Of a DNA stretch of 64,000 bases, positions 1-64,000 are shown piece after piece. The notes under the pieces were generated by a model. The model was not told the DNA's origin. It saw only the letters and a list, made by a program, of their open reading frames with translations, and ran no database searches. The translations under genes were made by a program, and so were the position numbers. Numbering within the stretch: position 1 is the first letter of the stretch; each line of letters begins with the position of its first letter. Source of the stretch: Bacteroidetes bacterium GWE2_42_24 (GTDB taxonomy: Bacteria > Bacteroidota > Bacteroidia > Bacteroidales > TTA-H9); assembly GCA_001768515.1 (NCBI GenBank), contig MEOA01000003.1, positions 1 to 64,000 on the forward strand. The letters run 5' to 3'.

Positions 1-155
1 TAAATTTCTTTCTCTTCAGGCTTACTAAACTGTATGCTTAATATTACTCGCCCCCAGGTTTTGGTTGTGATCCGGGGTGTGCGCATGCCCGGTAGCTTAA
101 ATCTCAGCTCTACGCGGATTTGTTTTTCCTGTTGTGGGGCTTCTCTCTTTTTCAT
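1..155 (-). CDS. Hypothetical protein, N-terminal fragment cut by the window edge
   Basis: A minus-strand frame opens at an ATG at 153-155 and stays open for 51 codons to the first base of the window. The visible product starts MKKREAPQQEKQ and is strongly basic and charged, with no signal peptide or membrane segment. I do not recognise a family. It faces away from the repeat element that follows. A chance open frame of this length is possible. Confidence 0.4.
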   Translation of the reverse strand, partial: MKKREAPQQEKQIRVELRFKLPGMRTPRITTKTWGRVILSIQFSKPEEKEI

Positions 156-516
156 TATTGAAGAACTTGCCTGAGATTATCTTGCTGAGCGTGCAGCTTT
201 CTACATTGAAATTTGCACTTAATAATAGCACACGGATAAAAATCCAAATCGCTGACATCTATAATACCCAGGCCAAAACTAAAATCCAGACGAAACGGAC
301 ATTACAGTCATAAGTATACCAGCTTTCTCATTTTTTCCGGACAGTAGTCGGACGTGAATCATTAAGCAACCAAATTTTTCATTTGAAACAGGTTGATAAT
401 CAAGTAAAAGGTATACCACGGATAGACTATAGCCTTTTTTACTTGTCTTTTTGCCGGGTTTACAGTAAGTTAAGAGTGTATTTTGAGAGGCGGTGACTTG
501 GACATTGACCTTGACT
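156..516. other. Gene-free stretch
   Basis: No convincing reading frame on either strand. The sequence is AT-rich and leads into the inverted repeat that begins at 517. It presumably holds the promoter of the truncated minus-strand gene at 1-155, but I could not pick out a clear TAnnTTTG element. Confidence 0.4.
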
Positions 517-542
517 ATGACTCCCGATAGCGATCAGCGATT
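517..542. repeat. Left imperfect terminal inverted repeat of copy 1
   Basis: This 26-base segment (core CTCCCGAT, then ATCA, ending CGATT) pairs with the reverse complement of 1598-1623 with about four mismatches. The mismatches lie between perfectly matched blocks. Confidence 0.55.
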
Positions 543-643
543 TTTTAACAGGTAATCGTTTTAGTAAGTTTCCTTGAATCTAAAGTCTGGTTAAAAACTA
601 CGGAGCCGGGGTGATGCTGGAGGTCATGCCTTCCTGGGTTAGT

Positions 644-675
644 TTGTAGAGACAAGGCATGCCTTGTCTCTACAA
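644..675. repeat. Perfect 32-bp palindrome
   Basis: The half-site TTGTAGAGACAAGGCA is followed immediately by its exact reverse complement. The equivalent site in copy 2 (41653-41684) differs by one central base. A perfect 16-bp stem without a loop could form a cruciform, act as a recombination site, or be a REP-like unit. Confidence 0.9.
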
Positions 676-794
676 TAATTATATCGTCCCCGACTCCTAA
701 ATCCCAATCAATATCAGAGAATATCGAAAAAGCCGGATGTAGCGTATTCCAGCTTTTGCATGGCTATTAAAATGTGTCATTTTTTAAGATGAAC

Positions 795-838
795 CGTAGA
801 TCAAGCGTAGATCAAGCGTAGATGAAGCGTATCTCAAG
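795..838. repeat. Four tandem 11-bp units (CGTAGATCAAG type)
   Basis: Units at 795-805, 806-816, 817-827 and 828-838 read CGTAGATCAAG, CGTAGATCAAG, CGTAGATGAAG and CGTATCTCAAG. The array begins within ACCGTA and ends in TACGGT, a 6-bp inverted pair that brackets it. The same four-unit layout occurs at 41805-41848. Confidence 0.9.
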
Positions 839-1098
839 CGTACGGTTAAGGTTGATCTTTGCTTGATTTTTGGCTGAAATGCGGCATACGTTCTTTTGAT
901 ACTCCATCATGTTATGCCATTATCATACCAAACCCGTAAAAAATTCAGGGATGGATAAAAAAAATTGAATCGATAAATTGTTACTTATCGGCCAATATAA
1001 GCCTCTGTTTGAATACCTGGGCGATTAAATTGAGTTGTGCTATTATCGCTTTGGAAAAGTTTTCGTCCGCGGAGCCTATTCCACAGGCGATTGGCCGA

Positions 1099-1131
1099 CC
1101 GGACTGAGGACACAACGTGAATAGAGTCCGG
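1099..1131. other. Hairpin conserved between repeat copies
   Basis: CCGGACT at 1099-1105 pairs with AGTCCGG at 1125-1131. Both arms are identical in copy 2 (42111-42143) although the loop bases have changed, which suggests the pairing may matter. Confidence 0.5.
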
Positions 1132-1597
1132 GGCATCCGGATCGCCTGAACATCGTGGCTTTTCTCTTTTTTTGGGGGCATTACCCGTTGTGAGGAAGTT
1201 TTAATGCTGGGAGTACCAATGACAATCAGGTCTCCTGAGGTGTCGTTAGAGCCAGTAATGAAATCCTTATCCTTTAAACCTTGAATTGATAGTTCTGCTT
1301 GGTTTGCTGATACTAATAATAATGCTGGCACCAGAAATACACATAAGCAACACTAAAACAAGCGAAATCAACAAAATAATGCGACAAATTGCTTTGCTAA
1401 TCAGATTTCATGAACAACAAGGGTTAATCCGGCAGGATTAGGGCAGTCATCTATTGTATTAAGCAAAAGGGATGAAATAAACAACAACGAGGATACGCTG
1501 CAAACATAAATAATTGTATTAGTGCGGTTTAAAGCATTCACCTATAAAACAAATACAATTACTACAGGTGGTGTTATAAACTGCGCAGGGCATAGAA

Positions 1598-1623
1598 AAT
1601 CGGTGATAGCGATCGGGAGGCAT
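1598..1623. repeat. Right imperfect terminal inverted repeat of copy 1
   Basis: Reverse complement partner of 517-542. Just outside each repeat lies a similar direct sequence (CATTGACCTTGACTA at 503-517 and CATGACTTTGACTA at 1626-1639), which may be a degraded target duplication. Confidence 0.5.
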
Positions 1624-1709
1624 TGGCATGACTTTGACTAACTAATGAATTCTATGAATCATGAGGCAGCTAAAGAAATCTTTACATCGGATTCCTCTCA
1701 AATAGTTCC

Positions 1710-2666
1710 TTAGATTCCGAATTTGTAGGCCAGACCAATACCGAAGGTCTCCTTGAACTGGGTGCCCGGCCCTTCGCTTATTTTTACCCGCTCGTTGTTG
1801 ATTACATCATATCGCGGCACCATAATGTTGTGATCATATACCATCTGGAATCGCAGCGAGGAAGTCAAGAATTTGTTGATGTTGAAAATGATGGCGGTCT
1901 CCCAGTTGATGTCAATATTCCATCGGTTTGGTTTGTTTTCATCAAAGTAATTATTGTAGAGTTCCAATTTTGTGTCCAGGCTCACATTCTCAAAAACATC
2001 ACGGTTGAAGCGGGCTGTCACGTTGATGCCAAACTCCGCTTTCACTTTTTTTGAAGGAACGATAATTTGTCCGTTTGTATCAGTTTGTACAGGTGTAACA
2101 CCAAAGGCTCCGGCATCTGATAGCTCCTGATCCAAAACGAGCGTAAATTTGCCGGAGGCCGGGGAGAGGAACAGTGTGAAGTTATTATTGGGTTTAAATT
2201 GCATGCCAAGCGAGGTGGTAAGATAGCAGGGTGCCATAAATTTGGAAACCACAGTCGAGTCGTTGGGATATTTAAACCCCTCGGCAAACTGCGTTTTAAT
2301 ATTAAGCTGAGAAGTATAAAACCAATTTCCGATAGCCTGAAATCCGAAGGTGGATGTCAGGTCAATTTTATCCTCAGTCTTTCTGAGTTTATTGAGTTCT
2401 GTACGCATGATGCCGAAGGAGGCGTTAAGCAAGTGTTCACTTCGCATTTTGCCTTTTTGATAGGCAGCGGCATAACTGATATAGGCAGTCCCGGCAAGTG
2501 AGCTTTCGCCCCCTTCTGCCCAGGTGGTGACGCCTGTTTGATTGAAGTTTAGTGAGTTACTACCTTTAAAGAGCCAGTAGGTCGTGTCTGCGTCGGGTGT
2601 ATTTTCCTCGTTAGACATGGCCGACATACTCAGCAACATTATGAAGACGGTAGAAATGGTTTTCAT
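1710..2666 (-). CDS. DUF3078 family outer-membrane protein
   Basis: 318 residues from the ATG at 2664-2666, which places a signal peptide at the N-terminus; an upstream in-frame start would add 19 residues ahead of it. The body matches DUF3078 proteins of Bacteroidota: a TTWAEGGESSLAG segment, LRKTEDKID, and alternating aromatic strands ending in a C-terminal GLAYKFGI, as expected of an outer-membrane beta-barrel. The function of the family is unknown. A diverged paralogue lies at 19140-20048 with the same landmarks (NWAAGGDNSLAG, LRKTDDKID). It follows the unknown ORF at 2720-3160 on the same strand. Confidence 0.85.
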   Translation of the reverse strand: MKTISTVFIMLLSMSAMSNEENTPDADTTYWLFKGSNSLNFNQTGVTTWAEGGESSLAGTAYISYAAAYQKGKMRSEHLLNASFGIMRTELNKLRKTEDKIDLTSTFGFQAIGNWFYTSQLNIKTQFAEGFKYPNDSTVVSKFMAPCYLTTSLGMQFKPNNNFTLFLSPASGKFTLVLDQELSDAGAFGVTPVQTDTNGQIIVPSKKVKAEFGINVTARFNRDVFENVSLDTKLELYNNYFDENKPNRWNIDINWETAIIFNINKFLTSSLRFQMVYDHNIMVPRYDVINNERVKISEGPGTQFKETFGIGLAYKFGI

Positions 2667-2719
2667 GAATTCTGACAGGTGTAAATGATAGTATAGGATG
2701 AAACGTATTTCAGGAAAAA

Positions 2720-3160
2720 TCATTGTAAGGTTTTTTGACCGGTTGTTGAAAAATATCTGGTTCTATAAATTAGTGTTATGCATTTAATGTCTGGCTGTCG
2801 GGGAGCATTAATCGTTACAAAATGAACTAACTGGGCATGATTTTCATCCATCTTTTCAGCGACTTGAATTTCACTCGGGAAGGAATTACGATATAGTATA
2901 ATTTGAATGTGTTCCTGAAGGGGGGTTATGGCCGGAAACATACAGTGACAGGTAAAGTGGGTGACGTTTTCGTGTGAAGTAAAACAGATTTCCTTGCCGG
3001 AAAGGATGAATAAACTGATCGTATTATATGTTTCACTGAAGCCGGCGAAGTTGTCGGGGAAATGATAACCGACCGGAGGCATATCGCTCAGGAGAGTCTG
3101 TCTGGTTTTGTCAGAAATGTAATCGTATTCCTGAAATATCCATTTATGGTGAGTTGACAC
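2720..3160 (-). CDS. Hypothetical protein downstream of hydF
   Basis: 146 codons, starting about 20 bases after the hydF stop on the same strand, so probably the next gene of that operon. The product has no signal peptide or obvious transmembrane segment. It contains four cysteines (FTCHCMF near the middle) and many histidines and aromatics. I recognise no family. The tight spacing behind hydF and ahead of the DUF3078 gene supports a real gene, but it has no motif that proves coding. Confidence 0.5.
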   Translation of the reverse strand: MSTHHKWIFQEYDYISDKTRQTLLSDMPPVGYHFPDNFAGFSETYNTISLFILSGKEICFTSHENVTHFTCHCMFPAITPLQEHIQIILYRNSFPSEIQVAEKMDENHAQLVHFVTINAPRQPDIKCITLIYRTRYFSTTGQKTLQ

Positions 3161-3179
3161 CTTCCGGTATAGAAGCCGT

Positions 3180-4412
3180 TCAGAGGTAATCAGTCGGATC
3201 GGCTATTTCTTTGAGGAAGGGTGCTACGGCACGATTATAGATGCCCTGAATCCAGGCGATGGCCATCCCATAGTTGGTTACCGGAATACCGGCATCTACG
3301 GCAGGCTTCAGCCTCCCGATAATTTGACGACGTGTCAATACACAGCCACCGCATTGTATAACAAGTGCGTATTCAGTAATCGGGCGGGGCAGCCTGTCAA
3401 GTCCCGATACCACATCATACGAAAGTTTTTTACCTGAGAAGGTGCTAAGCCATCTGGGGATTTTCATTCGGCCGATATCATCGCAGGAGACATGGTGCGT
3501 GCATGATTCGAGGATCAGGATGCAGTCGTTATCGAGGAGTTTATCAATGTGGGGTGTCCCTTGAAGATAATTTGTGAAATCGCCTTTTTGTCGGGCAAGC
3601 AATATGCTAAAACTGGTGAGGGGGATATGCGGAGGAATCATGGCATCTGTCTTCAGGAAAATTTGACTGTCGGTGATGGCCAGTGCCGGTTTTGGGTTCA
3701 TTCGACGAATAAAAGAGTCGGTCTCTTTTTCTTTACAAACTACAGCAATGCCGTCATTGTCGAGTATGTCGCGGATCGCCTGTACCTGGGGAAGGATGAG
3801 CCTTCCTTCGGGCGCTTCGATATCGATAGGCGTAATGAGTAATACAGTATCGCCGTATTTGATCAGATCACCAACCATGGAGGTGCTGCGATAAGCTGTT
3901 TCGGGAATAGCGTGTTGAAGAGCCCTGATGAGCTCTTCAACACCTTCATGTCGAAGCGCACTGAAATCAATGATGCTGGTTTTTGGATTGCATGCAAGGA
4001 TCAGCTTCTGCGTTGCATCTGTCAGAACTTCAAGGTCATTTTTGTTGTGTATGATCAGGTACGGAACTGAATCGTTGTTGAAATGATCCAGAAGTTCAAT
4101 CTCTTTTCCCCCAAATTGGTTGTGGCTGATAACCAGGAGGGCCAGATCACATTGACTGATAACATCAAGCGTTCTGGAAACCCGCTTTATTCCAAGTTCT
4201 CCGGTATCGTCAGCGCCGGCAGTATCGATCAGAACAACTGGTCCAATTCCATGGATTTCAATAGTTTTTTTTACCGGGTCAGTAGTTGTGCCTGCCTGAT
4301 CGGATACAATTGCAATTTCCTGGCTTGCCAGTGCATTAATGATGGAGCTTTTCCCCTGATTACGACGACCAAAAATGCCGATGTGGGGCCGTGATTCTTT
4401 TCCTTTGATCAT
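3180..4412 (-). CDS. hydF: [FeFe]-hydrogenase maturation GTPase HydF
   Basis: 410 residues, the usual length. The N-terminal GTPase domain shows the P-loop GRRNQGKSS (15-23), the TTTDP switch (42-46), DTAG (63-66) and NKND (123-126). A dimerisation region follows. The C-terminal cluster domain carries CTH at 304-306 and CGGC at 354-357, matching the HydF 4Fe-4S pattern CxH-x(44-53)-HCxxC, except that the His before the last pair is Gln here. HydF is the scaffold on which HydE and HydG products assemble the 2Fe subcluster before transfer to HydA. It lies 31 bases after aspA; hydE, hydG and the hydrogenase itself are not in the window. Confidence 0.96.
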   Translation of the reverse strand: MIKGKESRPHIGIFGRRNQGKSSIINALASQEIAIVSDQAGTTTDPVKKTIEIHGIGPVVLIDTAGADDTGELGIKRVSRTLDVISQCDLALLVISHNQFGGKEIELLDHFNNDSVPYLIIHNKNDLEVLTDATQKLILACNPKTSIIDFSALRHEGVEELIRALQHAIPETAYRSTSMVGDLIKYGDTVLLITPIDIEAPEGRLILPQVQAIRDILDNDGIAVVCKEKETDSFIRRMNPKPALAITDSQIFLKTDAMIPPHIPLTSFSILLARQKGDFTNYLQGTPHIDKLLDNDCILILESCTHHVSCDDIGRMKIPRWLSTFSGKKLSYDVVSGLDRLPRPITEYALVIQCGGCVLTRRQIIGRLKPAVDAGIPVTNYGMAIAWIQGIYNRAVAPFLKEIADPTDYL

Positions 4413-4443
4413 GGATCAATATTGGTGACGAATAGTATTTTCG

Positions 4444-5907
4444 TTATTTGTTAAATAAATCAGAGAGGGTAAACCCGGCTCTGAGTAATTGATCGGGTTT
4501 TAAAAGTGTTTTTAATTCTTCGGGATCAAAGAATTGCAATTCTTCATTTGCACCGAAAACGTCGAGGTGATCCGTTTTCATTTTGCGAGCCATAATAGTG
4601 GCTTTATCATACCCTATATATGGGCTAAGGGCAGTTGTGACAGCCGGACTCATAAACAGTCGCTTCAACGCTGGTTCTGGATTTAAAGTCAATCCCTTCA
4701 GCAGGTTGTCGGTTATGGATTTATCAGCAGCAAGAAGCAATTTCTGACTTTCGAGGATGGCATGTCCGATGGAAGGGATGTAGGCGTTCAGATCGAGACA
4801 TCCCTGAGCAGATAACTGCGTAATAAGCTGGTCGTTGGCGTATACTTTATGGGCAGCCGATATCACAAATTCTGCGATTACCGGATTAACTTTTCCGGGC
4901 ATAATGGTACTACCAATCTGGCGGGCAGGGATGGAGATGTCGTTTGGGAAAGTAAAATCAGAAGCAAGCAATCGCAGGTCAGAAGCCATTTTTTCGAGGT
5001 TAACGGCGTGAGCTTTCAATATCGCGTGAACTTCGACGAGGGGGTCGAGATTCATGGTACTGTCGGCAAGATTTTCGGAACGAGTGGCGGGTAATCCGGT
5101 AATTTGCTGGAGTTGACGCGAAGCTTCCATGAGGAAGAAACGAGGGACACTGGTCGCTGTTCCAATGGCACCGCCACCGAGGTTGATTGTTTTAATTCGT
5201 TCAAAACATTTTGATATTCGCCACCAGTCGCGCGAGAGCGCTTCGCTATAGGCTCCGAAAAGTCTTCCATACGACGAAGGGACAGCCTCCTGCATTTGGG
5301 TATGCCCAATGCGCAACATGTTGCGGCTTTCAACCTCCAGTCGCTCGATTTCAGCTCTGAGTTTGTTGATGCTGTCTTCGGCATCGCGAAGGAGAGCCAT
5401 CATGGCCATCCGAAGAGCTGTGGGAACTACATCGTTTGTTGATTGGTAAAGGTTGGCATCTTCAATAGGGTGTAGTTGAGTGTAATCGCCCGGATTAAGC
5501 CCGATGATTTGTAAGGCCCGGTTAACGATAATTTCATTCACATTCATGTTGATACTTGTACCAGCTCCGCCTTGTGTAGCAGGGACAATGAACGAGCTGA
5601 AGTGTTTTCCTTCTGCCACTTCTGAAGCCGCTTTCTCAAGGGCTGTGAGCTTTTCCCTGTTCATGATACGGATAGGCACCTTTTTTGTGAACTTCTTCTT
5701 ATCAATGGCATCAAAGAACTTTCCGATTGTCTGGTAGCAGGCAAGTTTAACCCAACCCATGGCGCGATACCATTCCTCATGGAAGCGATCGCTGTATGGG
5801 AAATTTTCGGCAGCCCTCAGGCTTTGTAATCCAAAAAGGGCTTCTCCGGGGATTTGCCGGCTGCCAAGAAAATCATATTCGGTTCTTTGAAAATCGGGTT
5901 TGGACAT
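4444..5907 (-). CDS. aspA: Aspartate ammonia-lyase
   Basis: 487 residues of the fumarase/aspartase superfamily. Visible motifs are GTSINMN (116-122), STNDVVPTA (from about 156), HTQMQEAVP (about 202-210) and the family signature GSTIMPGKVNP (332-342). It converts L-aspartate to fumarate and ammonia in the cytoplasm. Its ATG overlaps the stop of the upstream peptidase (TAATG), so translation is probably coupled. hydF follows after 31 bases. aspA is often found beside hyd maturation genes in Bacteroidota, which points to a role in supplying ammonia for the dithiomethylamine bridge, although a role in fumarate respiration is equally possible. Confidence 0.9.
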   Translation of the reverse strand: MSKPDFQRTEYDFLGSRQIPGEALFGLQSLRAAENFPYSDRFHEEWYRAMGWVKLACYQTIGKFFDAIDKKKFTKKVPIRIMNREKLTALEKAASEVAEGKHFSSFIVPATQGGAGTSINMNVNEIIVNRALQIIGLNPGDYTQLHPIEDANLYQSTNDVVPTALRMAMMALLRDAEDSINKLRAEIERLEVESRNMLRIGHTQMQEAVPSSYGRLFGAYSEALSRDWWRISKCFERIKTINLGGGAIGTATSVPRFFLMEASRQLQQITGLPATRSENLADSTMNLDPLVEVHAILKAHAVNLEKMASDLRLLASDFTFPNDISIPARQIGSTIMPGKVNPVIAEFVISAAHKVYANDQLITQLSAQGCLDLNAYIPSIGHAILESQKLLLAADKSITDNLLKGLTLNPEPALKRLFMSPAVTTALSPYIGYDKATIMARKMKTDHLDVFGANEELQFFDPEELKTLLKPDQLLRAGFTLSDLFNK

Positions 5908-7118
5908 TATTTAATTCCCAACTTTTTAGCGAGGTGTTTTGGAATGGCATCTTTATGAACCAAGATGGCAACTGTATTCAGTTTGAAATAGCTTTCCGAC
6001 ATGTTGAGGTAACCACCAAAATCATTGCTTTCGGTTCCCCATGAATTTTTTGTGATATAATAGATTGTTCCGTTCTGATCTTTTACTACCCCCGTAAGGT
6101 GCATCAGATGATCGTCAGTCGTCGTTTGATTTTCAAAACTGGTATCACGTTCTGCCTGACCGATCTGTTTCTCAGGAACAGGTTTTTCGAAGCTGTAGAC
6201 AGATTTAAGACGCTCCTTCCCGGTCATTTTTTCCCATTTAGCCTTTTCTGTCCCGGTAAAGTCGGTTGTTTCTGCATCAGGGACGATGGCCATACCTTTA
6301 TTGTGGGAAAATCCCTTATTTCCCACATCTCCATCCCAGCAGACCGAAAAGCCTTTTTTAAAGGCATAATTAATCACCTCCATGAGATCATTGATAGGAA
6401 GATTGTAATATAGCTTCAAATCATAGTTGTCAGGAATTTCCAAAGCACAGGTTTCGTAAAAGGGATAAATGGAATAGGAAGTAAGCTCTACATAATCATC
6501 AGGGTTGAATCCCGATGCTTTAACAGCTTCCATGGGTGTCAGTTTACTACCGTTCCAGTCGAATGTCGTAGGAACTGTTCCGAGGTAAGCGTCTAAAATG
6601 GCCTCAAACGCAGGCCTCCAGGCAGTCGAAACCTTGTGGTTTGGGTTTTTAACAACAACATCCAAAAAAGCTTTTGACGCTTCATCAAGCTCTCCGTGTA
6701 TATGCTTATTTTCGCCGTAATTGAGTCCCGGGTAAGCTGTTTCGGTAAGAAATCCCCATTTTTTAATTGCGTTTATTCCATGATGAGCCTGACCTCCTGC
6801 GCTATAATTTGAGGTTCCATGCATTCTTACATAGTGTTGCCCTTTATCTGCATAGGTATTTCTCACAAAGTACATCTCGGACAGATTAATCTCTGTTCCG
6901 CCCATTCTGATGATTTCAGACTCAATAAAAGAAGTCACGGCAAAACTCCAGCATGTTCCACTATTATCCTGATGTTTAACAGGTGTTGCTCTTATTGTAC
7001 AAATAGTATCAAATATGAAACCCCTGTGGGTGGTGTCCTGTGCAAATACTGTAGAAGGCGATGTACTACATATCAACAAAATTAAGGTGAATAACCGGAC
7101 AAAGTGATTTGATCGCAT
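5907..7118 (-). CDS. Exported C1B cysteine peptidase (aminopeptidase C / bleomycin hydrolase type)
   Basis: 403 residues with an N-terminal signal peptide ending near A26. The papain-fold triad is visible: catalytic Cys56 in QDNSGTCWSFA (with oxyanion Gln50), His340 in DDHLMHLTG and Asn358 in KNSWG. The length and spacing fit the bleomycin hydrolase/PepC subfamily, but the signal peptide places it in the periplasm or outside rather than in the cytosol. It heads the apparent aspA-hydF operon with a one-base stop/start overlap. A TAAATTTG element on the minus strand lies about 55 bases upstream of the start. Confidence 0.88.
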   Translation of the reverse strand: MRSNHFVRLFTLILLICSTSPSTVFAQDTTHRGFIFDTICTIRATPVKHQDNSGTCWSFAVTSFIESEIIRMGGTEINLSEMYFVRNTYADKGQHYVRMHGTSNYSAGGQAHHGINAIKKWGFLTETAYPGLNYGENKHIHGELDEASKAFLDVVVKNPNHKVSTAWRPAFEAILDAYLGTVPTTFDWNGSKLTPMEAVKASGFNPDDYVELTSYSIYPFYETCALEIPDNYDLKLYYNLPINDLMEVINYAFKKGFSVCWDGDVGNKGFSHNKGMAIVPDAETTDFTGTEKAKWEKMTGKERLKSVYSFEKPVPEKQIGQAERDTSFENQTTTDDHLMHLTGVVKDQNGTIYYITKNSWGTESNDFGGYLNMSESYFKLNTVAILVHKDAIPKHLAKKLGIK

Positions 7119-8034
7119 GAAAGGGTGATTAAGGTTAAACTTGGGAAAAGGAAATTTGTCGGAGACAAGGCTACAAATTTATACTTTTATCAGCAAATTT
7201 CATTGACTTCCATATTAAAACCGAGTCGCGGAAGCCAATTAAATGTGGTTTACATTTAGGAACTACCCATGCTGCTGACTTGCCCAAGAGTAATTGAGGA
7301 CTTATCCGTTTTATACACGATTAACCAATAGAGGATTCTGCATGCTGAATCTTGGTTTTCTGTCGAAGAAATTACCTTGACGTAGTTTTACGACGGATTC
7401 ACTAAGAGTCGCATCTTGAAACAGAGGCCGCCGGGCAATGGAATTGAGTCAGCCATCTCCATATTGTTCATGATAGCTGCCTCCTGTTGAATGGTAATAT
7501 TTGAAATCTTTCTTTACTATTTAAGTAATTGTCTAGCAGGTGAATGGAAAAACACCTTGAACTAAAGGGAAGCGGATCATTTGAGGTAAAGCTTTTGCAT
7601 GCTGAGCGTTGGGAATTGATGAATAGGCATTTTTAAGCTCCATTAGTTAGCTTTCTAAAACTTCCGTCCGATCAGGCTTAATGAAGCGGAGGGAGCCTTT
7701 TGTTGCTGATGTCAGTGCTTAATTAGCCTCCTGTTCAAAATCGTTATTCCTTTTTATTTATGTAGCTTTAGTCAGGGTATTCAATTTGCTATGTTAATTA
7801 TGTCCTACTTTAGAAAAGTTTATTGAAAACCAATAAATTAATTATGAAGTAATCAGTAGGCGGGTACTAAAGTCATTTGGACTTGTACTTTTTACAAGAG
7901 AAAAATTTACTTTTCATGAACTTGTCTCGTCTAAGAAAGTGTTTACCTTTGTATGGTCAATTTGTAATTTTACCAAACTGACGCTTTCCCAGAGGCCTTT
8001 GATGATTCTGATATGATCTTTTATATTAAGCTTC
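7119..8034. other. Long gene-free stretch between divergent genes
   Basis: About 0.9 kb with no supported gene. The first 100 bases should hold the minus-strand promoter of the peptidase operon and the end leads into the promoter of the secreted propeller protein. No similarity to the two dispersed repeats and no transposase remnant was recognised. Confidence 0.4.
7174..7181 (-). promoter_or_regulatory. Candidate -7 element for the peptidase-aspA-hydF operon
   Basis: Reads TAAATTTG on the minus strand, a perfect match to the Bacteroidota -7 consensus TAnnTTTG, about 55 bases ahead of the start codon. No good TTTG element was found at the expected upstream spacing. Confidence 0.35.
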
Positions 8035-8064
8035 TTTGTAGTTAACAAAATAGCTGTAACTTTC
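8035..8064 (+). promoter_or_regulatory. Candidate promoter of the T9SS propeller protein gene
   Basis: TTTG at 8035-8038, an 18-base spacer, then TAACTTTC at 8057-8064, one base from the TAnnTTTG consensus. It predicts a start of transcription about 40 bases before the ATG at 8110. Confidence 0.4.
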
Positions 8065-8109
8065 GCCACTAATTTTGAGACGATATCTTTACTAACAAAT
8101 TTATCCGAT

Positions 8110-10854
8110 ATGAAAAATAAATCTTTACTAACCAAGGTTTTAGCATTCCTTTTTTGCTTTGGGTTTGTTGTCAACCTGTCTGCACAGACTGCTCTAACAT
8201 GGCAGGACAGGGGACCCAATAACAACGCCGGTCCGGTGCGTTCCGTTTTGTTTGACAAACAAGATGCCACAGGTAATACACTTTATGCAGGTGCTCTTGC
8301 AGGTGGAATTTGGAAAACTGTGAATCAGGGACTTTATTGGCAGAAGATTAACCTTTCAGGTTCCAATCTGGCCGTTTCTTGTATGGTTCAGGCATCAGAT
8401 AATAAGATCTATGCTGGTACCGGCATATACTATGATGATCAAAAAGAAAACCTGCGGATAAAAGGTACCGGTCTTTTCGTATCAACCGATGGTGAAAATT
8501 TCTCTCTTGTAGCAGGTACTAATGGAGTTGGTTGGGAATACATCAATGCGGTGGCTTTCGACAATCAAGGCAGAATGTATGTTGCAACAGCCACAGGTCT
8601 GATGTATCTCGATGCTGGAAGTTCAGTATGGAAAGTAGCAAAAGGAACTGACGATGGAGTTGCCGTTGACCTCACAGGTGTTACTTATGATGTAAAGACT
8701 TCAACCGATGGTCTTGTCATCGTTTTTGTCAATGGTAAAGCCTATACAAGCAGTAATGCAGGCCCTGAACAGTTTGTCTGCCAGTCTATAAAATACCAGG
8801 TTGGCGACGTATGGGAGAATCCTACAAAATTGCCTAAGAATGGTGTTCTGCGTATGAGTTTTGCAATTGCGCCTTCAGCCGAAAATGTTGTTTATGCTAG
8901 TTCAGCTACAACTGTTGGTAGCCTTGAAGGTGTATATGTTTCACGTGATGGTGGTGTCAATTGGAGCGTAATTCTGCCCTTTACTACCGGTACATGGAAT
9001 ATCTTCGCTTCTTCCGGTACAAATTATGGAGCATACAATAACAACATAATAGTTCTTCCAAATAATCCTGATAAAATATTTGTTGGTTGCATGAACATGT
9101 ATTCTGGTCAAAAAGTGCAGGATACCGGTTTTTATGATTGGAACGGCGGACCTATCAGTTTCAATTCTGTCGACCCCTCGAGCGATTATTACATTCACTC
9201 ATACCATAACAATTACACCTTTCATCCTTCCATTCATAATCTGATGGCCATTGCCTCAGATGGGGGTGTTACAATTTCCAAAAACGGAGCCCTTACTTTC
9301 GTAACCGTAAATAAACTATTGGGTATTGCCCACGTTAGAGGTTTAGGTGTTGACAACTATGATAATATGCTCGTTGGAACCTACTCAAATGGTATACAAT
9401 TCTTAAATGCGGCATCTGGAAATCCTGAGAACGGAATTGCGACTTATGACGGTACATATACAGGACATAGCGGAAATGTTTTAATGTCGCAGATTTCAAC
9501 CAATATGTTCTTCATGAACAAATCTGCAAGTGTTGGTACAGCTGACTATAGCACTTTTATGCGGACTGATGACCGGGGCCTAAGCTACTCTGCAACCTTT
9601 AAAGATGCTGCCATGACAAATGGCGTTGAATTGATGCCCATGGTTGTTCATGAGAATTACTACGACATTAATAGCATCGATTCGACCAAATTTGTGGCTA
9701 TGAAGCCCTTTCCTGCCGGTTCCGAAGTATTGGGCCGCAGTAAAACAGATCGCTTTCCATTCCCCTTTGTATGTCCCAGGGATATCGATTCACTGGAATC
9801 CATTATGATTCCAGATCCTGTTCAGTCAAGATATTTTATCGGCTGGAAGGATAAGCTTTATATGTCGATGAATCTGTTGACCTTTTCTGAATTGCCGGTG
9901 TGGTGGAAATTGGCTGTTGCTGATGGTAACATTACATCCATTGCCTTCTCGAAAGATGCTGATTATGTATACTTTGGAACTAATCAGGGTACCCTTTACA
10001 GATTGTTGAATGTTGCTGCTGCCAGGACAGCAGAACAGGCTTCAATGGACAGTGTGCAATGCATTATCACTACTGAGGCTATTGCAATTTTACCTAATAG
10101 CTCGATCACTTCAATTACTACCGACAAGAGTGATGACAATCATCTGATTTTTACCATTAAGAGTGACGATGCTGTTTATGCAAACAAATATGTTTATCGT
10201 ACAACCAACGCTACTGAAGTTTCTCCCGCTTTTACTTCTATTCAGGGAAACCTGCCTGACAGTCAGGTTAACGCCTCCCTGATTGAAATGAACGGTAATA
10301 TGGCTTTCGTAGGTACTGCGGCCGGATTGTATTACACCGAAAACATTGCCGGAGCTGACTGGGTGAAAGAATCAGCAATGGGTACAGTACCTGTTAATCA
10401 GATTTATCAGCAGACAATGCAACATTCCGGACTCAACGCAGTCGAACAATATGATAAGGATGGACATCCCACTTTGTTTACATATTACCCCCCAACCACC
10501 AACTATGGCGTTATTTACGTTGCTACCTTTGGTCGTGGCGTGTGGTCATCGAATAATTTCGTTGGAATTGTTGATGAACCTGTCAATACAGTGACTACAA
10601 CCAAATCGATGCTGAATGTTATGCCGAATCCTGTTTGTGATGTCATGTACCTGAGCCTAAATAACAGCTTCAAAGGAGTAGCGCAGGTTTCTGTTTATGA
10701 TCTCAGAGGCCAAATTGTGAAGACGACTTCTGTTGAAATAGGTGCTCATCAGGCGTTTTCTGTCAACTGCTCTGATCTGACCAGAGGAACCTACATGGTA
10801 AGAGTAAGTGGTGGGACAATTGATGTATCCCGGAAATTTGTCATTGTAAAGTAA
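8110..10854 (+). CDS. T9SS-secreted beta-propeller (BNR/sialidase-like repeat) protein
   Basis: 914 residues with a signal peptide ending in a typical SAQ site near residue 26. Repeated Asp-box/BNR-like segments (KTVNQGLYWQKI, VSRDGGVNWSVI) and tandem GTG/YAGT strands indicate one or two beta-propellers like those of VPS10- or sialidase-type repeat proteins. The last 80 or so residues form a type A sorting domain: PNPVCDVMYL, then VYDLRGQIV, and a Lys-rich end. The protein should cross the outer membrane through the type IX system and be anchored or released. No catalytic signature was identified, so the substrate is unknown. It stands alone and ends in a strong terminator. Confidence 0.88.
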   Translation: MKNKSLLTKVLAFLFCFGFVVNLSAQTALTWQDRGPNNNAGPVRSVLFDKQDATGNTLYAGALAGGIWKTVNQGLYWQKINLSGSNLAVSCMVQASDNKIYAGTGIYYDDQKENLRIKGTGLFVSTDGENFSLVAGTNGVGWEYINAVAFDNQGRMYVATATGLMYLDAGSSVWKVAKGTDDGVAVDLTGVTYDVKTSTDGLVIVFVNGKAYTSSNAGPEQFVCQSIKYQVGDVWENPTKLPKNGVLRMSFAIAPSAENVVYASSATTVGSLEGVYVSRDGGVNWSVILPFTTGTWNIFASSGTNYGAYNNNIIVLPNNPDKIFVGCMNMYSGQKVQDTGFYDWNGGPISFNSVDPSSDYYIHSYHNNYTFHPSIHNLMAIASDGGVTISKNGALTFVTVNKLLGIAHVRGLGVDNYDNMLVGTYSNGIQFLNAASGNPENGIATYDGTYTGHSGNVLMSQISTNMFFMNKSASVGTADYSTFMRTDDRGLSYSATFKDAAMTNGVELMPMVVHENYYDINSIDSTKFVAMKPFPAGSEVLGRSKTDRFPFPFVCPRDIDSLESIMIPDPVQSRYFIGWKDKLYMSMNLLTFSELPVWWKLAVADGNITSIAFSKDADYVYFGTNQGTLYRLLNVAAARTAEQASMDSVQCIITTEAIAILPNSSITSITTDKSDDNHLIFTIKSDDAVYANKYVYRTTNATEVSPAFTSIQGNLPDSQVNASLIEMNGNMAFVGTAAGLYYTENIAGADWVKESAMGTVPVNQIYQQTMQHSGLNAVEQYDKDGHPTLFTYYPPTTNYGVIYVATFGRGVWSSNNFVGIVDEPVNTVTTTKSMLNVMPNPVCDVMYLSLNNSFKGVAQVSVYDLRGQIVKTTSVEIGAHQAFSVNCSDLTRGTYMVRVSGGTIDVSRKFVIVK

Positions 10855-10872
10855 GTTAATCTCATAATAACT

Positions 10873-10905
10873 AAAAACCTCCGGTTTTTCCGGAGGTTTT
10901 TTTTT
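10873..10905 (+). terminator. Rho-independent terminator after the propeller gene
   Basis: The stem AAACCTCCGG / CCGGAGGTTT with a TTTTT loop is followed by a long T run, 19 bases after the stop codon. Confidence 0.92.
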
Positions 10906-10942
10906 GAACATTTTATATAATTTTTCCGGATGGTGTTACATT

Positions 10943-10976
10943 AAAAAAACCGCTGTACCTGATACAACGGTTTTTT
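10943..10976. terminator. Bidirectional terminator
   Basis: A stem built from AAAAAACCG..TGTA and TACA..CGGTTTTTT, with an A run on one side and a T run on the other. It lies between the plus-strand propeller gene and the minus-strand small lipoprotein and could end transcripts from both. Confidence 0.7.
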
Positions 10977-11045
10977 ATCTAATACAAACCTATTTCTGAT
11001 TAGAAGAGATAATTCTAACCAATCGAAAAGATCTAAAGCTATATT

Positions 11046-11174
11046 TTATCTGCGACGCTCAATCTGATATTTGTTGGCCTCGCCATAGGCAGCACACCGT
11101 TCATTTGACTTACATGAAGACAAGATCAAAGTGGCTCCAATAATTAACAAAAAGATTAATGCAAAGTTTTTCAT
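11046..11174 (-). CDS. Small lipoprotein, 42 residues
   Basis: A short minus-strand gene with ATG at 11172-11174 and TAA at 11046-11048. A hydrophobic signal segment ends in a lipobox LSSC at 18-21; after the lipidated Cys the mature part is only 21 residues, with a CAAYGEA motif and a basic tail ending ERRR. Tiny lipoproteins with a C-x-AYG motif are common in Bacteroidota and have no known function. It lies divergent to ung across 134 bases and convergent with the propeller gene across two terminators. Confidence 0.75.
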   Translation of the reverse strand: MKNFALIFLLIIGATLILSSCKSNERCAAYGEANKYQIERRR

Positions 11175-11308
11175 GCTTCTGTTCTAAGGTAGGGCGAAAT
11201 TTTCCACAAAGTAAACTCTTTGTTGGCGAAAAAGCAACTGTTTTGGCGCCTACATTGGTTTTTTTATTAACCTTGCGGGGTTTTTTTATGAACATATAAC
11301 GATAATAA

Positions 11309-11986
11309 GTGACTGATATTGTAAATTTTAATGCTTGGTCTGATTTTTTTGCATTACCCGAAATAGAAGACATACTGTTAACTATCAATAAAGTAGTGGA
11401 TACAGAATCACGTCAGTCCACGGTCTACCCGCCTTTTGAGTATCGCTTCCGGGCACTTCAGGAAACCAATCCGCGTTCGGTCAAGGTAGTTATTGTTGGG
11501 CAGGATCCATATCATGGGGATAATCAGGCTAATGGCCTGGCATTCTCAGTGCCTGATGGTGTTCGGATTCCTCCTTCGTTACGAAATATCTTCAAGGAAA
11601 TATCGCGTGATTTTTCTGTTCCATTGCCTGACTCAGGCGACCTGATCCAATGGGCACGGCAGGGAGTCCTTCTGTTAAATACTGTTCTCACCGTCAGAAA
11701 GGGGATAGCCGGATCTCATCGGAATATCGGATGGGAAACGTTTACCGATCGGTTGATTTACTATCTCTCTGACCGATGTCATCATCTGGTTTTTATGCTT
11801 TGGGGAAACGATGCGCAAGCCAAAGCCGGACTGATAGATGGTTCCCGGCATTTAATCCTTCGATCTGTTCACCCCTCTCCTTTATCAGCTTACCGGGGTT
11901 TTATCGGTTGTGGCCATTTCTCAGCTGCAAATCAATTTCTCGAGGATGCAGGCTGTCCAACAGTTGACTGGATCATTCACCCGTAA
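11309..11986 (+). CDS. ung: Uracil-DNA glycosylase
   Basis: 225 residues of family 1 UDG. The water-activating motif GQDPYH is at 64-69, LLLNTVLTV at about 125-133, and the DNA-intercalating loop HPSPLS at 188-193. It removes uracil from DNA to start base excision repair. The start codon appears to be GTG at 11309, because the ATG upstream is in another frame and is closed by a stop at once. The next gene, an endonuclease, begins 10 bases after the stop, so they are probably co-transcribed. Confidence 0.96.
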   Translation: MTDIVNFNAWSDFFALPEIEDILLTINKVVDTESRQSTVYPPFEYRFRALQETNPRSVKVVIVGQDPYHGDNQANGLAFSVPDGVRIPPSLRNIFKEISRDFSVPLPDSGDLIQWARQGVLLLNTVLTVRKGIAGSHRNIGWETFTDRLIYYLSDRCHHLVFMLWGNDAQAKAGLIDGSRHLILRSVHPSPLSAYRGFIGCGHFSAANQFLEDAGCPTVDWIIHP

Positions 11987-11996
11987 AAGATTTAAG

Positions 11997-12791
11997 ATGA
12001 AATATTCTCTTTTCCTTTTCCTTATTCTTTTCCTAAATTCTGATCCCGGATTAGGCATATCAGGTGGAAGTGAGAAAACACTTAAACCCGGACATGATCT
12101 TGAATGTCTTGCTATTCCATCTTATGGCAATGGCTTATTGATCCTCAATCGAAAGGGTTTTACAGTAGGTTTTGATACAAATCACAGGCAGGCTTTTTGG
12201 GTTGCTTATATGTTAACACCAGGCGAGTTGGTGCCTCTTGTAAAGCGCTCAAATAGTTTTTATTCCGATATTGATGTAAAAGGATGGGTGGCCGTTGATG
12301 CCGATTATAAAAAGTCGGGCTATGATCGGGGGCACCTGGCCCCTGCTGCTGATATGTCATGGTCGGATAGTACTATGCTCGAATCATTTGGTTATGTGAA
12401 TATTTCACCACAAAAGCCTACATTTAACCGTGGTATTTGGAAGAAACTGGAAGAGCAGGTCAGGGCATGGACAAAAGCCAACGACACTCTCTGGATTGTT
12501 ACCGGCCCCTTGATTGATCGAAAGGTTGATACCATGAGGCTGAGAAACAAGGTGACAGTACCAGGCCGGTTTTATAAAGCCTTGCTGCGGCATCATCGGC
12601 AGCGATGGCAGACAATAGCTTTTTTAATGCCAAATAGTGGATCAAAAGCTAATATATGGGAGTATTCCATTGCTGTCGATGAACTTGAAGCAGCAATAGG
12701 CATCGACTTTTTTCCGGCTCTTCCCGATTCCGTTGAATGCAGGGTTGAACGTGTATGTGAACTCAAAGAATGGTTTAAGCAACTAAATTGA
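11997..12791 (+). CDS. Exported DNA/RNA non-specific endonuclease (EndoG/NUC1 type)
   Basis: 264 residues from the ATG at 11997; an upstream in-frame extension overlaps ung and is unlikely. The signal peptide at 1-20 predicts export. The beta-beta-alpha metal nuclease signature DRGH is at 110-113, with His113 the general base and Asn144 in PTFNRG the likely metal ligand. It cuts DNA and RNA without sequence preference, probably in the periplasm for nucleotide scavenging or defence against entering DNA. It sits between ung and a MORN-repeat gene in the same orientation. Confidence 0.9.
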   Translation: MKYSLFLFLILFLNSDPGLGISGGSEKTLKPGHDLECLAIPSYGNGLLILNRKGFTVGFDTNHRQAFWVAYMLTPGELVPLVKRSNSFYSDIDVKGWVAVDADYKKSGYDRGHLAPAADMSWSDSTMLESFGYVNISPQKPTFNRGIWKKLEEQVRAWTKANDTLWIVTGPLIDRKVDTMRLRNKVTVPGRFYKALLRHHRQRWQTIAFLMPNSGSKANIWEYSIAVDELEAAIGIDFFPALPDSVECRVERVCELKEWFKQLN

Positions 12792-12793
12792 TA

Positions 12794-13465
12794 ATGCGTT
12801 TTTTTATATTGATCTTATTTGCCGGTATTGTAATGAATGCTGGAGGACAGGAGTGCAAGGTACTTTTGCCATTAATCGATAGTGTCTACACGGGAGATTG
12901 TCGGCGGGGGCTGGCTCATGGTGATGGTGAAGCATGGGGGGTGGATCACTATACAGGGCACTTCAAGAAGGGATTGCCAAACGGGAATGGCCGTTATGTA
13001 TGGCGAAATGGAGATGTATATGATGGTGAATGGTCCAATGGTAACAGAGAGGGTTATGGGCGCTTTCTTCCCGCCCTGGGAAAAGGTGCCTGCGAAGGAA
13101 CATGGAGAAAAAACCGGTTTTTGCCGCCTATTGCCGCCGATGACTGGATTCATCCTTATGTTGTAAAACAGACTGTCAATATTGAGAAAGTAAACGTACG
13201 AAAGACTGCTGATGAGGGAAGTGAAGTCCGAATTCGGATTTTTAGAAATTCAGTTCCAACTCAGGTTTTCGAGCTAGAAATGATTTCTGGATCAGGGGAC
13301 GCACAACAGAATTTAGATTATCTGGTTTTTATGTATGTGAGTTTCCCTTTTGCTGCCAGACTGGAGTATAAATTGCCCGATAAAGGTGGCGCCCAACTCA
13401 TGGAATGTCTCATTGATTTTGTGATCACAGAGGAGGGAGAGTGGGAAGTGTGTATCTATCATTAG
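12794..13465 (+). CDS. MORN-repeat protein, exported
   Basis: 223 residues from the ATG at 12794; a TTG two codons earlier would overlap the nuclease stop. The N-terminal segment is a signal peptide. Three MORN-like repeats follow at about 32-95 (YTGDCRRGLAHGDGEA, YTGHFKKGLPNGNGRY, YDGEWSNGNREGYGRF). The C-terminal half is a beta-rich region that I do not recognise. MORN repeats usually mediate membrane or protein binding. It lies two bases after the nuclease stop and 37 bases before the ITPase gene, so probably one operon with ung. Confidence 0.8.
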   Translation: MRFFILILFAGIVMNAGGQECKVLLPLIDSVYTGDCRRGLAHGDGEAWGVDHYTGHFKKGLPNGNGRYVWRNGDVYDGEWSNGNREGYGRFLPALGKGACEGTWRKNRFLPPIAADDWIHPYVVKQTVNIEKVNVRKTADEGSEVRIRIFRNSVPTQVFELEMISGSGDAQQNLDYLVFMYVSFPFAARLEYKLPDKGGAQLMECLIDFVITEEGEWEVCIYH

Positions 13466-13502
13466 ATCAAATTGTTAAATGTAAGGTTTATATTAGTGAG
13501 TT

Positions 13503-14084
13503 ATGAAATTAATCTTTGCAACACATAACAGTCATAAACTGGAAGAAATCAGAGATATTCTGACTCCTGCCACCCGATATACAATATTTGGTCTGAATGA
13601 AGCTGGCCAGATAAGTCCTATTGATGAAACTGGTACCACGATTGCAGAAAATGCTTTGATTAAGGCAAGGTTCATCTGGGAAAAGTTCGGTGTGCCTTGT
13701 TTTTCAGATGATACCGGGCTTGAAGTAGAGGCGTTGGGTGGGGCTCCGGGTGTCTATTCGGCTCGCTATGCAGGTGTGGGGTGCTCTTACCAGGATAATG
13801 TCGATCTGTTGTTAAAAGGCCTTCATGGTATCAGCAACAGAAAAGCCCGCTTCCTTACAGTAATCGCCCTAATTATCGATGGGCAGGAGCACCTTTTTGA
13901 AGGAGAGGTAAGGGGAGATATCCTTTTTGCCAATAGGGGCAAAGGAGGGTTTGGTTATGATCCTGTTTTTCAGCCGGAAGGTTTCTTTCAGACTTTCGCT
14001 GAAATGCCGGCCGACCTTAAAAACAGTATTAGCCATAGGGGGAAAGCGATACAAAAATTGATGGCATTTCTGGCTACCGTTTGA
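13503..14084 (+). CDS. rdgB: XTP/dITP diphosphatase (ITPase)
   Basis: 193 residues of the HAM1/RdgB family. The nucleotide-binding motif FATHNSHKLEEI is near the N-terminus, SDDTGLEVEALGGAPGVYSARYAG in the middle, and GFGYDPVF and SHRGKAI in the C-terminal half. It hydrolyses dITP, dXTP and related deaminated purine nucleotides to monophosphates, keeping them out of DNA. It ends the run ung - nuclease - MORN - rdgB, a cluster concerned with damaged nucleotides. It converges on ddl. Confidence 0.95.
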   Translation: MKLIFATHNSHKLEEIRDILTPATRYTIFGLNEAGQISPIDETGTTIAENALIKARFIWEKFGVPCFSDDTGLEVEALGGAPGVYSARYAGVGCSYQDNVDLLLKGLHGISNRKARFLTVIALIIDGQEHLFEGEVRGDILFANRGKGGFGYDPVFQPEGFFQTFAEMPADLKNSISHRGKAIQKLMAFLATV

Positions 14085-14130
14085 TTTTCCGGAATTGGTT
14101 GGTAAAATGCCTTGTGAATTTCAGCATTTT

Positions 14131-15126
14131 TTATTGCCGGGATATGGTATCCTGAATCAGAATGTCATAGAATTCTGTTAGCGTATAGCCGGCATACCGT
14201 GCCATTTTTGGGACTATACTTTGTTCAGAGAGACCTGGTACAGTATTTACTTCTAGAAAGTTGAGTGTGTTATTGTTAAAGAGATAATCGAATCGTACCA
14301 CGCCGGCACAACCCAGTTGATTGTAGAGCTTTACAGAGGTTTCCTGACAGTCTTGCCAAACATCGAAGGGGATAGGGGCTGGGAGGAGTTCATCGGCCAA
14401 TACGGGATTATATTTGGCTTCAAAATCAAAAAATTCTTTCTTACTAACAACCTCCAGAATAGGTAAAGCCTCAACGGTTCCACCATTAGTGAAAACGCCA
14501 CAGGTTATTTCCCGACCTTTAAAAAAGGATTCCACCAGAACTTCATGATCTTCGTCAAAGGCTGTCATGATAGCAGGTATAAGGTCATTCACCGCTTTTA
14601 CCTTCGTCATGCCAACGCTCGATCCTCCACAGTTTGGTTTAACAAAGCATGGTAAGCCTGTTATCTTCAAAATATCGGCGGGATCGTAGGGTTTTCCCTT
14701 GAAAAGATGCACCGATGCTGACGTTGTCACACCAAGTGACTTCACCACTCCATTACAATAACTTTTATTGAAGGTGAGGGCAGAGGTGATACTTCCACAA
14801 GTGGTGTAAGGGATTTTTAACATATCAAAATACCCCTGAAGCTTACCGTCCTCTCCCGGTGTACCGTGTATAATTATGAAGACACATTCAAATCTGATTT
14901 TTTGCTGGTTGATGACGACGCTGAAGTCGTCTTTGTCTACATTGCATTCCTCTGATCGCTCGTTTTTATAAGTCCACCTGCTGCCACGGAGGTGTATTAA
15001 GACCGCATTGTACTTATTAGAGTCGAGGTATTTCATTACCACTGCTGCGCTACGGATAGATACTTCATACTCGCCTGAATCACCACCAGCTACAACGGCC
15101 AGGTTCATTTTTACTGAATTAGTCAT
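14131..15126 (-). CDS. ddl: D-alanine--D-alanine ligase
   Basis: 331 residues from the ATG at 15124-15126; an in-frame extension of 48 residues is predicted upstream but lacks family similarity and would cross the divergent promoter. ATP-grasp features include PCFVKPNCGGSSVG and EVNTVPGL near the C-terminus. It makes the D-Ala-D-Ala dipeptide for peptidoglycan precursors in the cytoplasm. It is divergent from a PASTA-domain protein gene, another peptidoglycan-related function, and the two share a 158-base promoter region. Confidence 0.95.
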   Translation of the reverse strand: MTNSVKMNLAVVAGGDSGEYEVSIRSAAVVMKYLDSNKYNAVLIHLRGSRWTYKNERSEECNVDKDDFSVVINQQKIRFECVFIIIHGTPGEDGKLQGYFDMLKIPYTTCGSITSALTFNKSYCNGVVKSLGVTTSASVHLFKGKPYDPADILKITGLPCFVKPNCGGSSVGMTKVKAVNDLIPAIMTAFDEDHEVLVESFFKGREITCGVFTNGGTVEALPILEVVSKKEFFDFEAKYNPVLADELLPAPIPFDVWQDCQETSVKLYNQLGCAGVVRFDYLFNNNTLNFLEVNTVPGLSEQSIVPKMARYAGYTLTEFYDILIQDTISRQ

Positions 15127-15206
15127 GGTTTTCAATCTATGTAGTATAAAACGGGGGCAAAAGTAATTCAAAATGCGGCTCATTCCGTGTAAGCTGAATA
15201 ATTTCC

Positions 15207-15214
15207 TATCTTTG
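15207..15214 (+). promoter_or_regulatory. Candidate -7 element for the PASTA-T9SS-rluD operon
   Basis: TATCTTTG, a perfect TAnnTTTG match, 70 bases before the PASTA gene in the ddl divergent region. The -33 element is not clear. Confidence 0.4.
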
Positions 15215-15284
15215 TGGGTCGGGGCAATAAAAAGCCACCCCGATAGTTTTAACACTGTTTTAGTTGTCAAATTTACCGTGAACC

Positions 15285-16043
15285 ATGAAGTGGAGAGTGT
15301 TTTTCTTTACATCGGTTTTTTGGCGTCATCTGATGCTTGCCGTCGGGTTGTCGATTTTTTTGTTATGGATTACACTTCAGATTATCAGTGTTTTTACGCA
15401 TCATGGGGAAAAAATTGAAGTTCCTGATTTTGTTGGGCAGCTCATCGGGGATGCTTCTGTCATCGCCGATGATAACGGGCTTGAGATAATAGTGATGGAC
15501 TCAGTCTATAACCCCAGAAAAGAAAAAGGAGTTATCATGATTCAGGATCCTTTGCCCGCTTCCTTTGTTAAGGAAGGACGTAAGGTATACGTGACGATTG
15601 TAGGACAGACCCCTGAAAAAGTCAAGATGCCGAATTTGGTTGATCTATCTGTCAGGCAAGCCGTCGAACGTGTAGTTGCTGCCCGATTGCAGGTGGATTA
15701 TATTCAGGTTGTCCGCGGCGAATTTAATAACGCCGTTATTGAACAGTTCTATGAGGGAAAGCCTGTCAGGCCCGGACGTGAACTTGACCGCAATTCAAAG
15801 ATCGTACTTGTCGTTGAGCAGGCTGAAGGTGCAACCCCCGCTGTAGTCCCTGATTTGATTGGAAATGATATAGCCGAAGCATACGGGGCTGTTTTTTCGG
15901 TAACTCTCAATGTGGGAAAAGTTGTCTTCAGAGACGGCCTCGATGAATCGACCAGCAGGGTTTATAAACAGGATCCTCAGCCTGGAATTCAGCTTAGTGC
16001 CGGAAATCAGGTGAATCTTTGGTTCCGTAACGAGACGAAATAA
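15285..16043 (+). CDS. Membrane-anchored protein with three PASTA domains
   Basis: 252 residues. One transmembrane segment at about 14-38 is followed by three PASTA domains at about 44-106, 110-176 and 182-250, each starting with a V/MP-x-L/F-V/I motif. PASTA domains bind muropeptides or lipid II. In Firmicutes they sit on Ser/Thr kinases or penicillin-binding proteins, but here there is no kinase or transpeptidase domain. The gene lies divergent to ddl and 53 bases before a T9SS protein gene. It is probably an envelope peptidoglycan sensor or tether. Confidence 0.88.
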   Translation: MKWRVFFFTSVFWRHLMLAVGLSIFLLWITLQIISVFTHHGEKIEVPDFVGQLIGDASVIADDNGLEIIVMDSVYNPRKEKGVIMIQDPLPASFVKEGRKVYVTIVGQTPEKVKMPNLVDLSVRQAVERVVAARLQVDYIQVVRGEFNNAVIEQFYEGKPVRPGRELDRNSKIVLVVEQAEGATPAVVPDLIGNDIAEAYGAVFSVTLNVGKVVFRDGLDESTSRVYKQDPQPGIQLSAGNQVNLWFRNETK

Positions 16044-16096
16044 ATCGTGTGATAATTTAGTTGTTTTCTCATCCGATAACGAAACGCTTTCGACAG

Positions 16097-18055
16097 ATGA
16101 TTCAAAAAAGACTGTTGCAGAATATATTCATAATGTTGCTCCTGACTCCACTTTTCAGCCATGCTCAGGAAGTGTTGGTGCCACTTACCGGTAATCCGGT
16201 TCTTCAAAACATACTTGTAAGTCCTGCAGGTAAGCTTTCAGAAAAGACGAAGGCAAGCAATGGCGCAAATGCTGTTACACTCCCCTTTTATGATGATTTC
16301 ACTTACTCATCAGTTGTTCCTGATCAATCGCTTTGGAGCGACTGGCATGTGTTTGTTAATAGTGATTTTGCTTACCACTCTTTTAACCGTGGTGTTGCTA
16401 CCTTTGATGCACTTGATTCTGCGGGAAATATTTATTCGAATGCTACTTTTGCCCCATTTGAGGCCGACAGATTAACCTCCAGGGGCATACGTCTTGATTC
16501 CATATTTACTCCTCAGAAGCGTGCTATTGTTCTCGCTGATTCTGTTTATCTTAGTTTTTATTACCAGCCTCAGGGATTAGGAAACAGCCCCCAGCCGGCT
16601 GATTCTCTTCTTCTTCAGTTTTTAACTACAGATCCTGTCCCTTACTGGGTGACGATCTGGAGTGAGGAAGGAATGAAGTTGGATACTTTTTATACAAAGT
16701 ATGGGACCTACAGCCGAAGGGTCAATATTCCGATCACTGATAGTGCTTCATATTTCCGTTCCGATTTTCAATTCAGGTTCGTCGCCTATGCAAGCCTCAG
16801 TGGTGATATGTTGCCCAGTTGGCAGAGTAGTATGGATCATTGGAATGTGGATGCAGTAAAGCTTGATTTGAATGGACGTTCTAACGACAGTACCCAGAAA
16901 TGGATTGGTTTTGCTGAAAAAGCTCCCTCGATGCTGAAGAGTTTCTACTCGGTACCCTATACCCAGTACAGTGCAGAACCTACTGCCTTTATGGCTGATA
17001 CACTCTCTATGTATATTACAAACAGATATTCGGAAAACTTGCCAGCAAGGTATGAATATCAGGTGCTAAAGGCAGACGGTTCTGTTGTTTCATCGTATAA
17101 TGGCGGAAATAATACCATCCCGCCGTTTTTATCTAATGGATATTTTGATTTTCAACCTTGGGCAAAACCACCTGTTAGATCAATTATACCAATCGATCCG
17201 TTTGGGGTTCAGGATTCTGCCATCTTCTATATCCGGCACGCTCTGCGGGGTGATGAATCTTTACCCAACTCTGTCGGCCTTGGTGACACGATAGTCTATG
17301 AGCAAAAGATGACTGATTTTTATGCCTATGATGATGGGGTGCCTGAACTTGGTTATGGTCTTACCCCTGCTGGAGCACAGTTGGCCGTCAGATTTGCTCT
17401 CACTAAAGCCGATACCCTTCGTGCTGTCAGGCTCTATTTCAATAAAGTTGTGGCAAATGCTAATCAGCAGTACTACTACCTTACGGTGTGGGATGACAAC
17501 AACGGAACTCCAGGCCGGATACTGAATGCCGATACCATTCTGCGACCAACCTTTGCTGATAGTATGTTTCGCTATACACAGGTTACCCTAAAAAATTCAG
17601 TTCCTGTCCGTAATGCCTTTTACGTGGGCTGGGTGCAAACTACTGATGATAATCTGAATATCGGTTTTGATCGTTCACGCGACAATCAGAATAATAATTT
17701 CTACAATACTGATGGAACATGGCAACGCAGCCAGTTCCCCGGAGCCATCATGATCAGACCGGTTATCGGGAAGAGACTCCTGCCTGAAGCTGATAATCCT
17801 ACCCTTAATAAATCGGGGATGGAACTTTGGCCAAGTGTCTGGAATCAATCGGGTGATGTGAATGTCGTGATAAATGGTGTAGTTCCGCAAGCGATCAATG
17901 TAGAAATGTATGATCTTAGTGGCCGCTTGGTATTGTCACAGCAAACCGAAAGCCGTTTCAGACCTGATGGTTGCCGTGAAGGTGCTTATGTTGTGAAAGT
18001 CAGGCTGACTGATACAGGAAAGTCGTATACCCATAAGCTGATCATCATACAATGA
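16097..18055 (+). CDS. T9SS-secreted protein of unknown function
   Basis: 652 residues from the ATG at 16097; a TTG twelve codons earlier would spoil the signal peptide, which ends at HAQ near residue 24. The body is beta-rich and resembles hypothetical T9SS substrates of Bacteroidota with a lectin-like N-terminal half (LPFYDDFTYSS). The C-terminus is a type A sorting domain (VEMYDLSGRLVL, then YVVKVRLTD and a KLIIIQ end). No enzymatic motif is visible. Its last four bases overlap the rluD start (ATGA), so the two are translationally coupled. Confidence 0.8.
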   Translation: MIQKRLLQNIFIMLLLTPLFSHAQEVLVPLTGNPVLQNILVSPAGKLSEKTKASNGANAVTLPFYDDFTYSSVVPDQSLWSDWHVFVNSDFAYHSFNRGVATFDALDSAGNIYSNATFAPFEADRLTSRGIRLDSIFTPQKRAIVLADSVYLSFYYQPQGLGNSPQPADSLLLQFLTTDPVPYWVTIWSEEGMKLDTFYTKYGTYSRRVNIPITDSASYFRSDFQFRFVAYASLSGDMLPSWQSSMDHWNVDAVKLDLNGRSNDSTQKWIGFAEKAPSMLKSFYSVPYTQYSAEPTAFMADTLSMYITNRYSENLPARYEYQVLKADGSVVSSYNGGNNTIPPFLSNGYFDFQPWAKPPVRSIIPIDPFGVQDSAIFYIRHALRGDESLPNSVGLGDTIVYEQKMTDFYAYDDGVPELGYGLTPAGAQLAVRFALTKADTLRAVRLYFNKVVANANQQYYYLTVWDDNNGTPGRILNADTILRPTFADSMFRYTQVTLKNSVPVRNAFYVGWVQTTDDNLNIGFDRSRDNQNNNFYNTDGTWQRSQFPGAIMIRPVIGKRLLPEADNPTLNKSGMELWPSVWNQSGDVNVVINGVVPQAINVEMYDLSGRLVLSQQTESRFRPDGCREGAYVVKVRLTDTGKSYTHKLIIIQ

Positions 18056-19152
18056 TTGAAATTGATGATGAGATGGCCGGTGAGATAACAGAGGGCGACG
18101 AGAATAACGAACTTTACGAACATTTCCGGTTTCAGGTTGATAAAGGACAAGCTCTCCTGCGAATCGATAAATTTCTTCAAAACAGGATTGAGGGTATATC
18201 AAGAAATCGAGTTCAAAATGCAGCCAAAGCAGGTAACATTCTGGTGAACGACGATGCAGTTAAATCAAACTACCGGATAAAGCCACTCGATATCATTTCT
18301 GTTGTGATGGCGACACCTCCCCGCCAATTTGAAGTGATTGCTGAAAACCTGCCCCTAAATATTGTGTATGAGGATGATGACTTAATGGTCATCAATAAGG
18401 AATTCGGGATGGTGGTACATCCCGCACATGGTAATTATACCGGGACCATGCTCAATGCACTGACTTACCACCTTCAGGATCAAGTGAACAGTAGGGGGGA
18501 TCCTGTGGCTCCTCTTCTTGTGCACAGGATAGACAAGGATACGTCAGGCATTATTCTTTGTGCAAAAACCGAGTTAGCGCAGACAATACTTGCGCGACAA
18601 TTTTTTCATCACACCATCGATCGACGATATATAGCCCTTGTTTGGGGTGAGTTTAATCAGGATGAGGGGACTATCATAGGGAACATTGGGCGGAATCCTT
18701 CTGATCGAAAAGTGATGACTGTACGCGAAGATGAAACGTTTGGACGGAAGGCAATCACCCACTATAAAGTGATCGAACGTTTTCACTATGTGACGCTTGT
18801 GGAATGTCGTCTTGAAACAGGCCGTACGCACCAGATCAGGGCTCACTTTAAATATATCGGGCACCCCTTGTTCGGTGATCAGGTGTATGGTGGCGCAGCC
18901 GTTGTCCTCGGGCTCAGTTCCTCTTCCTATCAGACTTTTGTCCGGAATAATCTGCAAATAATCCCCCGCCAGGCACTTCATGCCAAATCGCTTGCCTTTA
19001 CTCATCCGATTACCCACAAACTGGTATTCTTTGATTCAGACCTGCCTTATGATATGCAACGGGTCATCGAGCGATGGCGCAGGTATACCGATGGTTCAGG
19101 ACGCTTTACTGTCCAAAATAATAAAAACGCCCCAGCGGATCATATCTTGTAA
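18052..19152 (+). CDS. rluD: RluA-family pseudouridine synthase (RluD-like)
   Basis: 366 residues. An S4 RNA-binding domain spans about 35-90. The catalytic motif HRIDKDTSG has the nucleophile Asp161, and the downstream RTHQIRAHF motif is present. It isomerises uridines in 23S rRNA, most likely in helix 69 (RluD specificity by overall architecture, not proven). The start overlaps the T9SS gene stop by four bases. Its 3' end overlaps the convergent DUF3078 gene by 13 bases. Confidence 0.9.
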   Translation: MIEIDDEMAGEITEGDENNELYEHFRFQVDKGQALLRIDKFLQNRIEGISRNRVQNAAKAGNILVNDDAVKSNYRIKPLDIISVVMATPPRQFEVIAENLPLNIVYEDDDLMVINKEFGMVVHPAHGNYTGTMLNALTYHLQDQVNSRGDPVAPLLVHRIDKDTSGIILCAKTELAQTILARQFFHHTIDRRYIALVWGEFNQDEGTIIGNIGRNPSDRKVMTVREDETFGRKAITHYKVIERFHYVTLVECRLETGRTHQIRAHFKYIGHPLFGDQVYGGAAVVLGLSSSSYQTFVRNNLQIIPRQALHAKSLAFTHPITHKLVFFDSDLPYDMQRVIERWRRYTDGSGRFTVQNNKNAPADHIL

Positions 19153-20048
19153 TTGAATCCTACGCCGAAAACCTCCTTAAACTGCGTGCGCGGCCCTGCA
19201 TTTCCATCTTTGTCGACAACTTTCACATTGTCATCATAGATTAGATTGGTCGAAAGATTGGCAGAGATGTATTTATTTACCTTAAGCACTAGTAATACAC
19301 GCCAGTCGATGTCGATATTTTGCGGGTTTTTCAGATAATCGGTAAATAACTGAATCCGTGTTTCCATTGAGATGTTTTCCATCAGCGTTGCCTTATAATT
19401 CACCATAACAGAAGCACCAAATTCCATTAGTGTTGAAGCTCCGTGCTTCAACAACTTTCCTTCGGTGTCATATTCGGCTTTAGTTACCCCATAAGCCCCC
19501 GCATCTGCAAGACTTTCGTCGTTGACAATGGTCAGCCGGCCCGTTACGGGTGAGATGAACAGTGAGAAATTCTCCGATGGCTTGTAATCCATACCTAAAC
19601 CAAACAGAAGGTAGGCCGGTGCAAGAAATCTGGATACAGCAGACGAATCGCTTACCTTATAGTCAAAACCATTGGCAAATTGTGTCTTGAAGCCTGCCAG
19701 AGCACTATAGTACCATTTTCCGTAGGCCTTATACCCATATTTTGATTGAAAATCAATTTTATCGTCAGTTTTTCTGAGGCTTTGTTCCCCGTTTTTTATG
19801 AGTCCGAAGACAAATTGACCATTGTTGTCCCAGATGTGCTTGCCTTTAGCATAATTGGCGGTAAGGTTTAGAAATACATTTCCTGCCAGCGAATTATCAC
19901 CACCCGCGGCCCAATTTGTCAATGATACCTGTGTTACACCAAGTCCGGTTTCAAACCCTTTTTTCCAGTGGTTGATTGTATCAGTCTGTCCAATCGTAAA
20001 ATGTCCAATGGCCATCAGTAATGAAAAGAGTGCAATTGATTTCTTCAT
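19140..20048 (-). CDS. DUF3078 family outer-membrane protein, second copy
   Basis: 302 residues with a signal peptide ending at GQ near residue 21. It shares with the protein at 1710-2666 the motifs NWAAGGDNSLAG, LRKTDDKID, TQFANGF, SLADAGAYGVT and the ending GVGFNYKI, so it is a diverged paralogue with the same barrel-like pattern. The function is unknown. It is convergent with rluD, sharing 13 bases of coding sequence with it. The upstream gene is the PLP lyase, divergent. Confidence 0.85.
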   Translation of the reverse strand: MKKSIALFSLLMAIGHFTIGQTDTINHWKKGFETGLGVTQVSLTNWAAGGDNSLAGNVFLNLTANYAKGKHIWDNNGQFVFGLIKNGEQSLRKTDDKIDFQSKYGYKAYGKWYYSALAGFKTQFANGFDYKVSDSSAVSRFLAPAYLLFGLGMDYKPSENFSLFISPVTGRLTIVNDESLADAGAYGVTKAEYDTEGKLLKHGASTLMEFGASVMVNYKATLMENISMETRIQLFTDYLKNPQNIDIDWRVLLVLKVNKYISANLSTNLIYDDNVKVVDKDGNAGPRTQFKEVFGVGFNYKI

Positions 20049-20165
20049 AATGGTCTTTAATTTATTTGAGATGAGTGAATTCAGAAAACCGCCTCAATTA
20101 TATGTCAGAGAAAGTCAGTATCCCTTGCCCATTTCTTTTTAGGAAAGGTTTTGGACAAAAGTACG

Positions 20166-20173
20166 TAACTTTG
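20166..20173 (+). promoter_or_regulatory. Candidate -7 element for the PLP lyase gene
   Basis: TAACTTTG, a perfect TAnnTTTG match, 38 bases before the ATG at 20212. No clear TTTG at -33. Confidence 0.4.
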
Positions 20174-20211
20174 CAAATTATATCAGAAATGAATTAAAAA
20201 AGCCAATTTTA

Positions 20212-21393
20212 ATGGAAACAAAAAATTCAGGCTTCAATTCGAAGCTCATTCATGAAGGAGGAATTGAAGACGAACGGGGAAGTGCTGTCACCCCAATTTA
20301 CCAGACATCAACCTTTAAGTTTAAGAATGCTGCACACGGTGCACGCTTGTTTGCCGGTGAAGAAGATGGATTCATATATACCCGCTTGGGTAACCCTACT
20401 ATCCGCGATCTTGAAGTTACCGTTGCGGCGCTTGAACATGGTGCCGGTGCAGTTGCCTGTGCTTCGGGAATGGGTGCCGTGACAACCGTTTATATGACCT
20501 ATCTTGGTGCCGGAGCCCATATGGTTGGGCATGAAGCTGTATATGGCCCCTCCAGGGTTGTGATGGAAACTCTTTTTGCAAAATTTGGCGTTCAGAGCAC
20601 TTTTGTTGATACCTCAGATTTGAAAAAGGTTGAGGCAGCCATTCGTCCCGAGACCAAGCTTATATATCTGGAAACCCCTGCAAATCCTACTATGACTATT
20701 GCTGACATTCCTGCCATTGTTGAATTGGCACATAGCAAAGGCATTATGGTTTGTATTGATAATACTTTCTGCAGTCCCTACCTGCAAAATCCTATCCTGA
20801 TGGGTGCCGATGTTGTCCTGCATTCAATGACGAAATTTATCAATGGACATGCCGATATTGTTGGCGGTATAGTGATTGCAAAAGAAGCAGTTGAAGTAAA
20901 AAAAATACGTGGTGTTATGACAAACATGGGCTGCAATATGGATCCCCACCAGGCCTTCCTTACCCGGCGTGGTTTGAAGACCCTTGGTATCCGTATTGAT
21001 CGTGCTCAGGAAAATGCCTTGAAGGTTGCAGAATATCTGGAAAAGCATCCCAAAGTTGACTGGGTGCTCTATCCGGGATTAAAGTCACATCCGCAATATG
21101 AGCTTGGTAAACGGCAAATGAAGGGTCCTGGGTCGATGATCAGCTTTGGCGTAAAAGGAGGTTTCGACGCAGGTAGTATCTTAATGGACAATGTAAAAAT
21201 GATGTTATTGGCTGTCTCGCTTGGTGGTATAGAGTCATTAATACAGCATCCGGCCAGCATGACTCATTCCAAAATTTCTAAAGCAAATCGTGAAATGGCT
21301 GGTATTTCAGATGGCTTGATTCGGTTGTCTGTTGGTATTGAAGATGTTGAGGATATTATCTCTGATCTTAGTCAGGCACTTAATCGTATTTGA
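20212..21393 (+). CDS. Trans-sulfuration PLP enzyme (methionine gamma-lyase / cystathionine gamma-synthase type)
   Basis: 393 residues of the Cys/Met metabolism PLP family. The Schiff-base Lys208 lies in HSMTKFINGHAD, YTRLGNPT near 56-63 and the GxG phosphate loop near 83-90. Biochemically studied methionine gamma-lyases carry a Cys after the YG at the active site; here the segment is YGPSR (111-115) with Pro113 in that place, so lyase activity on methionine is doubtful and a cystathionine or O-acetylhomoserine role is equally likely. It is a single-gene unit with a promoter element before it and a strong terminator after it. Confidence 0.88.
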   Translation: METKNSGFNSKLIHEGGIEDERGSAVTPIYQTSTFKFKNAAHGARLFAGEEDGFIYTRLGNPTIRDLEVTVAALEHGAGAVACASGMGAVTTVYMTYLGAGAHMVGHEAVYGPSRVVMETLFAKFGVQSTFVDTSDLKKVEAAIRPETKLIYLETPANPTMTIADIPAIVELAHSKGIMVCIDNTFCSPYLQNPILMGADVVLHSMTKFINGHADIVGGIVIAKEAVEVKKIRGVMTNMGCNMDPHQAFLTRRGLKTLGIRIDRAQENALKVAEYLEKHPKVDWVLYPGLKSHPQYELGKRQMKGPGSMISFGVKGGFDAGSILMDNVKMMLLAVSLGGIESLIQHPASMTHSKISKANREMAGISDGLIRLSVGIEDVEDIISDLSQALNRI

Positions 21394-21422
21394 TTGTCGG
21401 TAATGCAACCTGTCGCTTATAG

Positions 21423-21453
21423 GTCGCACCCTTAAATAGGTGCGACTTTTTTG
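21423..21453 (+). terminator. Rho-independent terminator after the PLP lyase
   Basis: GTCGCACC and GGTGCGAC around an 8-base loop are followed by T6. The next promoter element begins at once at 21454. Confidence 0.9.
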
Positions 21454-21483
21454 TTTGCTAATGCTTATGTTTTGTTACTTTTG
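21454..21483 (+). promoter_or_regulatory. Promoter of the patatin gene
   Basis: TTTG at 21454-21457, an 18-base spacer, then TACTTTTG at 21476-21483. Both elements match the Bacteroidota consensus and the spacing is close to ideal. The ATG follows at 21504. Confidence 0.6.
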
Positions 21484-21503
21484 GTTTCAAAATCATCTCA
21501 ATC

Positions 21504-23813
21504 ATGGTTCTCTTTAACAAGTTGATTCAACGGGTGGCTCTATTATTGCTTTTTGTTACAGTTTTTCAGGTGAACAGCGTTCAGGCTCAGAAAGTAGCTG
21601 TTGTGCTTAGTGGTGGTGGAGCCAAAGGCACCTGTCATATTGGTTTTTTGAAAGCACTAGAGGAAAACGGAGTACCTATCGATTATGTTGCGGGTACATC
21701 CATGGGCGCCATCATTGCCGGACTTTATGCGGCAGGCTATTCTCCCGATGAGATGGCTTACCTGGTCAGTTCCCCTGAATTTCAGCGATGGGCTGATGGA
21801 AGTATTGACCCTGGTTATGAATATTTTTTCAAGAGGGATGAGAAAAATGCTGACTGGGCACGATTCAGGTTTGATTATGTCAGTACCCTGAAACCTAGGA
21901 TTCCAACTAATCTTGTATCGCCATTTGTCATGGACTTTCAGTTTATGGAGGTGTTCTCCGGTGCATCCGCCGCCTCTGAGTATAAATTTGATTCTTTGAT
22001 GATCCCTTTTAGATGTGTAGCCTCTGATATCTATGCCAATAAACCCGTAATCCTGAGCAAAGGCGATCTGGGCAATGCAATCCGGGCTTCTATGACCTTT
22101 CCGTTTTATTTTAAACCGATTAAGATTGATGGCAAATTGCTCTTTGATGGTGGAATGTATAATAACTTCCCCGCTGATGTCGCCCTTCACGACTTTAAAC
22201 CCAACGTTATTGTAGGGTGCAAGGCTGCTGGTAATTATGGTGAACCTTCTGCCGAGGATGTGATCTCACAAATCGAGAATATGCTGATGACAAAATCGTC
22301 ATATGATATCCCCATTGATAGTGGTTTTTTGGTTAAGCCAAAACTCCTTCAGGTTGCAGTTAATGATTTTTCCTGGGCACCCCAGTTTATCGACAGTGGC
22401 TATGTAGCCACTATCAGAAAAATGGACAGTATAACCCGATTCATTACCCAAAGAGTAAATCCTGAATCATATGAACAACGTCGGATTGAGTTCAGATCGC
22501 GAATTCCGGATCTGATGATTGACAGTATAAATGTTACAGGTGTCTCTGGTTTGCAACAACGGTATTTTCAATCTCAGCTAAAACACTCTGATGAATATGT
22601 TTCCCTTTCAGATTTACGCGAAGATTATTATAAACTGGTGGCTGATGATAAAATTAGCTATGTTTTTCCATCATTGAGGTTCATTAGAAATGCCGGACTT
22701 TTTACACTGGCGCTGGATGTTCAGAAAGCCCCTGCCTTCGAGATTCAGGCTGGTGGTATCATTTCATCGGCTACTAATAATACTGGCTTCCTGCAGTTGA
22801 AATACAACCATTTGAATAAATGGGCACAATCGGTCGCTGTCAATGCTTATATAGGTAGGTTTTATACATCCGGACAGGTCAAAGGACGCATTGACTTCTC
22901 CGCTAAAATCCCCTTCTTTGTAGAAGCAGATTTTACGTTGAACCGGTTCAATTTTTTCAAGACAACGAGCTATTTCATCGAGGACAAAACGCCAGCCTAT
23001 CTCATTATAGACGAAAGCTTTATGAGTATTCGCGCAGGTATACCCGTTACTAATAAGGGTGTACTAACTGGGGCACTCGATTTTGGTTATATCGATCATA
23101 GCTATTATCAGAATAACTTCTTCCTTCGAACAGATACGTTGGACCTTACAAGGTTAAGGTTTGTTGCCCCCAGTCTGTCGCTCGAAATGAACTCATTGAA
23201 CAAAAAACAGTTCCCAACCAGTGGTTCCCGCTTTTATGTCAACCTGAGGTACGTTATCGGTAAGGAGACCACCGAACCTGGCAGTACGTCGATCAGTCGT
23301 CAGGTAAGTAAAGCCAATCGTAATTGGGTTGAGTTCAGTGTTCTATATGATAACTATTTTAAGTCGGTCGGGAATCTGAGACTCGGGATTTATTCCGAGT
23401 TATTTCTGTCGAGCAAACCGTTTTTTACGAACTATACAGCCAGTATTCTTTCACTGCCTCAATGCTCACCAATTCCCTGGGCGAGTACCCTGTTTCTGCC
23501 AGAGTTCAGAGCCAATGCCTATGTTACTGTCGGTTCTAAGAACATTTACCAACTGTCAAAATTACTCGATTTTAGGTTGGAAGGGTACTTGATACAACCA
23601 TTTAACCTTATCATCGAAGATGAATTTCAGAAGGCAAAATTTGGGAAGAGTTTTTCTGACCGCGCCTTCATGGGCATGGGCGCATTGGTCTTACATACCC
23701 CCCTGGGGCCTGTCAGCCTGAGTGTGAATTATTTTGATAAGGAATCGGAGTCCTGGTCGGCTGTGTTCAGTGTCGGTTATTTGCTGTTTAACCGCTCTTC
23801 CCTCAAGCATTAG
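21504..23813 (+). CDS. Patatin-like phospholipase with C-terminal Omp85-type barrel
   Basis: 769 residues with a signal peptide ending at QAQ near residue 29. The patatin domain (about 30-330) shows the oxyanion hole GGGAKG, the nucleophile Ser66 in GTSMG and the catalytic Asp215 in FDGGMYNNFP. A POTRA-like stretch and an outer-membrane barrel of the BamA/Omp85 type fill the C-terminal half. The layout resembles PlpD-like type Vd autotransporters. It should cleave phospholipids from the cell surface or periplasm. It stands alone between a strong promoter and the IS remnants. Confidence 0.92.
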   Translation: MVLFNKLIQRVALLLLFVTVFQVNSVQAQKVAVVLSGGGAKGTCHIGFLKALEENGVPIDYVAGTSMGAIIAGLYAAGYSPDEMAYLVSSPEFQRWADGSIDPGYEYFFKRDEKNADWARFRFDYVSTLKPRIPTNLVSPFVMDFQFMEVFSGASAASEYKFDSLMIPFRCVASDIYANKPVILSKGDLGNAIRASMTFPFYFKPIKIDGKLLFDGGMYNNFPADVALHDFKPNVIVGCKAAGNYGEPSAEDVISQIENMLMTKSSYDIPIDSGFLVKPKLLQVAVNDFSWAPQFIDSGYVATIRKMDSITRFITQRVNPESYEQRRIEFRSRIPDLMIDSINVTGVSGLQQRYFQSQLKHSDEYVSLSDLREDYYKLVADDKISYVFPSLRFIRNAGLFTLALDVQKAPAFEIQAGGIISSATNNTGFLQLKYNHLNKWAQSVAVNAYIGRFYTSGQVKGRIDFSAKIPFFVEADFTLNRFNFFKTTSYFIEDKTPAYLIIDESFMSIRAGIPVTNKGVLTGALDFGYIDHSYYQNNFFLRTDTLDLTRLRFVAPSLSLEMNSLNKKQFPTSGSRFYVNLRYVIGKETTEPGSTSISRQVSKANRNWVEFSVLYDNYFKSVGNLRLGIYSELFLSSKPFFTNYTASILSLPQCSPIPWASTLFLPEFRANAYVTVGSKNIYQLSKLLDFRLEGYLIQPFNLIIEDEFQKAKFGKSFSDRAFMGMGALVLHTPLGPVSLSVNYFDKESESWSAVFSVGYLLFNRSSLKH

Positions 23814-23833
23814 AATTTGTCAATAAATAAGCA
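23814..23833. other. Short gap before the IS remnants
   Basis: Twenty bases with nothing of note; no terminator was seen after the patatin gene. Confidence 0.2.
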
Positions 23834-24073
23834 TTACAAATTAGGCGAAATCCTATAATTCCATCTACCATGGAAATCATTTCTTTTTATATTTAGACTT
23901 TGCTTTTCCTGCTCTGTTATTTTTATACCGGTTTTATATATTTTTTCATCAAGATTGGCTTTTACTGTAAGTCCGGTATTTGTCGAGGTTGCTCCAATAA
24001 GATTTATTACTAAAGTTTCGCAGCGGTGTAAATTGTTGAAAACTTGATGAATAGTGTTAATAAAAAGTAGCAT
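23834..24073 (-). pseudogene. ISAzo13-family transposase, C-terminal remnant
   Basis: About 80 codons that match only the C-terminal end of ISAzo13-type (Rhodopirellula-like DDE) transposases: the segments NLIGATSTNTGLTVKA, then YKTGIKITEQE, LNIKRNDFHG and WNYRISP, in the family's order. The catalytic part is missing upstream, where the frame is closed by a TAG about five codons before the first ATG. It is therefore a decayed fragment. No terminal repeats were identified. Confidence 0.7.
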
Positions 24074-24352
24074 GATTGCGAAGCTAATAATCAGAAAATG
24101 ATTACCTTAGCGATGAAATGGCAAATCATCCAAACATGCTACTCAGCAAAGATATAAAATTGCTTAAAGAATGGTTCTACTGGTATTTGTGTGACAAATG
24201 AAAGAGACCCAAATGTGTTGGGTCATGTTTTTGGTCGCGGAGTCTTATATGTGAAGGATATAGGTCTTATTGACCATGAAAAATGAGAATCGCTGTCTCG
24301 AAGTTTTGGAACTGATGATTGCCACAACCGACAGTTTTTAGCATCTGAATCT
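24074..24352. other. Decayed intergenic DNA between IS remnants
   Basis: Frames on the minus strand are short and interrupted. Some of it may be the eroded remainder of either transposase, but no motif could be assigned. Confidence 0.3.
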
Positions 24353-24684
24353 TCACGTTAAGTCCCATGGCACCTGAATACAACGAGTCTTTCCCTCCGG
24401 GTTTTTTACCCGGGAAACCCGACAACGGATATAGGTTTGATATTGCATTGTATTTAAGTACCGCCATCGTCGATATTCCATGTAATCGTATATAGGACAA
24501 ATCTCTTCACTTTCAGGATCAACACCTTTTCCGGGAAGGCATTCTATCGTTATGTCCACGGTCATTTCCTGAATGTTGGCTTCCACATCACTAACCTTCT
24601 AGTCTGGCCAAAGTCCGGCATAAGATCAAACAATTGGATGACAGCATCATGGCTTTTTTTCGCGAAGGTATTTGTTTCTCTCAT
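24353..24684 (-). pseudogene. ISL3-family transposase, N-terminal remnant
   Basis: The segment VDITIEC, then CPIYDYMEYRRWRYLN, TYIRCRVSRVK and IQVPW follows the N-terminal zinc-finger region of ISL3 transposases in order. In intact members the pattern is CPxCG..CPxYD..RVxCPxH..VPWA; here the cysteines are mostly replaced (DPES, KNPEG), and the frame ends right after the VPW motif. A possible start MRETNT at 24682-24684 is in another frame, so a frameshift is also likely. The DDE domain is absent. Dead element. Confidence 0.6.
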
Positions 24685-25018
24685 GGTAAGATTATCCCGA
24701 ATTCTGTGATCATAGAGACTTGATGTTAATATGCCCGTTCACACGATATGCGGTAAAACCCTTTTAAAGAGCCACTACAAGTATTGTGCCAAAAAATACA
24801 TATATTTGTTTTTACTATATATATAATATACACCATAGTTATAGCAAACATAAGCGTTTCATAAGTAAAACATATCTTTGGTATAACTTTGACACGACTT
24901 TGCCAAGACTTTGGGATAAAAACAAAATGCAAGACACGTATAATCAATTATTTATAGAACGGTAATTTGTAACTAAATACACACAATATTTTTATAAAAA
25001 ACTTGAAAATTTTTCAAA
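24685..25018. other. AT-rich gene-free stretch
   Basis: No supported gene. The sequence contains several TATATA runs and open frames that look random. Confidence 0.4.
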
Positions 25019-25255
25019 ATGGAGGATAAAATCAACGAAAATGTAGTCTTAAAATTGGAAAATGTATATATTTTGGAAAAGTCATTGAGCGGAAATCTGT
25101 CTCAGAATTCCGGTGGAGAAATTGGCTCTGGTGTGAATTGGACGATCAATAATACAAAATTGTTAATGTTTCATGGCTTTAAAGTATTATTAATAGGGCT
25201 ATCATTGGTTCTGCAAATGTTTTTTTTGGAGAGAGACTTAGTACCGCGTTACTGA
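25019..25255 (+). CDS. Hypothetical small protein
   Basis: 78 codons starting ATGGAGGAT. The N-terminal half is polar; the C-terminal half has one hydrophobic stretch (VLLIGLSLVLQMFF) that could span a membrane. No family recognised. It sits in the AT-rich region between the IS remnants and a barrel protein gene, and may be a chance frame. Confidence 0.3.
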   Translation: MEDKINENVVLKLENVYILEKSLSGNLSQNSGGEIGSGVNWTINNTKLLMFHGFKVLLIGLSLVLQMFFLERDLVPRY

Positions 25256-25295
25256 TTTGTTGATTGTAAAGGAGGGTTGTAGGTCAAAATGTTTG

Positions 25296-25303
25296 TATAT
25301 TTG
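25296..25303 (+). promoter_or_regulatory. Candidate -7 element of the barrel protein gene
   Basis: TATATTTG matches TAnnTTTG 55 bases before the start at 25358; the -33 element is weak. Confidence 0.3.
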
Positions 25304-25357
25304 TTTTACCCTTTTCCTGAATGTAATAATATTCATTAATCTGTAATATAAAACAAT

Positions 25358-26068
25358 ATGATGAGAAAACTCTTGATTGGAAGTTTGTTGGCATTGATTG
25401 TGCTTTCGGTGAATTCAAACCTCATGGCTCAGAAGATTGGTGCCAAAGCCGGGATAAATATTTCCCGGATCAGTTATTCGGGAGACGGTGATTTAGTTGA
25501 GATGGCTAAAGATAACATGGCTGCGCTTACTTCTACTACTTTTGGTATTTATTTGAATTATAAGCTTATACCTCTTCTTTCTCTTCAGATCGAGGGTAAC
25601 TACGACCCGCGTGGTAACAAGTTTGATGCGAATTATTTTGGGTATCTCTTTCCTGAAGCAATTAAAAATTCGACTAGTACTATTTCGTTTGATGGTGAGA
25701 TTTCCGAAAAGCTAAATTACCTCACTTTCCCCGTCTTGCTTAAGGCCAATCTGGCTTTCTTCCATGTGGAGGCAGGGCCCTATATCGGATTTCTGCTTAA
25801 CGCAAAGCAGATTACTAAGGGATCAGCTACTGTCGATGGCCAAGCCGTGTCCTATGATAAGGAGGTTGATTCAAAAGATAATTTTAAATCGACTGATTTT
25901 GGGATTGCAGCCGGTGCCGGTATGACTTTCAATCTGGGGCCTGCCCAATTAATGGCCGGCGCTCGTTACATGATGGGAATGACAAACATCTTAAAAGAAT
26001 CTACCGGCGATGCCACCGCCAAACATCAGGTGATTACGATTTATGCCGGTATAGCAATCGGTTTATAA
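25358..26068 (+). CDS. Porin-family outer-membrane beta-barrel protein (PorT-like fold)
   Basis: 236 residues with a signal peptide ending at MAQ near residue 25. The mature part begins KIGAKAGINISRIS, the usual start of small Bacteroidota barrel proteins of the OMP_b-brl_2 type. Alternating hydrophobic strands follow (YLTFPVLLKANL, VEAGPYIGFLL, GAGMTFNLG, AGARYMMG), and the chain ends in a short strand (IAIGL). The specific role is unknown. It is a single gene; the following comEC gene is 155 bases away. Confidence 0.8.
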   Translation: MMRKLLIGSLLALIVLSVNSNLMAQKIGAKAGINISRISYSGDGDLVEMAKDNMAALTSTTFGIYLNYKLIPLLSLQIEGNYDPRGNKFDANYFGYLFPEAIKNSTSTISFDGEISEKLNYLTFPVLLKANLAFFHVEAGPYIGFLLNAKQITKGSATVDGQAVSYDKEVDSKDNFKSTDFGIAAGAGMTFNLGPAQLMAGARYMMGMTNILKESTGDATAKHQVITIYAGIAIGL

Positions 26069-26223
26069 TTATTCTTGTTCCTGAGCCGGTATTCAGTTAC
26101 TGGCTCAAAAATGTACCTGCCAGCGATTTGTAGCATTAGTTTTAGCAAGCCAGCAGGCGTAGGTGAGATAACAGCTTATTCACCTGTCTGTGTGGCCGTC
26201 ATAGGTCTTTAGATGGTTTTAAG

Positions 26224-28299
26224 ATGAGTTTCCGGGCTTTACCTCTTCTTCGTCTCCTGGTTTTTTTCATCGCAGGTATTTTTACTGCCAATCTGGTTGT
26301 GTACAGACCTGTCTGGCTGATAACAACTGGTTGTTCGTTTGTCGTACTGGTCATACTTTGGCTATCGTTTAACTGGTTCAGGGGTTGGTATCCTTCACGG
26401 CTGATTGTCGGCTTTCTCGTCTTAATGGCTGTGTTTATCGCGGGATGGATGATAACCTGGCGTTACCAGTCAACCCACATGTCTGATCCTTTAAGTGGTT
26501 GTAGTGACCCTGATCGCTGGGTGGCCAGGGTGGTGTCATTGCCAGGTCACCGAACTAATAGTATCCGCCTTGCTGCTCGGCTTGAGTATGTACTGACCGA
26601 CAGTGGAGGCTTTTCGGCTGAAACTGGTATTCTGCTCTATCTACCCGTTACATCAGATTCTATTCCGAATGTTGGCGACCGGATAGTGGGTTTCGGTTTC
26701 CTGCGTCCTGTGCCGGCTCCCTTAAATCCTGGTGCTTTCGATTATAAGTCTTACCTCAGAAGGCAGGGAGTCATGCGGCAAGTTTGGTTGACTGAAGGTA
26801 ATGTTAAGGTTTTAAAGCAAAAGGCCTGCCGTGATGTCTTTTATTACGCCGAACTCGTCAGGCAACGATTGCTTAAAGTATTGTACAGGGCAGGTTATGA
26901 ACCTGATGTCAATGCGGTCGCCTCGGCTATCCTGCTGGGTTATGATGATTTGCTCGATGCTGAATTACGCCAGACCTATACTGGAAGCGGTGCAATGCAT
27001 GTGTTATGCGTTTCGGGGTTGCATGTCGGGATTTTTTATGCCATGTTTGCAGCACTCCTCTTCCCCTTCTCGAGAACCCGAAGGGGTGAGGTCATTAAAA
27101 CAATAATTTTGCTGGTATTGATATGGGGTTATGCCTGTATCACCGGCCTGTCGGCCAGTGTATCACGATCGGCTACCATGTTTACCTTTGTTTGTATTGG
27201 TGGTGGTTTCAAGCGCAGGACTTCTGTACTGAACAGTCTGACGGCGTCGGCATTTTTTCTTTTATCAATAAATCCGTATTTCTTGTTTGAGGCTGGCTTT
27301 CAATTGAGTTTTGCTGCTGTTGCCGGGATCGTCACCTTTCAACCTGTACTGGCTCAATGGTGTTATACTGGGAACAAAGTACTTGCGTATTGCCGGGATC
27401 TGTTTACCGTTTCTATTGCTGCTCAGTTATTTACCGTGCCAATCATCTTGTTTGGATTTCATCAATTCCCCAACTATTTTCTTCTCTCGAATCTGATTGT
27501 GATTCCGCTTTCCTATCTGGTGCTTGTGACCGGAATGGCTACGCTGTTGCTTAGCTGGATTCCTTTGGTGGGAAGCCTTATTGCCAGATTGTTAGGTTTT
27601 CTGATCAGTCTGATGAATGATGGCGTTTCTTTTATTGAGAACCTTCCTGGCTCTGTTACCCATGCTACTATCTTCGGATTGCCTGAATCAATTCTCTTGT
27701 GGCTGGCGGTGTTTGGTATCTTTTTTTGGGTTGTGATGAGTAGGAAGCAGGGATTGGTTATTTCGTTGATTTCGTTGATAATCATGATTGTCTCTATCCA
27801 TTACCAGGAAATATCGTATAGTAAGCAGCATGTTTTGGTGGTGGCTGATGGAGGAAAGCACCTCCTGTTTGGTGAGATTGCCGGTAGGCAGGCTAAGTGG
27901 TTTGGGTCATCATCGGCTCCTCCTGTCTGGACTTTAAAGGGGATGAACCAACACTATGCTGTAAGACCTGAGTATTCGGCATACCAGTGTATTGTAACAG
28001 GAAAGGATAGTCTTGAATCTCATTTTATAGTACGGGCAAGCAAACGAATTGTCGTCATCGACAGCACTTTCGTGATTCCAAAGGGCGACAGCAAACTCGC
28101 CGCCGAACTGGTCTTAATTGGCCAACGACCACGCGTTCGCCCTGAATGGGTTCTCGATCGGATTGAAGGAGCCACGTGGGTGATTGGGAATTCACTTTCC
28201 GCTTACCGGCGAAAACAATGGGAAGAAGCCTGCCGGAGTTCACGGGCTAATTACTACCGGATCGACAGCCTTGGTGCTCTGGAGATCACCCTTCACTGA
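26224..28299 (+). CDS. comEC: ComEC/Rec2-family DNA uptake membrane protein
   Basis: 691 residues with about ten transmembrane segments. The N-terminal DUF4131 region includes LNPGAFDYKSYLRRQGV near 176-192, and the competence domain has the hallmark HVLCVSGLHVGIF. The protein forms the inner-membrane channel for single-stranded DNA in natural transformation. The C-terminal metallo-beta-lactamase nuclease domain of long ComEC proteins is not recognisable here, as is usual for the ~690-residue Bacteroidota form. Its 3' end overlaps the convergent rlmB gene by 14 bases. Confidence 0.93.
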   Translation: MSFRALPLLRLLVFFIAGIFTANLVVYRPVWLITTGCSFVVLVILWLSFNWFRGWYPSRLIVGFLVLMAVFIAGWMITWRYQSTHMSDPLSGCSDPDRWVARVVSLPGHRTNSIRLAARLEYVLTDSGGFSAETGILLYLPVTSDSIPNVGDRIVGFGFLRPVPAPLNPGAFDYKSYLRRQGVMRQVWLTEGNVKVLKQKACRDVFYYAELVRQRLLKVLYRAGYEPDVNAVASAILLGYDDLLDAELRQTYTGSGAMHVLCVSGLHVGIFYAMFAALLFPFSRTRRGEVIKTIILLVLIWGYACITGLSASVSRSATMFTFVCIGGGFKRRTSVLNSLTASAFFLLSINPYFLFEAGFQLSFAAVAGIVTFQPVLAQWCYTGNKVLAYCRDLFTVSIAAQLFTVPIILFGFHQFPNYFLLSNLIVIPLSYLVLVTGMATLLLSWIPLVGSLIARLLGFLISLMNDGVSFIENLPGSVTHATIFGLPESILLWLAVFGIFFWVVMSRKQGLVISLISLIIMIVSIHYQEISYSKQHVLVVADGGKHLLFGEIAGRQAKWFGSSSAPPVWTLKGMNQHYAVRPEYSAYQCIVTGKDSLESHFIVRASKRIVVIDSTFVIPKGDSKLAAELVLIGQRPRVRPEWVLDRIEGATWVIGNSLSAYRRKQWEEACRSSRANYYRIDSLGALEITLH

Positions 28300-29047
28300 G
28301 GGCTTCAGAGGTGAAGTTTCGCTGCCTGACGATCTCATACATCAACACCCCGCCGGCAACAGACACATTGAGTGAGCCAATTTTTCCCATGAGGGGAATT
28401 CTTACCAGATGGTCGCTTATTTTAAGCAACTCTGCCGATACACCGTTCTCTTCTGATCCCATGATGAGGGCTAAGGGTTGCTGGTAGGCAGGAGTGTCGT
28501 ATAAAAGATTTCCTTTTTCGGTGGCGGCAAAGATGGTAATGCCACTATTCTTAAGAAACTTTACCGATTGATACAGGTTGGTTGTCCTGCAAACGGGTAG
28601 CGAGTGGAGTGCCCCTGCTGAGGTCTTGACGGCATCGCCTGTGATACGTGCCGAGTTGTTGTCGGGAATCAGTATGGCATCTACGCCGGCACATTCCGCG
28701 GAACGGGCAATGGCTCCAAAATTCCTGACATCGGTGATACGGTCAAGAATGAGCAGAAAGGGAATTTTTCCTTGCTCAAACAGCATCGGCACAACTTGCT
28801 CAATAGGTTGGTAGATAATAGCCGAAACATAAGCAGCCACTCCCTGATGATTTCCATTGGTCAGGCGGTGTAATGTCTCGGGAGGTACCATCTGAACAGG
28901 CGCCCCAACTGCACGTAACTTCCCCATCAGATCCCGGAACAGGTCGCCGCTGAGACCTTTCTGGATCATCACCTTTTCAAATTCCCGTCCGGCTTCTATA
29001 GCCTCCATCACCGCGCGGATTCCATATATGAGCGAATTGTCTTTCAT
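28286..29047 (-). CDS. rlmB: 23S rRNA 2'-O-ribose methyltransferase, TrmH/RlmB type
   Basis: 253 residues. An N-terminal substrate-binding domain (IYGIRAVMEAI) is followed by the SpoU fold with all three motifs: DRITDVRNFGAIARSAECAG, GSEENGVS and IPLMGKIGSLNVSVA. The trefoil-knot enzyme uses SAM to methylate a guanosine in 23S rRNA (G2251 in E. coli RlmB). It is convergent with comEC, sharing 14 bases with its end, and 57 bases after the GWxTD gene on the same strand. Confidence 0.93.
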   Translation of the reverse strand: MKDNSLIYGIRAVMEAIEAGREFEKVMIQKGLSGDLFRDLMGKLRAVGAPVQMVPPETLHRLTNGNHQGVAAYVSAIIYQPIEQVVPMLFEQGKIPFLLILDRITDVRNFGAIARSAECAGVDAILIPDNNSARITGDAVKTSAGALHSLPVCRTTNLYQSVKFLKNSGITIFAATEKGNLLYDTPAYQQPLALIMGSEENGVSAELLKISDHLVRIPLMGKIGSLNVSVAGGVLMYEIVRQRNFTSEALSEG

Positions 29048-29103
29048 GCCTGATGTTCAAATTAAGTATGCAAAGGTAGGTAATTCAGAACGGACAATCT
29101 GCT

Positions 29104-30324
29104 TTATCTTCGCCAACGATCCACAGCCCTGTTCCACATGGTCTTATAACTCGGTGATCGTCGTAAGACCCATGCCTGGGCACCAACAGAATCGGTCGTA
29201 AGATCAAAATCAAGTCTTAACGGAAGGCCGTCATCCAGACTATCATAAAACCATGTTTCTTTAAATGGGCTTTTCCATACCCGGTTTGGCGTCCCAACAA
29301 CAATCCATATAAGCCCCTGATCGGTGAGGCTTCCTGGTTTGGATAATGTGAAAAAAGTATTCGCATCGGTAATTTTTGCGATAAACTGCCGAACCCGTTC
29401 TCCCGCCCTTTCCTTATCTGATGCACTTGTTTGCCATATAGAATATAGGGCTTCTTTAGGATCATTTCGGGCAGCAAGCGAGAAGAATTCTTCCCGTGTT
29501 GTAATGTAGCGGATTGCCAGCAAGCCATCAGTATTATTTACAGGATAAGGAAACCAATTGCTGACCAATGGGAGAAAAAACGCTGAATCGGTTTCCTTAC
29601 TGGTTACCTTAAGCATCCCCGCAGGAATACTATAATTGGTTGTAATGTCAAATGATGATTTCCATTCATGCATTGGTGGCATGGTCTCCACTGGCTGCAG
29701 TTCAAACGGAGGGCGCGGCAGGGGTCTGTCGCATGTTTTACACAGGTCGACAGAAACATTGGGCGGCAGGATCGGGTTACTGTTCTTTTTTATCCATTGG
29801 TTAGCCAGCAGGTTATTGTCTTTGTCTCTGACAAATGGGAAGAGACTGTCAACGACATGCGTCCATGAATACAGACTGAGTCCTGTCACCTGATCTGTTA
29901 AATTCAGGATCAGGTATTGGCCGGTCGTAGTATCAATATTTCCTGTGTAATTGAGCCACACCGTGTCGGGAAGAAATGGCGCATTTATGCGGCGAGTTTC
30001 GACGAAGGTTTGGCTATGCACAATAGTCTTGGCAGCTGGATCCCAGTTTTCAAAAACGGCCCTGAATTGCCATGCAGGACTGCCTGGAAGAGTGCTGTCA
30101 GGTACCATCCCTTCAGTGAAAACACAAACTGAAAGTGCTACCTGACCCTTGCCTTGTTTTATGGCAAACAAAACTGGCCGCCGGGGCGTATGGGCCACCG
30201 TATTGTAGTCGGCTGCATAATCAGCTTTAAAAGCACGGGGGGTGGTACTGCAGCTGCTTATCCCGGCAACGATAGCCAGCAATATCAGGATTGTATAGTA
30301 GGGATTAAATTTCATCTTCTTCAT
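29104..30324 (-). CDS. GWxTD-domain lipoprotein
   Basis: About 406 residues with a lipoprotein signal ending in the lipobox GISSC. The C-terminal part has the GWxTD-type segment TDQGLIWIVVGTPNRVW followed by ETWFYD; the N-terminal part is beta-sandwich-like. GWxTD proteins are common in Bacteroidota and their function is unknown. Several starts are possible; the ATGs at 30322-30324 and 30313-30315 place the signal segment correctly, and an earlier one would overlap rmuC more. The gene overlaps the rmuC stop by about 20 bases and is probably its operon partner. Confidence 0.82.
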   Translation of the reverse strand: MKKMKFNPYYTILILLAIVAGISSCSTTPRAFKADYAADYNTVAHTPRRPVLFAIKQGKGQVALSVCVFTEGMVPDSTLPGSPAWQFRAVFENWDPAAKTIVHSQTFVETRRINAPFLPDTVWLNYTGNIDTTTGQYLILNLTDQVTGLSLYSWTHVVDSLFPFVRDKDNNLLANQWIKKNSNPILPPNVSVDLCKTCDRPLPRPPFELQPVETMPPMHEWKSSFDITTNYSIPAGMLKVTSKETDSAFFLPLVSNWFPYPVNNTDGLLAIRYITTREEFFSLAARNDPKEALYSIWQTSASDKERAGERVRQFIAKITDANTFFTLSKPGSLTDQGLIWIVVGTPNRVWKSPFKETWFYDSLDDGLPLRLDFDLTTDSVGAQAWVLRRSPSYKTMWNRAVDRWRR

Positions 30325-31642
30325 CGTCTTTTGGAAGTTCATAACTTAGTTGGCCAAGAGCCTCGGCGGGGTGGGTGTTGGCGCCAAGCTGATGAAGCCG
30401 TGCAGCCCTTGCAATCAGGTTTCCTTTCCCATTCGAAAGTCGGTCGGATGCTTTCTGCCATGTCCCCTTTAATCGATCGATCTGGGAGCCCAGGCGACTC
30501 ATCTCTTCAGTGAAGGCAGTGAGACGATCGTAGAGCAATCCCCCTTGGCGGGCGATTTCTCTGACGTTTCTGTTTTGCTGTTCAATCCGCCATACCGACG
30601 CCACCGTGCGAAGGGTTGCCAGTAAGGTGGCCGGGCCTGTCAGCACTACCCGTTTCTCCCAGGCTAGCCCGAATAGGGTGTTGTCAGATTGTAATGCTGC
30701 CCCGAAGGCCGCTTCAACCGGCATGAAGAGTACCACGAAATCGGGAGTGTTGTATTGAGGCAGGGATGCATAATCTCGGTTTCCCAATGCAACAATATGT
30801 CGCCTAATCGATTCAGTATGGGCGAGCAGCAAGCTTTTTCGGCTCTGGTCATCGGCTGCATTGACATACTGTTCCCATGCCGTGAGAGATACCTTGGCAT
30901 CAACAATCAAGTGGCGATTTTCCGGAAGAAGGATCACTACATCCGGGCGCCACCTATTGCCATCATCATCGGTCACCGAGACTTGCGTGATAAACGATTC
31001 ACCTTCGCGCAGACCGCTACGCTCGAGAACCCGCTGAAGTACTACTTCTCCCCACGTGCCCTGCGCTGCCGAATCGGTCCGAAGCGCATGGGTCAGTGCA
31101 GAGGCTTCGATACTTATCTGTTGGTTGAGCTCGTATAACTTTTTGATCTCAGATCGTAGATCAACCTGATCGCGCAATCCCTTTTCATAGGTATCTGACA
31201 CCTGCTTTTCGAAATTCCGGATTTTCTCTGCCATGGGGTCAAACATCGCCTTCAAACCCGACATACTCTGATTGGTGAACTCAGTGCCCTGTCTGCGAAG
31301 GATATCAGCCGACAATTGCTCAAACCGTTCTGCCAGTAACTTCTGATCTGCCTCCCGGCGACTCAGCTCGCCAACGAGATGTTTGTTTTCCGTTTCCAGG
31401 GTGGCTGTTAGCGTCGTCAAACCTAATACCTCCCGGGAATAGGTATCCCGCAGGCGGTTATGCTCTTCTGTTAGTTTAAGAAGTTCGGCTTCAGCTCTTT
31501 CAAGTAAGAGTTGCTTCATTGCAAATTCGCTTTCACGCTGGCCGGTTTTTTTGCTCATACGAAACCAGACCATGGCTGTGGTCAGGGTCAATATGAGGGT
31601 GATCAGACCAAGAATAACAGGAATAATTTGATGATCAGACAT
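30305..31642 (-). CDS. rmuC: DNA recombination protein RmuC
   Basis: 445 residues. One N-terminal transmembrane segment (about 7-27) is followed by a coiled coil to about residue 150 and then the RmuC domain with AQGTWGEVVLQRVLERSGL, RPDVVILLPENRHLIVDAKVS and VVLFMPVEAAFGAAL. The DVVILLP..VDAK pattern resembles a restriction-nuclease-like fold. RmuC limits inversions and recombination at repeats in E. coli. The acidic tail ends DDEEDEI. Divergent from the TonB-C protein gene across 70 bases. Confidence 0.93.
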   Translation of the reverse strand: MSDHQIIPVILGLITLILTLTTAMVWFRMSKKTGQRESEFAMKQLLLERAEAELLKLTEEHNRLRDTYSREVLGLTTLTATLETENKHLVGELSRREADQKLLAERFEQLSADILRRQGTEFTNQSMSGLKAMFDPMAEKIRNFEKQVSDTYEKGLRDQVDLRSEIKKLYELNQQISIEASALTHALRTDSAAQGTWGEVVLQRVLERSGLREGESFITQVSVTDDDGNRWRPDVVILLPENRHLIVDAKVSLTAWEQYVNAADDQSRKSLLLAHTESIRRHIVALGNRDYASLPQYNTPDFVVLFMPVEAAFGAALQSDNTLFGLAWEKRVVLTGPATLLATLRTVASVWRIEQQNRNVREIARQGGLLYDRLTAFTEEMSRLGSQIDRLKGTWQKASDRLSNGKGNLIARAARLHQLGANTHPAEALGQLSYELPKDDEEDEI

Positions 31643-31712
31643 TAAATTTTTCGACGTTTAAAGGGTCATTTAACAATGAAAGTGTAATTTTACTTCAAAA
31701 ATAGTTATTCTT

Positions 31713-32522
31713 ATGAGCAAGATGATGATTTGGTTCATGGTTTTCTCGGCTGCTTTTCTTAACGGATCATGGGTAGCAGCTCAGGATGAACCAGCTGCAT
31801 ACATTGGCAGTCAGTCCCAGTTTCGCGATTATTTGAACGCTGAGATGTATTACCCTGAAATTGCCCGTGTGCAAAACCTGAATGCCGATATCCGCGTAGA
31901 TTTTTTAGTGAAGGCTTCCGGAGAGGTGGTGGCAGCCATAGCTTCCGGAAAGGAGAGTGATGTTTTCGGTGATGAGGCCATCAGGCTGGTAAGGAGAGCC
32001 ATTTGGAGACCGGGAGTTGCATGGGGAAAGGCTGCTGACATGAAAACGTATGTAACGATTTCTTTCTCATATAAAAAGTATCAGCGGTGCGTGAGAAGGA
32101 GGGGTTACGACTTTCCAACCACGGATTCACTACAGGCCGATACCAGTATCAAGGTGTATGAGACCCGGCAAACCGATGCCCCGGCTACTGCATTGTTGAA
32201 AATAGGTGAAAATCTGGGTCAATACCTGAATAAAAACCTGCACTACCCCGAGGCTGCACGTAAACAAAGCATTTCGGGACGCGTAAAGGTGAGGTTTGTG
32301 ATAGAGCCTGCCGGATATGCCGCTCATTATATAGTTGAGGAGGGTGTAAATGGGGGTTGTACCGAAGAAGCATTGCGTTTGATAAGCGAGATGCATTGGA
32401 AGCCTGCCATGAAAAATGGAATAGCAGTCAGAAGTTGGTATTTTATGAGTTTCGGATTTGGTGCAAACGGGTCTGATTTTCAATATTTCCCGACGAATCA
32501 GGGCGGTGGAAGCATGAATTGA
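31713..32522 (+). CDS. Exported protein with two TonB C-terminal domains
   Basis: 269 residues with a signal peptide ending at AAQ near residue 24. Two TonB_C-like repeats follow: one at about 40-125 (YYPEIARVQNLNADIRVDFLV, WRPGVAWGKA) and one at about 172-256 (HYPEAARKQSISGRVKVRFVI, HWKPAMKNG). There is no Pro-rich periplasmic arm and no obvious inner-membrane anchor apart from the signal, so it may not be a classical TonB energy transducer. It stands alone, divergent from rmuC, and is followed by the tRNA-Asp gene. Confidence 0.8.
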   Translation: MSKMMIWFMVFSAAFLNGSWVAAQDEPAAYIGSQSQFRDYLNAEMYYPEIARVQNLNADIRVDFLVKASGEVVAAIASGKESDVFGDEAIRLVRRAIWRPGVAWGKAADMKTYVTISFSYKKYQRCVRRRGYDFPTTDSLQADTSIKVYETRQTDAPATALLKIGENLGQYLNKNLHYPEAARKQSISGRVKVRFVIEPAGYAAHYIVEEGVNGGCTEEALRLISEMHWKPAMKNGIAVRSWYFMSFGFGANGSDFQYFPTNQGGGSMN

Positions 32523-32680
32523 TGGTTATTTATTGATTCGTAGTGATTTGACAGGAATTCGGCCAGAAGAATGAAAATTTTTCAAAAAAATGTATAGAAT
32601 CTAGCTAAAAACATTTGCAGATTCAGAAAAACGGCTTACTTTTGCACACCGTTTCACAAGAACGGAGTTCTTTAAAACCT

Positions 32681-32754
32681 GGATCGGTAGTTCAGCTGGT
32701 TAGAATGCCGCCCTGTCACGGCGGAGGTCGCGGGTTCGAGTCCCGTCCGGTCCG
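32681..32754 (+). tRNA. tRNA-Asp (anticodon GTC)
   Basis: A full cloverleaf: acceptor stem GGATCGG/CCGGTCC (one T-G pair), D arm with GTTCAGCTGGTTAGAAT, anticodon stem CCGCC/GGCGG with anticodon GTC at 32715-32717, and the T loop GTTCGAGTCCC. The discriminator base is G. The CCA end is not encoded. Confidence 0.97.
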
Positions 32755-32755
32755 C

Positions 32756-32781
32756 AAAAGCCCCTTTAAGGGGCTTTTTTT
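32756..32781 (+). terminator. Terminator after tRNA-Asp
   Basis: AAAAGCCCC and GGGGCTTTT form the stem, followed by T's, starting two bases after the mature tRNA end. Confidence 0.9.
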
Positions 32782-33287
32782 ATACCCGTATTTTGGTAAA
32801 CCATTAATCAGTTTTGTTGTCTGTATTCGGATTAGAAATTGTATTCAAATTTGAAAATCTGATGTAATGAGTGGTTGTTGCAAAGTGTATTCCGGGTGTA
32901 CTAAGATATCATTATCTTCATATATGGCTATTTTCAACTGAAAGAATGGGTCGTACGATTCATCCTTTGTTCAGAAATAATTGCAGTATTTATTCAGTGA
33001 GGTTTAGGCTAAGTTTTACATTAACTTTTTCATTATATCATAGTAATACTTTAGTTTAGAGTATTATCTCAGAGATAAAGAGAAGGCTGTTATTGCAATT
33101 ATTCATCTCCTGACTGCAAAACCGACGACTCTAAAATTAGCCACTTCTGTAAATGATTTGCTGATGGAAATTTGGAATGAGCCGGTTAAATGCCCGTAGC
33201 CTCTTCTGTCCCTCTTCCTGTTAGAGATGAATTATATTGAACCGTAAAGACTTGTATGATATTAATGTCTGAAAATCATATGTTTAA
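32782..33287. other. Gene-free stretch between tRNA-Asp and the SAM methyltransferase
   Basis: About 500 bases with only short, composition-random frames. I saw no repeat or transposase remnant. The minus-strand methyltransferase ends at its right edge. Confidence 0.4.
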
Positions 33288-34184
33288 CTATTGCCACCGA
33301 TCCCGCAAAATGGTGCCGAACGGCATCTTTCTCCCACCCTGATCAGCAATGTAGAGTTCACCACACTCGAGGCCCGGACGTTTTCCGAAGGTACCTTCGT
33401 AGAGGTTCTGGCTGATGAGTGGGTTGGTCCCTTTGGAGTAAAGGTTAATCACCACGAAGCTATGTTCCGGATCGATCAGTTCGGCGGTGAGTTGGAAAAG
33501 TTCTTTGATGTTGTCTTCCAGAATCCATTTCTCTCCATTGGGGCCACGTCCGTAAGCAGGGGGATCCATGATGATGCCCTGATAGTGGTTGCCACGACGG
33601 ATTTCCCGTTTCACGAATTTGAGGGCATCCTCCGGCATCCAGCGGATGTCGGTTAGCCCTGAGGCTTCCATGTTTACCTTCGACCAGCCGATGAGTTGTT
33701 TCAGCGCTTCTACATGAACTACTTCGGCGCCTGCTGCACGGGCTACAAGGGAGGCGGCACCTGTATATGCAAACAGGTTGAGTACACGGGGACGGTGATG
33801 CTGCATCTGCCGGATGGTGTCAAAAATGTAACGCCAGTTGTCGGCCTGCTCGGGAAAGATGCCGGTGTGTTTAAAAGGAGTCAGACCTAGCCTCATTTTA
33901 ATCGCCAGATCAAGATATTTAAACTCAACATACCACTGATCGGGCATGCCGGGCTTCATGAACCATTCGCCACGCTCTTCGCGTTCACCGGGATCGGCAT
34001 CCTTTGTCTTGCGAAAGACAGCATGACTGAGCCTTTGCCATTCGGCATCAGGTAGTGCTTTATCCCATAGAGCCTTGGGTTCCGGGCGAGTGGTGATATA
34101 GCGTCCGAAGCGTTCAAGTTTTTGGAAATCGCCTGTATCAATCAGTTCATAATCGGGCCATGGAGCCGGCGTGATGAGTTTCAT
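33288..34184 (-). CDS. Class I SAM-dependent methyltransferase, RlmK-like
   Basis: 298 residues. The SAM-binding motif is NLFAYTGAASLVARAAGAEVVHVEA, with DPPAYGRG as the catalytic (D/N)PPY-like motif, as in RlmI/RlmK-type rRNA m5C/m7G methyltransferases. No PUA domain is present. The target is probably an rRNA base. Its start overlaps the U32 gene stop by four bases (ATGA), so the two genes are likely translated together. Confidence 0.88.
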   Translation of the reverse strand: MKLITPAPWPDYELIDTGDFQKLERFGRYITTRPEPKALWDKALPDAEWQRLSHAVFRKTKDADPGEREERGEWFMKPGMPDQWYVEFKYLDLAIKMRLGLTPFKHTGIFPEQADNWRYIFDTIRQMQHHRPRVLNLFAYTGAASLVARAAGAEVVHVEALKQLIGWSKVNMEASGLTDIRWMPEDALKFVKREIRRGNHYQGIIMDPPAYGRGPNGEKWILEDNIKELFQLTAELIDPEHSFVVINLYSKGTNPLISQNLYEGTFGKRPGLECGELYIADQGGRKMPFGTILRDRWQ

Positions 34185-36061
34185 TTCGTGGAAGGTTTGG
34201 CCTGCAAAGGTACAATTTCCCTATCACCGGGAAGAATGACCTGCATGAGGCATTCACGGCAGTTGAACTGCAGGCGGTAAGTATGATGATTGTCAGTAAG
34301 CCACCAACTGCCGTCAGTGTTCATGTTCTCCCGATGCTCTTTCTCTTTGAGACAGGCACCATAACTATACCGCAGGCAGTGGCGGGTGGTCATAAGTGGT
34401 TTATTCTCTATAGACAGTCCTGATTCAAAGCCTGCTTCTTCAATGGTAGCCCCTCTGTCTTCATAGAATTGCCGTGCCCACTGGTTGAGGACATTGCCAC
34501 GGAAGTCGATGGTGCGGTCGGGGTATTCAATGTTGTTTGCCATATTGGTGCGTGCTGTCCTTTGATAAGTTGTCAGCAGCGCTTCCTGCAACGACTGAAG
34601 CCCGTCACGCCTAAGGGCGTTAAGTATCGATGCCTTGATCAGCAACGGGGAACAACCGATAGTTACCTGGTCGACGTAAAAGATTGTATCACCGCTTTTC
34701 GAGATTTGTCCTGTCACGAATTGTTTGAATTTATTTTCGTCGTTTGCAGTGATCTTTTCGATTGTTTGCTCAACAGCCATACTTACATCCCAAAGTGTAC
34801 TGAAAGTAAGGCGGATGCCGGTGCTGGTTTCGGTAAGATGGGCTTTTACAGGAAGCCGTCGGACGGAAGCTGATCGGGCGAGGAGATTATCAAAGGCCTG
34901 ATCACGGTTTCTATAAAGGTGGGTACCTTCGTAAAGTCCTTCAACAGTGACTGGAAAGAGTCGGTTACCTTGCGCCCTGTTGATTCTTACCCCTCTTTGC
35001 TTTCCTTCTCTGTCGAAGAAGCTGAGGCCATCTCCGTTGGCAATAGGTTCACTCAAATAGGCGACGATGTGATCGCGGTGTACCTGTCTTACGGTGCCAA
35101 CCAGTTTTCCCAGCGATTTGCCACCATCGGGTGAGTGGATATCTGCTTGTCGCTTTTCGATGAAGTAGGTTGTAAAGCCACGGTTAAATGATCTCTCGGG
35201 ATCAGGATCAAAGCCGGCAGTGCTGATACCGGCTGAGGAGCGTTTATAATCTGTGTTTTCGGCTATGAACTGATTGATAAGATTGCTGTAGAAGGCGGTG
35301 ATGTTTTTTACATAACCCTCATCTTTAAGGCGTCCTTCAATTTTGAAGCTGGTGATTCCCGCTTCAGCCATCTGGTGGATGTGTGCCGACAGGTTGAGGT
35401 CTTTCAGCGAAAGGAGGTGTTTATTTTCGGCCAGTTGTTGACCATTACCATCGAAAAGGGAATAATAGGAGCGGCATGGCTGTGAGCACTCTCCACGGTT
35501 GGCACTTCTTCCGGTAAGGGCATGGCTGAGGTAACACTGGCCGCTAAGAGAGACACAGAGCGCCCCATGAACGAAAGATTCCAGTTCAATTGAGGTGACG
35601 GCTCTGATAGCAGCGATTTCCTTTAATGAGAGTTCTCGTGCCAGAATCACACGGCTGATGCCGGTATTTTCAAGAAACCTTACCTTTTCAGAAGTGTAAT
35701 TATGGAATTGGGTACTGGCATGAAGGGCAACGGGGGGTAAAGCCAGGGTGAGCAGTCCTGCGTCCTGAATGATGATGGCATCTACACCAGCTTCATATAG
35801 CCGGTGAATTAATGCGACAGCTTGAGGCATCTGCTCGTCGGTCAGGAGGGTGTTAACTGTGGCATAGACCTTTACCCTGAAAGGGTGGGCATATTTCACT
35901 AATGCGGCGATGTCTTCAATTGAATTACCCGCCGCAGCTCGTGCGCCAAAGCCCGACGGGCCAATGTAAACGGCATCGGCGCCGCAATTGATGGCTGCGA
36001 TTCCGGTAGAAAGATCACGCGCCGGCGCCAGAAGTTCGAGAGCGATAAGGTGTTGGTTCAT
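34181..36061 (-). CDS. U32 family protein (tRNA/rRNA hydroxylation, TrhP/RlhA type)
   Basis: 626 residues from the ATG at 36059-36061; an upstream in-frame start would add 20 residues lacking similarity. The U32 signature ESFVHGALCVSLSGQCYLSHALTG is present, with the four-cysteine pattern (CVS..GQCY..GECSQPC) that binds a 4Fe-4S cluster. U32 proteins act in prephenate-dependent hydroxylation of tRNA or 23S rRNA; peptidase activity is doubtful. It is the first gene of a two-gene unit with the methyltransferase. Confidence 0.9.
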   Translation of the reverse strand: MNQHLIALELLAPARDLSTGIAAINCGADAVYIGPSGFGARAAAGNSIEDIAALVKYAHPFRVKVYATVNTLLTDEQMPQAVALIHRLYEAGVDAIIIQDAGLLTLALPPVALHASTQFHNYTSEKVRFLENTGISRVILARELSLKEIAAIRAVTSIELESFVHGALCVSLSGQCYLSHALTGRSANRGECSQPCRSYYSLFDGNGQQLAENKHLLSLKDLNLSAHIHQMAEAGITSFKIEGRLKDEGYVKNITAFYSNLINQFIAENTDYKRSSAGISTAGFDPDPERSFNRGFTTYFIEKRQADIHSPDGGKSLGKLVGTVRQVHRDHIVAYLSEPIANGDGLSFFDREGKQRGVRINRAQGNRLFPVTVEGLYEGTHLYRNRDQAFDNLLARSASVRRLPVKAHLTETSTGIRLTFSTLWDVSMAVEQTIEKITANDENKFKQFVTGQISKSGDTIFYVDQVTIGCSPLLIKASILNALRRDGLQSLQEALLTTYQRTARTNMANNIEYPDRTIDFRGNVLNQWARQFYEDRGATIEEAGFESGLSIENKPLMTTRHCLRYSYGACLKEKEHRENMNTDGSWWLTDNHHTYRLQFNCRECLMQVILPGDREIVPLQAKPSTK

Positions 36062-36443
36062 CGCCGCAAAGGTCGGGAAAAATGTGCATAGATGTCCTGA
36101 TGTGTTATCATCAGATGGCATTTAATTTAAAACTATTCCGGAAACCACACGCTCTATCGTTCGCCACCTCCCTCAGGTTAAATTTAGTTGGCGTACATGC
36201 TGAGATGCGATTAGACTTACATAAATTTTTGGTTTTGACACCATTTATAACATCACATTAACATTTGCCTGATATAAGTTCGTGTTTTTAAAGAACCATA
36301 TATTGATATTTCTGCCATATCAGGTTTCCCTGCTTCTGATCCACCTTGCCGATCAATGTCTTGGGTCTGAATATAAGTTGTCTGATTGAAAAACCAAAAC
36401 CAAAGGCGGGAAATCCGTACCTTTGCGACTTAAAACAAAATTC
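36062..36443. other. Intergenic region between divergent genes
   Basis: No gene. It contains the minus-strand start of the U32 gene and the plus-strand -7 element for the DUF2027-Smr gene at 36418-36425. Confidence 0.4.
36418..36425 (+). promoter_or_regulatory. Candidate -7 element of the DUF2027-Smr gene
   Basis: TACCTTTG, a perfect TAnnTTTG match, 18 bases before the ATG at 36444, implying a very short leader. Confidence 0.35.
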
Positions 36444-37625
36444 ATGAAATTTAATATAGGTGACCGCGTGCGGTTTCTCAGCACATCGGGGGGGGGTGTT
36501 GTCAGCAAGATACTCAGCCCATCGATGGTGAATGTGACCATTGACGACGGTTTCGAAATACCGACATCATCGGCTGATCTGGTAAAGATTGAAGCAGTTG
36601 AGGGTGCGGCATCCCGGTTCTTTGAAGAGGATAGGCGTAAGATTAACCAGCCTTTAAAACCGGGAGTAAAGCCCGTTTCCCCCCAGAAACCAGCGAACAG
36701 AAAAGAGACTCCTGTCTCAAGTGTTCCTCTGCCTGTTGTTGCTAATGAACAAGAGCCTGTTGTGGCTGACGACCGGATACTGCCGCTTGCAGCAGGATAC
36801 CGCCGTGCGGCCAATCCACCAGGGGTGTATCTCGCTTTCATCCCTCAGGATCAGCGGTGGCTGATTACCGGTAACGTAGATGTCATGCTTGTTAATTTCA
36901 CCGATCACGATGTGCTATACTCGTGGTTCATCCGTACATTAAAGGGCGGATGGCGTGGTGTGGATTATGGGTCGGTTCCCCCGTTGGCTATGGTGCACAT
37001 CGAGAGTGTTCAGCGCGATCGTATGTCACTATGGGGCGATGGTATCGTGCAGTTGATGATCCACCCCGACAAGCCACGTGAGATTTACAATCCAGTGAAT
37101 GTTGAGTATAAGGTGCCTTCGGTGAAACTGCTTCATGAAGATACTTTCCGTGATTATCATTTTGTTGAGGGAAGATCTTTCGTTTATGAACTGGTACGTC
37201 TTGATTCGATGTCAACAGTTCATAAAGCTGGCGAACCCGTTGAAAAATATTCGGCACCTGCCGAGCCTGAGCCAATAAAGGCAAAACAGGCCGAAGCTGA
37301 ATCATACATTACACGTCACCGCACAACCACCCGTGAGGCAATTGTTGACCTGCATATAGAGTCCATGGTTGAGGATCACAAAGAACTAGATCCCACTGAA
37401 ATGTTGTCGTTGCAACTTTCTTATTTTGCCAAGTGTCTTGAGAGCGCCATTGCTGATAACTATTATAAGGTTACCTTTATCCATGGAATCGGTGCAGGTG
37501 TGTTGCGAAATGCAATTCGCGAACGGCTGAAGGAATATCCGCAGGTTTATTTTCAACCAGCTCCTGCCAATAAATTCGGGACTGGTGCCATTGATGTGAT
37601 GATTACGCATCAGAAGGAATTGTAA
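36444..37625 (+). CDS. DUF2027 and Smr domain protein
   Basis: 393 residues from the ATG at 36444; an upstream TTG is not needed. The N-terminal DUF2027 region starts FNIGDRVRFLSTSGGGVV, followed by a Pro-rich linker, a beta-rich DUF2027 core, and a C-terminal Smr domain with FIHGIGAGVLRNAI (the HGxG motif) and KFGTGAIDVMI. Smr domains of MutS2 act as nucleases or bind RNA/DNA junctions. This arrangement is common in Bacteroidota and has no confirmed role. The RNase P RNA gene begins about 110 bases downstream. Confidence 0.85.
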   Translation: MKFNIGDRVRFLSTSGGGVVSKILSPSMVNVTIDDGFEIPTSSADLVKIEAVEGAASRFFEEDRRKINQPLKPGVKPVSPQKPANRKETPVSSVPLPVVANEQEPVVADDRILPLAAGYRRAANPPGVYLAFIPQDQRWLITGNVDVMLVNFTDHDVLYSWFIRTLKGGWRGVDYGSVPPLAMVHIESVQRDRMSLWGDGIVQLMIHPDKPREIYNPVNVEYKVPSVKLLHEDTFRDYHFVEGRSFVYELVRLDSMSTVHKAGEPVEKYSAPAEPEPIKAKQAEAESYITRHRTTTREAIVDLHIESMVEDHKELDPTEMLSLQLSYFAKCLESAIADNYYKVTFIHGIGAGVLRNAIRERLKEYPQVYFQPAPANKFGTGAIDVMITHQKEL

Positions 37626-37735
37626 GCCAATGGTTAACTGTGGCAGGGGATAGCGAAGCACTTTAGACTATTTTTTTACAACTAAAAGCAAAAGCCAAAT
37701 GTCAGCTCACGTTCTTTGATATTCAGGATGAAATT

Positions 37736-38120
37736 ACGGCAGTTTGTTCTATCGCCTTTGCCCGTGAGGGCAGGGGAGGAAAGTCGGGACAACGCAGAGC
37801 ACCTTGCTTCCTAACGGGAAGGTACCGTGAAAGCGGTAACAGCCAGTGCCACAGAAAATAACCGTCGTGCCTCTGGTGCGATAAGGGTGAAAATGTGAGG
37901 TAAGAGCTCACGGCATCGGATGGTGACATCAGATGGGGGTAAACCTCAGGGGTTGAAAGGCCAAATAAACCGGGGATGGTTGCATTTAGGTGCAATCGGG
38001 AGGGTTGCTCGCCCGAGCCCGGAGGGTAGGCCGATAGAGGTGTCGGGTGACCGGCATCCCAGATAAATGGTAGAAGCCCTGCTTCGGCAGGGAACAGAAT
38101 CCCGCTTACAGAACTGTCGT
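37736..38120 (+). ncRNA. rnpB: RNase P RNA (M1 RNA)
   Basis: About 385 nt. The conserved P4 strand with GGAAAGTCGGGAC lies near the 5' end, the AGGGTGAAA region in the middle, and the 3' partner ACAGAATCCCGCTTACAG near the end. The P1 helix pairs ACGGCAGTT at 37736 with AACTGTCGT at the 3' end, followed by T7. It is the catalytic RNA that trims the 5' ends of tRNA precursors with RnpA. The gene stands alone between the DUF2027-Smr gene and the zinc transporter. Confidence 0.96.
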
Positions 38121-38255
38121 TTTTTTATTCCTGTTTTTAATCAGGTTTACTTTGGTTCAGAGTTACCCAAATAACTTCCCCACCACAGGATTACTGCCCG
38201 TAGGTATCCCCCGTAGAAAACTCGCCACAGGCAATCATAGATATTGAACCTGAAA
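38121..38255. other. Gap after rnpB
   Basis: The first seven bases complete the T run that may end rnpB transcription. The rest is gene-free and leads into the end of the zinc permease gene. Confidence 0.4.
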
Positions 38256-39065
38256 TCAGGAGTGAAAAATCCATTTCAATATTCTTACAATGACAAACAC
38301 AACAACCATGACAACAATGATGGTAGCCCCCGAAGGAACATTCAACCAGTAACTCAGATAGAGGCCTGCAAGGGAGGTGACAAGACTGATGGCAACTGAA
38401 CTTAACATGATGTGGTTGAAACTACGGGCAAACAGGTTGGCAGTGCTTTGGGGTATGGTGAGGAAAGAAATTACCAGAATTATTCCCGAAACCCTGATGC
38501 TTAATACGATCACGAGCGCTATGAGGGTCATCAGGGCGTAATTGACCAATTCAACTGGAAGCCGCATCGCCCGGGCATGGTTTTCGTCGAACGCGATGGT
38601 GAGGATAACCCTGTAAAACAAGACGAAGAAGGTAACCAGGATGGCGGAAAGTATCCACATCATGTTGAGTTCTGTGCTCCCTACGGTGAGCAGGCTGCCG
38701 AAGAGGTAGGTCATCAGGTTGGGGGCGTAGCCGGGAGTGAGGAAGATGAAGAGGACTCCTGTTGCCATCCCGAACGACCACAATATGCCAATGGCTGAGT
38801 CTTCGCGGAGGTTGCCCTTTCGGGTGCCGAAAAGCATGGCATTGGCCGAAGCCACGGCAAAGGCAGCAGCACCAACCAATGGATTGATTCCAAGATAATA
38901 ACCCAGCCCGATTCCACCGAAAGAGGCATGTGTGATGCCCCCCGCGATAAAGACAAGTCTGCGTGCTACAATCCATGTGCCTGCAATGCCACACAAGATG
39001 CTGATGAGGAGCGAGGCCTCCATGGCGTTGGTAAAGAAAGTATATTGAGTCAGATCGGTGAGCAT
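38256..39065 (-). CDS. znuB: Zinc/manganese ABC transporter permease (ZnuB-like)
   Basis: 269 residues with about eight transmembrane helices, typical of the ABC-3 family (HASFGGIGLGYYLGINPLVGA, DENHARAMRLPVELVNY and the final FVIVRILKW helix). It forms the membrane channel for metal import with ZnuC and ZnuA. It begins one base after the znuC stop on the same strand, so the three genes form an operon in the order znuA-znuC-znuB. Mn specificity is also possible. Confidence 0.9.
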   Translation of the reverse strand: MLTDLTQYTFFTNAMEASLLISILCGIAGTWIVARRLVFIAGGITHASFGGIGLGYYLGINPLVGAAAFAVASANAMLFGTRKGNLREDSAIGILWSFGMATGVLFIFLTPGYAPNLMTYLFGSLLTVGSTELNMMWILSAILVTFFVLFYRVILTIAFDENHARAMRLPVELVNYALMTLIALVIVLSIRVSGIILVISFLTIPQSTANLFARSFNHIMLSSVAISLVTSLAGLYLSYWLNVPSGATIIVVMVVVFVIVRILKWIFHS

Positions 39066-39066
39066 A

Positions 39067-39834
39067 TCAGGGATTGGTATGGGTTTTCAGGACACGGTGG
39101 GGAACGGTGCCGTGGGTGATAAGTTCGATAGGGCAACGGTAGGTGGCCAGCAGATCCTGGGTGATTTCTGATGAAGGGTGGTAGTGGAGATCACCGTTGA
39201 CACAGGCTATTGTCTTTACGTATGGGGTAATGATTCCCAGGTCATGTGTCACCATGATGATCGCCATTTTCTTGTTGAGGTCATGCAGTATTTCGTATAA
39301 TTCGGCTTCGAATCCGGCATCCACGAAATTGGCGGGTTCATCCAGAATCAGAAGAGCAGGGTCATTCATTAGTGCGCGACATAGGAAGACCCGTTGAGCC
39401 TGTCCTCCCGACAAATCACCGATGGGATGGTTTTGCAGTTGACTGAGGCCGGTCATAGCCATTAGTTCGAGCGCCTGTTTACGATCATCACGGTTAAATG
39501 GATTTATCAGCCTGCGCTGCCCCATTCCGCCTGACAGCACGACATCACGTACCAAAATGGGGAAATTCCGGTCGTATTGATGCATCTGGGGCAGATAGCC
39601 AATACGGCGTCCGTTGGCAAGCATCGGGCCATAGATTATCGAGCCGGTTATGGGTGAAAGCAGGCCGGTAATTACCTTCAGAAGCGTAGTCTTTCCACCG
39701 CCATTGGGCCCTATGACACCAATGAAGTCATTGGCCCTAACAGTAAGGTTCACATCGTGCAACACTGCACGACCATTGTATCCGGCACCAAGGTCATTGA
39801 GTTGTAGTAAAGGGGGGATCGGTTTTAAGATCAT
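39067..39834 (-). CDS. znuC: Zinc/manganese ABC transporter ATPase (ZnuC-like)
   Basis: 255 residues from the ATG at 39832-39834; an upstream in-frame start would overlap znuA much further. Walker A is GPNGGGKTT, the signature is LSGGQAQR, Walker B is LLILDEP and the switch His is in VTHD. It powers the permease ZnuB. Its start overlaps the znuA stop by four bases (ATGA). No metalloregulator gene is visible nearby. Confidence 0.92.
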   Translation of the reverse strand: MILKPIPPLLQLNDLGAGYNGRAVLHDVNLTVRANDFIGVIGPNGGGKTTLLKVITGLLSPITGSIIYGPMLANGRRIGYLPQMHQYDRNFPILVRDVVLSGGMGQRRLINPFNRDDRKQALELMAMTGLSQLQNHPIGDLSGGQAQRVFLCRALMNDPALLILDEPANFVDAGFEAELYEILHDLNKKMAIIMVTHDLGIITPYVKTIACVNGDLHYHPSSEITQDLLATYRCPIELITHGTVPHRVLKTHTNP

Positions 39835-40721
39835 TGGTTTAAGCTTTCTTTCATTGACTGGATGATACGCGTCATGTTGGCAGGCCAATCGTAAGCCATG
39901 TGGTCAAATGATCTGGTAGTGCCTCCAATTTCACGGGCGATGGCCGCAGCGTTGGTGGAGTCGTATTCTTTCTGGATGAAGATTACCTTGATGTTACCTT
40001 CACGGGCAATATCGATAAATGATCTGAGTCCGCTGACGCCGGGTGCTTTGCCGTCGGCTTCAATGGCCACCTGCTCTAATCCGTAATCGCGGGCAAAGTA
40101 GGTGAGTGCAGGGTGAAAGACCATGAAATGACGGTTGGACAACCCGACCAGTTCTTTGGAAGCCAGTGAATCGATGCCATCGATCACGCTGGCGATGGAG
40201 TCGTATTTCTGTTGAAATAGTGCTTTGTTTTCCGGCATCATGCGCGATAGCTCCCTGAAAATGCCCGATGCCATGAGTTTGAATGAGCGCGGCGCGAGCC
40301 AATAGTGCGGATCAATACCTTCGTGATGATCACCTCCGTAATGTTCTTCATGGTTACACGAACCTGCGATCAATTCAATGCCATCGGTAAGTATCCTGAC
40401 GGTCATTTGAGGGTTGTTTTCAGCCAGATTGGGCAGCCATGTTTCGTCGAAGGCAGTATTGCCAGTGGTCAGATAAAGTTTCGCTCCTGCCAGCTGAGCC
40501 ATTTGTTTTGGCGCTGGGTCGTATGCCTCATGATTTGTCCCGGGGGGAAGCATCACCATGGTTTCAACGGTACCGCCCGAGATGTTATCGACCAGGTATT
40601 GAAGGGGCAGGATGCTCACGGCAACGAGTGGCCTGGCGTTGTTGGCTTGCCTGGAAAGGCAGCCTGAAAGCAGACCCGCTATTGTTAATGTATAGAGAAT
40701 GAGTTGGTAGCGTTTAAACAT
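39831..40721 (-). CDS. znuA: Zinc-binding ABC transporter lipoprotein (ZnuA-like)
   Basis: 296 residues with a lipobox LLSGC. Metal-ligand positions of cluster A-I binding proteins are visible: His in TNHEAYDP, His in DPHYWL, and His in VFHPALTYFARDYG. A His- and acid-rich loop (NHEEHYGGDHHEG) precedes DPHYW, which is typical of zinc rather than manganese binding proteins. It captures Zn2+ at the outer face of the inner membrane and hands it to ZnuBC. It heads the operon; the promoter lies in the 129 bases before the prolyl-tRNA editing gene. Confidence 0.92.
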   Translation of the reverse strand: MFKRYQLILYTLTIAGLLSGCLSRQANNARPLVAVSILPLQYLVDNISGGTVETMVMLPPGTNHEAYDPAPKQMAQLAGAKLYLTTGNTAFDETWLPNLAENNPQMTVRILTDGIELIAGSCNHEEHYGGDHHEGIDPHYWLAPRSFKLMASGIFRELSRMMPENKALFQQKYDSIASVIDGIDSLASKELVGLSNRHFMVFHPALTYFARDYGLEQVAIEADGKAPGVSGLRSFIDIAREGNIKVIFIQKEYDSTNAAAIAREIGGTTRSFDHMAYDWPANMTRIIQSMKESLNQ

Positions 40722-40826
40722 CGGGTGTAGTTTTTGCTTGCGTTTTCTGTCAACGAATATACCAAAACTATCCGGATGGCCAGATTGTCACTTTAGGCCC
40801 GACATTCCGTGTTGCGCATATTTGCG

Positions 40827-40834
40827 TAGTTTTG
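40827..40834 (+). promoter_or_regulatory. Candidate -7 element of the prolyl-tRNA editing gene
   Basis: TAGTTTTG matches TAnnTTTG but lies only 16 bases from the ATG. Weak without a clear -33 element. Confidence 0.25.
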
Positions 40835-40850
40835 TGAAAATTTTTTCTGG

Positions 40851-41345
40851 ATGATATCAAAAGGCCAACCGCTTCCGGATGTTTTCGCTTCATTGAACAT
40901 CGCATATACAGAATATGTTCACCCGCCGGCACCCGATATCCCGACCGCCAAATTGTACTGGAAAGACATCGAGGCAGCTCACTGTAAAAATCTTTTCTTT
41001 CGGAACCATAAAGGGAACCGCCATTACCTTGTCATCGTGGAGCATACAAACGATCTGGCAATTCATGATCTTGAGAAACGATTAAAACAAGGGAAACTGA
41101 CGTTTGCTTCAGAGGGACGAATGCACCGATACCTGGGCGTAAAGCCAGGGTCGGTTACCCCCTTTGGCCTCATCAATGACATCGAAAACCACGTCCATCT
41201 GTTTATTGACGAGAATCTTCGGCACGTCGACCGGATCAGTTTCCACCCGCTTGTCAATACCGCCTCATGGGTTATCAGGCATGATGATTTTGAAAGGTTT
41301 CTATCCTGGACAGGAAATACATGGGAGTATATAGCTCTGTACTAG
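40851..41345 (+). CDS. YbaK/ProX-family aminoacyl-tRNA deacylase
   Basis: 164 residues, the usual size of a stand-alone editing domain. It resembles PrdX/ProXp-ala proteins: KNLFFRNHKGNRHYLVIVEH, then LTFASEGRMHRYLGVKPGSVTPFGLIND and ISFHPLVNTAS. These hydrolyse mischarged Ala-tRNAPro in trans, protecting translation. The catalytic Lys of YbaK enzymes would be in the KN(L)FF segment. It is a single gene, divergent from znuA. Confidence 0.9.
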   Translation: MISKGQPLPDVFASLNIAYTEYVHPPAPDIPTAKLYWKDIEAAHCKNLFFRNHKGNRHYLVIVEHTNDLAIHDLEKRLKQGKLTFASEGRMHRYLGVKPGSVTPFGLINDIENHVHLFIDENLRHVDRISFHPLVNTASWVIRHDDFERFLSWTGNTWEYIALY

Positions 41346-41550
41346 CGTTATCTTTTCCTTGATTTTGTTGGTCTTGTTATAAGGAGGTGTTGCATTATTA
41401 GCTCCCCTGGCCATGAGTGCAGTTTTAATTCTTTTTTGTATTACTCCTTCCTATAGCAGAAAGTTTGGATGTAGTAATCGAAATAGGTCACCAGCCCTGG
41501 CATACCATACTATTTATATAGAACCAATGGTTCTGTATAGCTATCTGCTA
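41346..41550. other. Gene-free approach to repeat copy 2
   Basis: Nothing coding. It contains short palindromes such as AGAACC/GGTTCT near 41520-41535 just before the similarity to copy 1 starts. Confidence 0.4.
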
Positions 41551-41652
41551 TTATTTAGCAGGGAATTATTTTAGCAAGTTTACTTGAATCTAAAGTCGGG
41601 TTAAAAATTACCGCGCCGGGTGATGCAGGAGGTTATGCTTTTCTGGGTTAGT

Positions 41653-41684
41653 TTGTAGAGACAAGGCATACCTTGTCTCTACAA
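41653..41684. repeat. Near-perfect 32-bp palindrome in copy 2
   Basis: Same half-site as at 644-675; only the centre differs (CATACC in place of CATGCC). Confidence 0.9.
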
Positions 41685-41804
41685 TTATTATATCGTCCCC
41701 GACTCATAAATCCCAATCAATATCAGAGAATACCGGAAATACCGTAGGTATTGCATCCCAGGTATTGAAAGGCTGATAAAATGTGTCATTTTTTAAGATG
41801 GACC

Positions 41805-41848
41805 GTAGATCAAGCGTAGCTCAAACGTAGCTCAAACGTAGCTCAAGC
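41805..41848. repeat. Four tandem 11-bp units in copy 2
   Basis: CGTAGATCAAG, CGTAGCTCAAA, CGTAGCTCAAA and CGTAGCTCAAG, bracketed by ACCGTA and TACGGT. The number of units equals copy 1 although the third to fifth positions of the units have changed together, a sign of homogenisation within each array. Confidence 0.9.
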
Positions 41849-42110
41849 GTACGGTTAAGGTTGATCTCTGCTTGATTTTCGGCTGAAATGCGCTGTTAGT
41901 TCTTTTAATACTCCATGATGTTTCGCCAATATCATACCAAACCCGTATAAAATTCGGGGATGGATGAAAAATATTTTCAAATCGTTAAAATGTTACTTAT
42001 CTGCCAATATAAGCCCCTGTTTGAACATCTGGGCGGTCAAATTGAGTAGTGCAATTGTCGCTTTGGAAGTGTTTTCGCCCGCGGAGCCTCTTCCTCGGGA
42101 GATTGGCCGA

Positions 42111-42143
42111 CCGGACTGAGGATACACCGTGAAGAAAGTCCGG
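42111..42143. other. Conserved hairpin in copy 2
   Basis: CCGGACT and AGTCCGG arms identical to those at 1099-1131, with a loop of the same length and different sequence. Confidence 0.5.
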
Positions 42144-42565
42144 GTATCCAGGCCACCGGATCATCAGGGTTCTTCTTTTTTTGGTGTCATTACCTGTTGT
42201 GAGAAAGAACTGAAACAGTGAGGATCAATGGCAATCAGGTATCCCAGGGTGTCGTTAGGGGCATTATTGTTTTCTTAACCCTGAATTGATACTTTCATCT
42301 TTCTGGTTGCCTGGATTGTTGATACTACAATTAAGCCTGGCGCAAGAAAAACACATAAACAACACTAAAACAGGCAAAATCAACATAATAAGGCAACAAA
42401 TTGTTTTTCCAATCAGTTTTTATGAAAAATATGGGTTAATCAGAGAGGGATATGACCGTCATTATTGTATTTAGTAAAGCAGAATGTGATAATCAATATT
42501 GAGGACACTCTGTAAACATAAATAATTGTATAAAAGATGCTTAAGGATTCCACATGTAAAACAAA

Positions 42566-42921
42566 TTATATCAGGTCGTAATGAGGCTGTTCTGTTTGAG
42601 GGTAATTTGTTTCTGCCTTTCTGGTACAATGAAATGAATATGAAAGCAAATTTATAGGGTCTGGCTGTGCGGTGCTGTACTGTTGTGTACGGTTATGGAC
42701 ATGCTTGTAATTCAATTCCAATGTGAACCGTTTCTGCGATGTTGCTTTCACAATGTCGATACGCTTGTTCAATCGGGTTTACTTTTTTTTTGTTTTTTGT
42801 TATCGCGTTGATTTTGAGCTGTGAAATATGATTGTAATAATTTGAAGGAGGTTTCGTCTAAACTGTGGTATGGTTTCTGTTAATTTGTGTCTCCAAATAA
42901 CTTTTGAAAATTGCTTTGTTT
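42566..42921. other. Gene-free leader region of the barrel-receptor operon
   Basis: About 350 bases, AT-rich near 42780-42810 (long T runs). It should contain the promoter of the following operon; no perfect TAnnTTTG was chosen. Confidence 0.35.
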
Positions 42922-43599
42922 ATGAAAATTCTCATTACCTCAGTACTATCCGTTTGTCTTGGTATCGGATGCGTCATGGCACAGGATACCAGCAAGAAAG
43001 AGTTTCTTTTAAGTGGCGACAGGCCGCTATCCATTTCCGGATTTGGTGCTCCCATCGTTGAATTCTCATCCATCGAAGGAGACTTCGCTGTCAGTACGGG
43101 TGGAGGTGGAGCTGTTCTGTTTAACCAAAATTTCTTCATTGGGGCTTATGGGATGGGGTCGGTGAGTCTGAATTCCGGTGATGTGATTTTACAGGTAAGG
43201 GGGGCAGACCTGTCGATAGAAACTTATTCAAACCTCAGAAGGATGTTTGCTCACGGTGGTCTATGGATTGGATATGTTCACAACTCAAACAAAGCCATTC
43301 ATTTGGCCGTAAGTGCAAAAATCGGTGGAGGTGCTGCCGGGTATTATGATTCCTATTATAGGGAATGGCACCACAATCTGGGTTGGGATGCCGTTTTTGT
43401 TTTCACTCCACAGGTTGAAGTTGAGTTCAATATGACACGCTGGTTCAAGATCAATGTGGGCGCCGGGTATCGTCTTGTTTCGGGGGTAAACGAAACATAC
43501 ACCGATGTGCGTGGTAATGAGCAACCTTTCTTCAGTAATAGTGATTTTTCGAGTCCACAGGCTTCAATTTCTTTATTGTTTGGTGGTTTCGGAGAGTAA
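42922..43599 (+). CDS. Outer-membrane protein of unknown function
   Basis: 225 residues from the ATG at 42922; a TTG six codons earlier is less likely. A signal peptide ends at MAQ near residue 21. The mature chain is Gly- and aromatic-rich with alternating strands (GFGAPIVEFSSIEGDFAVSTGGG, FIGAYGMGSVS, WFKINVGAGYRLVSGV) and a C-terminal ISLLFGGF end, consistent with a small beta-barrel. The function is unknown. It lies 46 bases before a TonB-dependent receptor gene and may be co-transcribed. Confidence 0.7.
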   Translation: MKILITSVLSVCLGIGCVMAQDTSKKEFLLSGDRPLSISGFGAPIVEFSSIEGDFAVSTGGGGAVLFNQNFFIGAYGMGSVSLNSGDVILQVRGADLSIETYSNLRRMFAHGGLWIGYVHNSNKAIHLAVSAKIGGGAAGYYDSYYREWHHNLGWDAVFVFTPQVEVEFNMTRWFKINVGAGYRLVSGVNETYTDVRGNEQPFFSNSDFSSPQASISLLFGGFGE

Positions 43600-43645
43600 C
43601 CCCGTTAATTCATATTATTAGTTAAATCTAGCTCCAACGTAAACA

Positions 43646-46000
43646 ATGCGCCGGCTAATTATTTTTTTGTTTTTTTTCTATCTGCTGACAGACATGTCGG
43701 CGGCAACAGGAATCCCTGTTGCCGAGATTGAGAAGCGGTTTAAGATAAGCGGATCCGTTACTGATAAGAGCAACGGAGAGCTTTTAACCGGAGTTACCAT
43801 CCTTGCTGAGGAAATTTGGGCAGGTACCACTACCAATGTGTATGGCTTTTATTCGCTGGCACTTGTTCCCGGCGACTATACCCTTCGTTTCAGTTACATC
43901 GGTTATGAAATGACCGAGGTAAAAGTAACCCTGAAAGCAGATCAGACCATCAATGTTGAGCTGAATCCGAAAGGGTTAAACCTTTCGACTGTCGAGATTA
44001 AAGCTGACCGTGCATCCGAGCAGCTTAAAAGGCCCGAGATGAGTACCATCAGGATGGATGTGAAGACTATTCGCCGGATTCCGGCGCTGATGGGTGAAGT
44101 AGATATCATTAAAGCCTTACAGTTGCTCCCGGGGGTGCAAAGTGCCAGCGAAGGGACGAGCGGTTTCAGTGTCCGTGGGGGAGGGCTCGATCAGAACCTG
44201 ATTCTGCTGGATGAGGCGACCGTGTATAATGCCTCCCATTTCATGGGTTTTTTCTCGGTGTTTAACAACGATGCAGTAAAGGATGTGCAAATTTACAAGG
44301 GTGATATTCCGGTATCTTATGGCGGACGACTTGCATCTCTTTTGGATGTGAGAATGAAGGATGGTAACAACAAGAAATTCAGTGGAACGGGAGGCATTGG
44401 AACCATCGCCAGCCGACTGACGCTCGAAGGGCCGCTGGGTTCCGAAAACACCACCTTCATTGTCTCAGGACGAAGAACCTACGCAGATATTTTTCTACCA
44501 CTTTCCTCTGATAAAAATATAAGAAATAATACCCTTTATTTCTACGATCTCAATGCCAAGGTTTCCCATAAGATTGATGACAACAATCGCATTTTCATCA
44601 GTGGCTATATGGGGCGTGATGTTTTTGAAAACCAATTTGCCTATATGGATTTTGGAAATCAGACAATTACAGGCCGCTGGAATCATTTGTTTTCGAAAAG
44701 TTTGTTTAACAACCTTACGCTTATTTATTCAGCTTATGATTATGCCATAGGAACACCTGAGGGGAATGCTAATTCCTTTATATGGAAATCAAAGATGAAG
44801 GACCTCACCGTGAAATCGGATTTTACCTGGTTCCTCAATCCTGATAATATGTTGAGATTTGGTTTCTCTAGTGTTTACCACGAATTTGATCCGGGCAGGG
44901 CAAGGGGATTAGGCGACGAATCAGCTTTCAAAGAATTGAACATGCCGCCTGCCTATTCGCTCGAAAGCGGGATTTATGCCGGCAATGAACAGAAGATAGG
45001 GTCGAGGCTTGCTTTGCGTTATGGTGTCAGGCTGTCGGCCTTCCAGAACATAGGTCCGTCAACCGTCTATGCGTTTGATGCAGGCTATAATCTGATTGAC
45101 TCAATTAAGTATGGTTCCGGAGACTTTTACAAAACCTATTTACGGTTGGAACCCAGGTTCAGCGCAACTTATTCGCTTACTGAAAACTCATCAGTGAAGG
45201 CAAGTTTTTCGCGAACCGCCCAGTACATTCAACTGGCCCAAAACAGCACGGCCGGAACGCCACTTGATATCTGGTTCCCCGTATCGCCCAATCTGGAACC
45301 GCAAACTTCCGATATGCTGGCCGCAGGTTATTTTCACAACTGGAATAGTGCAGGTGTTGAATTCTCGGTTGAGGCTTATTACAAGCGTATGGAGAATACC
45401 ATCGACTTTTGTGACAATGCTGAATTGCTTTTTAATCGTTACATCGAAGGTGAAGTACGAACAGGGCGTTCCCGGGCATACGGAGTGGAGCTTCTTTTTA
45501 GAAAGAATGAAGGCCGTTTGACCGGGTGGCTGGGGTACACCTTTTCAGTTGCACGTCGGGAAATTGAGACTATCAACAACAACGAACCCTATGCCGCACC
45601 CTATGATAAACCTCACAACATTACCGCTGTGGTGAATTATGAACTATCACCCCGTATTACGTTGTCGGCAAACTGGATATACACAACCGGGGCGCCAGTG
45701 ACTTATCCTACAGCGAGGACCATCTATGGTAATCAGGTGATTCCGGTTTATTCGGGTCGAAATGCATACAGGATGCCCGACTATCACCGGCTTGACTTAA
45801 GCGTGACATATCGACCCAAGCCGCGTGAAAGCCGGAAGTTTAATTATGATATTAACTTCTCACTTTACAATGCCTATGGTCGCAAGAACGCCTGGGCGAT
45901 AAATTTCAAGCAGGAAAAGGAGCGCCCTCTTGTAACGTATGCGGAGATGACGTACCTATTTGGCGTTGTGCCTGCCGTGACCTTTAACTTTAAATTTTAA
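43646..46000 (+). CDS. TonB-dependent receptor with carboxypeptidase-like N-terminal domain
   Basis: 784 residues. After the signal peptide a CarboxypepD_reg-like beta-sandwich (about 33-110, SGSVTDKSNGELLTGVTI and YTLRFSYIGYE) leads to the plug (about 130-235, LLPGVQSASEGTSGFSVRGGG, then DQNLILLDEATVYN) and a long barrel. Such receptors import bulky nutrients with energy from TonB-ExbBD. No SusD partner is present; instead a DUF4249 lipoprotein follows after eight bases, a pairing seen in Bacteroidota systems whose substrates are unknown. Confidence 0.92.
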   Translation: MRRLIIFLFFFYLLTDMSAATGIPVAEIEKRFKISGSVTDKSNGELLTGVTILAEEIWAGTTTNVYGFYSLALVPGDYTLRFSYIGYEMTEVKVTLKADQTINVELNPKGLNLSTVEIKADRASEQLKRPEMSTIRMDVKTIRRIPALMGEVDIIKALQLLPGVQSASEGTSGFSVRGGGLDQNLILLDEATVYNASHFMGFFSVFNNDAVKDVQIYKGDIPVSYGGRLASLLDVRMKDGNNKKFSGTGGIGTIASRLTLEGPLGSENTTFIVSGRRTYADIFLPLSSDKNIRNNTLYFYDLNAKVSHKIDDNNRIFISGYMGRDVFENQFAYMDFGNQTITGRWNHLFSKSLFNNLTLIYSAYDYAIGTPEGNANSFIWKSKMKDLTVKSDFTWFLNPDNMLRFGFSSVYHEFDPGRARGLGDESAFKELNMPPAYSLESGIYAGNEQKIGSRLALRYGVRLSAFQNIGPSTVYAFDAGYNLIDSIKYGSGDFYKTYLRLEPRFSATYSLTENSSVKASFSRTAQYIQLAQNSTAGTPLDIWFPVSPNLEPQTSDMLAAGYFHNWNSAGVEFSVEAYYKRMENTIDFCDNAELLFNRYIEGEVRTGRSRAYGVELLFRKNEGRLTGWLGYTFSVARREIETINNNEPYAAPYDKPHNITAVVNYELSPRITLSANWIYTTGAPVTYPTARTIYGNQVIPVYSGRNAYRMPDYHRLDLSVTYRPKPRESRKFNYDINFSLYNAYGRKNAWAINFKQEKERPLVTYAEMTYLFGVVPAVTFNFKF

Positions 46001-46008
46001 TACCAGTC

Positions 46009-46839
46009 ATGAAGAAGCTGATATTTCTCATTGCTCCGCTCGCCATTATGCTCTTTTCGTGTACCGAAAAGATAGAACTTGATCTGGATACCTCTTCTGT
46101 CAGGCTTGTCGTCGAAGGTAATCTGACCGATCTGCCGGGACCTCATCGGGTGCGTATTGCCACCACAGCACCATATTACGCCGAAGGTTTGCTCCCGGTA
46201 GTCGCTGATGCGGAGGTTACAATAAATGATAGCGACACTACGGTGATTCTCACCGAGCAGGAGCCCGGCGATTATTATACCCCGGTTGGTTTTGTCGGTG
46301 AGCCGGGGAAAACATATACTCTTGAGATCAGGTTGAATGAAGAGATTGCCGGAACAAAAGATTACACCGCCATTGCCATGATGCCATTAAAGATCCCTAC
46401 TGATTCGTGCAACGTAAAATACGAACCCGATATGTATAAGGGTTTATGGCAAATAAGGTGGTATGCTCAGGATCCCCCCGGTGAAAACGCCTATCTTTTC
46501 AGAGCATATAGAAATGGCGAGCCGGTAACCGATAGTTTGAGCCGGTGGGGTGCTGTTGATGACCAGTTTTTTGACGGAAACTATACAATGGGAATTGGTG
46601 TGCTGTATTTTTTCAAAAATCGTAACCAGTATATTTACGAAGGTGATTCCATTACCCTGGAGGTGTGTAATATAACAGAGGAATACCAGCACTTCGTGAT
46701 GTATCTGAAGGAGGAGGTTCAAAGCAACAATCCGTTATTTTCACCTCCGGCGGCCAATGTTCCCGGGAACATCAGTAACGGGGGACTGGGGTACTTTGCT
46801 GTTTACCCTGTTCAATACGTTCGGACGATATATCGGTAA
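46009..46839 (+). CDS. DUF4249 lipoprotein paired with the TonB receptor
   Basis: 276 residues with a lipobox (MLFSC at about 14-18). DUF4249 features include KIELDLDTSSVRLVVEGNLTDLPGPHRVRI and FVGEPGKTYTLEI. Proteins of this family are lipid-anchored outer-membrane or periplasmic partners encoded next to CarboxypepD-type TonB receptors, probably as lids or substrate-binding subunits. The gene begins eight bases after the receptor stop, so the two form one operon. Confidence 0.88.
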   Translation: MKKLIFLIAPLAIMLFSCTEKIELDLDTSSVRLVVEGNLTDLPGPHRVRIATTAPYYAEGLLPVVADAEVTINDSDTTVILTEQEPGDYYTPVGFVGEPGKTYTLEIRLNEEIAGTKDYTAIAMMPLKIPTDSCNVKYEPDMYKGLWQIRWYAQDPPGENAYLFRAYRNGEPVTDSLSRWGAVDDQFFDGNYTMGIGVLYFFKNRNQYIYEGDSITLEVCNITEEYQHFVMYLKEEVQSNNPLFSPPAANVPGNISNGGLGYFAVYPVQYVRTIYR

Positions 46840-46897
46840 TTACCCGGTTATTCCCTGAATTTTCAGGAATACACTGGACTTTTTCATCAGATTTTTG

Positions 46898-46905
46898 TAG
46901 GTTTG
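46898..46905 (+). promoter_or_regulatory. Candidate -7 element of the universal stress protein gene
   Basis: TAGGTTTG, a perfect TAnnTTTG match, 21 bases before the ATG at 46926; no clear -33 element. Confidence 0.35.
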
Positions 46906-46925
46906 TGCTAACAATCCAACGCGCT

Positions 46926-47798
46926 ATGAAAAAGATACTCGTACCTGTTGATTTTTCCGACCACACAGATGTTACCTGTCGGTATGCCGTCGCAATTGCC
47001 AGTGCCAACGGTGGAGAAATAATGTTGTTTCATACTTACTTCGACCAGATGATCATCACCGGCGGGACTTATCCCGATTCTATCGCTGCACAGGCAGCCG
47101 TGGATGTTCAGATGATTGCCGAGATCAGGGAGACAGCTGAAAAGGAAATGGAAAAGCTTGTCGAATCGATTAAAAAAATTATTGACCCCCAAGCTGTCGT
47201 CAATGTCGTATGGTCGATGGAAGGTGGTGATGCAGCTACCGGAATTGTAGAGATTTGTACGACATACTACCCTGATTTGATTATCATTGGCGCACAGGGT
47301 CGTGGGTTGAAGGACCCCTTCTCAGGCAGTACGGCTGAAATTATCATGCGTCATACAACTGTTCCCGTTCTGGCGATCCCTTCCTCCGCGGGCTTCGATG
47401 GTTTCAGTCAAATCATGTACTCTGCAGGACTTGTCGAAGGAACCGAAAATGACCTTCGGTTTATTTTTGATTTCTTCGGAAGCCTGAATCCTGTGGTTCA
47501 TTGTGTCCATCTCCATTGTAGTGGTAATGAACAGTTCGATGATGTAAAACTTGATCGTTTGAAACAATTGTTTGCCAAAGAGATAGCAGACGGTAAAATT
47601 GTTTTTGGGCTTTATGAGTGTGAGAACCACCGGCAAGGGCTTGTCACTTTTCTGGAGTCGACTCAAATCGGGATGATCGCTTTTAAATTGCATAAAACAT
47701 CGTTGTTTGGACTTCTGTTTAGTTCAAGGCTTAGCCGTAAGGATTTATTTAAAGCCAAACTTCCCCTGTTAGCATTCCCGGTAAGTAAGATTCATTAA
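46926..47798 (+). CDS. Universal stress protein with two UspA domains
   Basis: 290 residues from the ATG at 46926. The N-terminal domain starts KKILVPVDFSDHTDVTCRYAV and shows the ATP-binding pattern GAQGRG..DPFSGSTAEIIMRHTTVPVLAIP, so this half probably binds ATP. The second domain is degenerate and lacks the G-2x-G-9x-G motif. The protein is cytoplasmic and its output is unknown. A phosphodiesterase gene with a TTG start follows 12 bases later. Confidence 0.9.
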   Translation: MKKILVPVDFSDHTDVTCRYAVAIASANGGEIMLFHTYFDQMIITGGTYPDSIAAQAAVDVQMIAEIRETAEKEMEKLVESIKKIIDPQAVVNVVWSMEGGDAATGIVEICTTYYPDLIIIGAQGRGLKDPFSGSTAEIIMRHTTVPVLAIPSSAGFDGFSQIMYSAGLVEGTENDLRFIFDFFGSLNPVVHCVHLHCSGNEQFDDVKLDRLKQLFAKEIADGKIVFGLYECENHRQGLVTFLESTQIGMIAFKLHKTSLFGLLFSSRLSRKDLFKAKLPLLAFPVSKIH

Positions 47799-47809
47799 TC
47801 TGCCAGAAA

Positions 47810-48304
47810 TTGACTACCATTGGTTTGATTTCCGATACCCACGGGTTTCTCAATCCGCGGGTATTGGCTTTTTTTGTATCATGTGATGAAATTTGGCACG
47901 CGGGTGACATTGGGTCGCCGACCACACTTCATGCTCTTCAGGCATATAAACCTACACGTGCTGTCTATGGTAACATTGATGGAACCGAGGTGCGTCATGT
48001 TTGTCCCGAAACACTTGTCTTTCGGGTTGAGGATATCCGGGTCGCTATGATACACATTGGAGGGTATCCGGGCAGGTATTCAGCGATGGCTCGTAAAATG
48101 ATCACAGAAGAGAAGCCTGCATTGTTTGTTTGCGGGCATTCGCATATTCTGAAAGTTATCTACGATAAAAAACACGAGGTATTAACGCTAAATCCGGGGG
48201 CTGCCGGAAATAGTGGTTTCCATCAGATGGTAACGGCTTTAAGGTTTAAGATAGAAGGAGATATGATTTTCGATATGGAAATCTTCGAACAAAGTCGTTC
48301 TTAA
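47810..48304 (+). CDS. YfcE-family metallophosphoesterase
   Basis: 164 residues. Metal-ligand motifs are SDTHG near the N-terminus, HAGDIG, GNIDG and CGHSH. It belongs to the MJ0936/YfcE group of Mn2+-dependent phosphodiesterases with broad activity on phosphodiesters. The start must be TTG at 47810 because an in-frame TAA lies eight codons upstream and no ATG lies between. It follows the universal stress protein gene closely. The end overlaps the convergent DUF4293 gene by four bases. Confidence 0.9.
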   Translation: MTTIGLISDTHGFLNPRVLAFFVSCDEIWHAGDIGSPTTLHALQAYKPTRAVYGNIDGTEVRHVCPETLVFRVEDIRVAMIHIGGYPGRYSAMARKMITEEKPALFVCGHSHILKVIYDKKHEVLTLNPGAAGNSGFHQMVTALRFKIEGDMIFDMEIFEQSRS

Positions 48305-48771
48305 CGAAGTCTGTCGGTCGATTTTACAAGGTTTTCGTCTTTTTTGATGAACCTCATGGCCAGCAACTGGAATAAGAGTGCTACGACGGGGAAGAAGATT
48401 GAGGTTCCGTAATCCGGAGCAATACCCACTTTTTTGCGTATGAAATCTGTGAGGGCAAACACGATCACGATAAATACGATGTCGAGAATAACCGCTATTC
48501 TGGCCAGTTGGATCTGGAATAACCTCTCCCGAAATTTGAAGATGGTATAGACTGATAAAGCAGCGCATCCAATGGCCAACAACGATAGAAAACCGGTTAG
48601 AATGGGGCTTACAGAAATGCCACCCTGCTGGGCAGCCAATGTCTTTACCTGATAAACATTTACTATCACGGCGATGCTTTCGGAGTAATAAAATGCCAGA
48701 GGCCAGGCAAATATCATCAGCATCAGGATCGATGCAGCTAGTAAAAAGAGTGATTGAACGCGTTGTAACAT
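48301..48771 (-). CDS. DUF4293 membrane protein
   Basis: 156 residues from the ATG at 48769-48771; an in-frame extension of ten residues exists. Four transmembrane segments are predicted, and the N-terminal MLQRVQSLFLLAASI is characteristic of DUF4293 proteins of Bacteroidota. The function is unknown. In many members of the phylum it lies next to rho; here rho follows divergently across about 500 bases. Confidence 0.85.
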   Translation of the reverse strand: MLQRVQSLFLLAASILMLMIFAWPLAFYYSESIAVIVNVYQVKTLAAQQGGISVSPILTGFLSLLAIGCAALSVYTIFKFRERLFQIQLARIAVILDIVFIVIVFALTDFIRKKVGIAPDYGTSIFFPVVALLFQLLAMRFIKKDENLVKSTDRLR

Positions 48772-49269
48772 AGTTCTGCAATTTTTTACAAACTTAAGCA
48801 AAATCTTAAAGACAGAAAGCTTGTTATTACGTCATGCCTTGTAGAAGTGATCACGATGAAGCTCGAAGGGAGAATCAGGATTTTTTGTTCTCGAAAAAAA
48901 TGAGCTTTCATACGCTGGCATCGTTTTTTTTCGTTTGTTTTAACATGTTGTTGATCAATGAATTGATGTGCGCTTTTTTAAAAATTTAGAGATAAGTTTT
49001 TAATATTTGTTATAAACTGAGAAACAAAATTCATATCATGTGATTGTTTTTTGTATGCAATTCACTGTTTATTTGTATCTTTGTCGCCCTAACCGGGATA
49101 GTCTTTCTCTGGTTCCGGTTGAGACGTGACTGACTTACTTCCGCCGTCCTTTAATCTCGACGGTTTTCATGTGCATCATGCCTCCCTCCCATCCATTCCA
49201 TTTGATTCATTTATTTTCCAACAAAAGATCGGATTTGTTTCCTCGATTTTTAACATTTAAGATTTTCGC
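48772..49269. promoter_or_regulatory. Divergent leader region with rho 5' untranslated region
   Basis: No gene. A TATCTTTG -7 element at 49076-49083 (a TATG 18 bases upstream could serve as -33) predicts a rho leader of about 180 nt. The leader contains an inverted pair AACCGG (49091-49096) / CCGGTT (49115-49120). Long rho leaders can be used for autogenous control in other bacteria; here that is only an inference. Confidence 0.4.
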
Positions 49270-51378
49270 ATGTACGACATTCTCGAACTCAACGCGAAGC
49301 TGGTAACCGATTTGAAAGAAATTGCCACTGCGCTAAACATTCCAAACACAGAAGGGCTTAAAAAACAAGAGTTGATCTATAAGATACTGGATCATCAGGC
49401 TCTCAGCCCGTCAAAAGACGAAAAGCGGGTAGAATTCCATGCCCATGCAGGTCGCCCGCCAAAGAAAGGACGCCCACAACCAAATCGTGAACAAAAGCCT
49501 ATAAATATTGCGCCATCTGGTGAGACCCCCAATAACCAGCCTGATGCTGCCACTGGAGGAAAACCCGTTATCGAAAAGCCAGTCGGTGAGAAACCCATTT
49601 TAATTAAAGCATCAGCGTTGGTTAAAGCTGCTGCACCAGCAGAACCTGTAGCACCGGCTGCCCCGGTAGCCTCTTTAGAGCCTGCAATACCTTCAGAACC
49701 TTTTGCAACTGTGGAGAAACCACCACGCGAGCCCAAGGGAGAGAAAGCTCCTAAAGTTCCCCGCAATAGTCGTCAGCGCAAACCCACTGGCGAAGTGAAG
49801 GCTGACGTCAATGAAGAGACTATTGAGGTAGTAGCTAAAGAGATCGTTCCTGAGCCTGTTGTTGAAAAGAAAACCATTGTACTGAAAATTAACAAACCAG
49901 AGGTTATAGTCAGCAGCCAGGTGCCTGAAGGTGAACCTGAACTATTAGAAGTTATTACAGGAGAAACGGATAAAAGTGTACAACCCGAGGGAGACGAAGT
50001 CGTCAATACTGAGGAACAATCGGCTAAATCACAGCCAGAACACCGGCGCGAATTGCGTGAGCCTCTGATGCGTGAGATTCTTCAGCGTGAAGTAGAGAAA
50101 AGCCGTCAAACGCGTGTACAAGTTGAGCGTCCGCTGACCAAGCATCCCCAATCTGAAAGAAATGGCGACCGATCAACTGACAAGCCAACCATCGAGCGTT
50201 CTGAAAAACCAGTGATTGAACGGGTTCAGGATCGTCGTACTGAAGAGTATGTCTTCGATTACGAAGGATTGGTCTCTACTGAAGGCGTGCTGGAAATCAT
50301 GCCCGATAACTTTGGCTTCCTGCGCTCTTCTGATTATAACTATCTCAGTTCTCCTGATGATGTATACGTTGCTCAGAGTCAGATTAAGGCCTATGGCCTG
50401 AAGACAGGTGATACAGTTCAGGGAACAGTTCGTCCTCCCCGTGAAGGCGAGAAGTATTTTCCGCTGGTAAAGATTTCGCTCATCAACGGATTACAGCCCG
50501 AACAGGTACGCGACCGTATTCCTTTTGATTACCTTACCCCGTTGTTCCCTTTCAAGAAATTCAATCTTACAGGACATGCTGATGAGACTTTCTCATCGCG
50601 TATCATCGATCTGTTTGCTCCAATTGGTAAAGGACAGCGTGGGCTGATCGTGGCACAACCCAAGACTGGTAAGACCGTTATACTGAAAGAATTGGCCAAT
50701 GCCATCGCCAACAATCATCCCGAAGCCTATCTTATCGTGCTGTTAATTGACGAACGTCCTGAAGAGGTTACCGATATGGCGAGAAGCGTAAAAGCCGAAG
50801 TTATCAGTTCAACCTTTGACGAACCTGCCGACCGCCATGTCAAAATCGCCAACATTGTGCTTGAAAAAGCCAAACGCCTTGTAGAGTGCGGACATGATGT
50901 CGTAATACTGCTCGATTCCATTACCCGTCTGGCTCGTGCTTACAATACCGTAAGCCCTGCTTCAGGTAAGGTCTTATCGGGTGGTGTTGAAGCCAATGCT
51001 CTGCAGAAACCTAAGCGGTTCTTCGGTGCTGCCCGCCAGATTGAAAATGGAGGTTCGCTGACCATCATCTCTACAGCCCTTATCGATACTGGTTCAAAGA
51101 TGGATGAGGTAATTTTTGAAGAGTTCAAGGGTACCGGTAATATGGAACTTCAACTCGACAGAAGATTGTCGAATAAGCGAATTTTCCCGGCTATCGATCT
51201 GGTTGCCTCCAGTACCCGTCGTGATGACCTCCTTCACGATCGTGAAGTTCTCCAGCGTGTATGGATATTGAGGAACCATCTGGCTGATATGACGCCTATT
51301 GAGGCCATGGAATTTCTGAAGGACAGGATGAAATTTACCCAAACCAATGAAGAGTTTCTATCTTCGATGAATGGTTAA
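49270..51378 (+). CDS. rho: Transcription termination factor Rho with long disordered insertion
   Basis: 702 residues, against about 420 for E. coli Rho. The N-terminal Rho domain (1-46) is followed by about 290 residues of low-complexity, Pro/Ala/Glu/Lys/Arg-rich sequence (about 50-335), then the cold-shock-like RNA-binding domain ([16 protein letters not shown] from about 336), and the ATPase with Walker A AQPKTGKT at about 461-468 and Walker [17 protein letters not shown]. Rho is a ring helicase that ends transcripts. The insertion is typical of Bacteroidota and has been linked in Bacteroides to condensate formation. A strong terminator follows. Confidence 0.97.
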
Positions 51379-51400
51379 ACCATAAACTGAAATATTTCTG

Positions 51401-51436
51401 AAGCCGGTTTTCACCTTCGTGAAACCGGCTTTTTTC
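51401..51436 (+). terminator. Terminator after rho
   Basis: AAGCCGGTTTTCAC and GTGAAACCGGCTT pair around a CTT(C) loop, followed by T6. Confidence 0.92.
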
Positions 51437-51463
51437 ATGGCAGCTAATCCTTCACTTTCTTTC

Positions 51464-51471
51464 TACCTTTG
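51464..51471 (+). promoter_or_regulatory. Candidate -7 element of the nucleoside-recognition protein gene
   Basis: TACCTTTG, a perfect TAnnTTTG match, 32 bases before the ATG at 51503. Confidence 0.35.
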
Positions 51472-51502
51472 CCATCTAATTTGTCAGATATTAATGTGCT
51501 TC

Positions 51503-52459
51503 ATGGATAAGCCAACAACAATATTCAGGGTCGGGAAAGCCATTAAATCAGCTATTCCAAGGTCATGGAAGACAGCGCGATGGTTGTTGAAGATAACTAT
51601 ACCCGTTTCCTTTGTAGTGTTTGTGCTTGATTTTACAGGAATCCTGGGATCTGTCGCCGGTTTCACCAAACCTTTTTTTTGTATTTTTGGTTTGCCGTCT
51701 CAGACAGCGCTCGTGCTGATCACCAGTATGCTGACCAATATCTATTCGGTAATTGCTGTTATTTCAATGCTTGGACTTCCTGTCAGAGAAGCTACGATTC
51801 TGGCTGTGATGTGCCTGGTTAGTCATGGTTTTCTCATCGAGACGGCTGTGCTTCGGAAAACGGGTTCTTCAGGTCTGAGGATGTTTATATTGCGTTTTTT
51901 ATCCAGCCTCGCGTGTGGCGTCCTGTTGGCTGCTATGCTGCCTGAGATGCCGGGGTTTGTGAGAGGGAGCCTTACATCTGAGGTGCAATCCTTCATGGAA
52001 GCCCTGATAGAATGGTTTTTCCTGATTCTCCGAATGACCGTTAAGGTGCTGGTGCTGGTGACCTTGTTGATGGTTTTACAGCGGCTGATGGAAGAATTTG
52101 GCCTGCTAACGTGGCTCTCCCGGATGTTAGGTTATGTGCTTCGGTTATTCGGACTTGCACCGGAAGCATCCCTTTCGTGGCTCGTGGCTAATGTCGTTGG
52201 ACTGGCCTATGGGGCGGTTATAATTCTTGAGGAGGTAGAAGAGGGGCGTCTTAGTAAAAAGGAGGCCGACCTGCTTAATCATCATATTGCCGTTTCGCAT
52301 AGTCAACTGGAGGACCCAATTCTGTTCTATGCCATTGGACTCCCTATTTGGTGGCTTATCTGGCCAAGAGTTTTGGTTGCTTTAATAGTGGTATGGCTCA
52401 GACGCGTAGAGAATTATCTCAGAACCCGGTGGGAAGCACGCCGAGGGAATCTCAGATAG
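51503..52459 (+). CDS. Nucleoside-recognition (Gate) domain membrane protein
   Basis: 318 residues from the ATG at 51503; an in-frame 28-residue extension overlaps the rho terminator and is unlikely. About eight transmembrane helices in two halves, each resembling the Gate domain of nucleoside transporters and SpmA/SpmB-like proteins (TSMLTNIYSVIAVISMLGLP, and WLVANVVGLAYGAVIILEE). The transported or sensed molecule is unknown. The stop codon abuts that of the convergent hydrolase without a gap. Confidence 0.8.
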   Translation: MDKPTTIFRVGKAIKSAIPRSWKTARWLLKITIPVSFVVFVLDFTGILGSVAGFTKPFFCIFGLPSQTALVLITSMLTNIYSVIAVISMLGLPVREATILAVMCLVSHGFLIETAVLRKTGSSGLRMFILRFLSSLACGVLLAAMLPEMPGFVRGSLTSEVQSFMEALIEWFFLILRMTVKVLVLVTLLMVLQRLMEEFGLLTWLSRMLGYVLRLFGLAPEASLSWLVANVVGLAYGAVIILEEVEEGRLSKKEADLLNHHIAVSHSQLEDPILFYAIGLPIWWLIWPRVLVALIVVWLRRVENYLRTRWEARRGNLR

Positions 52460-53260
52460 TTAATATAAGATTCTTTCAGCGAAATGTTTAATGGCCTTTA
52501 GGGTTGTTTCTTCAGCTTCAAGGTAGCCCATGTGGCCGCAGCCATCAAGTAGTAGTACCTCAGCATGCCGGGGCAGGATGGCCTGCGAAAGCAATTTATC
52601 AACAGGAATCCGCTGGTCTTGTTTCCCACCTATAAATAATACCGGACAAGGCAATGTCAGCAGCGTGTGGAGGTTTGATGACCTGTCTCTCATGCCGGAT
52701 AGTGCTGCTACAATACCTTCGCTGGTTGTTTTTGATGCATTTTCCTGTAGTTGTGCAATTTCAATCGTGAGTCTTTCCCGATTATCCGGAGCGAACAGTT
52801 CGGGAATGAATTGACTGATGAAGTGGTGATGATTGTTCTTAACAATGTCAATGGTACGGTCACGGTTGGTTTTTGCTTCGTCTGTGTCGGGAAGTGCACC
52901 TGAGTGAAATAGTGAGATTGCTGCTGTCATTTCAGGATAGCGGGCGGTGAAGGCCAGTGTAACATAACCTCCCATGCTGTGCCCAATTATCACGCAGCGA
53001 TCGATACTGTTCAAGACGAGGACTTCATGTAATACCTCGGACATCAGTTCCATGGAGTGAATGGCATCGATAGTGTCGGATTGGCCATGTCCGGGAAGAT
53101 CAATGGAGATAACCCGGAAGTCACGTGCCAGTTCTTTACTGAAGGTATCCCAAATAGCCAGCGATTCGAGGAATCCGTGTAATAAAACGATTGTTTCCCC
53201 CTCGCCCTGAATCCTGAAATGGATTGTCTTTCCTTGAAACTGAATTGTTTGGTATTTCAT
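52460..53260 (-). CDS. Alpha/beta hydrolase
   Basis: 266 residues from the ATG at 53258-53260. The HG oxyanion motif (LLHGFLES), the nucleophile elbow GHSMGG, and a likely catalytic His in GCGHMGYLE define an alpha/beta hydrolase of the esterase/epoxide hydrolase-like group. The Asp would be in GGKQDQRIP. The substrate cannot be read from sequence. It ends back to back with the nucleoside-recognition gene and follows an Xaa-Pro aminopeptidase gene on the same strand. Confidence 0.87.
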   Translation of the reverse strand: MKYQTIQFQGKTIHFRIQGEGETIVLLHGFLESLAIWDTFSKELARDFRVISIDLPGHGQSDTIDAIHSMELMSEVLHEVLVLNSIDRCVIIGHSMGGYVTLAFTARYPEMTAAISLFHSGALPDTDEAKTNRDRTIDIVKNNHHHFISQFIPELFAPDNRERLTIEIAQLQENASKTTSEGIVAALSGMRDRSSNLHTLLTLPCPVLFIGGKQDQRIPVDKLLSQAILPRHAEVLLLDGCGHMGYLEAEETTLKAIKHFAERILY

Positions 53261-53273
53261 CTTATTATGAATG

Positions 53274-53305
53274 AAAATCCCGGTGCAACTTGGCTGCACC
53301 GGGAA
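53274..53305 (-). terminator. Hairpin downstream of the Xaa-Pro aminopeptidase
   Basis: CCCGGTGCA and TGCACCGGG form a nine-base-pair stem. On the minus strand it is followed by ATTTT, a weak T run, so it may partly terminate the aminopeptidase transcript just before the hydrolase gene. Confidence 0.6.
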
Positions 53306-53326
53306 TAAATTGATTATTTCAAATTG

Positions 53327-54715
53327 TTATACACTCATTGTGGCTTCCACCTCGGCCACTGTCTTCGGGATTGCCTTTCCCAGTACGCGGCATGCATTGC
53401 TGGTAACCAATATATCGTCCTCAATTCTGATGCCACCGAAGTCTTTCCAGGCTTCAAGATTATCGTAATTGATAAACTCTTTATGCATCTTCTTTTCGTT
53501 CCATTGGTCGATCAGGGCAGGAATGAAATAAACGCCTGGTTCAACGGTGAGCACAAATCCTTCGCGGAGTCGTTTCCCAAGTCTCAGGAATGCAAGACCA
53601 AACTGGTCGCTGCGGCTGATTTCGTTGTCATAGCCTACATAGTTTTCTCCAAGGTTCTCCATGTCGTGAACATCGAGTCCCATCATGTGACCGAGCCCAT
53701 GGGGGAAGAATAGTGCATGGGCACCGGCAGCTACCGCATTGTCTACATCGCCTTTCATCAGGCCAAGGTCTTTCATCCCCTGAGCAATGATCCTTGCCGA
53801 TAACAGATGGATATCTTTATACAGAATGCCCGGTTTAATGGCTTCGATGGCTTTAACATTGGCCGCAAGCACGATTTCATAGATGTCGCGTTGCCGTTGT
53901 GAAAAACGTCCTCCTACAGGTACTGTTCTGGTGATATCGGAGCAGTAGTTCATTACCGATTCGGCTCCACTGTCGCATACCATCATGCGTCCTTCTTTTA
54001 AGGTGTTACCATGAAAGTGGTTATGAAGAGTCTGGCCGTTGATTGAAAGTATAACAGGGAATGAAACGCCATTTGCCTTTTGTAGTGCAATGCCTTCAAT
54101 CATCCCCGAAATTTCACGTTCAACAACACCATGTTTTGCCATCCTCATGGCAGTGGTATGCATATCGTAAGCCACGTCAATCATTGATTCGATATCGGTT
54201 ATCTCACCGGAATCCTTGATTTCGCGAAGAGCAACTACTGCACGGATGAGTTCTTCTGATTTATACGTGCTGAGGTGTCCGGCTTTAATGCCAAGCAGTT
54301 TGCTGATCAGCAGGGTCGTTTTTCCACGATAGGGGAGGAGGAAATGAATGTGCCTGCTCAGGGCAATGGCTTCATCCATCAGTTTCTGTAATTGGTTAAA
54401 TGGGCGTGTGATGGTAACACCTACCCGTTCAGCTCTATCTTTGAGCGAAGGTTGAGGTCCCATCCAGATGATGTCATCAAGATCAACATCGTTACCAAAC
54501 AAATAATCCTGCCCGTTATCAAGGTCGATGACTCCGGCCAGATCAGGTTGATTGATTCCGAAGAAATATAAGAATGTGCTGTCTTGTCTGAAGTGGTATG
54601 TGTTATCTGCATAGTTCATTGCAGCTTCCGTATTACCGGGAAGGAGAACGATGCCGCCGTTCATCATACTGCGGAGCAGGTCTCTCCTTTTTTTATAGAC
54701 ACTAGGTTGAAACAT
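53327..54715 (-). CDS. Xaa-Pro aminopeptidase, M24B
   Basis: 462 residues from the ATG at 54713-54715; a 23-residue in-frame extension exists. The N-terminal creatinase-like domain begins MFQPSVYKKRRDLL, and the C-terminal pita-bread fold carries the dinuclear metal ligands: Asp in MVCDSGAESVMNYCSDITRTVPVGG, His in GLGHMMGLDVHD, Glu in TVEPGVYF and Glu in GGIRIEDDILV. It removes N-terminal residues preceding proline. A second aminopeptidase lies at 55597-56880 with a glutathione peroxidase between them. Confidence 0.92.
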   Translation of the reverse strand: MFQPSVYKKRRDLLRSMMNGGIVLLPGNTEAAMNYADNTYHFRQDSTFLYFFGINQPDLAGVIDLDNGQDYLFGNDVDLDDIIWMGPQPSLKDRAERVGVTITRPFNQLQKLMDEAIALSRHIHFLLPYRGKTTLLISKLLGIKAGHLSTYKSEELIRAVVALREIKDSGEITDIESMIDVAYDMHTTAMRMAKHGVVEREISGMIEGIALQKANGVSFPVILSINGQTLHNHFHGNTLKEGRMMVCDSGAESVMNYCSDITRTVPVGGRFSQRQRDIYEIVLAANVKAIEAIKPGILYKDIHLLSARIIAQGMKDLGLMKGDVDNAVAAGAHALFFPHGLGHMMGLDVHDMENLGENYVGYDNEISRSDQFGLAFLRLGKRLREGFVLTVEPGVYFIPALIDQWNEKKMHKEFINYDNLEAWKDFGGIRIEDDILVTSNACRVLGKAIPKTVAEVEATMSV

Positions 54716-54830
54716 GGAAGAATGTTTTGAAGATGTAACGTTTTGGAAAGTTAATTTTACAACTACGAAGTTACACCTTTTCATATAAAGGTGAAGCGTT
54801 TTGAATCACATTCTTTAGGGTTGATTATTA

Positions 54831-54860
54831 AACAAAGCCTCAGGTACAGGAGGCTTTGTC
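54831..54860 (-). terminator. Terminator after the glutathione peroxidase
   Basis: ACAAAGCCTC and GAGGCTTTGT pair around an eight-base loop, followed on the minus strand by TTTAATAAT, 15 bases after the gene's stop. Confidence 0.75.
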
Positions 54861-54874
54861 TGGTCTCAAAAGAA

Positions 54875-55417
54875 TTACTTCCCTTCTATCCAATCTGTTA
54901 TCTCTTTATCGTCGGGCTGGGTTCCTGGTGTTATTACCTTCACCAGGTTTCCATTTTCGTCGATGAGGTATTTCTGGAAGTTCCATTGCACCTCTGACTC
55001 CTTCTTGCCGTTCAGCGCTTTTTGTGTCAGCCATTTGTATATGGGCGACATGTCTTCGCCTTTCACCGAGATCTTCGACATCATGGTGAAGGTCACCCCA
55101 TAATTGAGACTGCAGAAGTTTTTAATCTCGGAATCAGTACCTGGCTCCTGAGACATAAAGTTATTGGCCGGGAACCCGATGATTTCGAAGCCTTTCGCCT
55201 TGTAGCGATCATAGATTTCCTGAAGTTTCTTGTATTGTGGTGTGTGTCCGCATTTGGAAGCCACATTTACTACCATCAGTTTCTTGCCCTTGAATTTCGA
55301 CATGTCTACAACATTTCCGTCGATGTCGGTGGCTTTGAACTGATGAAAACCGGTCGTCTGACTTACTAAGGTCATGGTGGCAATACTGAATATAATCGTA
55401 ATTAACAACTTAGTCAT
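54875..55417 (-). CDS. Glutathione peroxidase family protein, exported
   Basis: 180 residues from the ATG at 55415-55417; an in-frame extension would spoil the signal peptide. The thioredoxin-fold GPx core has the peroxidatic Cys56 in NVASKCGHT and WNF for the catalytic Trp-Asn. The canonical FPCNQF segment is FPANNF (82-87), so the resolving Cys and Gln are Ala and Asn. It probably reduces hydroperoxides with thioredoxin-like donors in the periplasm. It lies between two Xaa-Pro aminopeptidases on the same strand. Confidence 0.9.
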   Translation of the reverse strand: MTKLLITIIFSIATMTLVSQTTGFHQFKATDIDGNVVDMSKFKGKKLMVVNVASKCGHTPQYKKLQEIYDRYKAKGFEIIGFPANNFMSQEPGTDSEIKNFCSLNYGVTFTMMSKISVKGEDMSPIYKWLTQKALNGKKESEVQWNFQKYLIDENGNLVKVITPGTQPDDKEITDWIEGK

Positions 55418-55596
55418 AATTTTTATATTAAAATGTAACAGAATAAACAACCCGCCTGCTCTTCGGTTCAACTGCCGGAATTGCAGATTGAATTCCAAAT
55501 AATTGTGCCCTGTAGAGAGGTGTATCAGCAGCAGTTCCTAATTTCAGAGCAGGCAGGTTAATGCATCAGTACTAATAAGTTATTTTCCTGATTTGG
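55418..55596. other. Intergenic region with long-range inverted repeat
   Basis: CCTGCTCT at 55455-55462 pairs with AGAGCAGG at 55546-55553, about 80 bases apart. It lies between the second aminopeptidase and the peroxidase gene and may shape a leader or 3' RNA. No gene seen. Confidence 0.45.
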
Positions 55597-56880
55597 TCAG
55601 TATTGCATTCGTTTTTCGATCGCTTCTGCTTCTTTGATGATATGATCAGTCAGATTGGTTGGTGTTGCACCTACCAATATGTTGTCTTCAATGCGGATGC
55701 CAATGGCCTCATCCCTGATATAGAGTCCTGGTTCGCAGGTGAGAATCATCCCTGATTCGAAGGGTATATCTTTTCCGCCCACATCATGTACATCAAGCCC
55801 TAAAAAATGAGCGGTGCCATGCATGAAATATTTGGCATAGCATGGTTTGTCGGCTGGTTGGTTGTTGACGTCTTCCTGTGTGAATAACCCTAATGCAATC
55901 ATCTCATCCTGTATCATCAGGTTTACCTGCTGGTTGACAGTGTTGATCGTGTTGCCGGGAATGTAGAGCTGGATTGCTTTTTTTAAAACTCTTAGTACGG
56001 CTTCATAACATGCACGCTGACGTAACGTAAACCTGCCGTTTACCGGAATTGTACGTGAACAGTCAGCACCATAATTGGCATATTCAGCGCCAAAATCCAT
56101 TAGCAGCAACTGACCATCCTGACAAATGCTATCGTTGTGGTGATAATGCAACGAGCATCCGTTAATGCCTTGAGCAATGATTGGCTGGTAACCATGCGTG
56201 GCGCCCTGACGGGTAAATTCATAGATGATCTCGGCTTCGGCCTCATATTCTTTTATTCCCGGCTTCAAAGTTTCAAGAACCCGGTTAAACGCATCACCGG
56301 TAATGGACATGGCCTTTTGCATCAGGGTAATCTCCTCCTTCGATTTAACCATACGTAATTTCCAAAGCAGGGGTGAAAGCCGTTCGTAACGGTGAAGGGG
56401 GAATTGTTTTTGAAGTTGTATGATAAAACGGTCGTCACGCGAAACCACGTCAGGGAAAAATTTGGGGTATTCATTCCTGTTGAGGTAAACCCTTTGGGAC
56501 TGAACCATCAGGTCGCGCAGGATGGCCTCTGTCTCATCAAGATACTTTATCGTAACAATTCCTGAAATATCTGAGGCTTCTTTTGCCCTGAGTTTACGCC
56601 CTTCCCATGTTTCAAGCGTTTCGTCAGGTCTGATGATGAATAGTATTTGTCTGAAGGCAGGCAGCGGATGATCTTTAAACATTATCAATATTGTCTTCTC
56701 CTGCTCAATGCCGGTCAGGTAGAACAAGTCGCTGTGCTGCCGGAAAGGGTAATACTGATCACCATTGCGTGGAGTTTCGTCGTTTGAGTTGATAATCAGC
56801 AGGCTTCCCTCGTTAACTTGCTCCATCAGGCGCTCCCGGTTTGATTTAAAGAGTTTATTATCAATATTATTGTATCTCAT
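55597..56880 (-). CDS. Xaa-Pro aminopeptidase, M24B, second copy
   Basis: 427 residues of the aminopeptidase P family. The N-terminal domain begins MRYNNIDNKLFKSNRERL. The metal-binding domain shows Asp ligands in LLMDFGAEYANYGADCSRTIPVNG, His in HGTAHFLGLDVHDVG, Glu in LTCEPGLYI and Glu in IGIRIEDNILV. It is clearly homologous to, but not recently duplicated from, the enzyme at 53327-54715. Together with the peroxidase gene they form a same-strand group. It is divergent from the sdhCAB operon. Confidence 0.92.
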   Translation of the reverse strand: MRYNNIDNKLFKSNRERLMEQVNEGSLLIINSNDETPRNGDQYYPFRQHSDLFYLTGIEQEKTILIMFKDHPLPAFRQILFIIRPDETLETWEGRKLRAKEASDISGIVTIKYLDETEAILRDLMVQSQRVYLNRNEYPKFFPDVVSRDDRFIIQLQKQFPLHRYERLSPLLWKLRMVKSKEEITLMQKAMSITGDAFNRVLETLKPGIKEYEAEAEIIYEFTRQGATHGYQPIIAQGINGCSLHYHHNDSICQDGQLLLMDFGAEYANYGADCSRTIPVNGRFTLRQRACYEAVLRVLKKAIQLYIPGNTINTVNQQVNLMIQDEMIALGLFTQEDVNNQPADKPCYAKYFMHGTAHFLGLDVHDVGGKDIPFESGMILTCEPGLYIRDEAIGIRIEDNILVGATPTNLTDHIIKEAEAIEKRMQY

Positions 56881-56941
56881 AATCCTATTATCTTGAATTG
56901 TTATAAATTATTTTTTATTGATTTCTTCGTAATAAATTATA

Positions 56942-56949
56942 TAAATTTG
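56942..56949 (+). promoter_or_regulatory. Candidate -7 element of the sdhCAB operon
   Basis: TAAATTTG, a perfect TAnnTTTG match, about 97 bases before the sdhC ATG at 57046. Confidence 0.4.
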
Positions 56950-57045
56950 TCCTTGCCCACATATTTAGAATTTTAGATATAAAAACTGGGCCTAGGTACC
57001 TGAATGATTGGGTACATCACTACAAATTAAATCAAAAGAAAGCGT

Positions 57046-57729
57046 ATGCGCAAAACTGTTGTTAAGCTGTCGTCGCTGTCGAAGAAGTTTTTCATGGCCT
57101 TCGCAGGACTTTTTCTGATTTCATTTTTGGTTGTGCATCTGGGAATCAACTTGTTTATTCTTCCGATTACAGCCGATCATGAACTCATTTTTGCCGATGC
57201 CGTCCATTTTATGACAACCAACCCGTTGATTAAAGTGATGGAGGTGGTGTTGTTTGGTGGTTTACTACTTCACGCCATTTTAGGCATCATCCTTCAGTTG
57301 CAGAACTGGAATGCCCGTCCTGTTGGCTATAAAGTGTCTCAGAAATCGCAGGTTTATTCACCTTTCACACGATTCATGATCCACACGGGTGTTATCATTT
57401 TCTTGTTTCTGATTATCCACTTCATGAATTTCTATTTTGTAAAATTGGGTTGGACCGACCCCCCACAGGGTGTTTATCCGATTGCTGGACAACATGATTT
57501 CTACAATATGGCGTTGAATCTGTTTGCCAATCCAACCTATTGCATTCTCTACATTGTTTTGATACTGGGTCTCGGATTCCACCTGCATCATGCTTTTCAG
57601 TCGGCCTTCCAGAGTCTCGGACTGAATCATCCGACCTATACGCCGGTGATTAAAGTTGTCGGGACGATATACTCGGTGCTGGTTACTCTGGGATTCATAA
57701 GCATTCCACTCTATTTTCTTTTTGCCTAA
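57046..57729 (+). CDS. sdhC: Succinate dehydrogenase/fumarate reductase cytochrome b subunit
   Basis: 227 residues with five transmembrane segments and His residues spaced as in B-type (di-haem) SdhC/FrdC: VVHLGINLF, LLHAILGI, IHFMNFYF and GFHLHHAFQS. It anchors the enzyme and reacts with menaquinone. It heads the operon sdhC-sdhA-sdhB with gaps of 33 and 31 bases. In Bacteroidota this type can run as fumarate reductase in fermentation or succinate dehydrogenase in respiration; sequence alone does not decide. Confidence 0.95.
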   Translation: MRKTVVKLSSLSKKFFMAFAGLFLISFLVVHLGINLFILPITADHELIFADAVHFMTTNPLIKVMEVVLFGGLLLHAILGIILQLQNWNARPVGYKVSQKSQVYSPFTRFMIHTGVIIFLFLIIHFMNFYFVKLGWTDPPQGVYPIAGQHDFYNMALNLFANPTYCILYIVLILGLGFHLHHAFQSAFQSLGLNHPTYTPVIKVVGTIYSVLVTLGFISIPLYFLFA

Positions 57730-57762
57730 ATATCAGGAATCACAGTAAATTATAACATTACC

Positions 57763-59703
57763 ATGACAAAACTGAACGCTAAGATTCCTTCAGGCCCTCT
57801 GGCCGAAAAATGGACCCATTACAAGACTGATCAGAAACTAGTTAATCCGGCTAACAAACGGAAGTTGGATATTATTGTTGTAGGAACCGGTCTGGCCGGT
57901 GCAGCAGCGGCAGCTTCTTTCGGCGAAATGGGTTTTAAAGTAAAAGTATTTTGTATTCAGGACAGCCCCCGGCGTGCACATTCCATCGCAGCACAAGGGG
58001 GGATTAATGCCGCGAAGAATTATCCCAACGATGGCGACTCAGTCTATCGTTTGTTTTACGATACCATCAAAGGGGGCGACTATCGGGCTCGTGAGGCTAA
58101 TGTATACCGCCTGGCAGAGGTTAGCAACAGCATCATCGACCAATGCGTGGCTCAGGGCGTTCCCTTTGCCCGTGAGTATAGTGGATACCTTGACAACCGT
58201 TCTTTTGGCGGTGCACAGGTGAGCCGTACATTTTATGCCAGGGGACAGACTGGTCAGCAACTGCTTTTGGGTGCCTATGGTGCCCTCAGTAAAGAGATCG
58301 GCCTTGGTCACGTGGAACTCTTTCACCGCCACGAAATGCTCGATCTTGTTTTGGTTGATGGCCGGGCAAGGGGTATTGTTGCCCGTAACGTTGTAACCGG
58401 AGAACTGGAGCGTTTTGCTGCCCATGCGGTGGTGTTGGCTACCGGTGGATACGGAAATGTATATTTCCTCTCTACCAATGCCATGAACTCCAATGCGAGT
58501 GCTGCCATGCGCGCCTTCAAGCGGGGCGCTTACTTCGCCAATCCCGCATACGTACAGATTCATCCGACGTGCATTCCCGTCCATGGGGATTATCAGTCGA
58601 AACTAACTCTCATGAGTGAATCGCTACGTAATGATGGTCGTATTTGGGTTCCCAAAAAGAAGGAAGACGCTGAAAGAGTGCGGAAAGGAACAATGAAACC
58701 CATTGATATTCCAGAAGCAGACCGCGATTACTATCTTGAACGTCGCTACCCGGCCTTTGGTAATCTGGTGCCACGTGATGTAGCCTCTCGTGCTGCCAAA
58801 GAACGTTGTGACGCAGGATTTGGCGTCGGAAATACCGGTCTTGCCGTATATCTCGATTTCGCCGAATCAATCCAGCGCCTTGGCCGCAATGTCATAGAAG
58901 CACGTTATGGCAACCTTTTCCAGATGTATGAGAAGATCGTCGACGAGAATCCTTATGAAACACCAATGATGATCTATCCGGCTGTTCATTACACCATGGG
59001 CGGACTGTGGGTGGATTATGAATTGCAAACTACTATTCCGGGATTGTTTGCTGCCGGTGAAGCCAACTTTAGCGATCATGGCGCCAATCGTCTGGGTGCT
59101 TCTGCACTTATGCAGGGACTGGCCGACGGGTATTTTGTTCTTCCATACACGATCCAGAATTACCTGGCCGATCAGATTTCTGTTCCGCGCTTCAAAACAG
59201 ATACTCCCGAATTCGACGAAGCCGAGAGGAAAATTCAGTTTGAAATCGACAGGCTCTTATCAATTAAGGGGAAACAGTCGGTCGATACCTTCCATCGTAA
59301 ACTCGGAATTATCATGTGGGAGAATGTCGGGATGGGACGTAATGAAGCCGGACTGAAACTCGCCATTGAAAAGATACAGTTACTGCGTGAGGAGTTTTGG
59401 AAGGATGTACGTGTGGTAGGTTCAAAAACAGGAGTAAATCAGGAATTGGAAAAGGCACTCCGGCTAATCGATTACCTTGAATTAGGTGAACTCATGGCCC
59501 GCGATGCGTTGCTCCGTAATGAATCATGTGGCGGCCACTTCCGCGAGGAATACCAAACTGAGGATGGAGAAGCCCTCCGTGATGACCAGAACTATAAATA
59601 CGTTTCGGCATGGGAATACAAACCAGGTGATGTGCCCGAGAAGCATATCGAACCACTGAATTACGAATTTATCGAAGTGAAAACCCGTAATTACAAAGTG
59701 TAA
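57763..59703 (+). CDS. sdhA: Succinate dehydrogenase/fumarate reductase flavoprotein subunit
   Basis: 646 residues. The FAD fold starts with [12 protein letters not shown] (39-50), and His73 in [11 protein letters not shown] is the covalent flavin attachment. Substrate-binding residues include IHPTCIP, the TMGGLWVDY segment and the [13 protein letters not shown] motif. It interconverts succinate and fumarate. Length and subunit order (C-A-B) fit the epsilon-proteobacterial/Bacteroidota group B complex. Confidence 0.96.
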
Positions 59704-59734
59704 GTAATTCCTGAAACCTAAATATTTAATTACT

Positions 59735-60523
59735 ATGAAATTAACATTGAAAATCTGGCGTCAGGAAAACGCAAAAGCGAAGGGCCGGTTTGAAACCTAT
59801 AAGCTTGACAATATATCTTCCGACTGCTCCTTCCTCGAAATGCTCGACATCCTGAATGAGCAACTTGTGAATGATCAGATAAAGTTACCGGTTGACACCA
59901 TCTCCTTCGATCATGATTGCCGTGAGGGAATCTGCGGTATGTGCAGCCTCTACATTAACGGACGCCCTCATGGACCTGAACAGGGAACCACCGTTTGTCA
60001 GTTACACATGCGGCATTTTAAAGACGGTGACACGATTACCATCGAACCATGGCGCGCAGGGCCTTTTCCTGTCGTAAAGGATCTGATGGTTGATCGTTTG
60101 GCTTTCGATAAAATTATTCAGGCTGGGGGGTTTACTTCGGTATCTACCGGCGGTGTCCCCGATGCCAACGCTATCCCCATCAGGAAGGAGGATGCTGATC
60201 TTGCTATGGACGCTGCTGCCTGCATCGGGTGTGGTGCTTGTGTGGCTGCCTGCAAAAACGCTTCTGCCATGCTATTTGTCGCTGCGAAGGTATCGCAATT
60301 TGCCCTGCTTCCTCAGGGACAGATCGAAGCCAGGGAACGCGTTCACGCCATGGTTGCAAAAATGGATGAACTAGGCTTTGGCAACTGTTCGAATACATAC
60401 GCTTGTGAAGCAGAGTGCCCCAAAAACATCTCTGTCGAAAACATCGCCCGCATGAACCGCGAATACTTTTCTCAAGCCATTACCAAGGCTAACCGAAATC
60501 AAAGCGGTGGTGGTGCCGGCTGA
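59735..60523 (+). CDS. sdhB: Succinate dehydrogenase/fumarate reductase iron-sulfur subunit
   Basis: 262 residues. The 2Fe-2S ligands are Cys62, Cys67, Cys70 and Cys88 ([14 protein letters not shown]). A second cluster binds at [11 protein letters not shown] (163-173) and the third at [15 protein letters not shown]. It passes electrons between the flavoprotein and the quinone site. It is the last gene of the operon and is followed 71 bases later by a strong terminator. Confidence 0.96.
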
Positions 60524-60594
60524 TCAAATGTGCGAACACCTCTTCTGGTTTTTTAATCCAGTCTTATCTTTTCCTTTCAGAGGAATTTTATTTC

Positions 60595-60626
60595 AAAAAG
60601 GTCTGCCGTCTCGGGCAGACCTTTTA
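60595..60626 (+). terminator. Terminator after sdhCAB
   Basis: AAAAGGTCTGCC and GGCAGACCTTTT form a twelve-base-pair stem with a GTCTCG loop, ending in TTTT that merges into the next promoter element. Confidence 0.92.
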
Positions 60627-60632
60627 TCTTTG
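60602..60632 (+). promoter_or_regulatory. Promoter overlapping the terminator
   Basis: TCTG at 60602-60605 (one base from TTTG) and TATCTTTG at 60625-60632, 19 bases apart. The -33 element lies in the terminator stem and the -7 element in its T tract. It would serve the membrane protein gene that starts at 60652. Confidence 0.4.
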
Positions 60633-60651
60633 CCATATTACGCTGTACATT

Positions 60652-61962
60652 TTGCATCAAACATTGAAACCTGATCCAAAATCGATTTTTAACGCAAAGC
60701 TCTTTTTTGTGGCCCTCTTATTTGCTGCCATTTGTCTCTTCCTGACTTTCAACTTGCACAGTAAGTCAGGAAAGTTTAACTATCACAGCGAAATATGGGC
60801 TGATAGGGCTGGTTATTATATTTATCTCCCGGCAACTTTTATTTATGGTTTCGATGGTCAGCAGCTTCCCGACAACATCGCCGTAAAGACAGGTGATGGT
60901 TTTGCTGTTGACAGTATGGGTCGTATCATCTCGAAATACCCGGTAGGCGTGGCTCTGATGCAGGCCCCTTTTTTTGTGGTTTTTCATTTGTTGGCAAAAC
61001 CCTTTGGATATTCTGCCGATGGTTTTTCAATCATCTACCATCGAATGATTGACATAGCGGCAGTGGCATGGCTGCTTTGCGGGCTGTGGTTTCTCTGGTT
61101 GTATTTGTGTTGTCGTTTGAAAACTGTTGCTTCGGTGCTGACGCTCCTGGTGATCTTTCTTGGTACCAATCTATACTTCTATTCATTGAAGGATACGGGA
61201 ATGTCGCATGTTTTTTCTTTTGCACTGTTCTCTGTTTTACTCTACACCTCTTCACAGTATACGTATAAATCATCCTTAACCAGAGTAGTGCTTATTGGTT
61301 TGACCTCCGGGTGCATATTGGCAGTCAGGCCGGTTAATGTTTTATTCCTTTTGCTCCTTTTGGTAAATTGGTGGTTTGCCACCCTGCGACCGCGCAGAAT
61401 TAATCTCAGACATCTGACTGTGATGGTTTTAACGGGTTTTATTGTTCTTCTTCCTCAATTGTTTTACTATAAATATTCCTCGGGTAGCTTTATTAATTAT
61501 AGCTATCATAATGAAGGATTTGATTATCTATTATCCCCCCGGTTTGTCAACATTTGGTTTGCTCCTAATAACGGGTTATTTCTATATAGTCCTGTTGTTT
61601 TGGTTGGTTTGGCGGGGTTATTCTTTATGCAAAAAAAATACCCCGTGGAAAGCAGGGTCACGGGGCTGGGTTTTTTGTTAATTTCCTATGTTTTTGCTTC
61701 TTGGTGGTCATGGAGCTATGGATGTGGATACGGCTCCCGCCCATTTGTTGAGTATTTTGTTTTGCTATCCTTGCCACTGGGGTATTTGTTTGAACATGTT
61801 GCCGGTTTAAAATGCAAAAGGATTCGTTTCCTGCTGGTTAGTTTTGTTCTGATGCTGATCGCTTTGAATCTTAAAATGATCTATTCTTATGATGGTTGTT
61901 GGTATGCTTCTGATTGGGATTGGCCGGCCTATCTCGACCTTATTACGAGGCCTGCAAAATAG
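60652..61962 (+). CDS. Multi-pass membrane protein (glycosyltransferase-39-like)
   Basis: 436 residues with about nine transmembrane segments. The N-terminal region has GYYIYLPATFIYGFD and ISKYPVGVALMQAPFF, followed by the core segment RMIDIAAVAWLLCG and the C-terminal ASWWSWSYGCGYGSRPFVEYF. The pattern resembles membrane glycosyltransferases of the GT-C fold found in Bacteroidota, but no catalytic Asp-Asp is certain. The start appears to be TTG at 60652, only about 20 bases after the -7 element; no ATG is close by. It ends before a bidirectional terminator. Confidence 0.75.
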   Translation: MHQTLKPDPKSIFNAKLFFVALLFAAICLFLTFNLHSKSGKFNYHSEIWADRAGYYIYLPATFIYGFDGQQLPDNIAVKTGDGFAVDSMGRIISKYPVGVALMQAPFFVVFHLLAKPFGYSADGFSIIYHRMIDIAAVAWLLCGLWFLWLYLCCRLKTVASVLTLLVIFLGTNLYFYSLKDTGMSHVFSFALFSVLLYTSSQYTYKSSLTRVVLIGLTSGCILAVRPVNVLFLLLLLVNWWFATLRPRRINLRHLTVMVLTGFIVLLPQLFYYKYSSGSFINYSYHNEGFDYLLSPRFVNIWFAPNNGLFLYSPVVLVGLAGLFFMQKKYPVESRVTGLGFLLISYVFASWWSWSYGCGYGSRPFVEYFVLLSLPLGYLFEHVAGLKCKRIRFLLVSFVLMLIALNLKMIYSYDGCWYASDWDWPAYLDLITRPAK

Positions 61963-62213
61963 TGATGTCGTTGTTTAAAGTTGCTTCCTCTGTTTTTTAT
62001 TGTATTGTCATACCGAAAGCAACTTTAACTTTGATGTCTCCATGTAGTATTCGAAGATATTAAACTGACAAAAAAAACCGCCGGGTATTGTTTGGCGGTT
62101 TTTATCTGTAATACTGTAATTCGGGCTATTTCAGTGCTCCAATTGCTGAAATGAGATCTATCAACCCGACATGATATATGACGGATTGTTCTAAAAATGT
62201 AGCCTGATCAGAT
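61963..62213. other. Convergent intergenic region
   Basis: Holds the terminator at 62071-62104 and nothing else I can support. Confidence 0.5.
62071..62104. terminator. Bidirectional terminator
   Basis: A run of A's, then ACCGCC, a loop and GGCGGT, then T's. It separates the plus-strand membrane protein from the minus-strand HMA gene. Confidence 0.85.
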
Positions 62214-62597
62214 CTATTCATGTCCATGTTCGCAACCATCGCTATGCACATGGCGATCTTCGGGTTTCTTGCAGCAATCGGGAAGTTTGTTGTAGGCTTT
62301 CTGGTCGGCTTTGGTATCGTCGGCATCGTAGCCTGTGTTATTCAGCACCGTCCTGATCTTCTCAGGGGTCGTCTTCTTAGGGTTGTACCTTAGGGTAAGC
62401 ACTTTGTCTTCCACATTAAGGGTTGATTCATAAACCCCTTTTTCGTAGGCCATCGCCTTTTCAATGCGATCTTTGCACATATTGCATTGGGCAGAGGTCT
62501 TTATCTTTAGTTCCTCTCCTTTACCTGAGGAGGTTTGAGCCATGGTCATCATACCCGGAAGTACGAACGCCAGAAATAGCATTAATTTGAGCTTCAT
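62214..62597 (-). CDS. Exported heavy-metal-associated (HMA) domain protein
   Basis: 127 residues with a signal peptide ending at MAQ near residue 21. An HMA ferredoxin-like domain follows, with CNMC at 38-41 and the usual KIRTVLNNTGYDAD loop. The C-terminal tail is Cys/His-rich (DCCKKPEDRHVHSDGCEHGHE), giving a second metal site. It probably binds copper, zinc or another soft metal in the periplasm. It follows the TonB receptor on the same strand, so the two may take up or sense a metal together. Confidence 0.88.
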   Translation of the reverse strand: MKLKLMLFLAFVLPGMMTMAQTSSGKGEELKIKTSAQCNMCKDRIEKAMAYEKGVYESTLNVEDKVLTLRYNPKKTTPEKIRTVLNNTGYDADDTKADQKAYNKLPDCCKKPEDRHVHSDGCEHGHE

Positions 62598-62692
62598 CTT
62601 GTTTTCTTATTAAAAAGGTTAATTATGTTTTTATTGACTGTTTCAGCGGCTAAGGCCTCTTATGGGAAGCCAAAGCCGTTAAAACAGGTGTA

Positions 62693-64000
62693 TTAGTTTA
62701 ATGTAAGCCTTACACCGGCATAAAACATGCGTCCCAGAAGAGGACCCCAGATCATCGACGAATCAAAGTATGGTCCGTAAGGATCGTCGGAACCAATAAT
62801 GGGATGCTGTTGCGTATAGTTTGTCAGATTTTCTGCACCGGCATACACGTCGAAGTTTTTAAATCTTCGGGTGATCTGCCCATGCAGAATGAAATATTCA
62901 GATGAATAATCATCACGGCGGTATTTTTCAGGATTTCCCTCTGTATCGGGTAATCTTTGAGTACCATTAAACTGGGTCGTGAAATCAAACGACCATTTAT
63001 CAAAGCGGGTAGTGTACGACAGTGTAAGCAATCCTTTGTATTTACTGACAAAAGGTTTTTCTTTTAATGTTCCTGTCTCGGTAATCTTTACGTCATTCAG
63101 CCTGAAGGCAGCCGTAGTAGTGAAGCCCTTGAAGGGTTCTACCGTTACTTCGGTTTGAAAGCTGTTTGAATATGACTGCCCGTTGAGGTTGTAGAACACG
63201 ATTTTTTGAGCATTCTGGTCAGGGTCGGCCACTACCTGATTCATAAAATCGGTACGATAGAAGTCGATGGTGACGGTGGCTTTCCGATCATTATTCAGTG
63301 GAAATTCCTGCGTCAGGTTGATTCCATAGTTCCAGGCTTCTTCGGCTTTCAGGTCATCCGCAATCACGAACTGCCTCGAACTGGCCAGGTATCCGCTGTT
63401 TTCGCTGACGACAGAAGCTGTTCGGTATCCTTTTCCAGCGGAAGCCCGAAGCGTGGCGTTTTCGGATACCTGATACCTCAAGTGTAACCGTGGGGTAAAG
63501 AAGGTTCCGTACTTGCTGTTAAAGTCAGCGCGAGCCCCGGCAATTGCGGTGAAGCGAGTTGCCAGATCGAATGTATATTGAACAAAGACACCCGGAACTG
63601 ATTCAATGCGATTCATCATCAGTTCGTTGAGCGTTTCTTTGTAATCATCGTACTGGTAGCTGATTCCGGCGCTATACTTGTGTTCTTCGGTAATCTCGCC
63701 CTGGAGGATAATATTGGCATAGAGACTTTTTTGAATTGCTTCATAGCTGCGTAAGCCGTAAAAACCTTTCTGATCGTGGTAGGTTCCTGAAAACTGGGTT
63801 CCAATGTTCGTGTGGCCTTCTTTGTCGAGGAAGAATCCCACTTTGCCAAATCCCTGGTATCGGTGGGTCTTCAGGTTTACACCGTACAATCCCTTGTTGT
63901 ACCAATCGGCTGTCTTGTCCCAGTCTTTCGATCCACCGCTTCGCTCTTCATCAATAATGCCGATGCCGAATTGGCTGTGCATGGAACCTTCTTTTTCGTA
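62693..64000 (-). CDS. TonB-dependent receptor, C-terminal part (truncated by window end)
   Basis: 436 codons open to the last base. Only the outer-membrane barrel is visible: YDDYKETLNELMMNRIESVPGVFVQYT, NATLRASAGKGYRTASV, ENLTNYTQQHPI and the final VRLTLN strand. The plug and signal are off the window. The pattern resembles siderophore/metal-type receptors (CirA/BtuB group). The HMA protein gene follows after 95 bases, which suggests a metal-related role. Confidence 0.9.
   Translation of the reverse strand, partial: YEKEGSMHSQFGIGIIDEERSGGSKDWDKTADWYNKGLYGVNLKTHRYQGFGKVGFFLDKEGHTNIGTQFSGTYHDQKGFYGLRSYEAIQKSLYANIILQGEITEEHKYSAGISYQYDDYKETLNELMMNRIESVPGVFVQYTFDLATRFTAIAGARADFNSKYGTFFTPRLHLRYQVSENATLRASAGKGYRTASVVSENSGYLASSRQFVIADDLKAEEAWNYGINLTQEFPLNNDRKATVTIDFYRTDFMNQVVADPDQNAQKIVFYNLNGQSYSNSFQTEVTVEPFKGFTTTAAFRLNDVKITETGTLKEKPFVSKYKGLLTLSYTTRFDKWSFDFTTQFNGTQRLPDTEGNPEKYRRDDYSSEYFILHGQITRRFKNFDVYAGAENLTNYTQQHPIIGSDDPYGPYFDSSMIWGPLLGRMFYAGVRLTLN

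Follow-up and report, generated by a model that had tools for sequence, protein, structure and literature searches.

A dispersed non-coding repeat family of a Bacteroidales genome joins MITE-like 1 kb insertions to an apparently retained core of 11-bp repeats

The window, that is the whole stretch of DNA analysed, comprises the initial 64 kb of contig C3 in the genome of Bacteroidetes bacterium GWE2_42_24 (4.32 Mb in 67 contigs) and contains two related repeats of about 1 kb. On balance, we lean towards the view that both copies belong to a non-autonomous mobile repeat family built around a conserved array core that is useful in place. The 1 kb copies resemble MITE-class insertions of the non-autonomous kind, and at the older loci the core seems to have been held by selection at matching sites of two species. 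A first-pass annotation had proposed either a mobile element or a structured RNA; the first proposal holds for the 1 kb copies and the second was not borne out. That annotation did not anticipate the conserved core or its retention at orthologous loci.

As that annotation had stated, the two repeats share the same orientation with few indels: positions 527-1554 and 41537-42566 align on the same strand with 79.8% identity over 1044 columns (blastn, E about 1e-267), and nearly identical blocks alternate with drifted ones in the alignment, as it had described. Both copies do sit in gene-free gaps, with no real gene before position 1710 of the window and with copy 2 in a gap (41345-42904) between two genes. 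Copy 1 had been placed at about 541-1560; the full-length type A element found there spans 536-1604 (+ strand; 1069 bp, non-coding) and has a 10-bp duplication on each side, the bounds being taken from the duplication and from the alignment of 10 long copies. The second type A copy (41537-42566, + strand; 80% identity to 527-1554) has lost its right end, with about 35 bp gone and the right terminal motif not found. At the start of the window, bases 1-74 are 92% identical to a place on contig C5 (L062 1501-1575), seemingly part of a repeated gene.

The 1 kb form has several of the features by which MITEs are recognized, namely terminal inverted repeats, a target-site duplication, and several dispersed non-coding copies. 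The left terminal inverted repeat of copy 1, AGCGATTTTTTA (536-547, + strand), matches the reverse complement of 1593-1604 (− strand; the right end is the reverse complement of ACCGATTTTCTA) at 10 of 12 positions, and the AGCGATTTTTTA/ACCGATTTTCTA pair is short and imperfect. Outside it stands the duplication GATAGCGATC, identical at all ten positions between 526-535 and 1605-1614, followed by the two halves of a target palindrome, CTCCC (521-525) and GGGAG (1615-1619). The exact 10-bp duplication therefore occupies the centre of a repeated palindrome, CTCCC-GATAGCTATC-GGGAG, which in copy 1 reads CTCCC-GATAGCGATC-GGGAG. As GATAGCGATC is nearly its own reverse complement, copy 1 alone could also be read as having longer inverted repeats; we prefer the direct duplication because the flanks of L026 (GATTCATAGC/GATTCATATC) and of L031 (GATACCCC/GATACCCC) decide so. 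Across copies the duplication measures 8-10 bp (10/10 matches in the window copy, 9/10 in L026, and 8/8 in L031). In the ten copies with both ends, the two flanks of a copy are more alike than flanks paired across copies (permutation, p=0.0009 at a fixed 10 bp and p=0.0002 with 8-10 bp allowed). L037, which has both ends, shows no target duplication.

Excision of copy 1 together with one duplication leaves CTCCCGATAGCGATCGGGAG, which is close to a palindrome. The target palindrome is itself a dispersed repeat, with 32 sites here and 19 in G001, another member of the genus (at most 3 mismatches), and the reversed control of the pattern gave 0 sites. The 1 kb form prefers the middle of this repeated CTCCCGATAGCTATCGGGAG palindrome. 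Runs of imperfect hexamers, TTTGAC or TTTGGC, lie beside target palindromes (491-530, 1615-1645, and many flanks such as those of L030, L032, and L050) and are perhaps pieces of a larger composite repeat. An 85-bp repeat with 80% identity occurs in the flanks of two long copies (260-343 and L026 1789-1873). Inside the element of copy 1, the perfect palindrome GTAGAGACAAGGCATGCCTTGTCTCTAC with its flanking bases (644-675) takes the place of about 75 bp present in other copies; this self-complementary short repeat is also present on its own in several genomes of the order, for example G018 and G036.

The first-pass annotation knew of a pair only, and had named two copies without relatives as the outcome that would count against it. 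A 1151-bp query gave 58 matches within its own genome, and many more copies of the family were found. The long (type A) copies number about 10, made up of the two in the window and L026-L033, and the loci that bear the core (~110-170 bp) number at least 50, a lower bound since the counts in this genome rest on searches and fetched loci. Type B consists of the left ~280 bp and the core only, type C of a different, longer left part and the core (L056, L057, L062, and L063), and further members are truncated; apart from end fragments, family members contain the core. In SZUA-528 (a MAG, genus-mate G002), 19 core loci are present among those fetched, and the core has no match in the third genus member, G001. 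As a DNA pattern, two array units had no hit in the 394 other genomes of the class, and a sequence model (an RNA model without any base pairs, used as a sequence profile only) had a single hit in 149 genomes of the order, weak and partial (G518, E 3e-4). An exact-pattern scan of a public genome collection gave hits at four sites of SZUA-528, on one SZUA-381 contig, and in two unrelated minisatellites. The SZUA-381 contig, from a MAG labelled Crocinitomicaceae, carries a type C core (L074 5747-6113); by its name SZUA-381 is a sister submission to SZUA-528, and this core is possibly due to mis-binning or lineage transfer. The 11-bp minisatellites GATAAAGCGTA, in Paenibacillus endophyticus/Psychrosphaera sp. 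(L077 2735-2763 and L080 173-234), are near the array unit and come without the remaining core. A phage or plasmid origin was rejected after no match was obtained in the phage collection, the plasmid collection, or the viral contigs.

The gene beside copy 1 has orthologues in SZUA-528 and G001, where the 3.3 kb and 2.6 kb beyond it are without the element. The genes that flank copy 2 lie at contig ends in SZUA-528, with 1,183 and 203 bp beyond them, and about 15 kb apart in G001, and the adjoining stretches are again without the element. No base-exact empty site was found in G001 or SZUA-528, in which the flanks are too diverged or at contig ends. Long copies are also missing from the ten orthologous core loci described below. 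Since it is absent both from these stretches of the genus-mates and from the orthologous loci, the 1 kb form probably multiplied recently and in this species alone. None of the ten DDE_Tnp_1 matches is a transposase with the element's ends, and neither frames nor Pfam indicate that the element encodes a transposase as an insertion sequence does. For the 1 kb copies the mobile alternative is thus upheld by the target duplications, the short terminal inverted repeats, the ~10 dispersed copies and internally deleted ones, the lack of coding capacity, and the absence of the element from the readable syntenic stretches of two genus-mates.

The core has a fixed order: an A/T block, an array of 11-bp units, CGTACGG, an arm able to pair with the array, and a TTCTTTT box. 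In copy 1 the core, with its A/T block, array, inverted arm, and TTCTTTT box, occupies 778-895 (+ strand) and is common to at least 50 loci here and the 19 of SZUA-528. Its array (793-836, + strand) holds four units, and the partly complementary arm (842-880, + strand) is GGTTAAGGTTGATCTTTGCTTGATTTTTGG. The core of copy 2 (41787-41905, + strand) contains the units ACCGTAGATCA, AGCGTAGCTCA, AACGTAGCTCA, and AACGTAGCTCA. Across the family the array has 3-9 (once 11) direct repeats of the unit ASCGTAGATNA, and its statistics were taken over 260 units and per copy. Among 160 internal units of 50 copies, positions 1 (A), 3 (C), and 4 (G) are deviant in 0-1%, positions 5-9 in 4-10%, positions 2 and 11 in 20-24%, and position 10 in 44%. 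Six matches out of 11, wherever in the unit they fell, sufficed for acceptance, a rule that favours no position. Which positions are invariant and which are free is much alike in the source genome and SZUA-528. Counted once per copy, the unevenness between positions has p=4e-9 here and p=0.002 in SZUA-528; the unit set is partly biased, because the pattern that first picked up some SZUA-528 loci has several positions fixed. The loci of the source genome were mostly found through whole-element similarity.

For ten core loci the neighbouring genes on both sides are the same in the source genome and SZUA-528, and the array has the same orientation in all ten (p=0.002). In nine orthologous pairs the core is 59-85% identical, against 44-56% for the remaining intergenic region. 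The global alignment of L126/L063 misplaced the core, giving 42% there and 69% in a local alignment; the excess of core over rest has a Wilcoxon p of 0.001 with the local value and 0.003 with the global one. In each of the ten pairs the core falls within the best local match. In L048/L119 (L048 1591-2455) identity is about 80-87% throughout the intergenic region, type B element included, although the flanking genes are only 50-61% identical at third codon positions, and either the whole type B element is constrained or the segment was recently exchanged. Retention of the arrays at matching chromosomal positions in the sister species suggests, as far as comparison of the two genomes can tell, that they serve a useful purpose in the cell.

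Core loci occur in every kind of gene arrangement, and no shared function was seen among their neighbouring genes. These two observations argue against a plain regulon. A promoter for the neighbouring gene was rejected as well, as downstream genes lie in both orientations and the promoter scan stayed within the range of the shuffles. The options left for the core are chromosome organization, a hairpin RNA, or simple retention.

For what the core does, we infer a role in place. A transposase acting in trans, now absent or unrecognized, would have moved the 1 kb element, and the array would serve as a phased protein-binding site, 11 bp being about one helical turn, or as a transcribed hairpin. 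The 1 kb element may have spread recently by carrying the core or by being born from it. Several findings count against this mobile family with a useful core: no autonomous relative is present among the DDE_Tnp_1 loci, the inverted repeats are short and imperfect, L037 has no duplication, L048/L119 is conserved beyond the core, G001 has no core, and the core stands in all gene arrangements with no common function among its neighbours. There is also a tentative possibility, by analogy with iterons, that the 11-bp arrays are genome-wide functional sites bound by a dedicated protein at fixed intergenic positions, and that a transposon-like element captured an array, or was born from one, and multiplied it in one species.

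We consider it rather doubtful that the family is plain MITE debris in which the core only looks conserved, its arrays being easily recognized and homogenized by slippage or gene conversion, with no role for the host. The signs of mobility (target duplications, the repeated target palindrome, and the absence in genus-mates) agree with such debris, as does the lack of a core in G001. Array length points the same way, since variation from 3 to 11 units means that slippage occurs. However, slippage spreads mutated units too, and alone it cannot hold positions 1, 3, and 4 invariant with position 10 free in two species. The common orientation at 10/10 orthologous loci also speaks against debris.

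A conserved structured or regulatory RNA, with a transcribed core that forms a long hairpin and copies that are paralogues of an RNA gene, is unlikely. Many single cores do fold into a long hairpin (z of -4.7 for L063, -3.9 for L125, and -5.8 for L075; in the window -2.05 for copy 1 and -0.66 for copy 2), and arms pair with arrays better than shuffled arms do (mean z -2.4). In the SZUA-528 set alone, moreover, own arms beat swapped arms (p=0.02). Against these results, RNAalifold predicted no consensus pair, and the specified helix is no better paired than its shuffles (81.1% paired versus 80.8%), so that no covarying pairs beyond the controls were found. Overall an own arm has no advantage over the arm of another copy (p=0.58; within groups p=0.08), nor has it one in the source genome, and Rfam has no match of the element to a curated family. 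With no general own-arm advantage, no consensus pair, and no helix excess, the complementarity of array and arm is best taken as an inherited property that gives no evidence of coevolution, and it is here that the structured-RNA half of the earlier proposal goes unsupported. It may be that a single binding motif simply stands in direct copies in the array and in inverted ones in the arm. A weak resemblance to an RNase P motif noticed by eye (AGAGTCCGGG near 1124-1134) was dropped, as Rfam is empty there. The window has an ordinary bacterial RNase P RNA (class A) at 37736-38124 (Rfam, 252.8 bits).

The first-pass annotation was right that the repeats are non-coding. Substitutions between copies have no codon periodicity, the three positions counting 682/741/665 (p=0.10), and in most copies the longest frames are about as long as in shuffled sequence. 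The remnant of a protein-coding insertion sequence or gene on the minus strand is very improbable and mostly refuted: minus-strand frames of 116-117 aa exist in the window copy (116 aa, 981-1331) and in L026 and peptide fragments recur among copies, but the frame is shifted or stopped in most other copies, the region 960-1330 has no third-position excess (p=0.23), and the 116-aa frame of copy 1 has no Pfam match at E<=1.

Bacterial MITEs are mostly regarded as debris. The present family has both faces within one set of repeats, probably recent insertions with target duplications and old loci with a retained core. If the core binds a protein, a mobile element would here have sown binding sites across a whole chromosome in nature. 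The repeat family and two short palindromic repeats are also nested together, which bears on the origin of such mosaics.

Direct repeats at a spacing of about 11 bp are found in OmpR/PhoB-type boxes and in ParR/parC. Known sites of that kind occur in small numbers per genome and belong to a gene or plasmid, whereas the present arrays stand at dozens of chromosomal intergenic places with no common neighbour. By analogy, the spacing would allow protein molecules to sit next to each other along one face of the DNA, in the manner of OmpR/PhoB-type regulators or ParR. Insertion sequences that target REP palindromes are known (PMC1525189; ISPpu9, PMC8450116); like the present family they insert into a dispersed intergenic palindrome, but they encode a transposase and the present copies do not. 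REP/BIME and GTAG-tagged palindromes are likewise dispersed intergenic repeats, BIMEs are protein-binding sites, and a palindrome starting with GTAG lies inside the present element; they are hairpins of 20-40 bp, whereas the present core is an array of 11-bp direct repeats (PMC3733652, PMC2817692). The nearest known system in build, although an unrelated family, is BrickBuilt, a MITE of Porphyromonas gingivalis (Klein et al. 2015, PMC4596501). Both are non-coding and intergenic in Bacteroidota, up to about 1 kb long, and like the present family BrickBuilt (about 20 copies) has complete and truncated copies, a tandem minisatellite between leader and tail, short terminal inverted repeats, a hairpin predicted from the repeat, and some sites in common with a sister species (PMC4596501). 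The 23-bp unit and the IS5-like GAGACC ends of BrickBuilt are not those of the present family (PMC4596501 Table 2). BrickBuilt ends match the IS5 family and its target duplications are short and irregular (PMC4596501); for the present family no parent IS was found among the DDE_Tnp_1 loci, and it is set apart by its 11-bp unit, its AGCGATTTTTTA ends, its 8-10 bp duplications, its palindrome target, and the position-specific constraint on its array.
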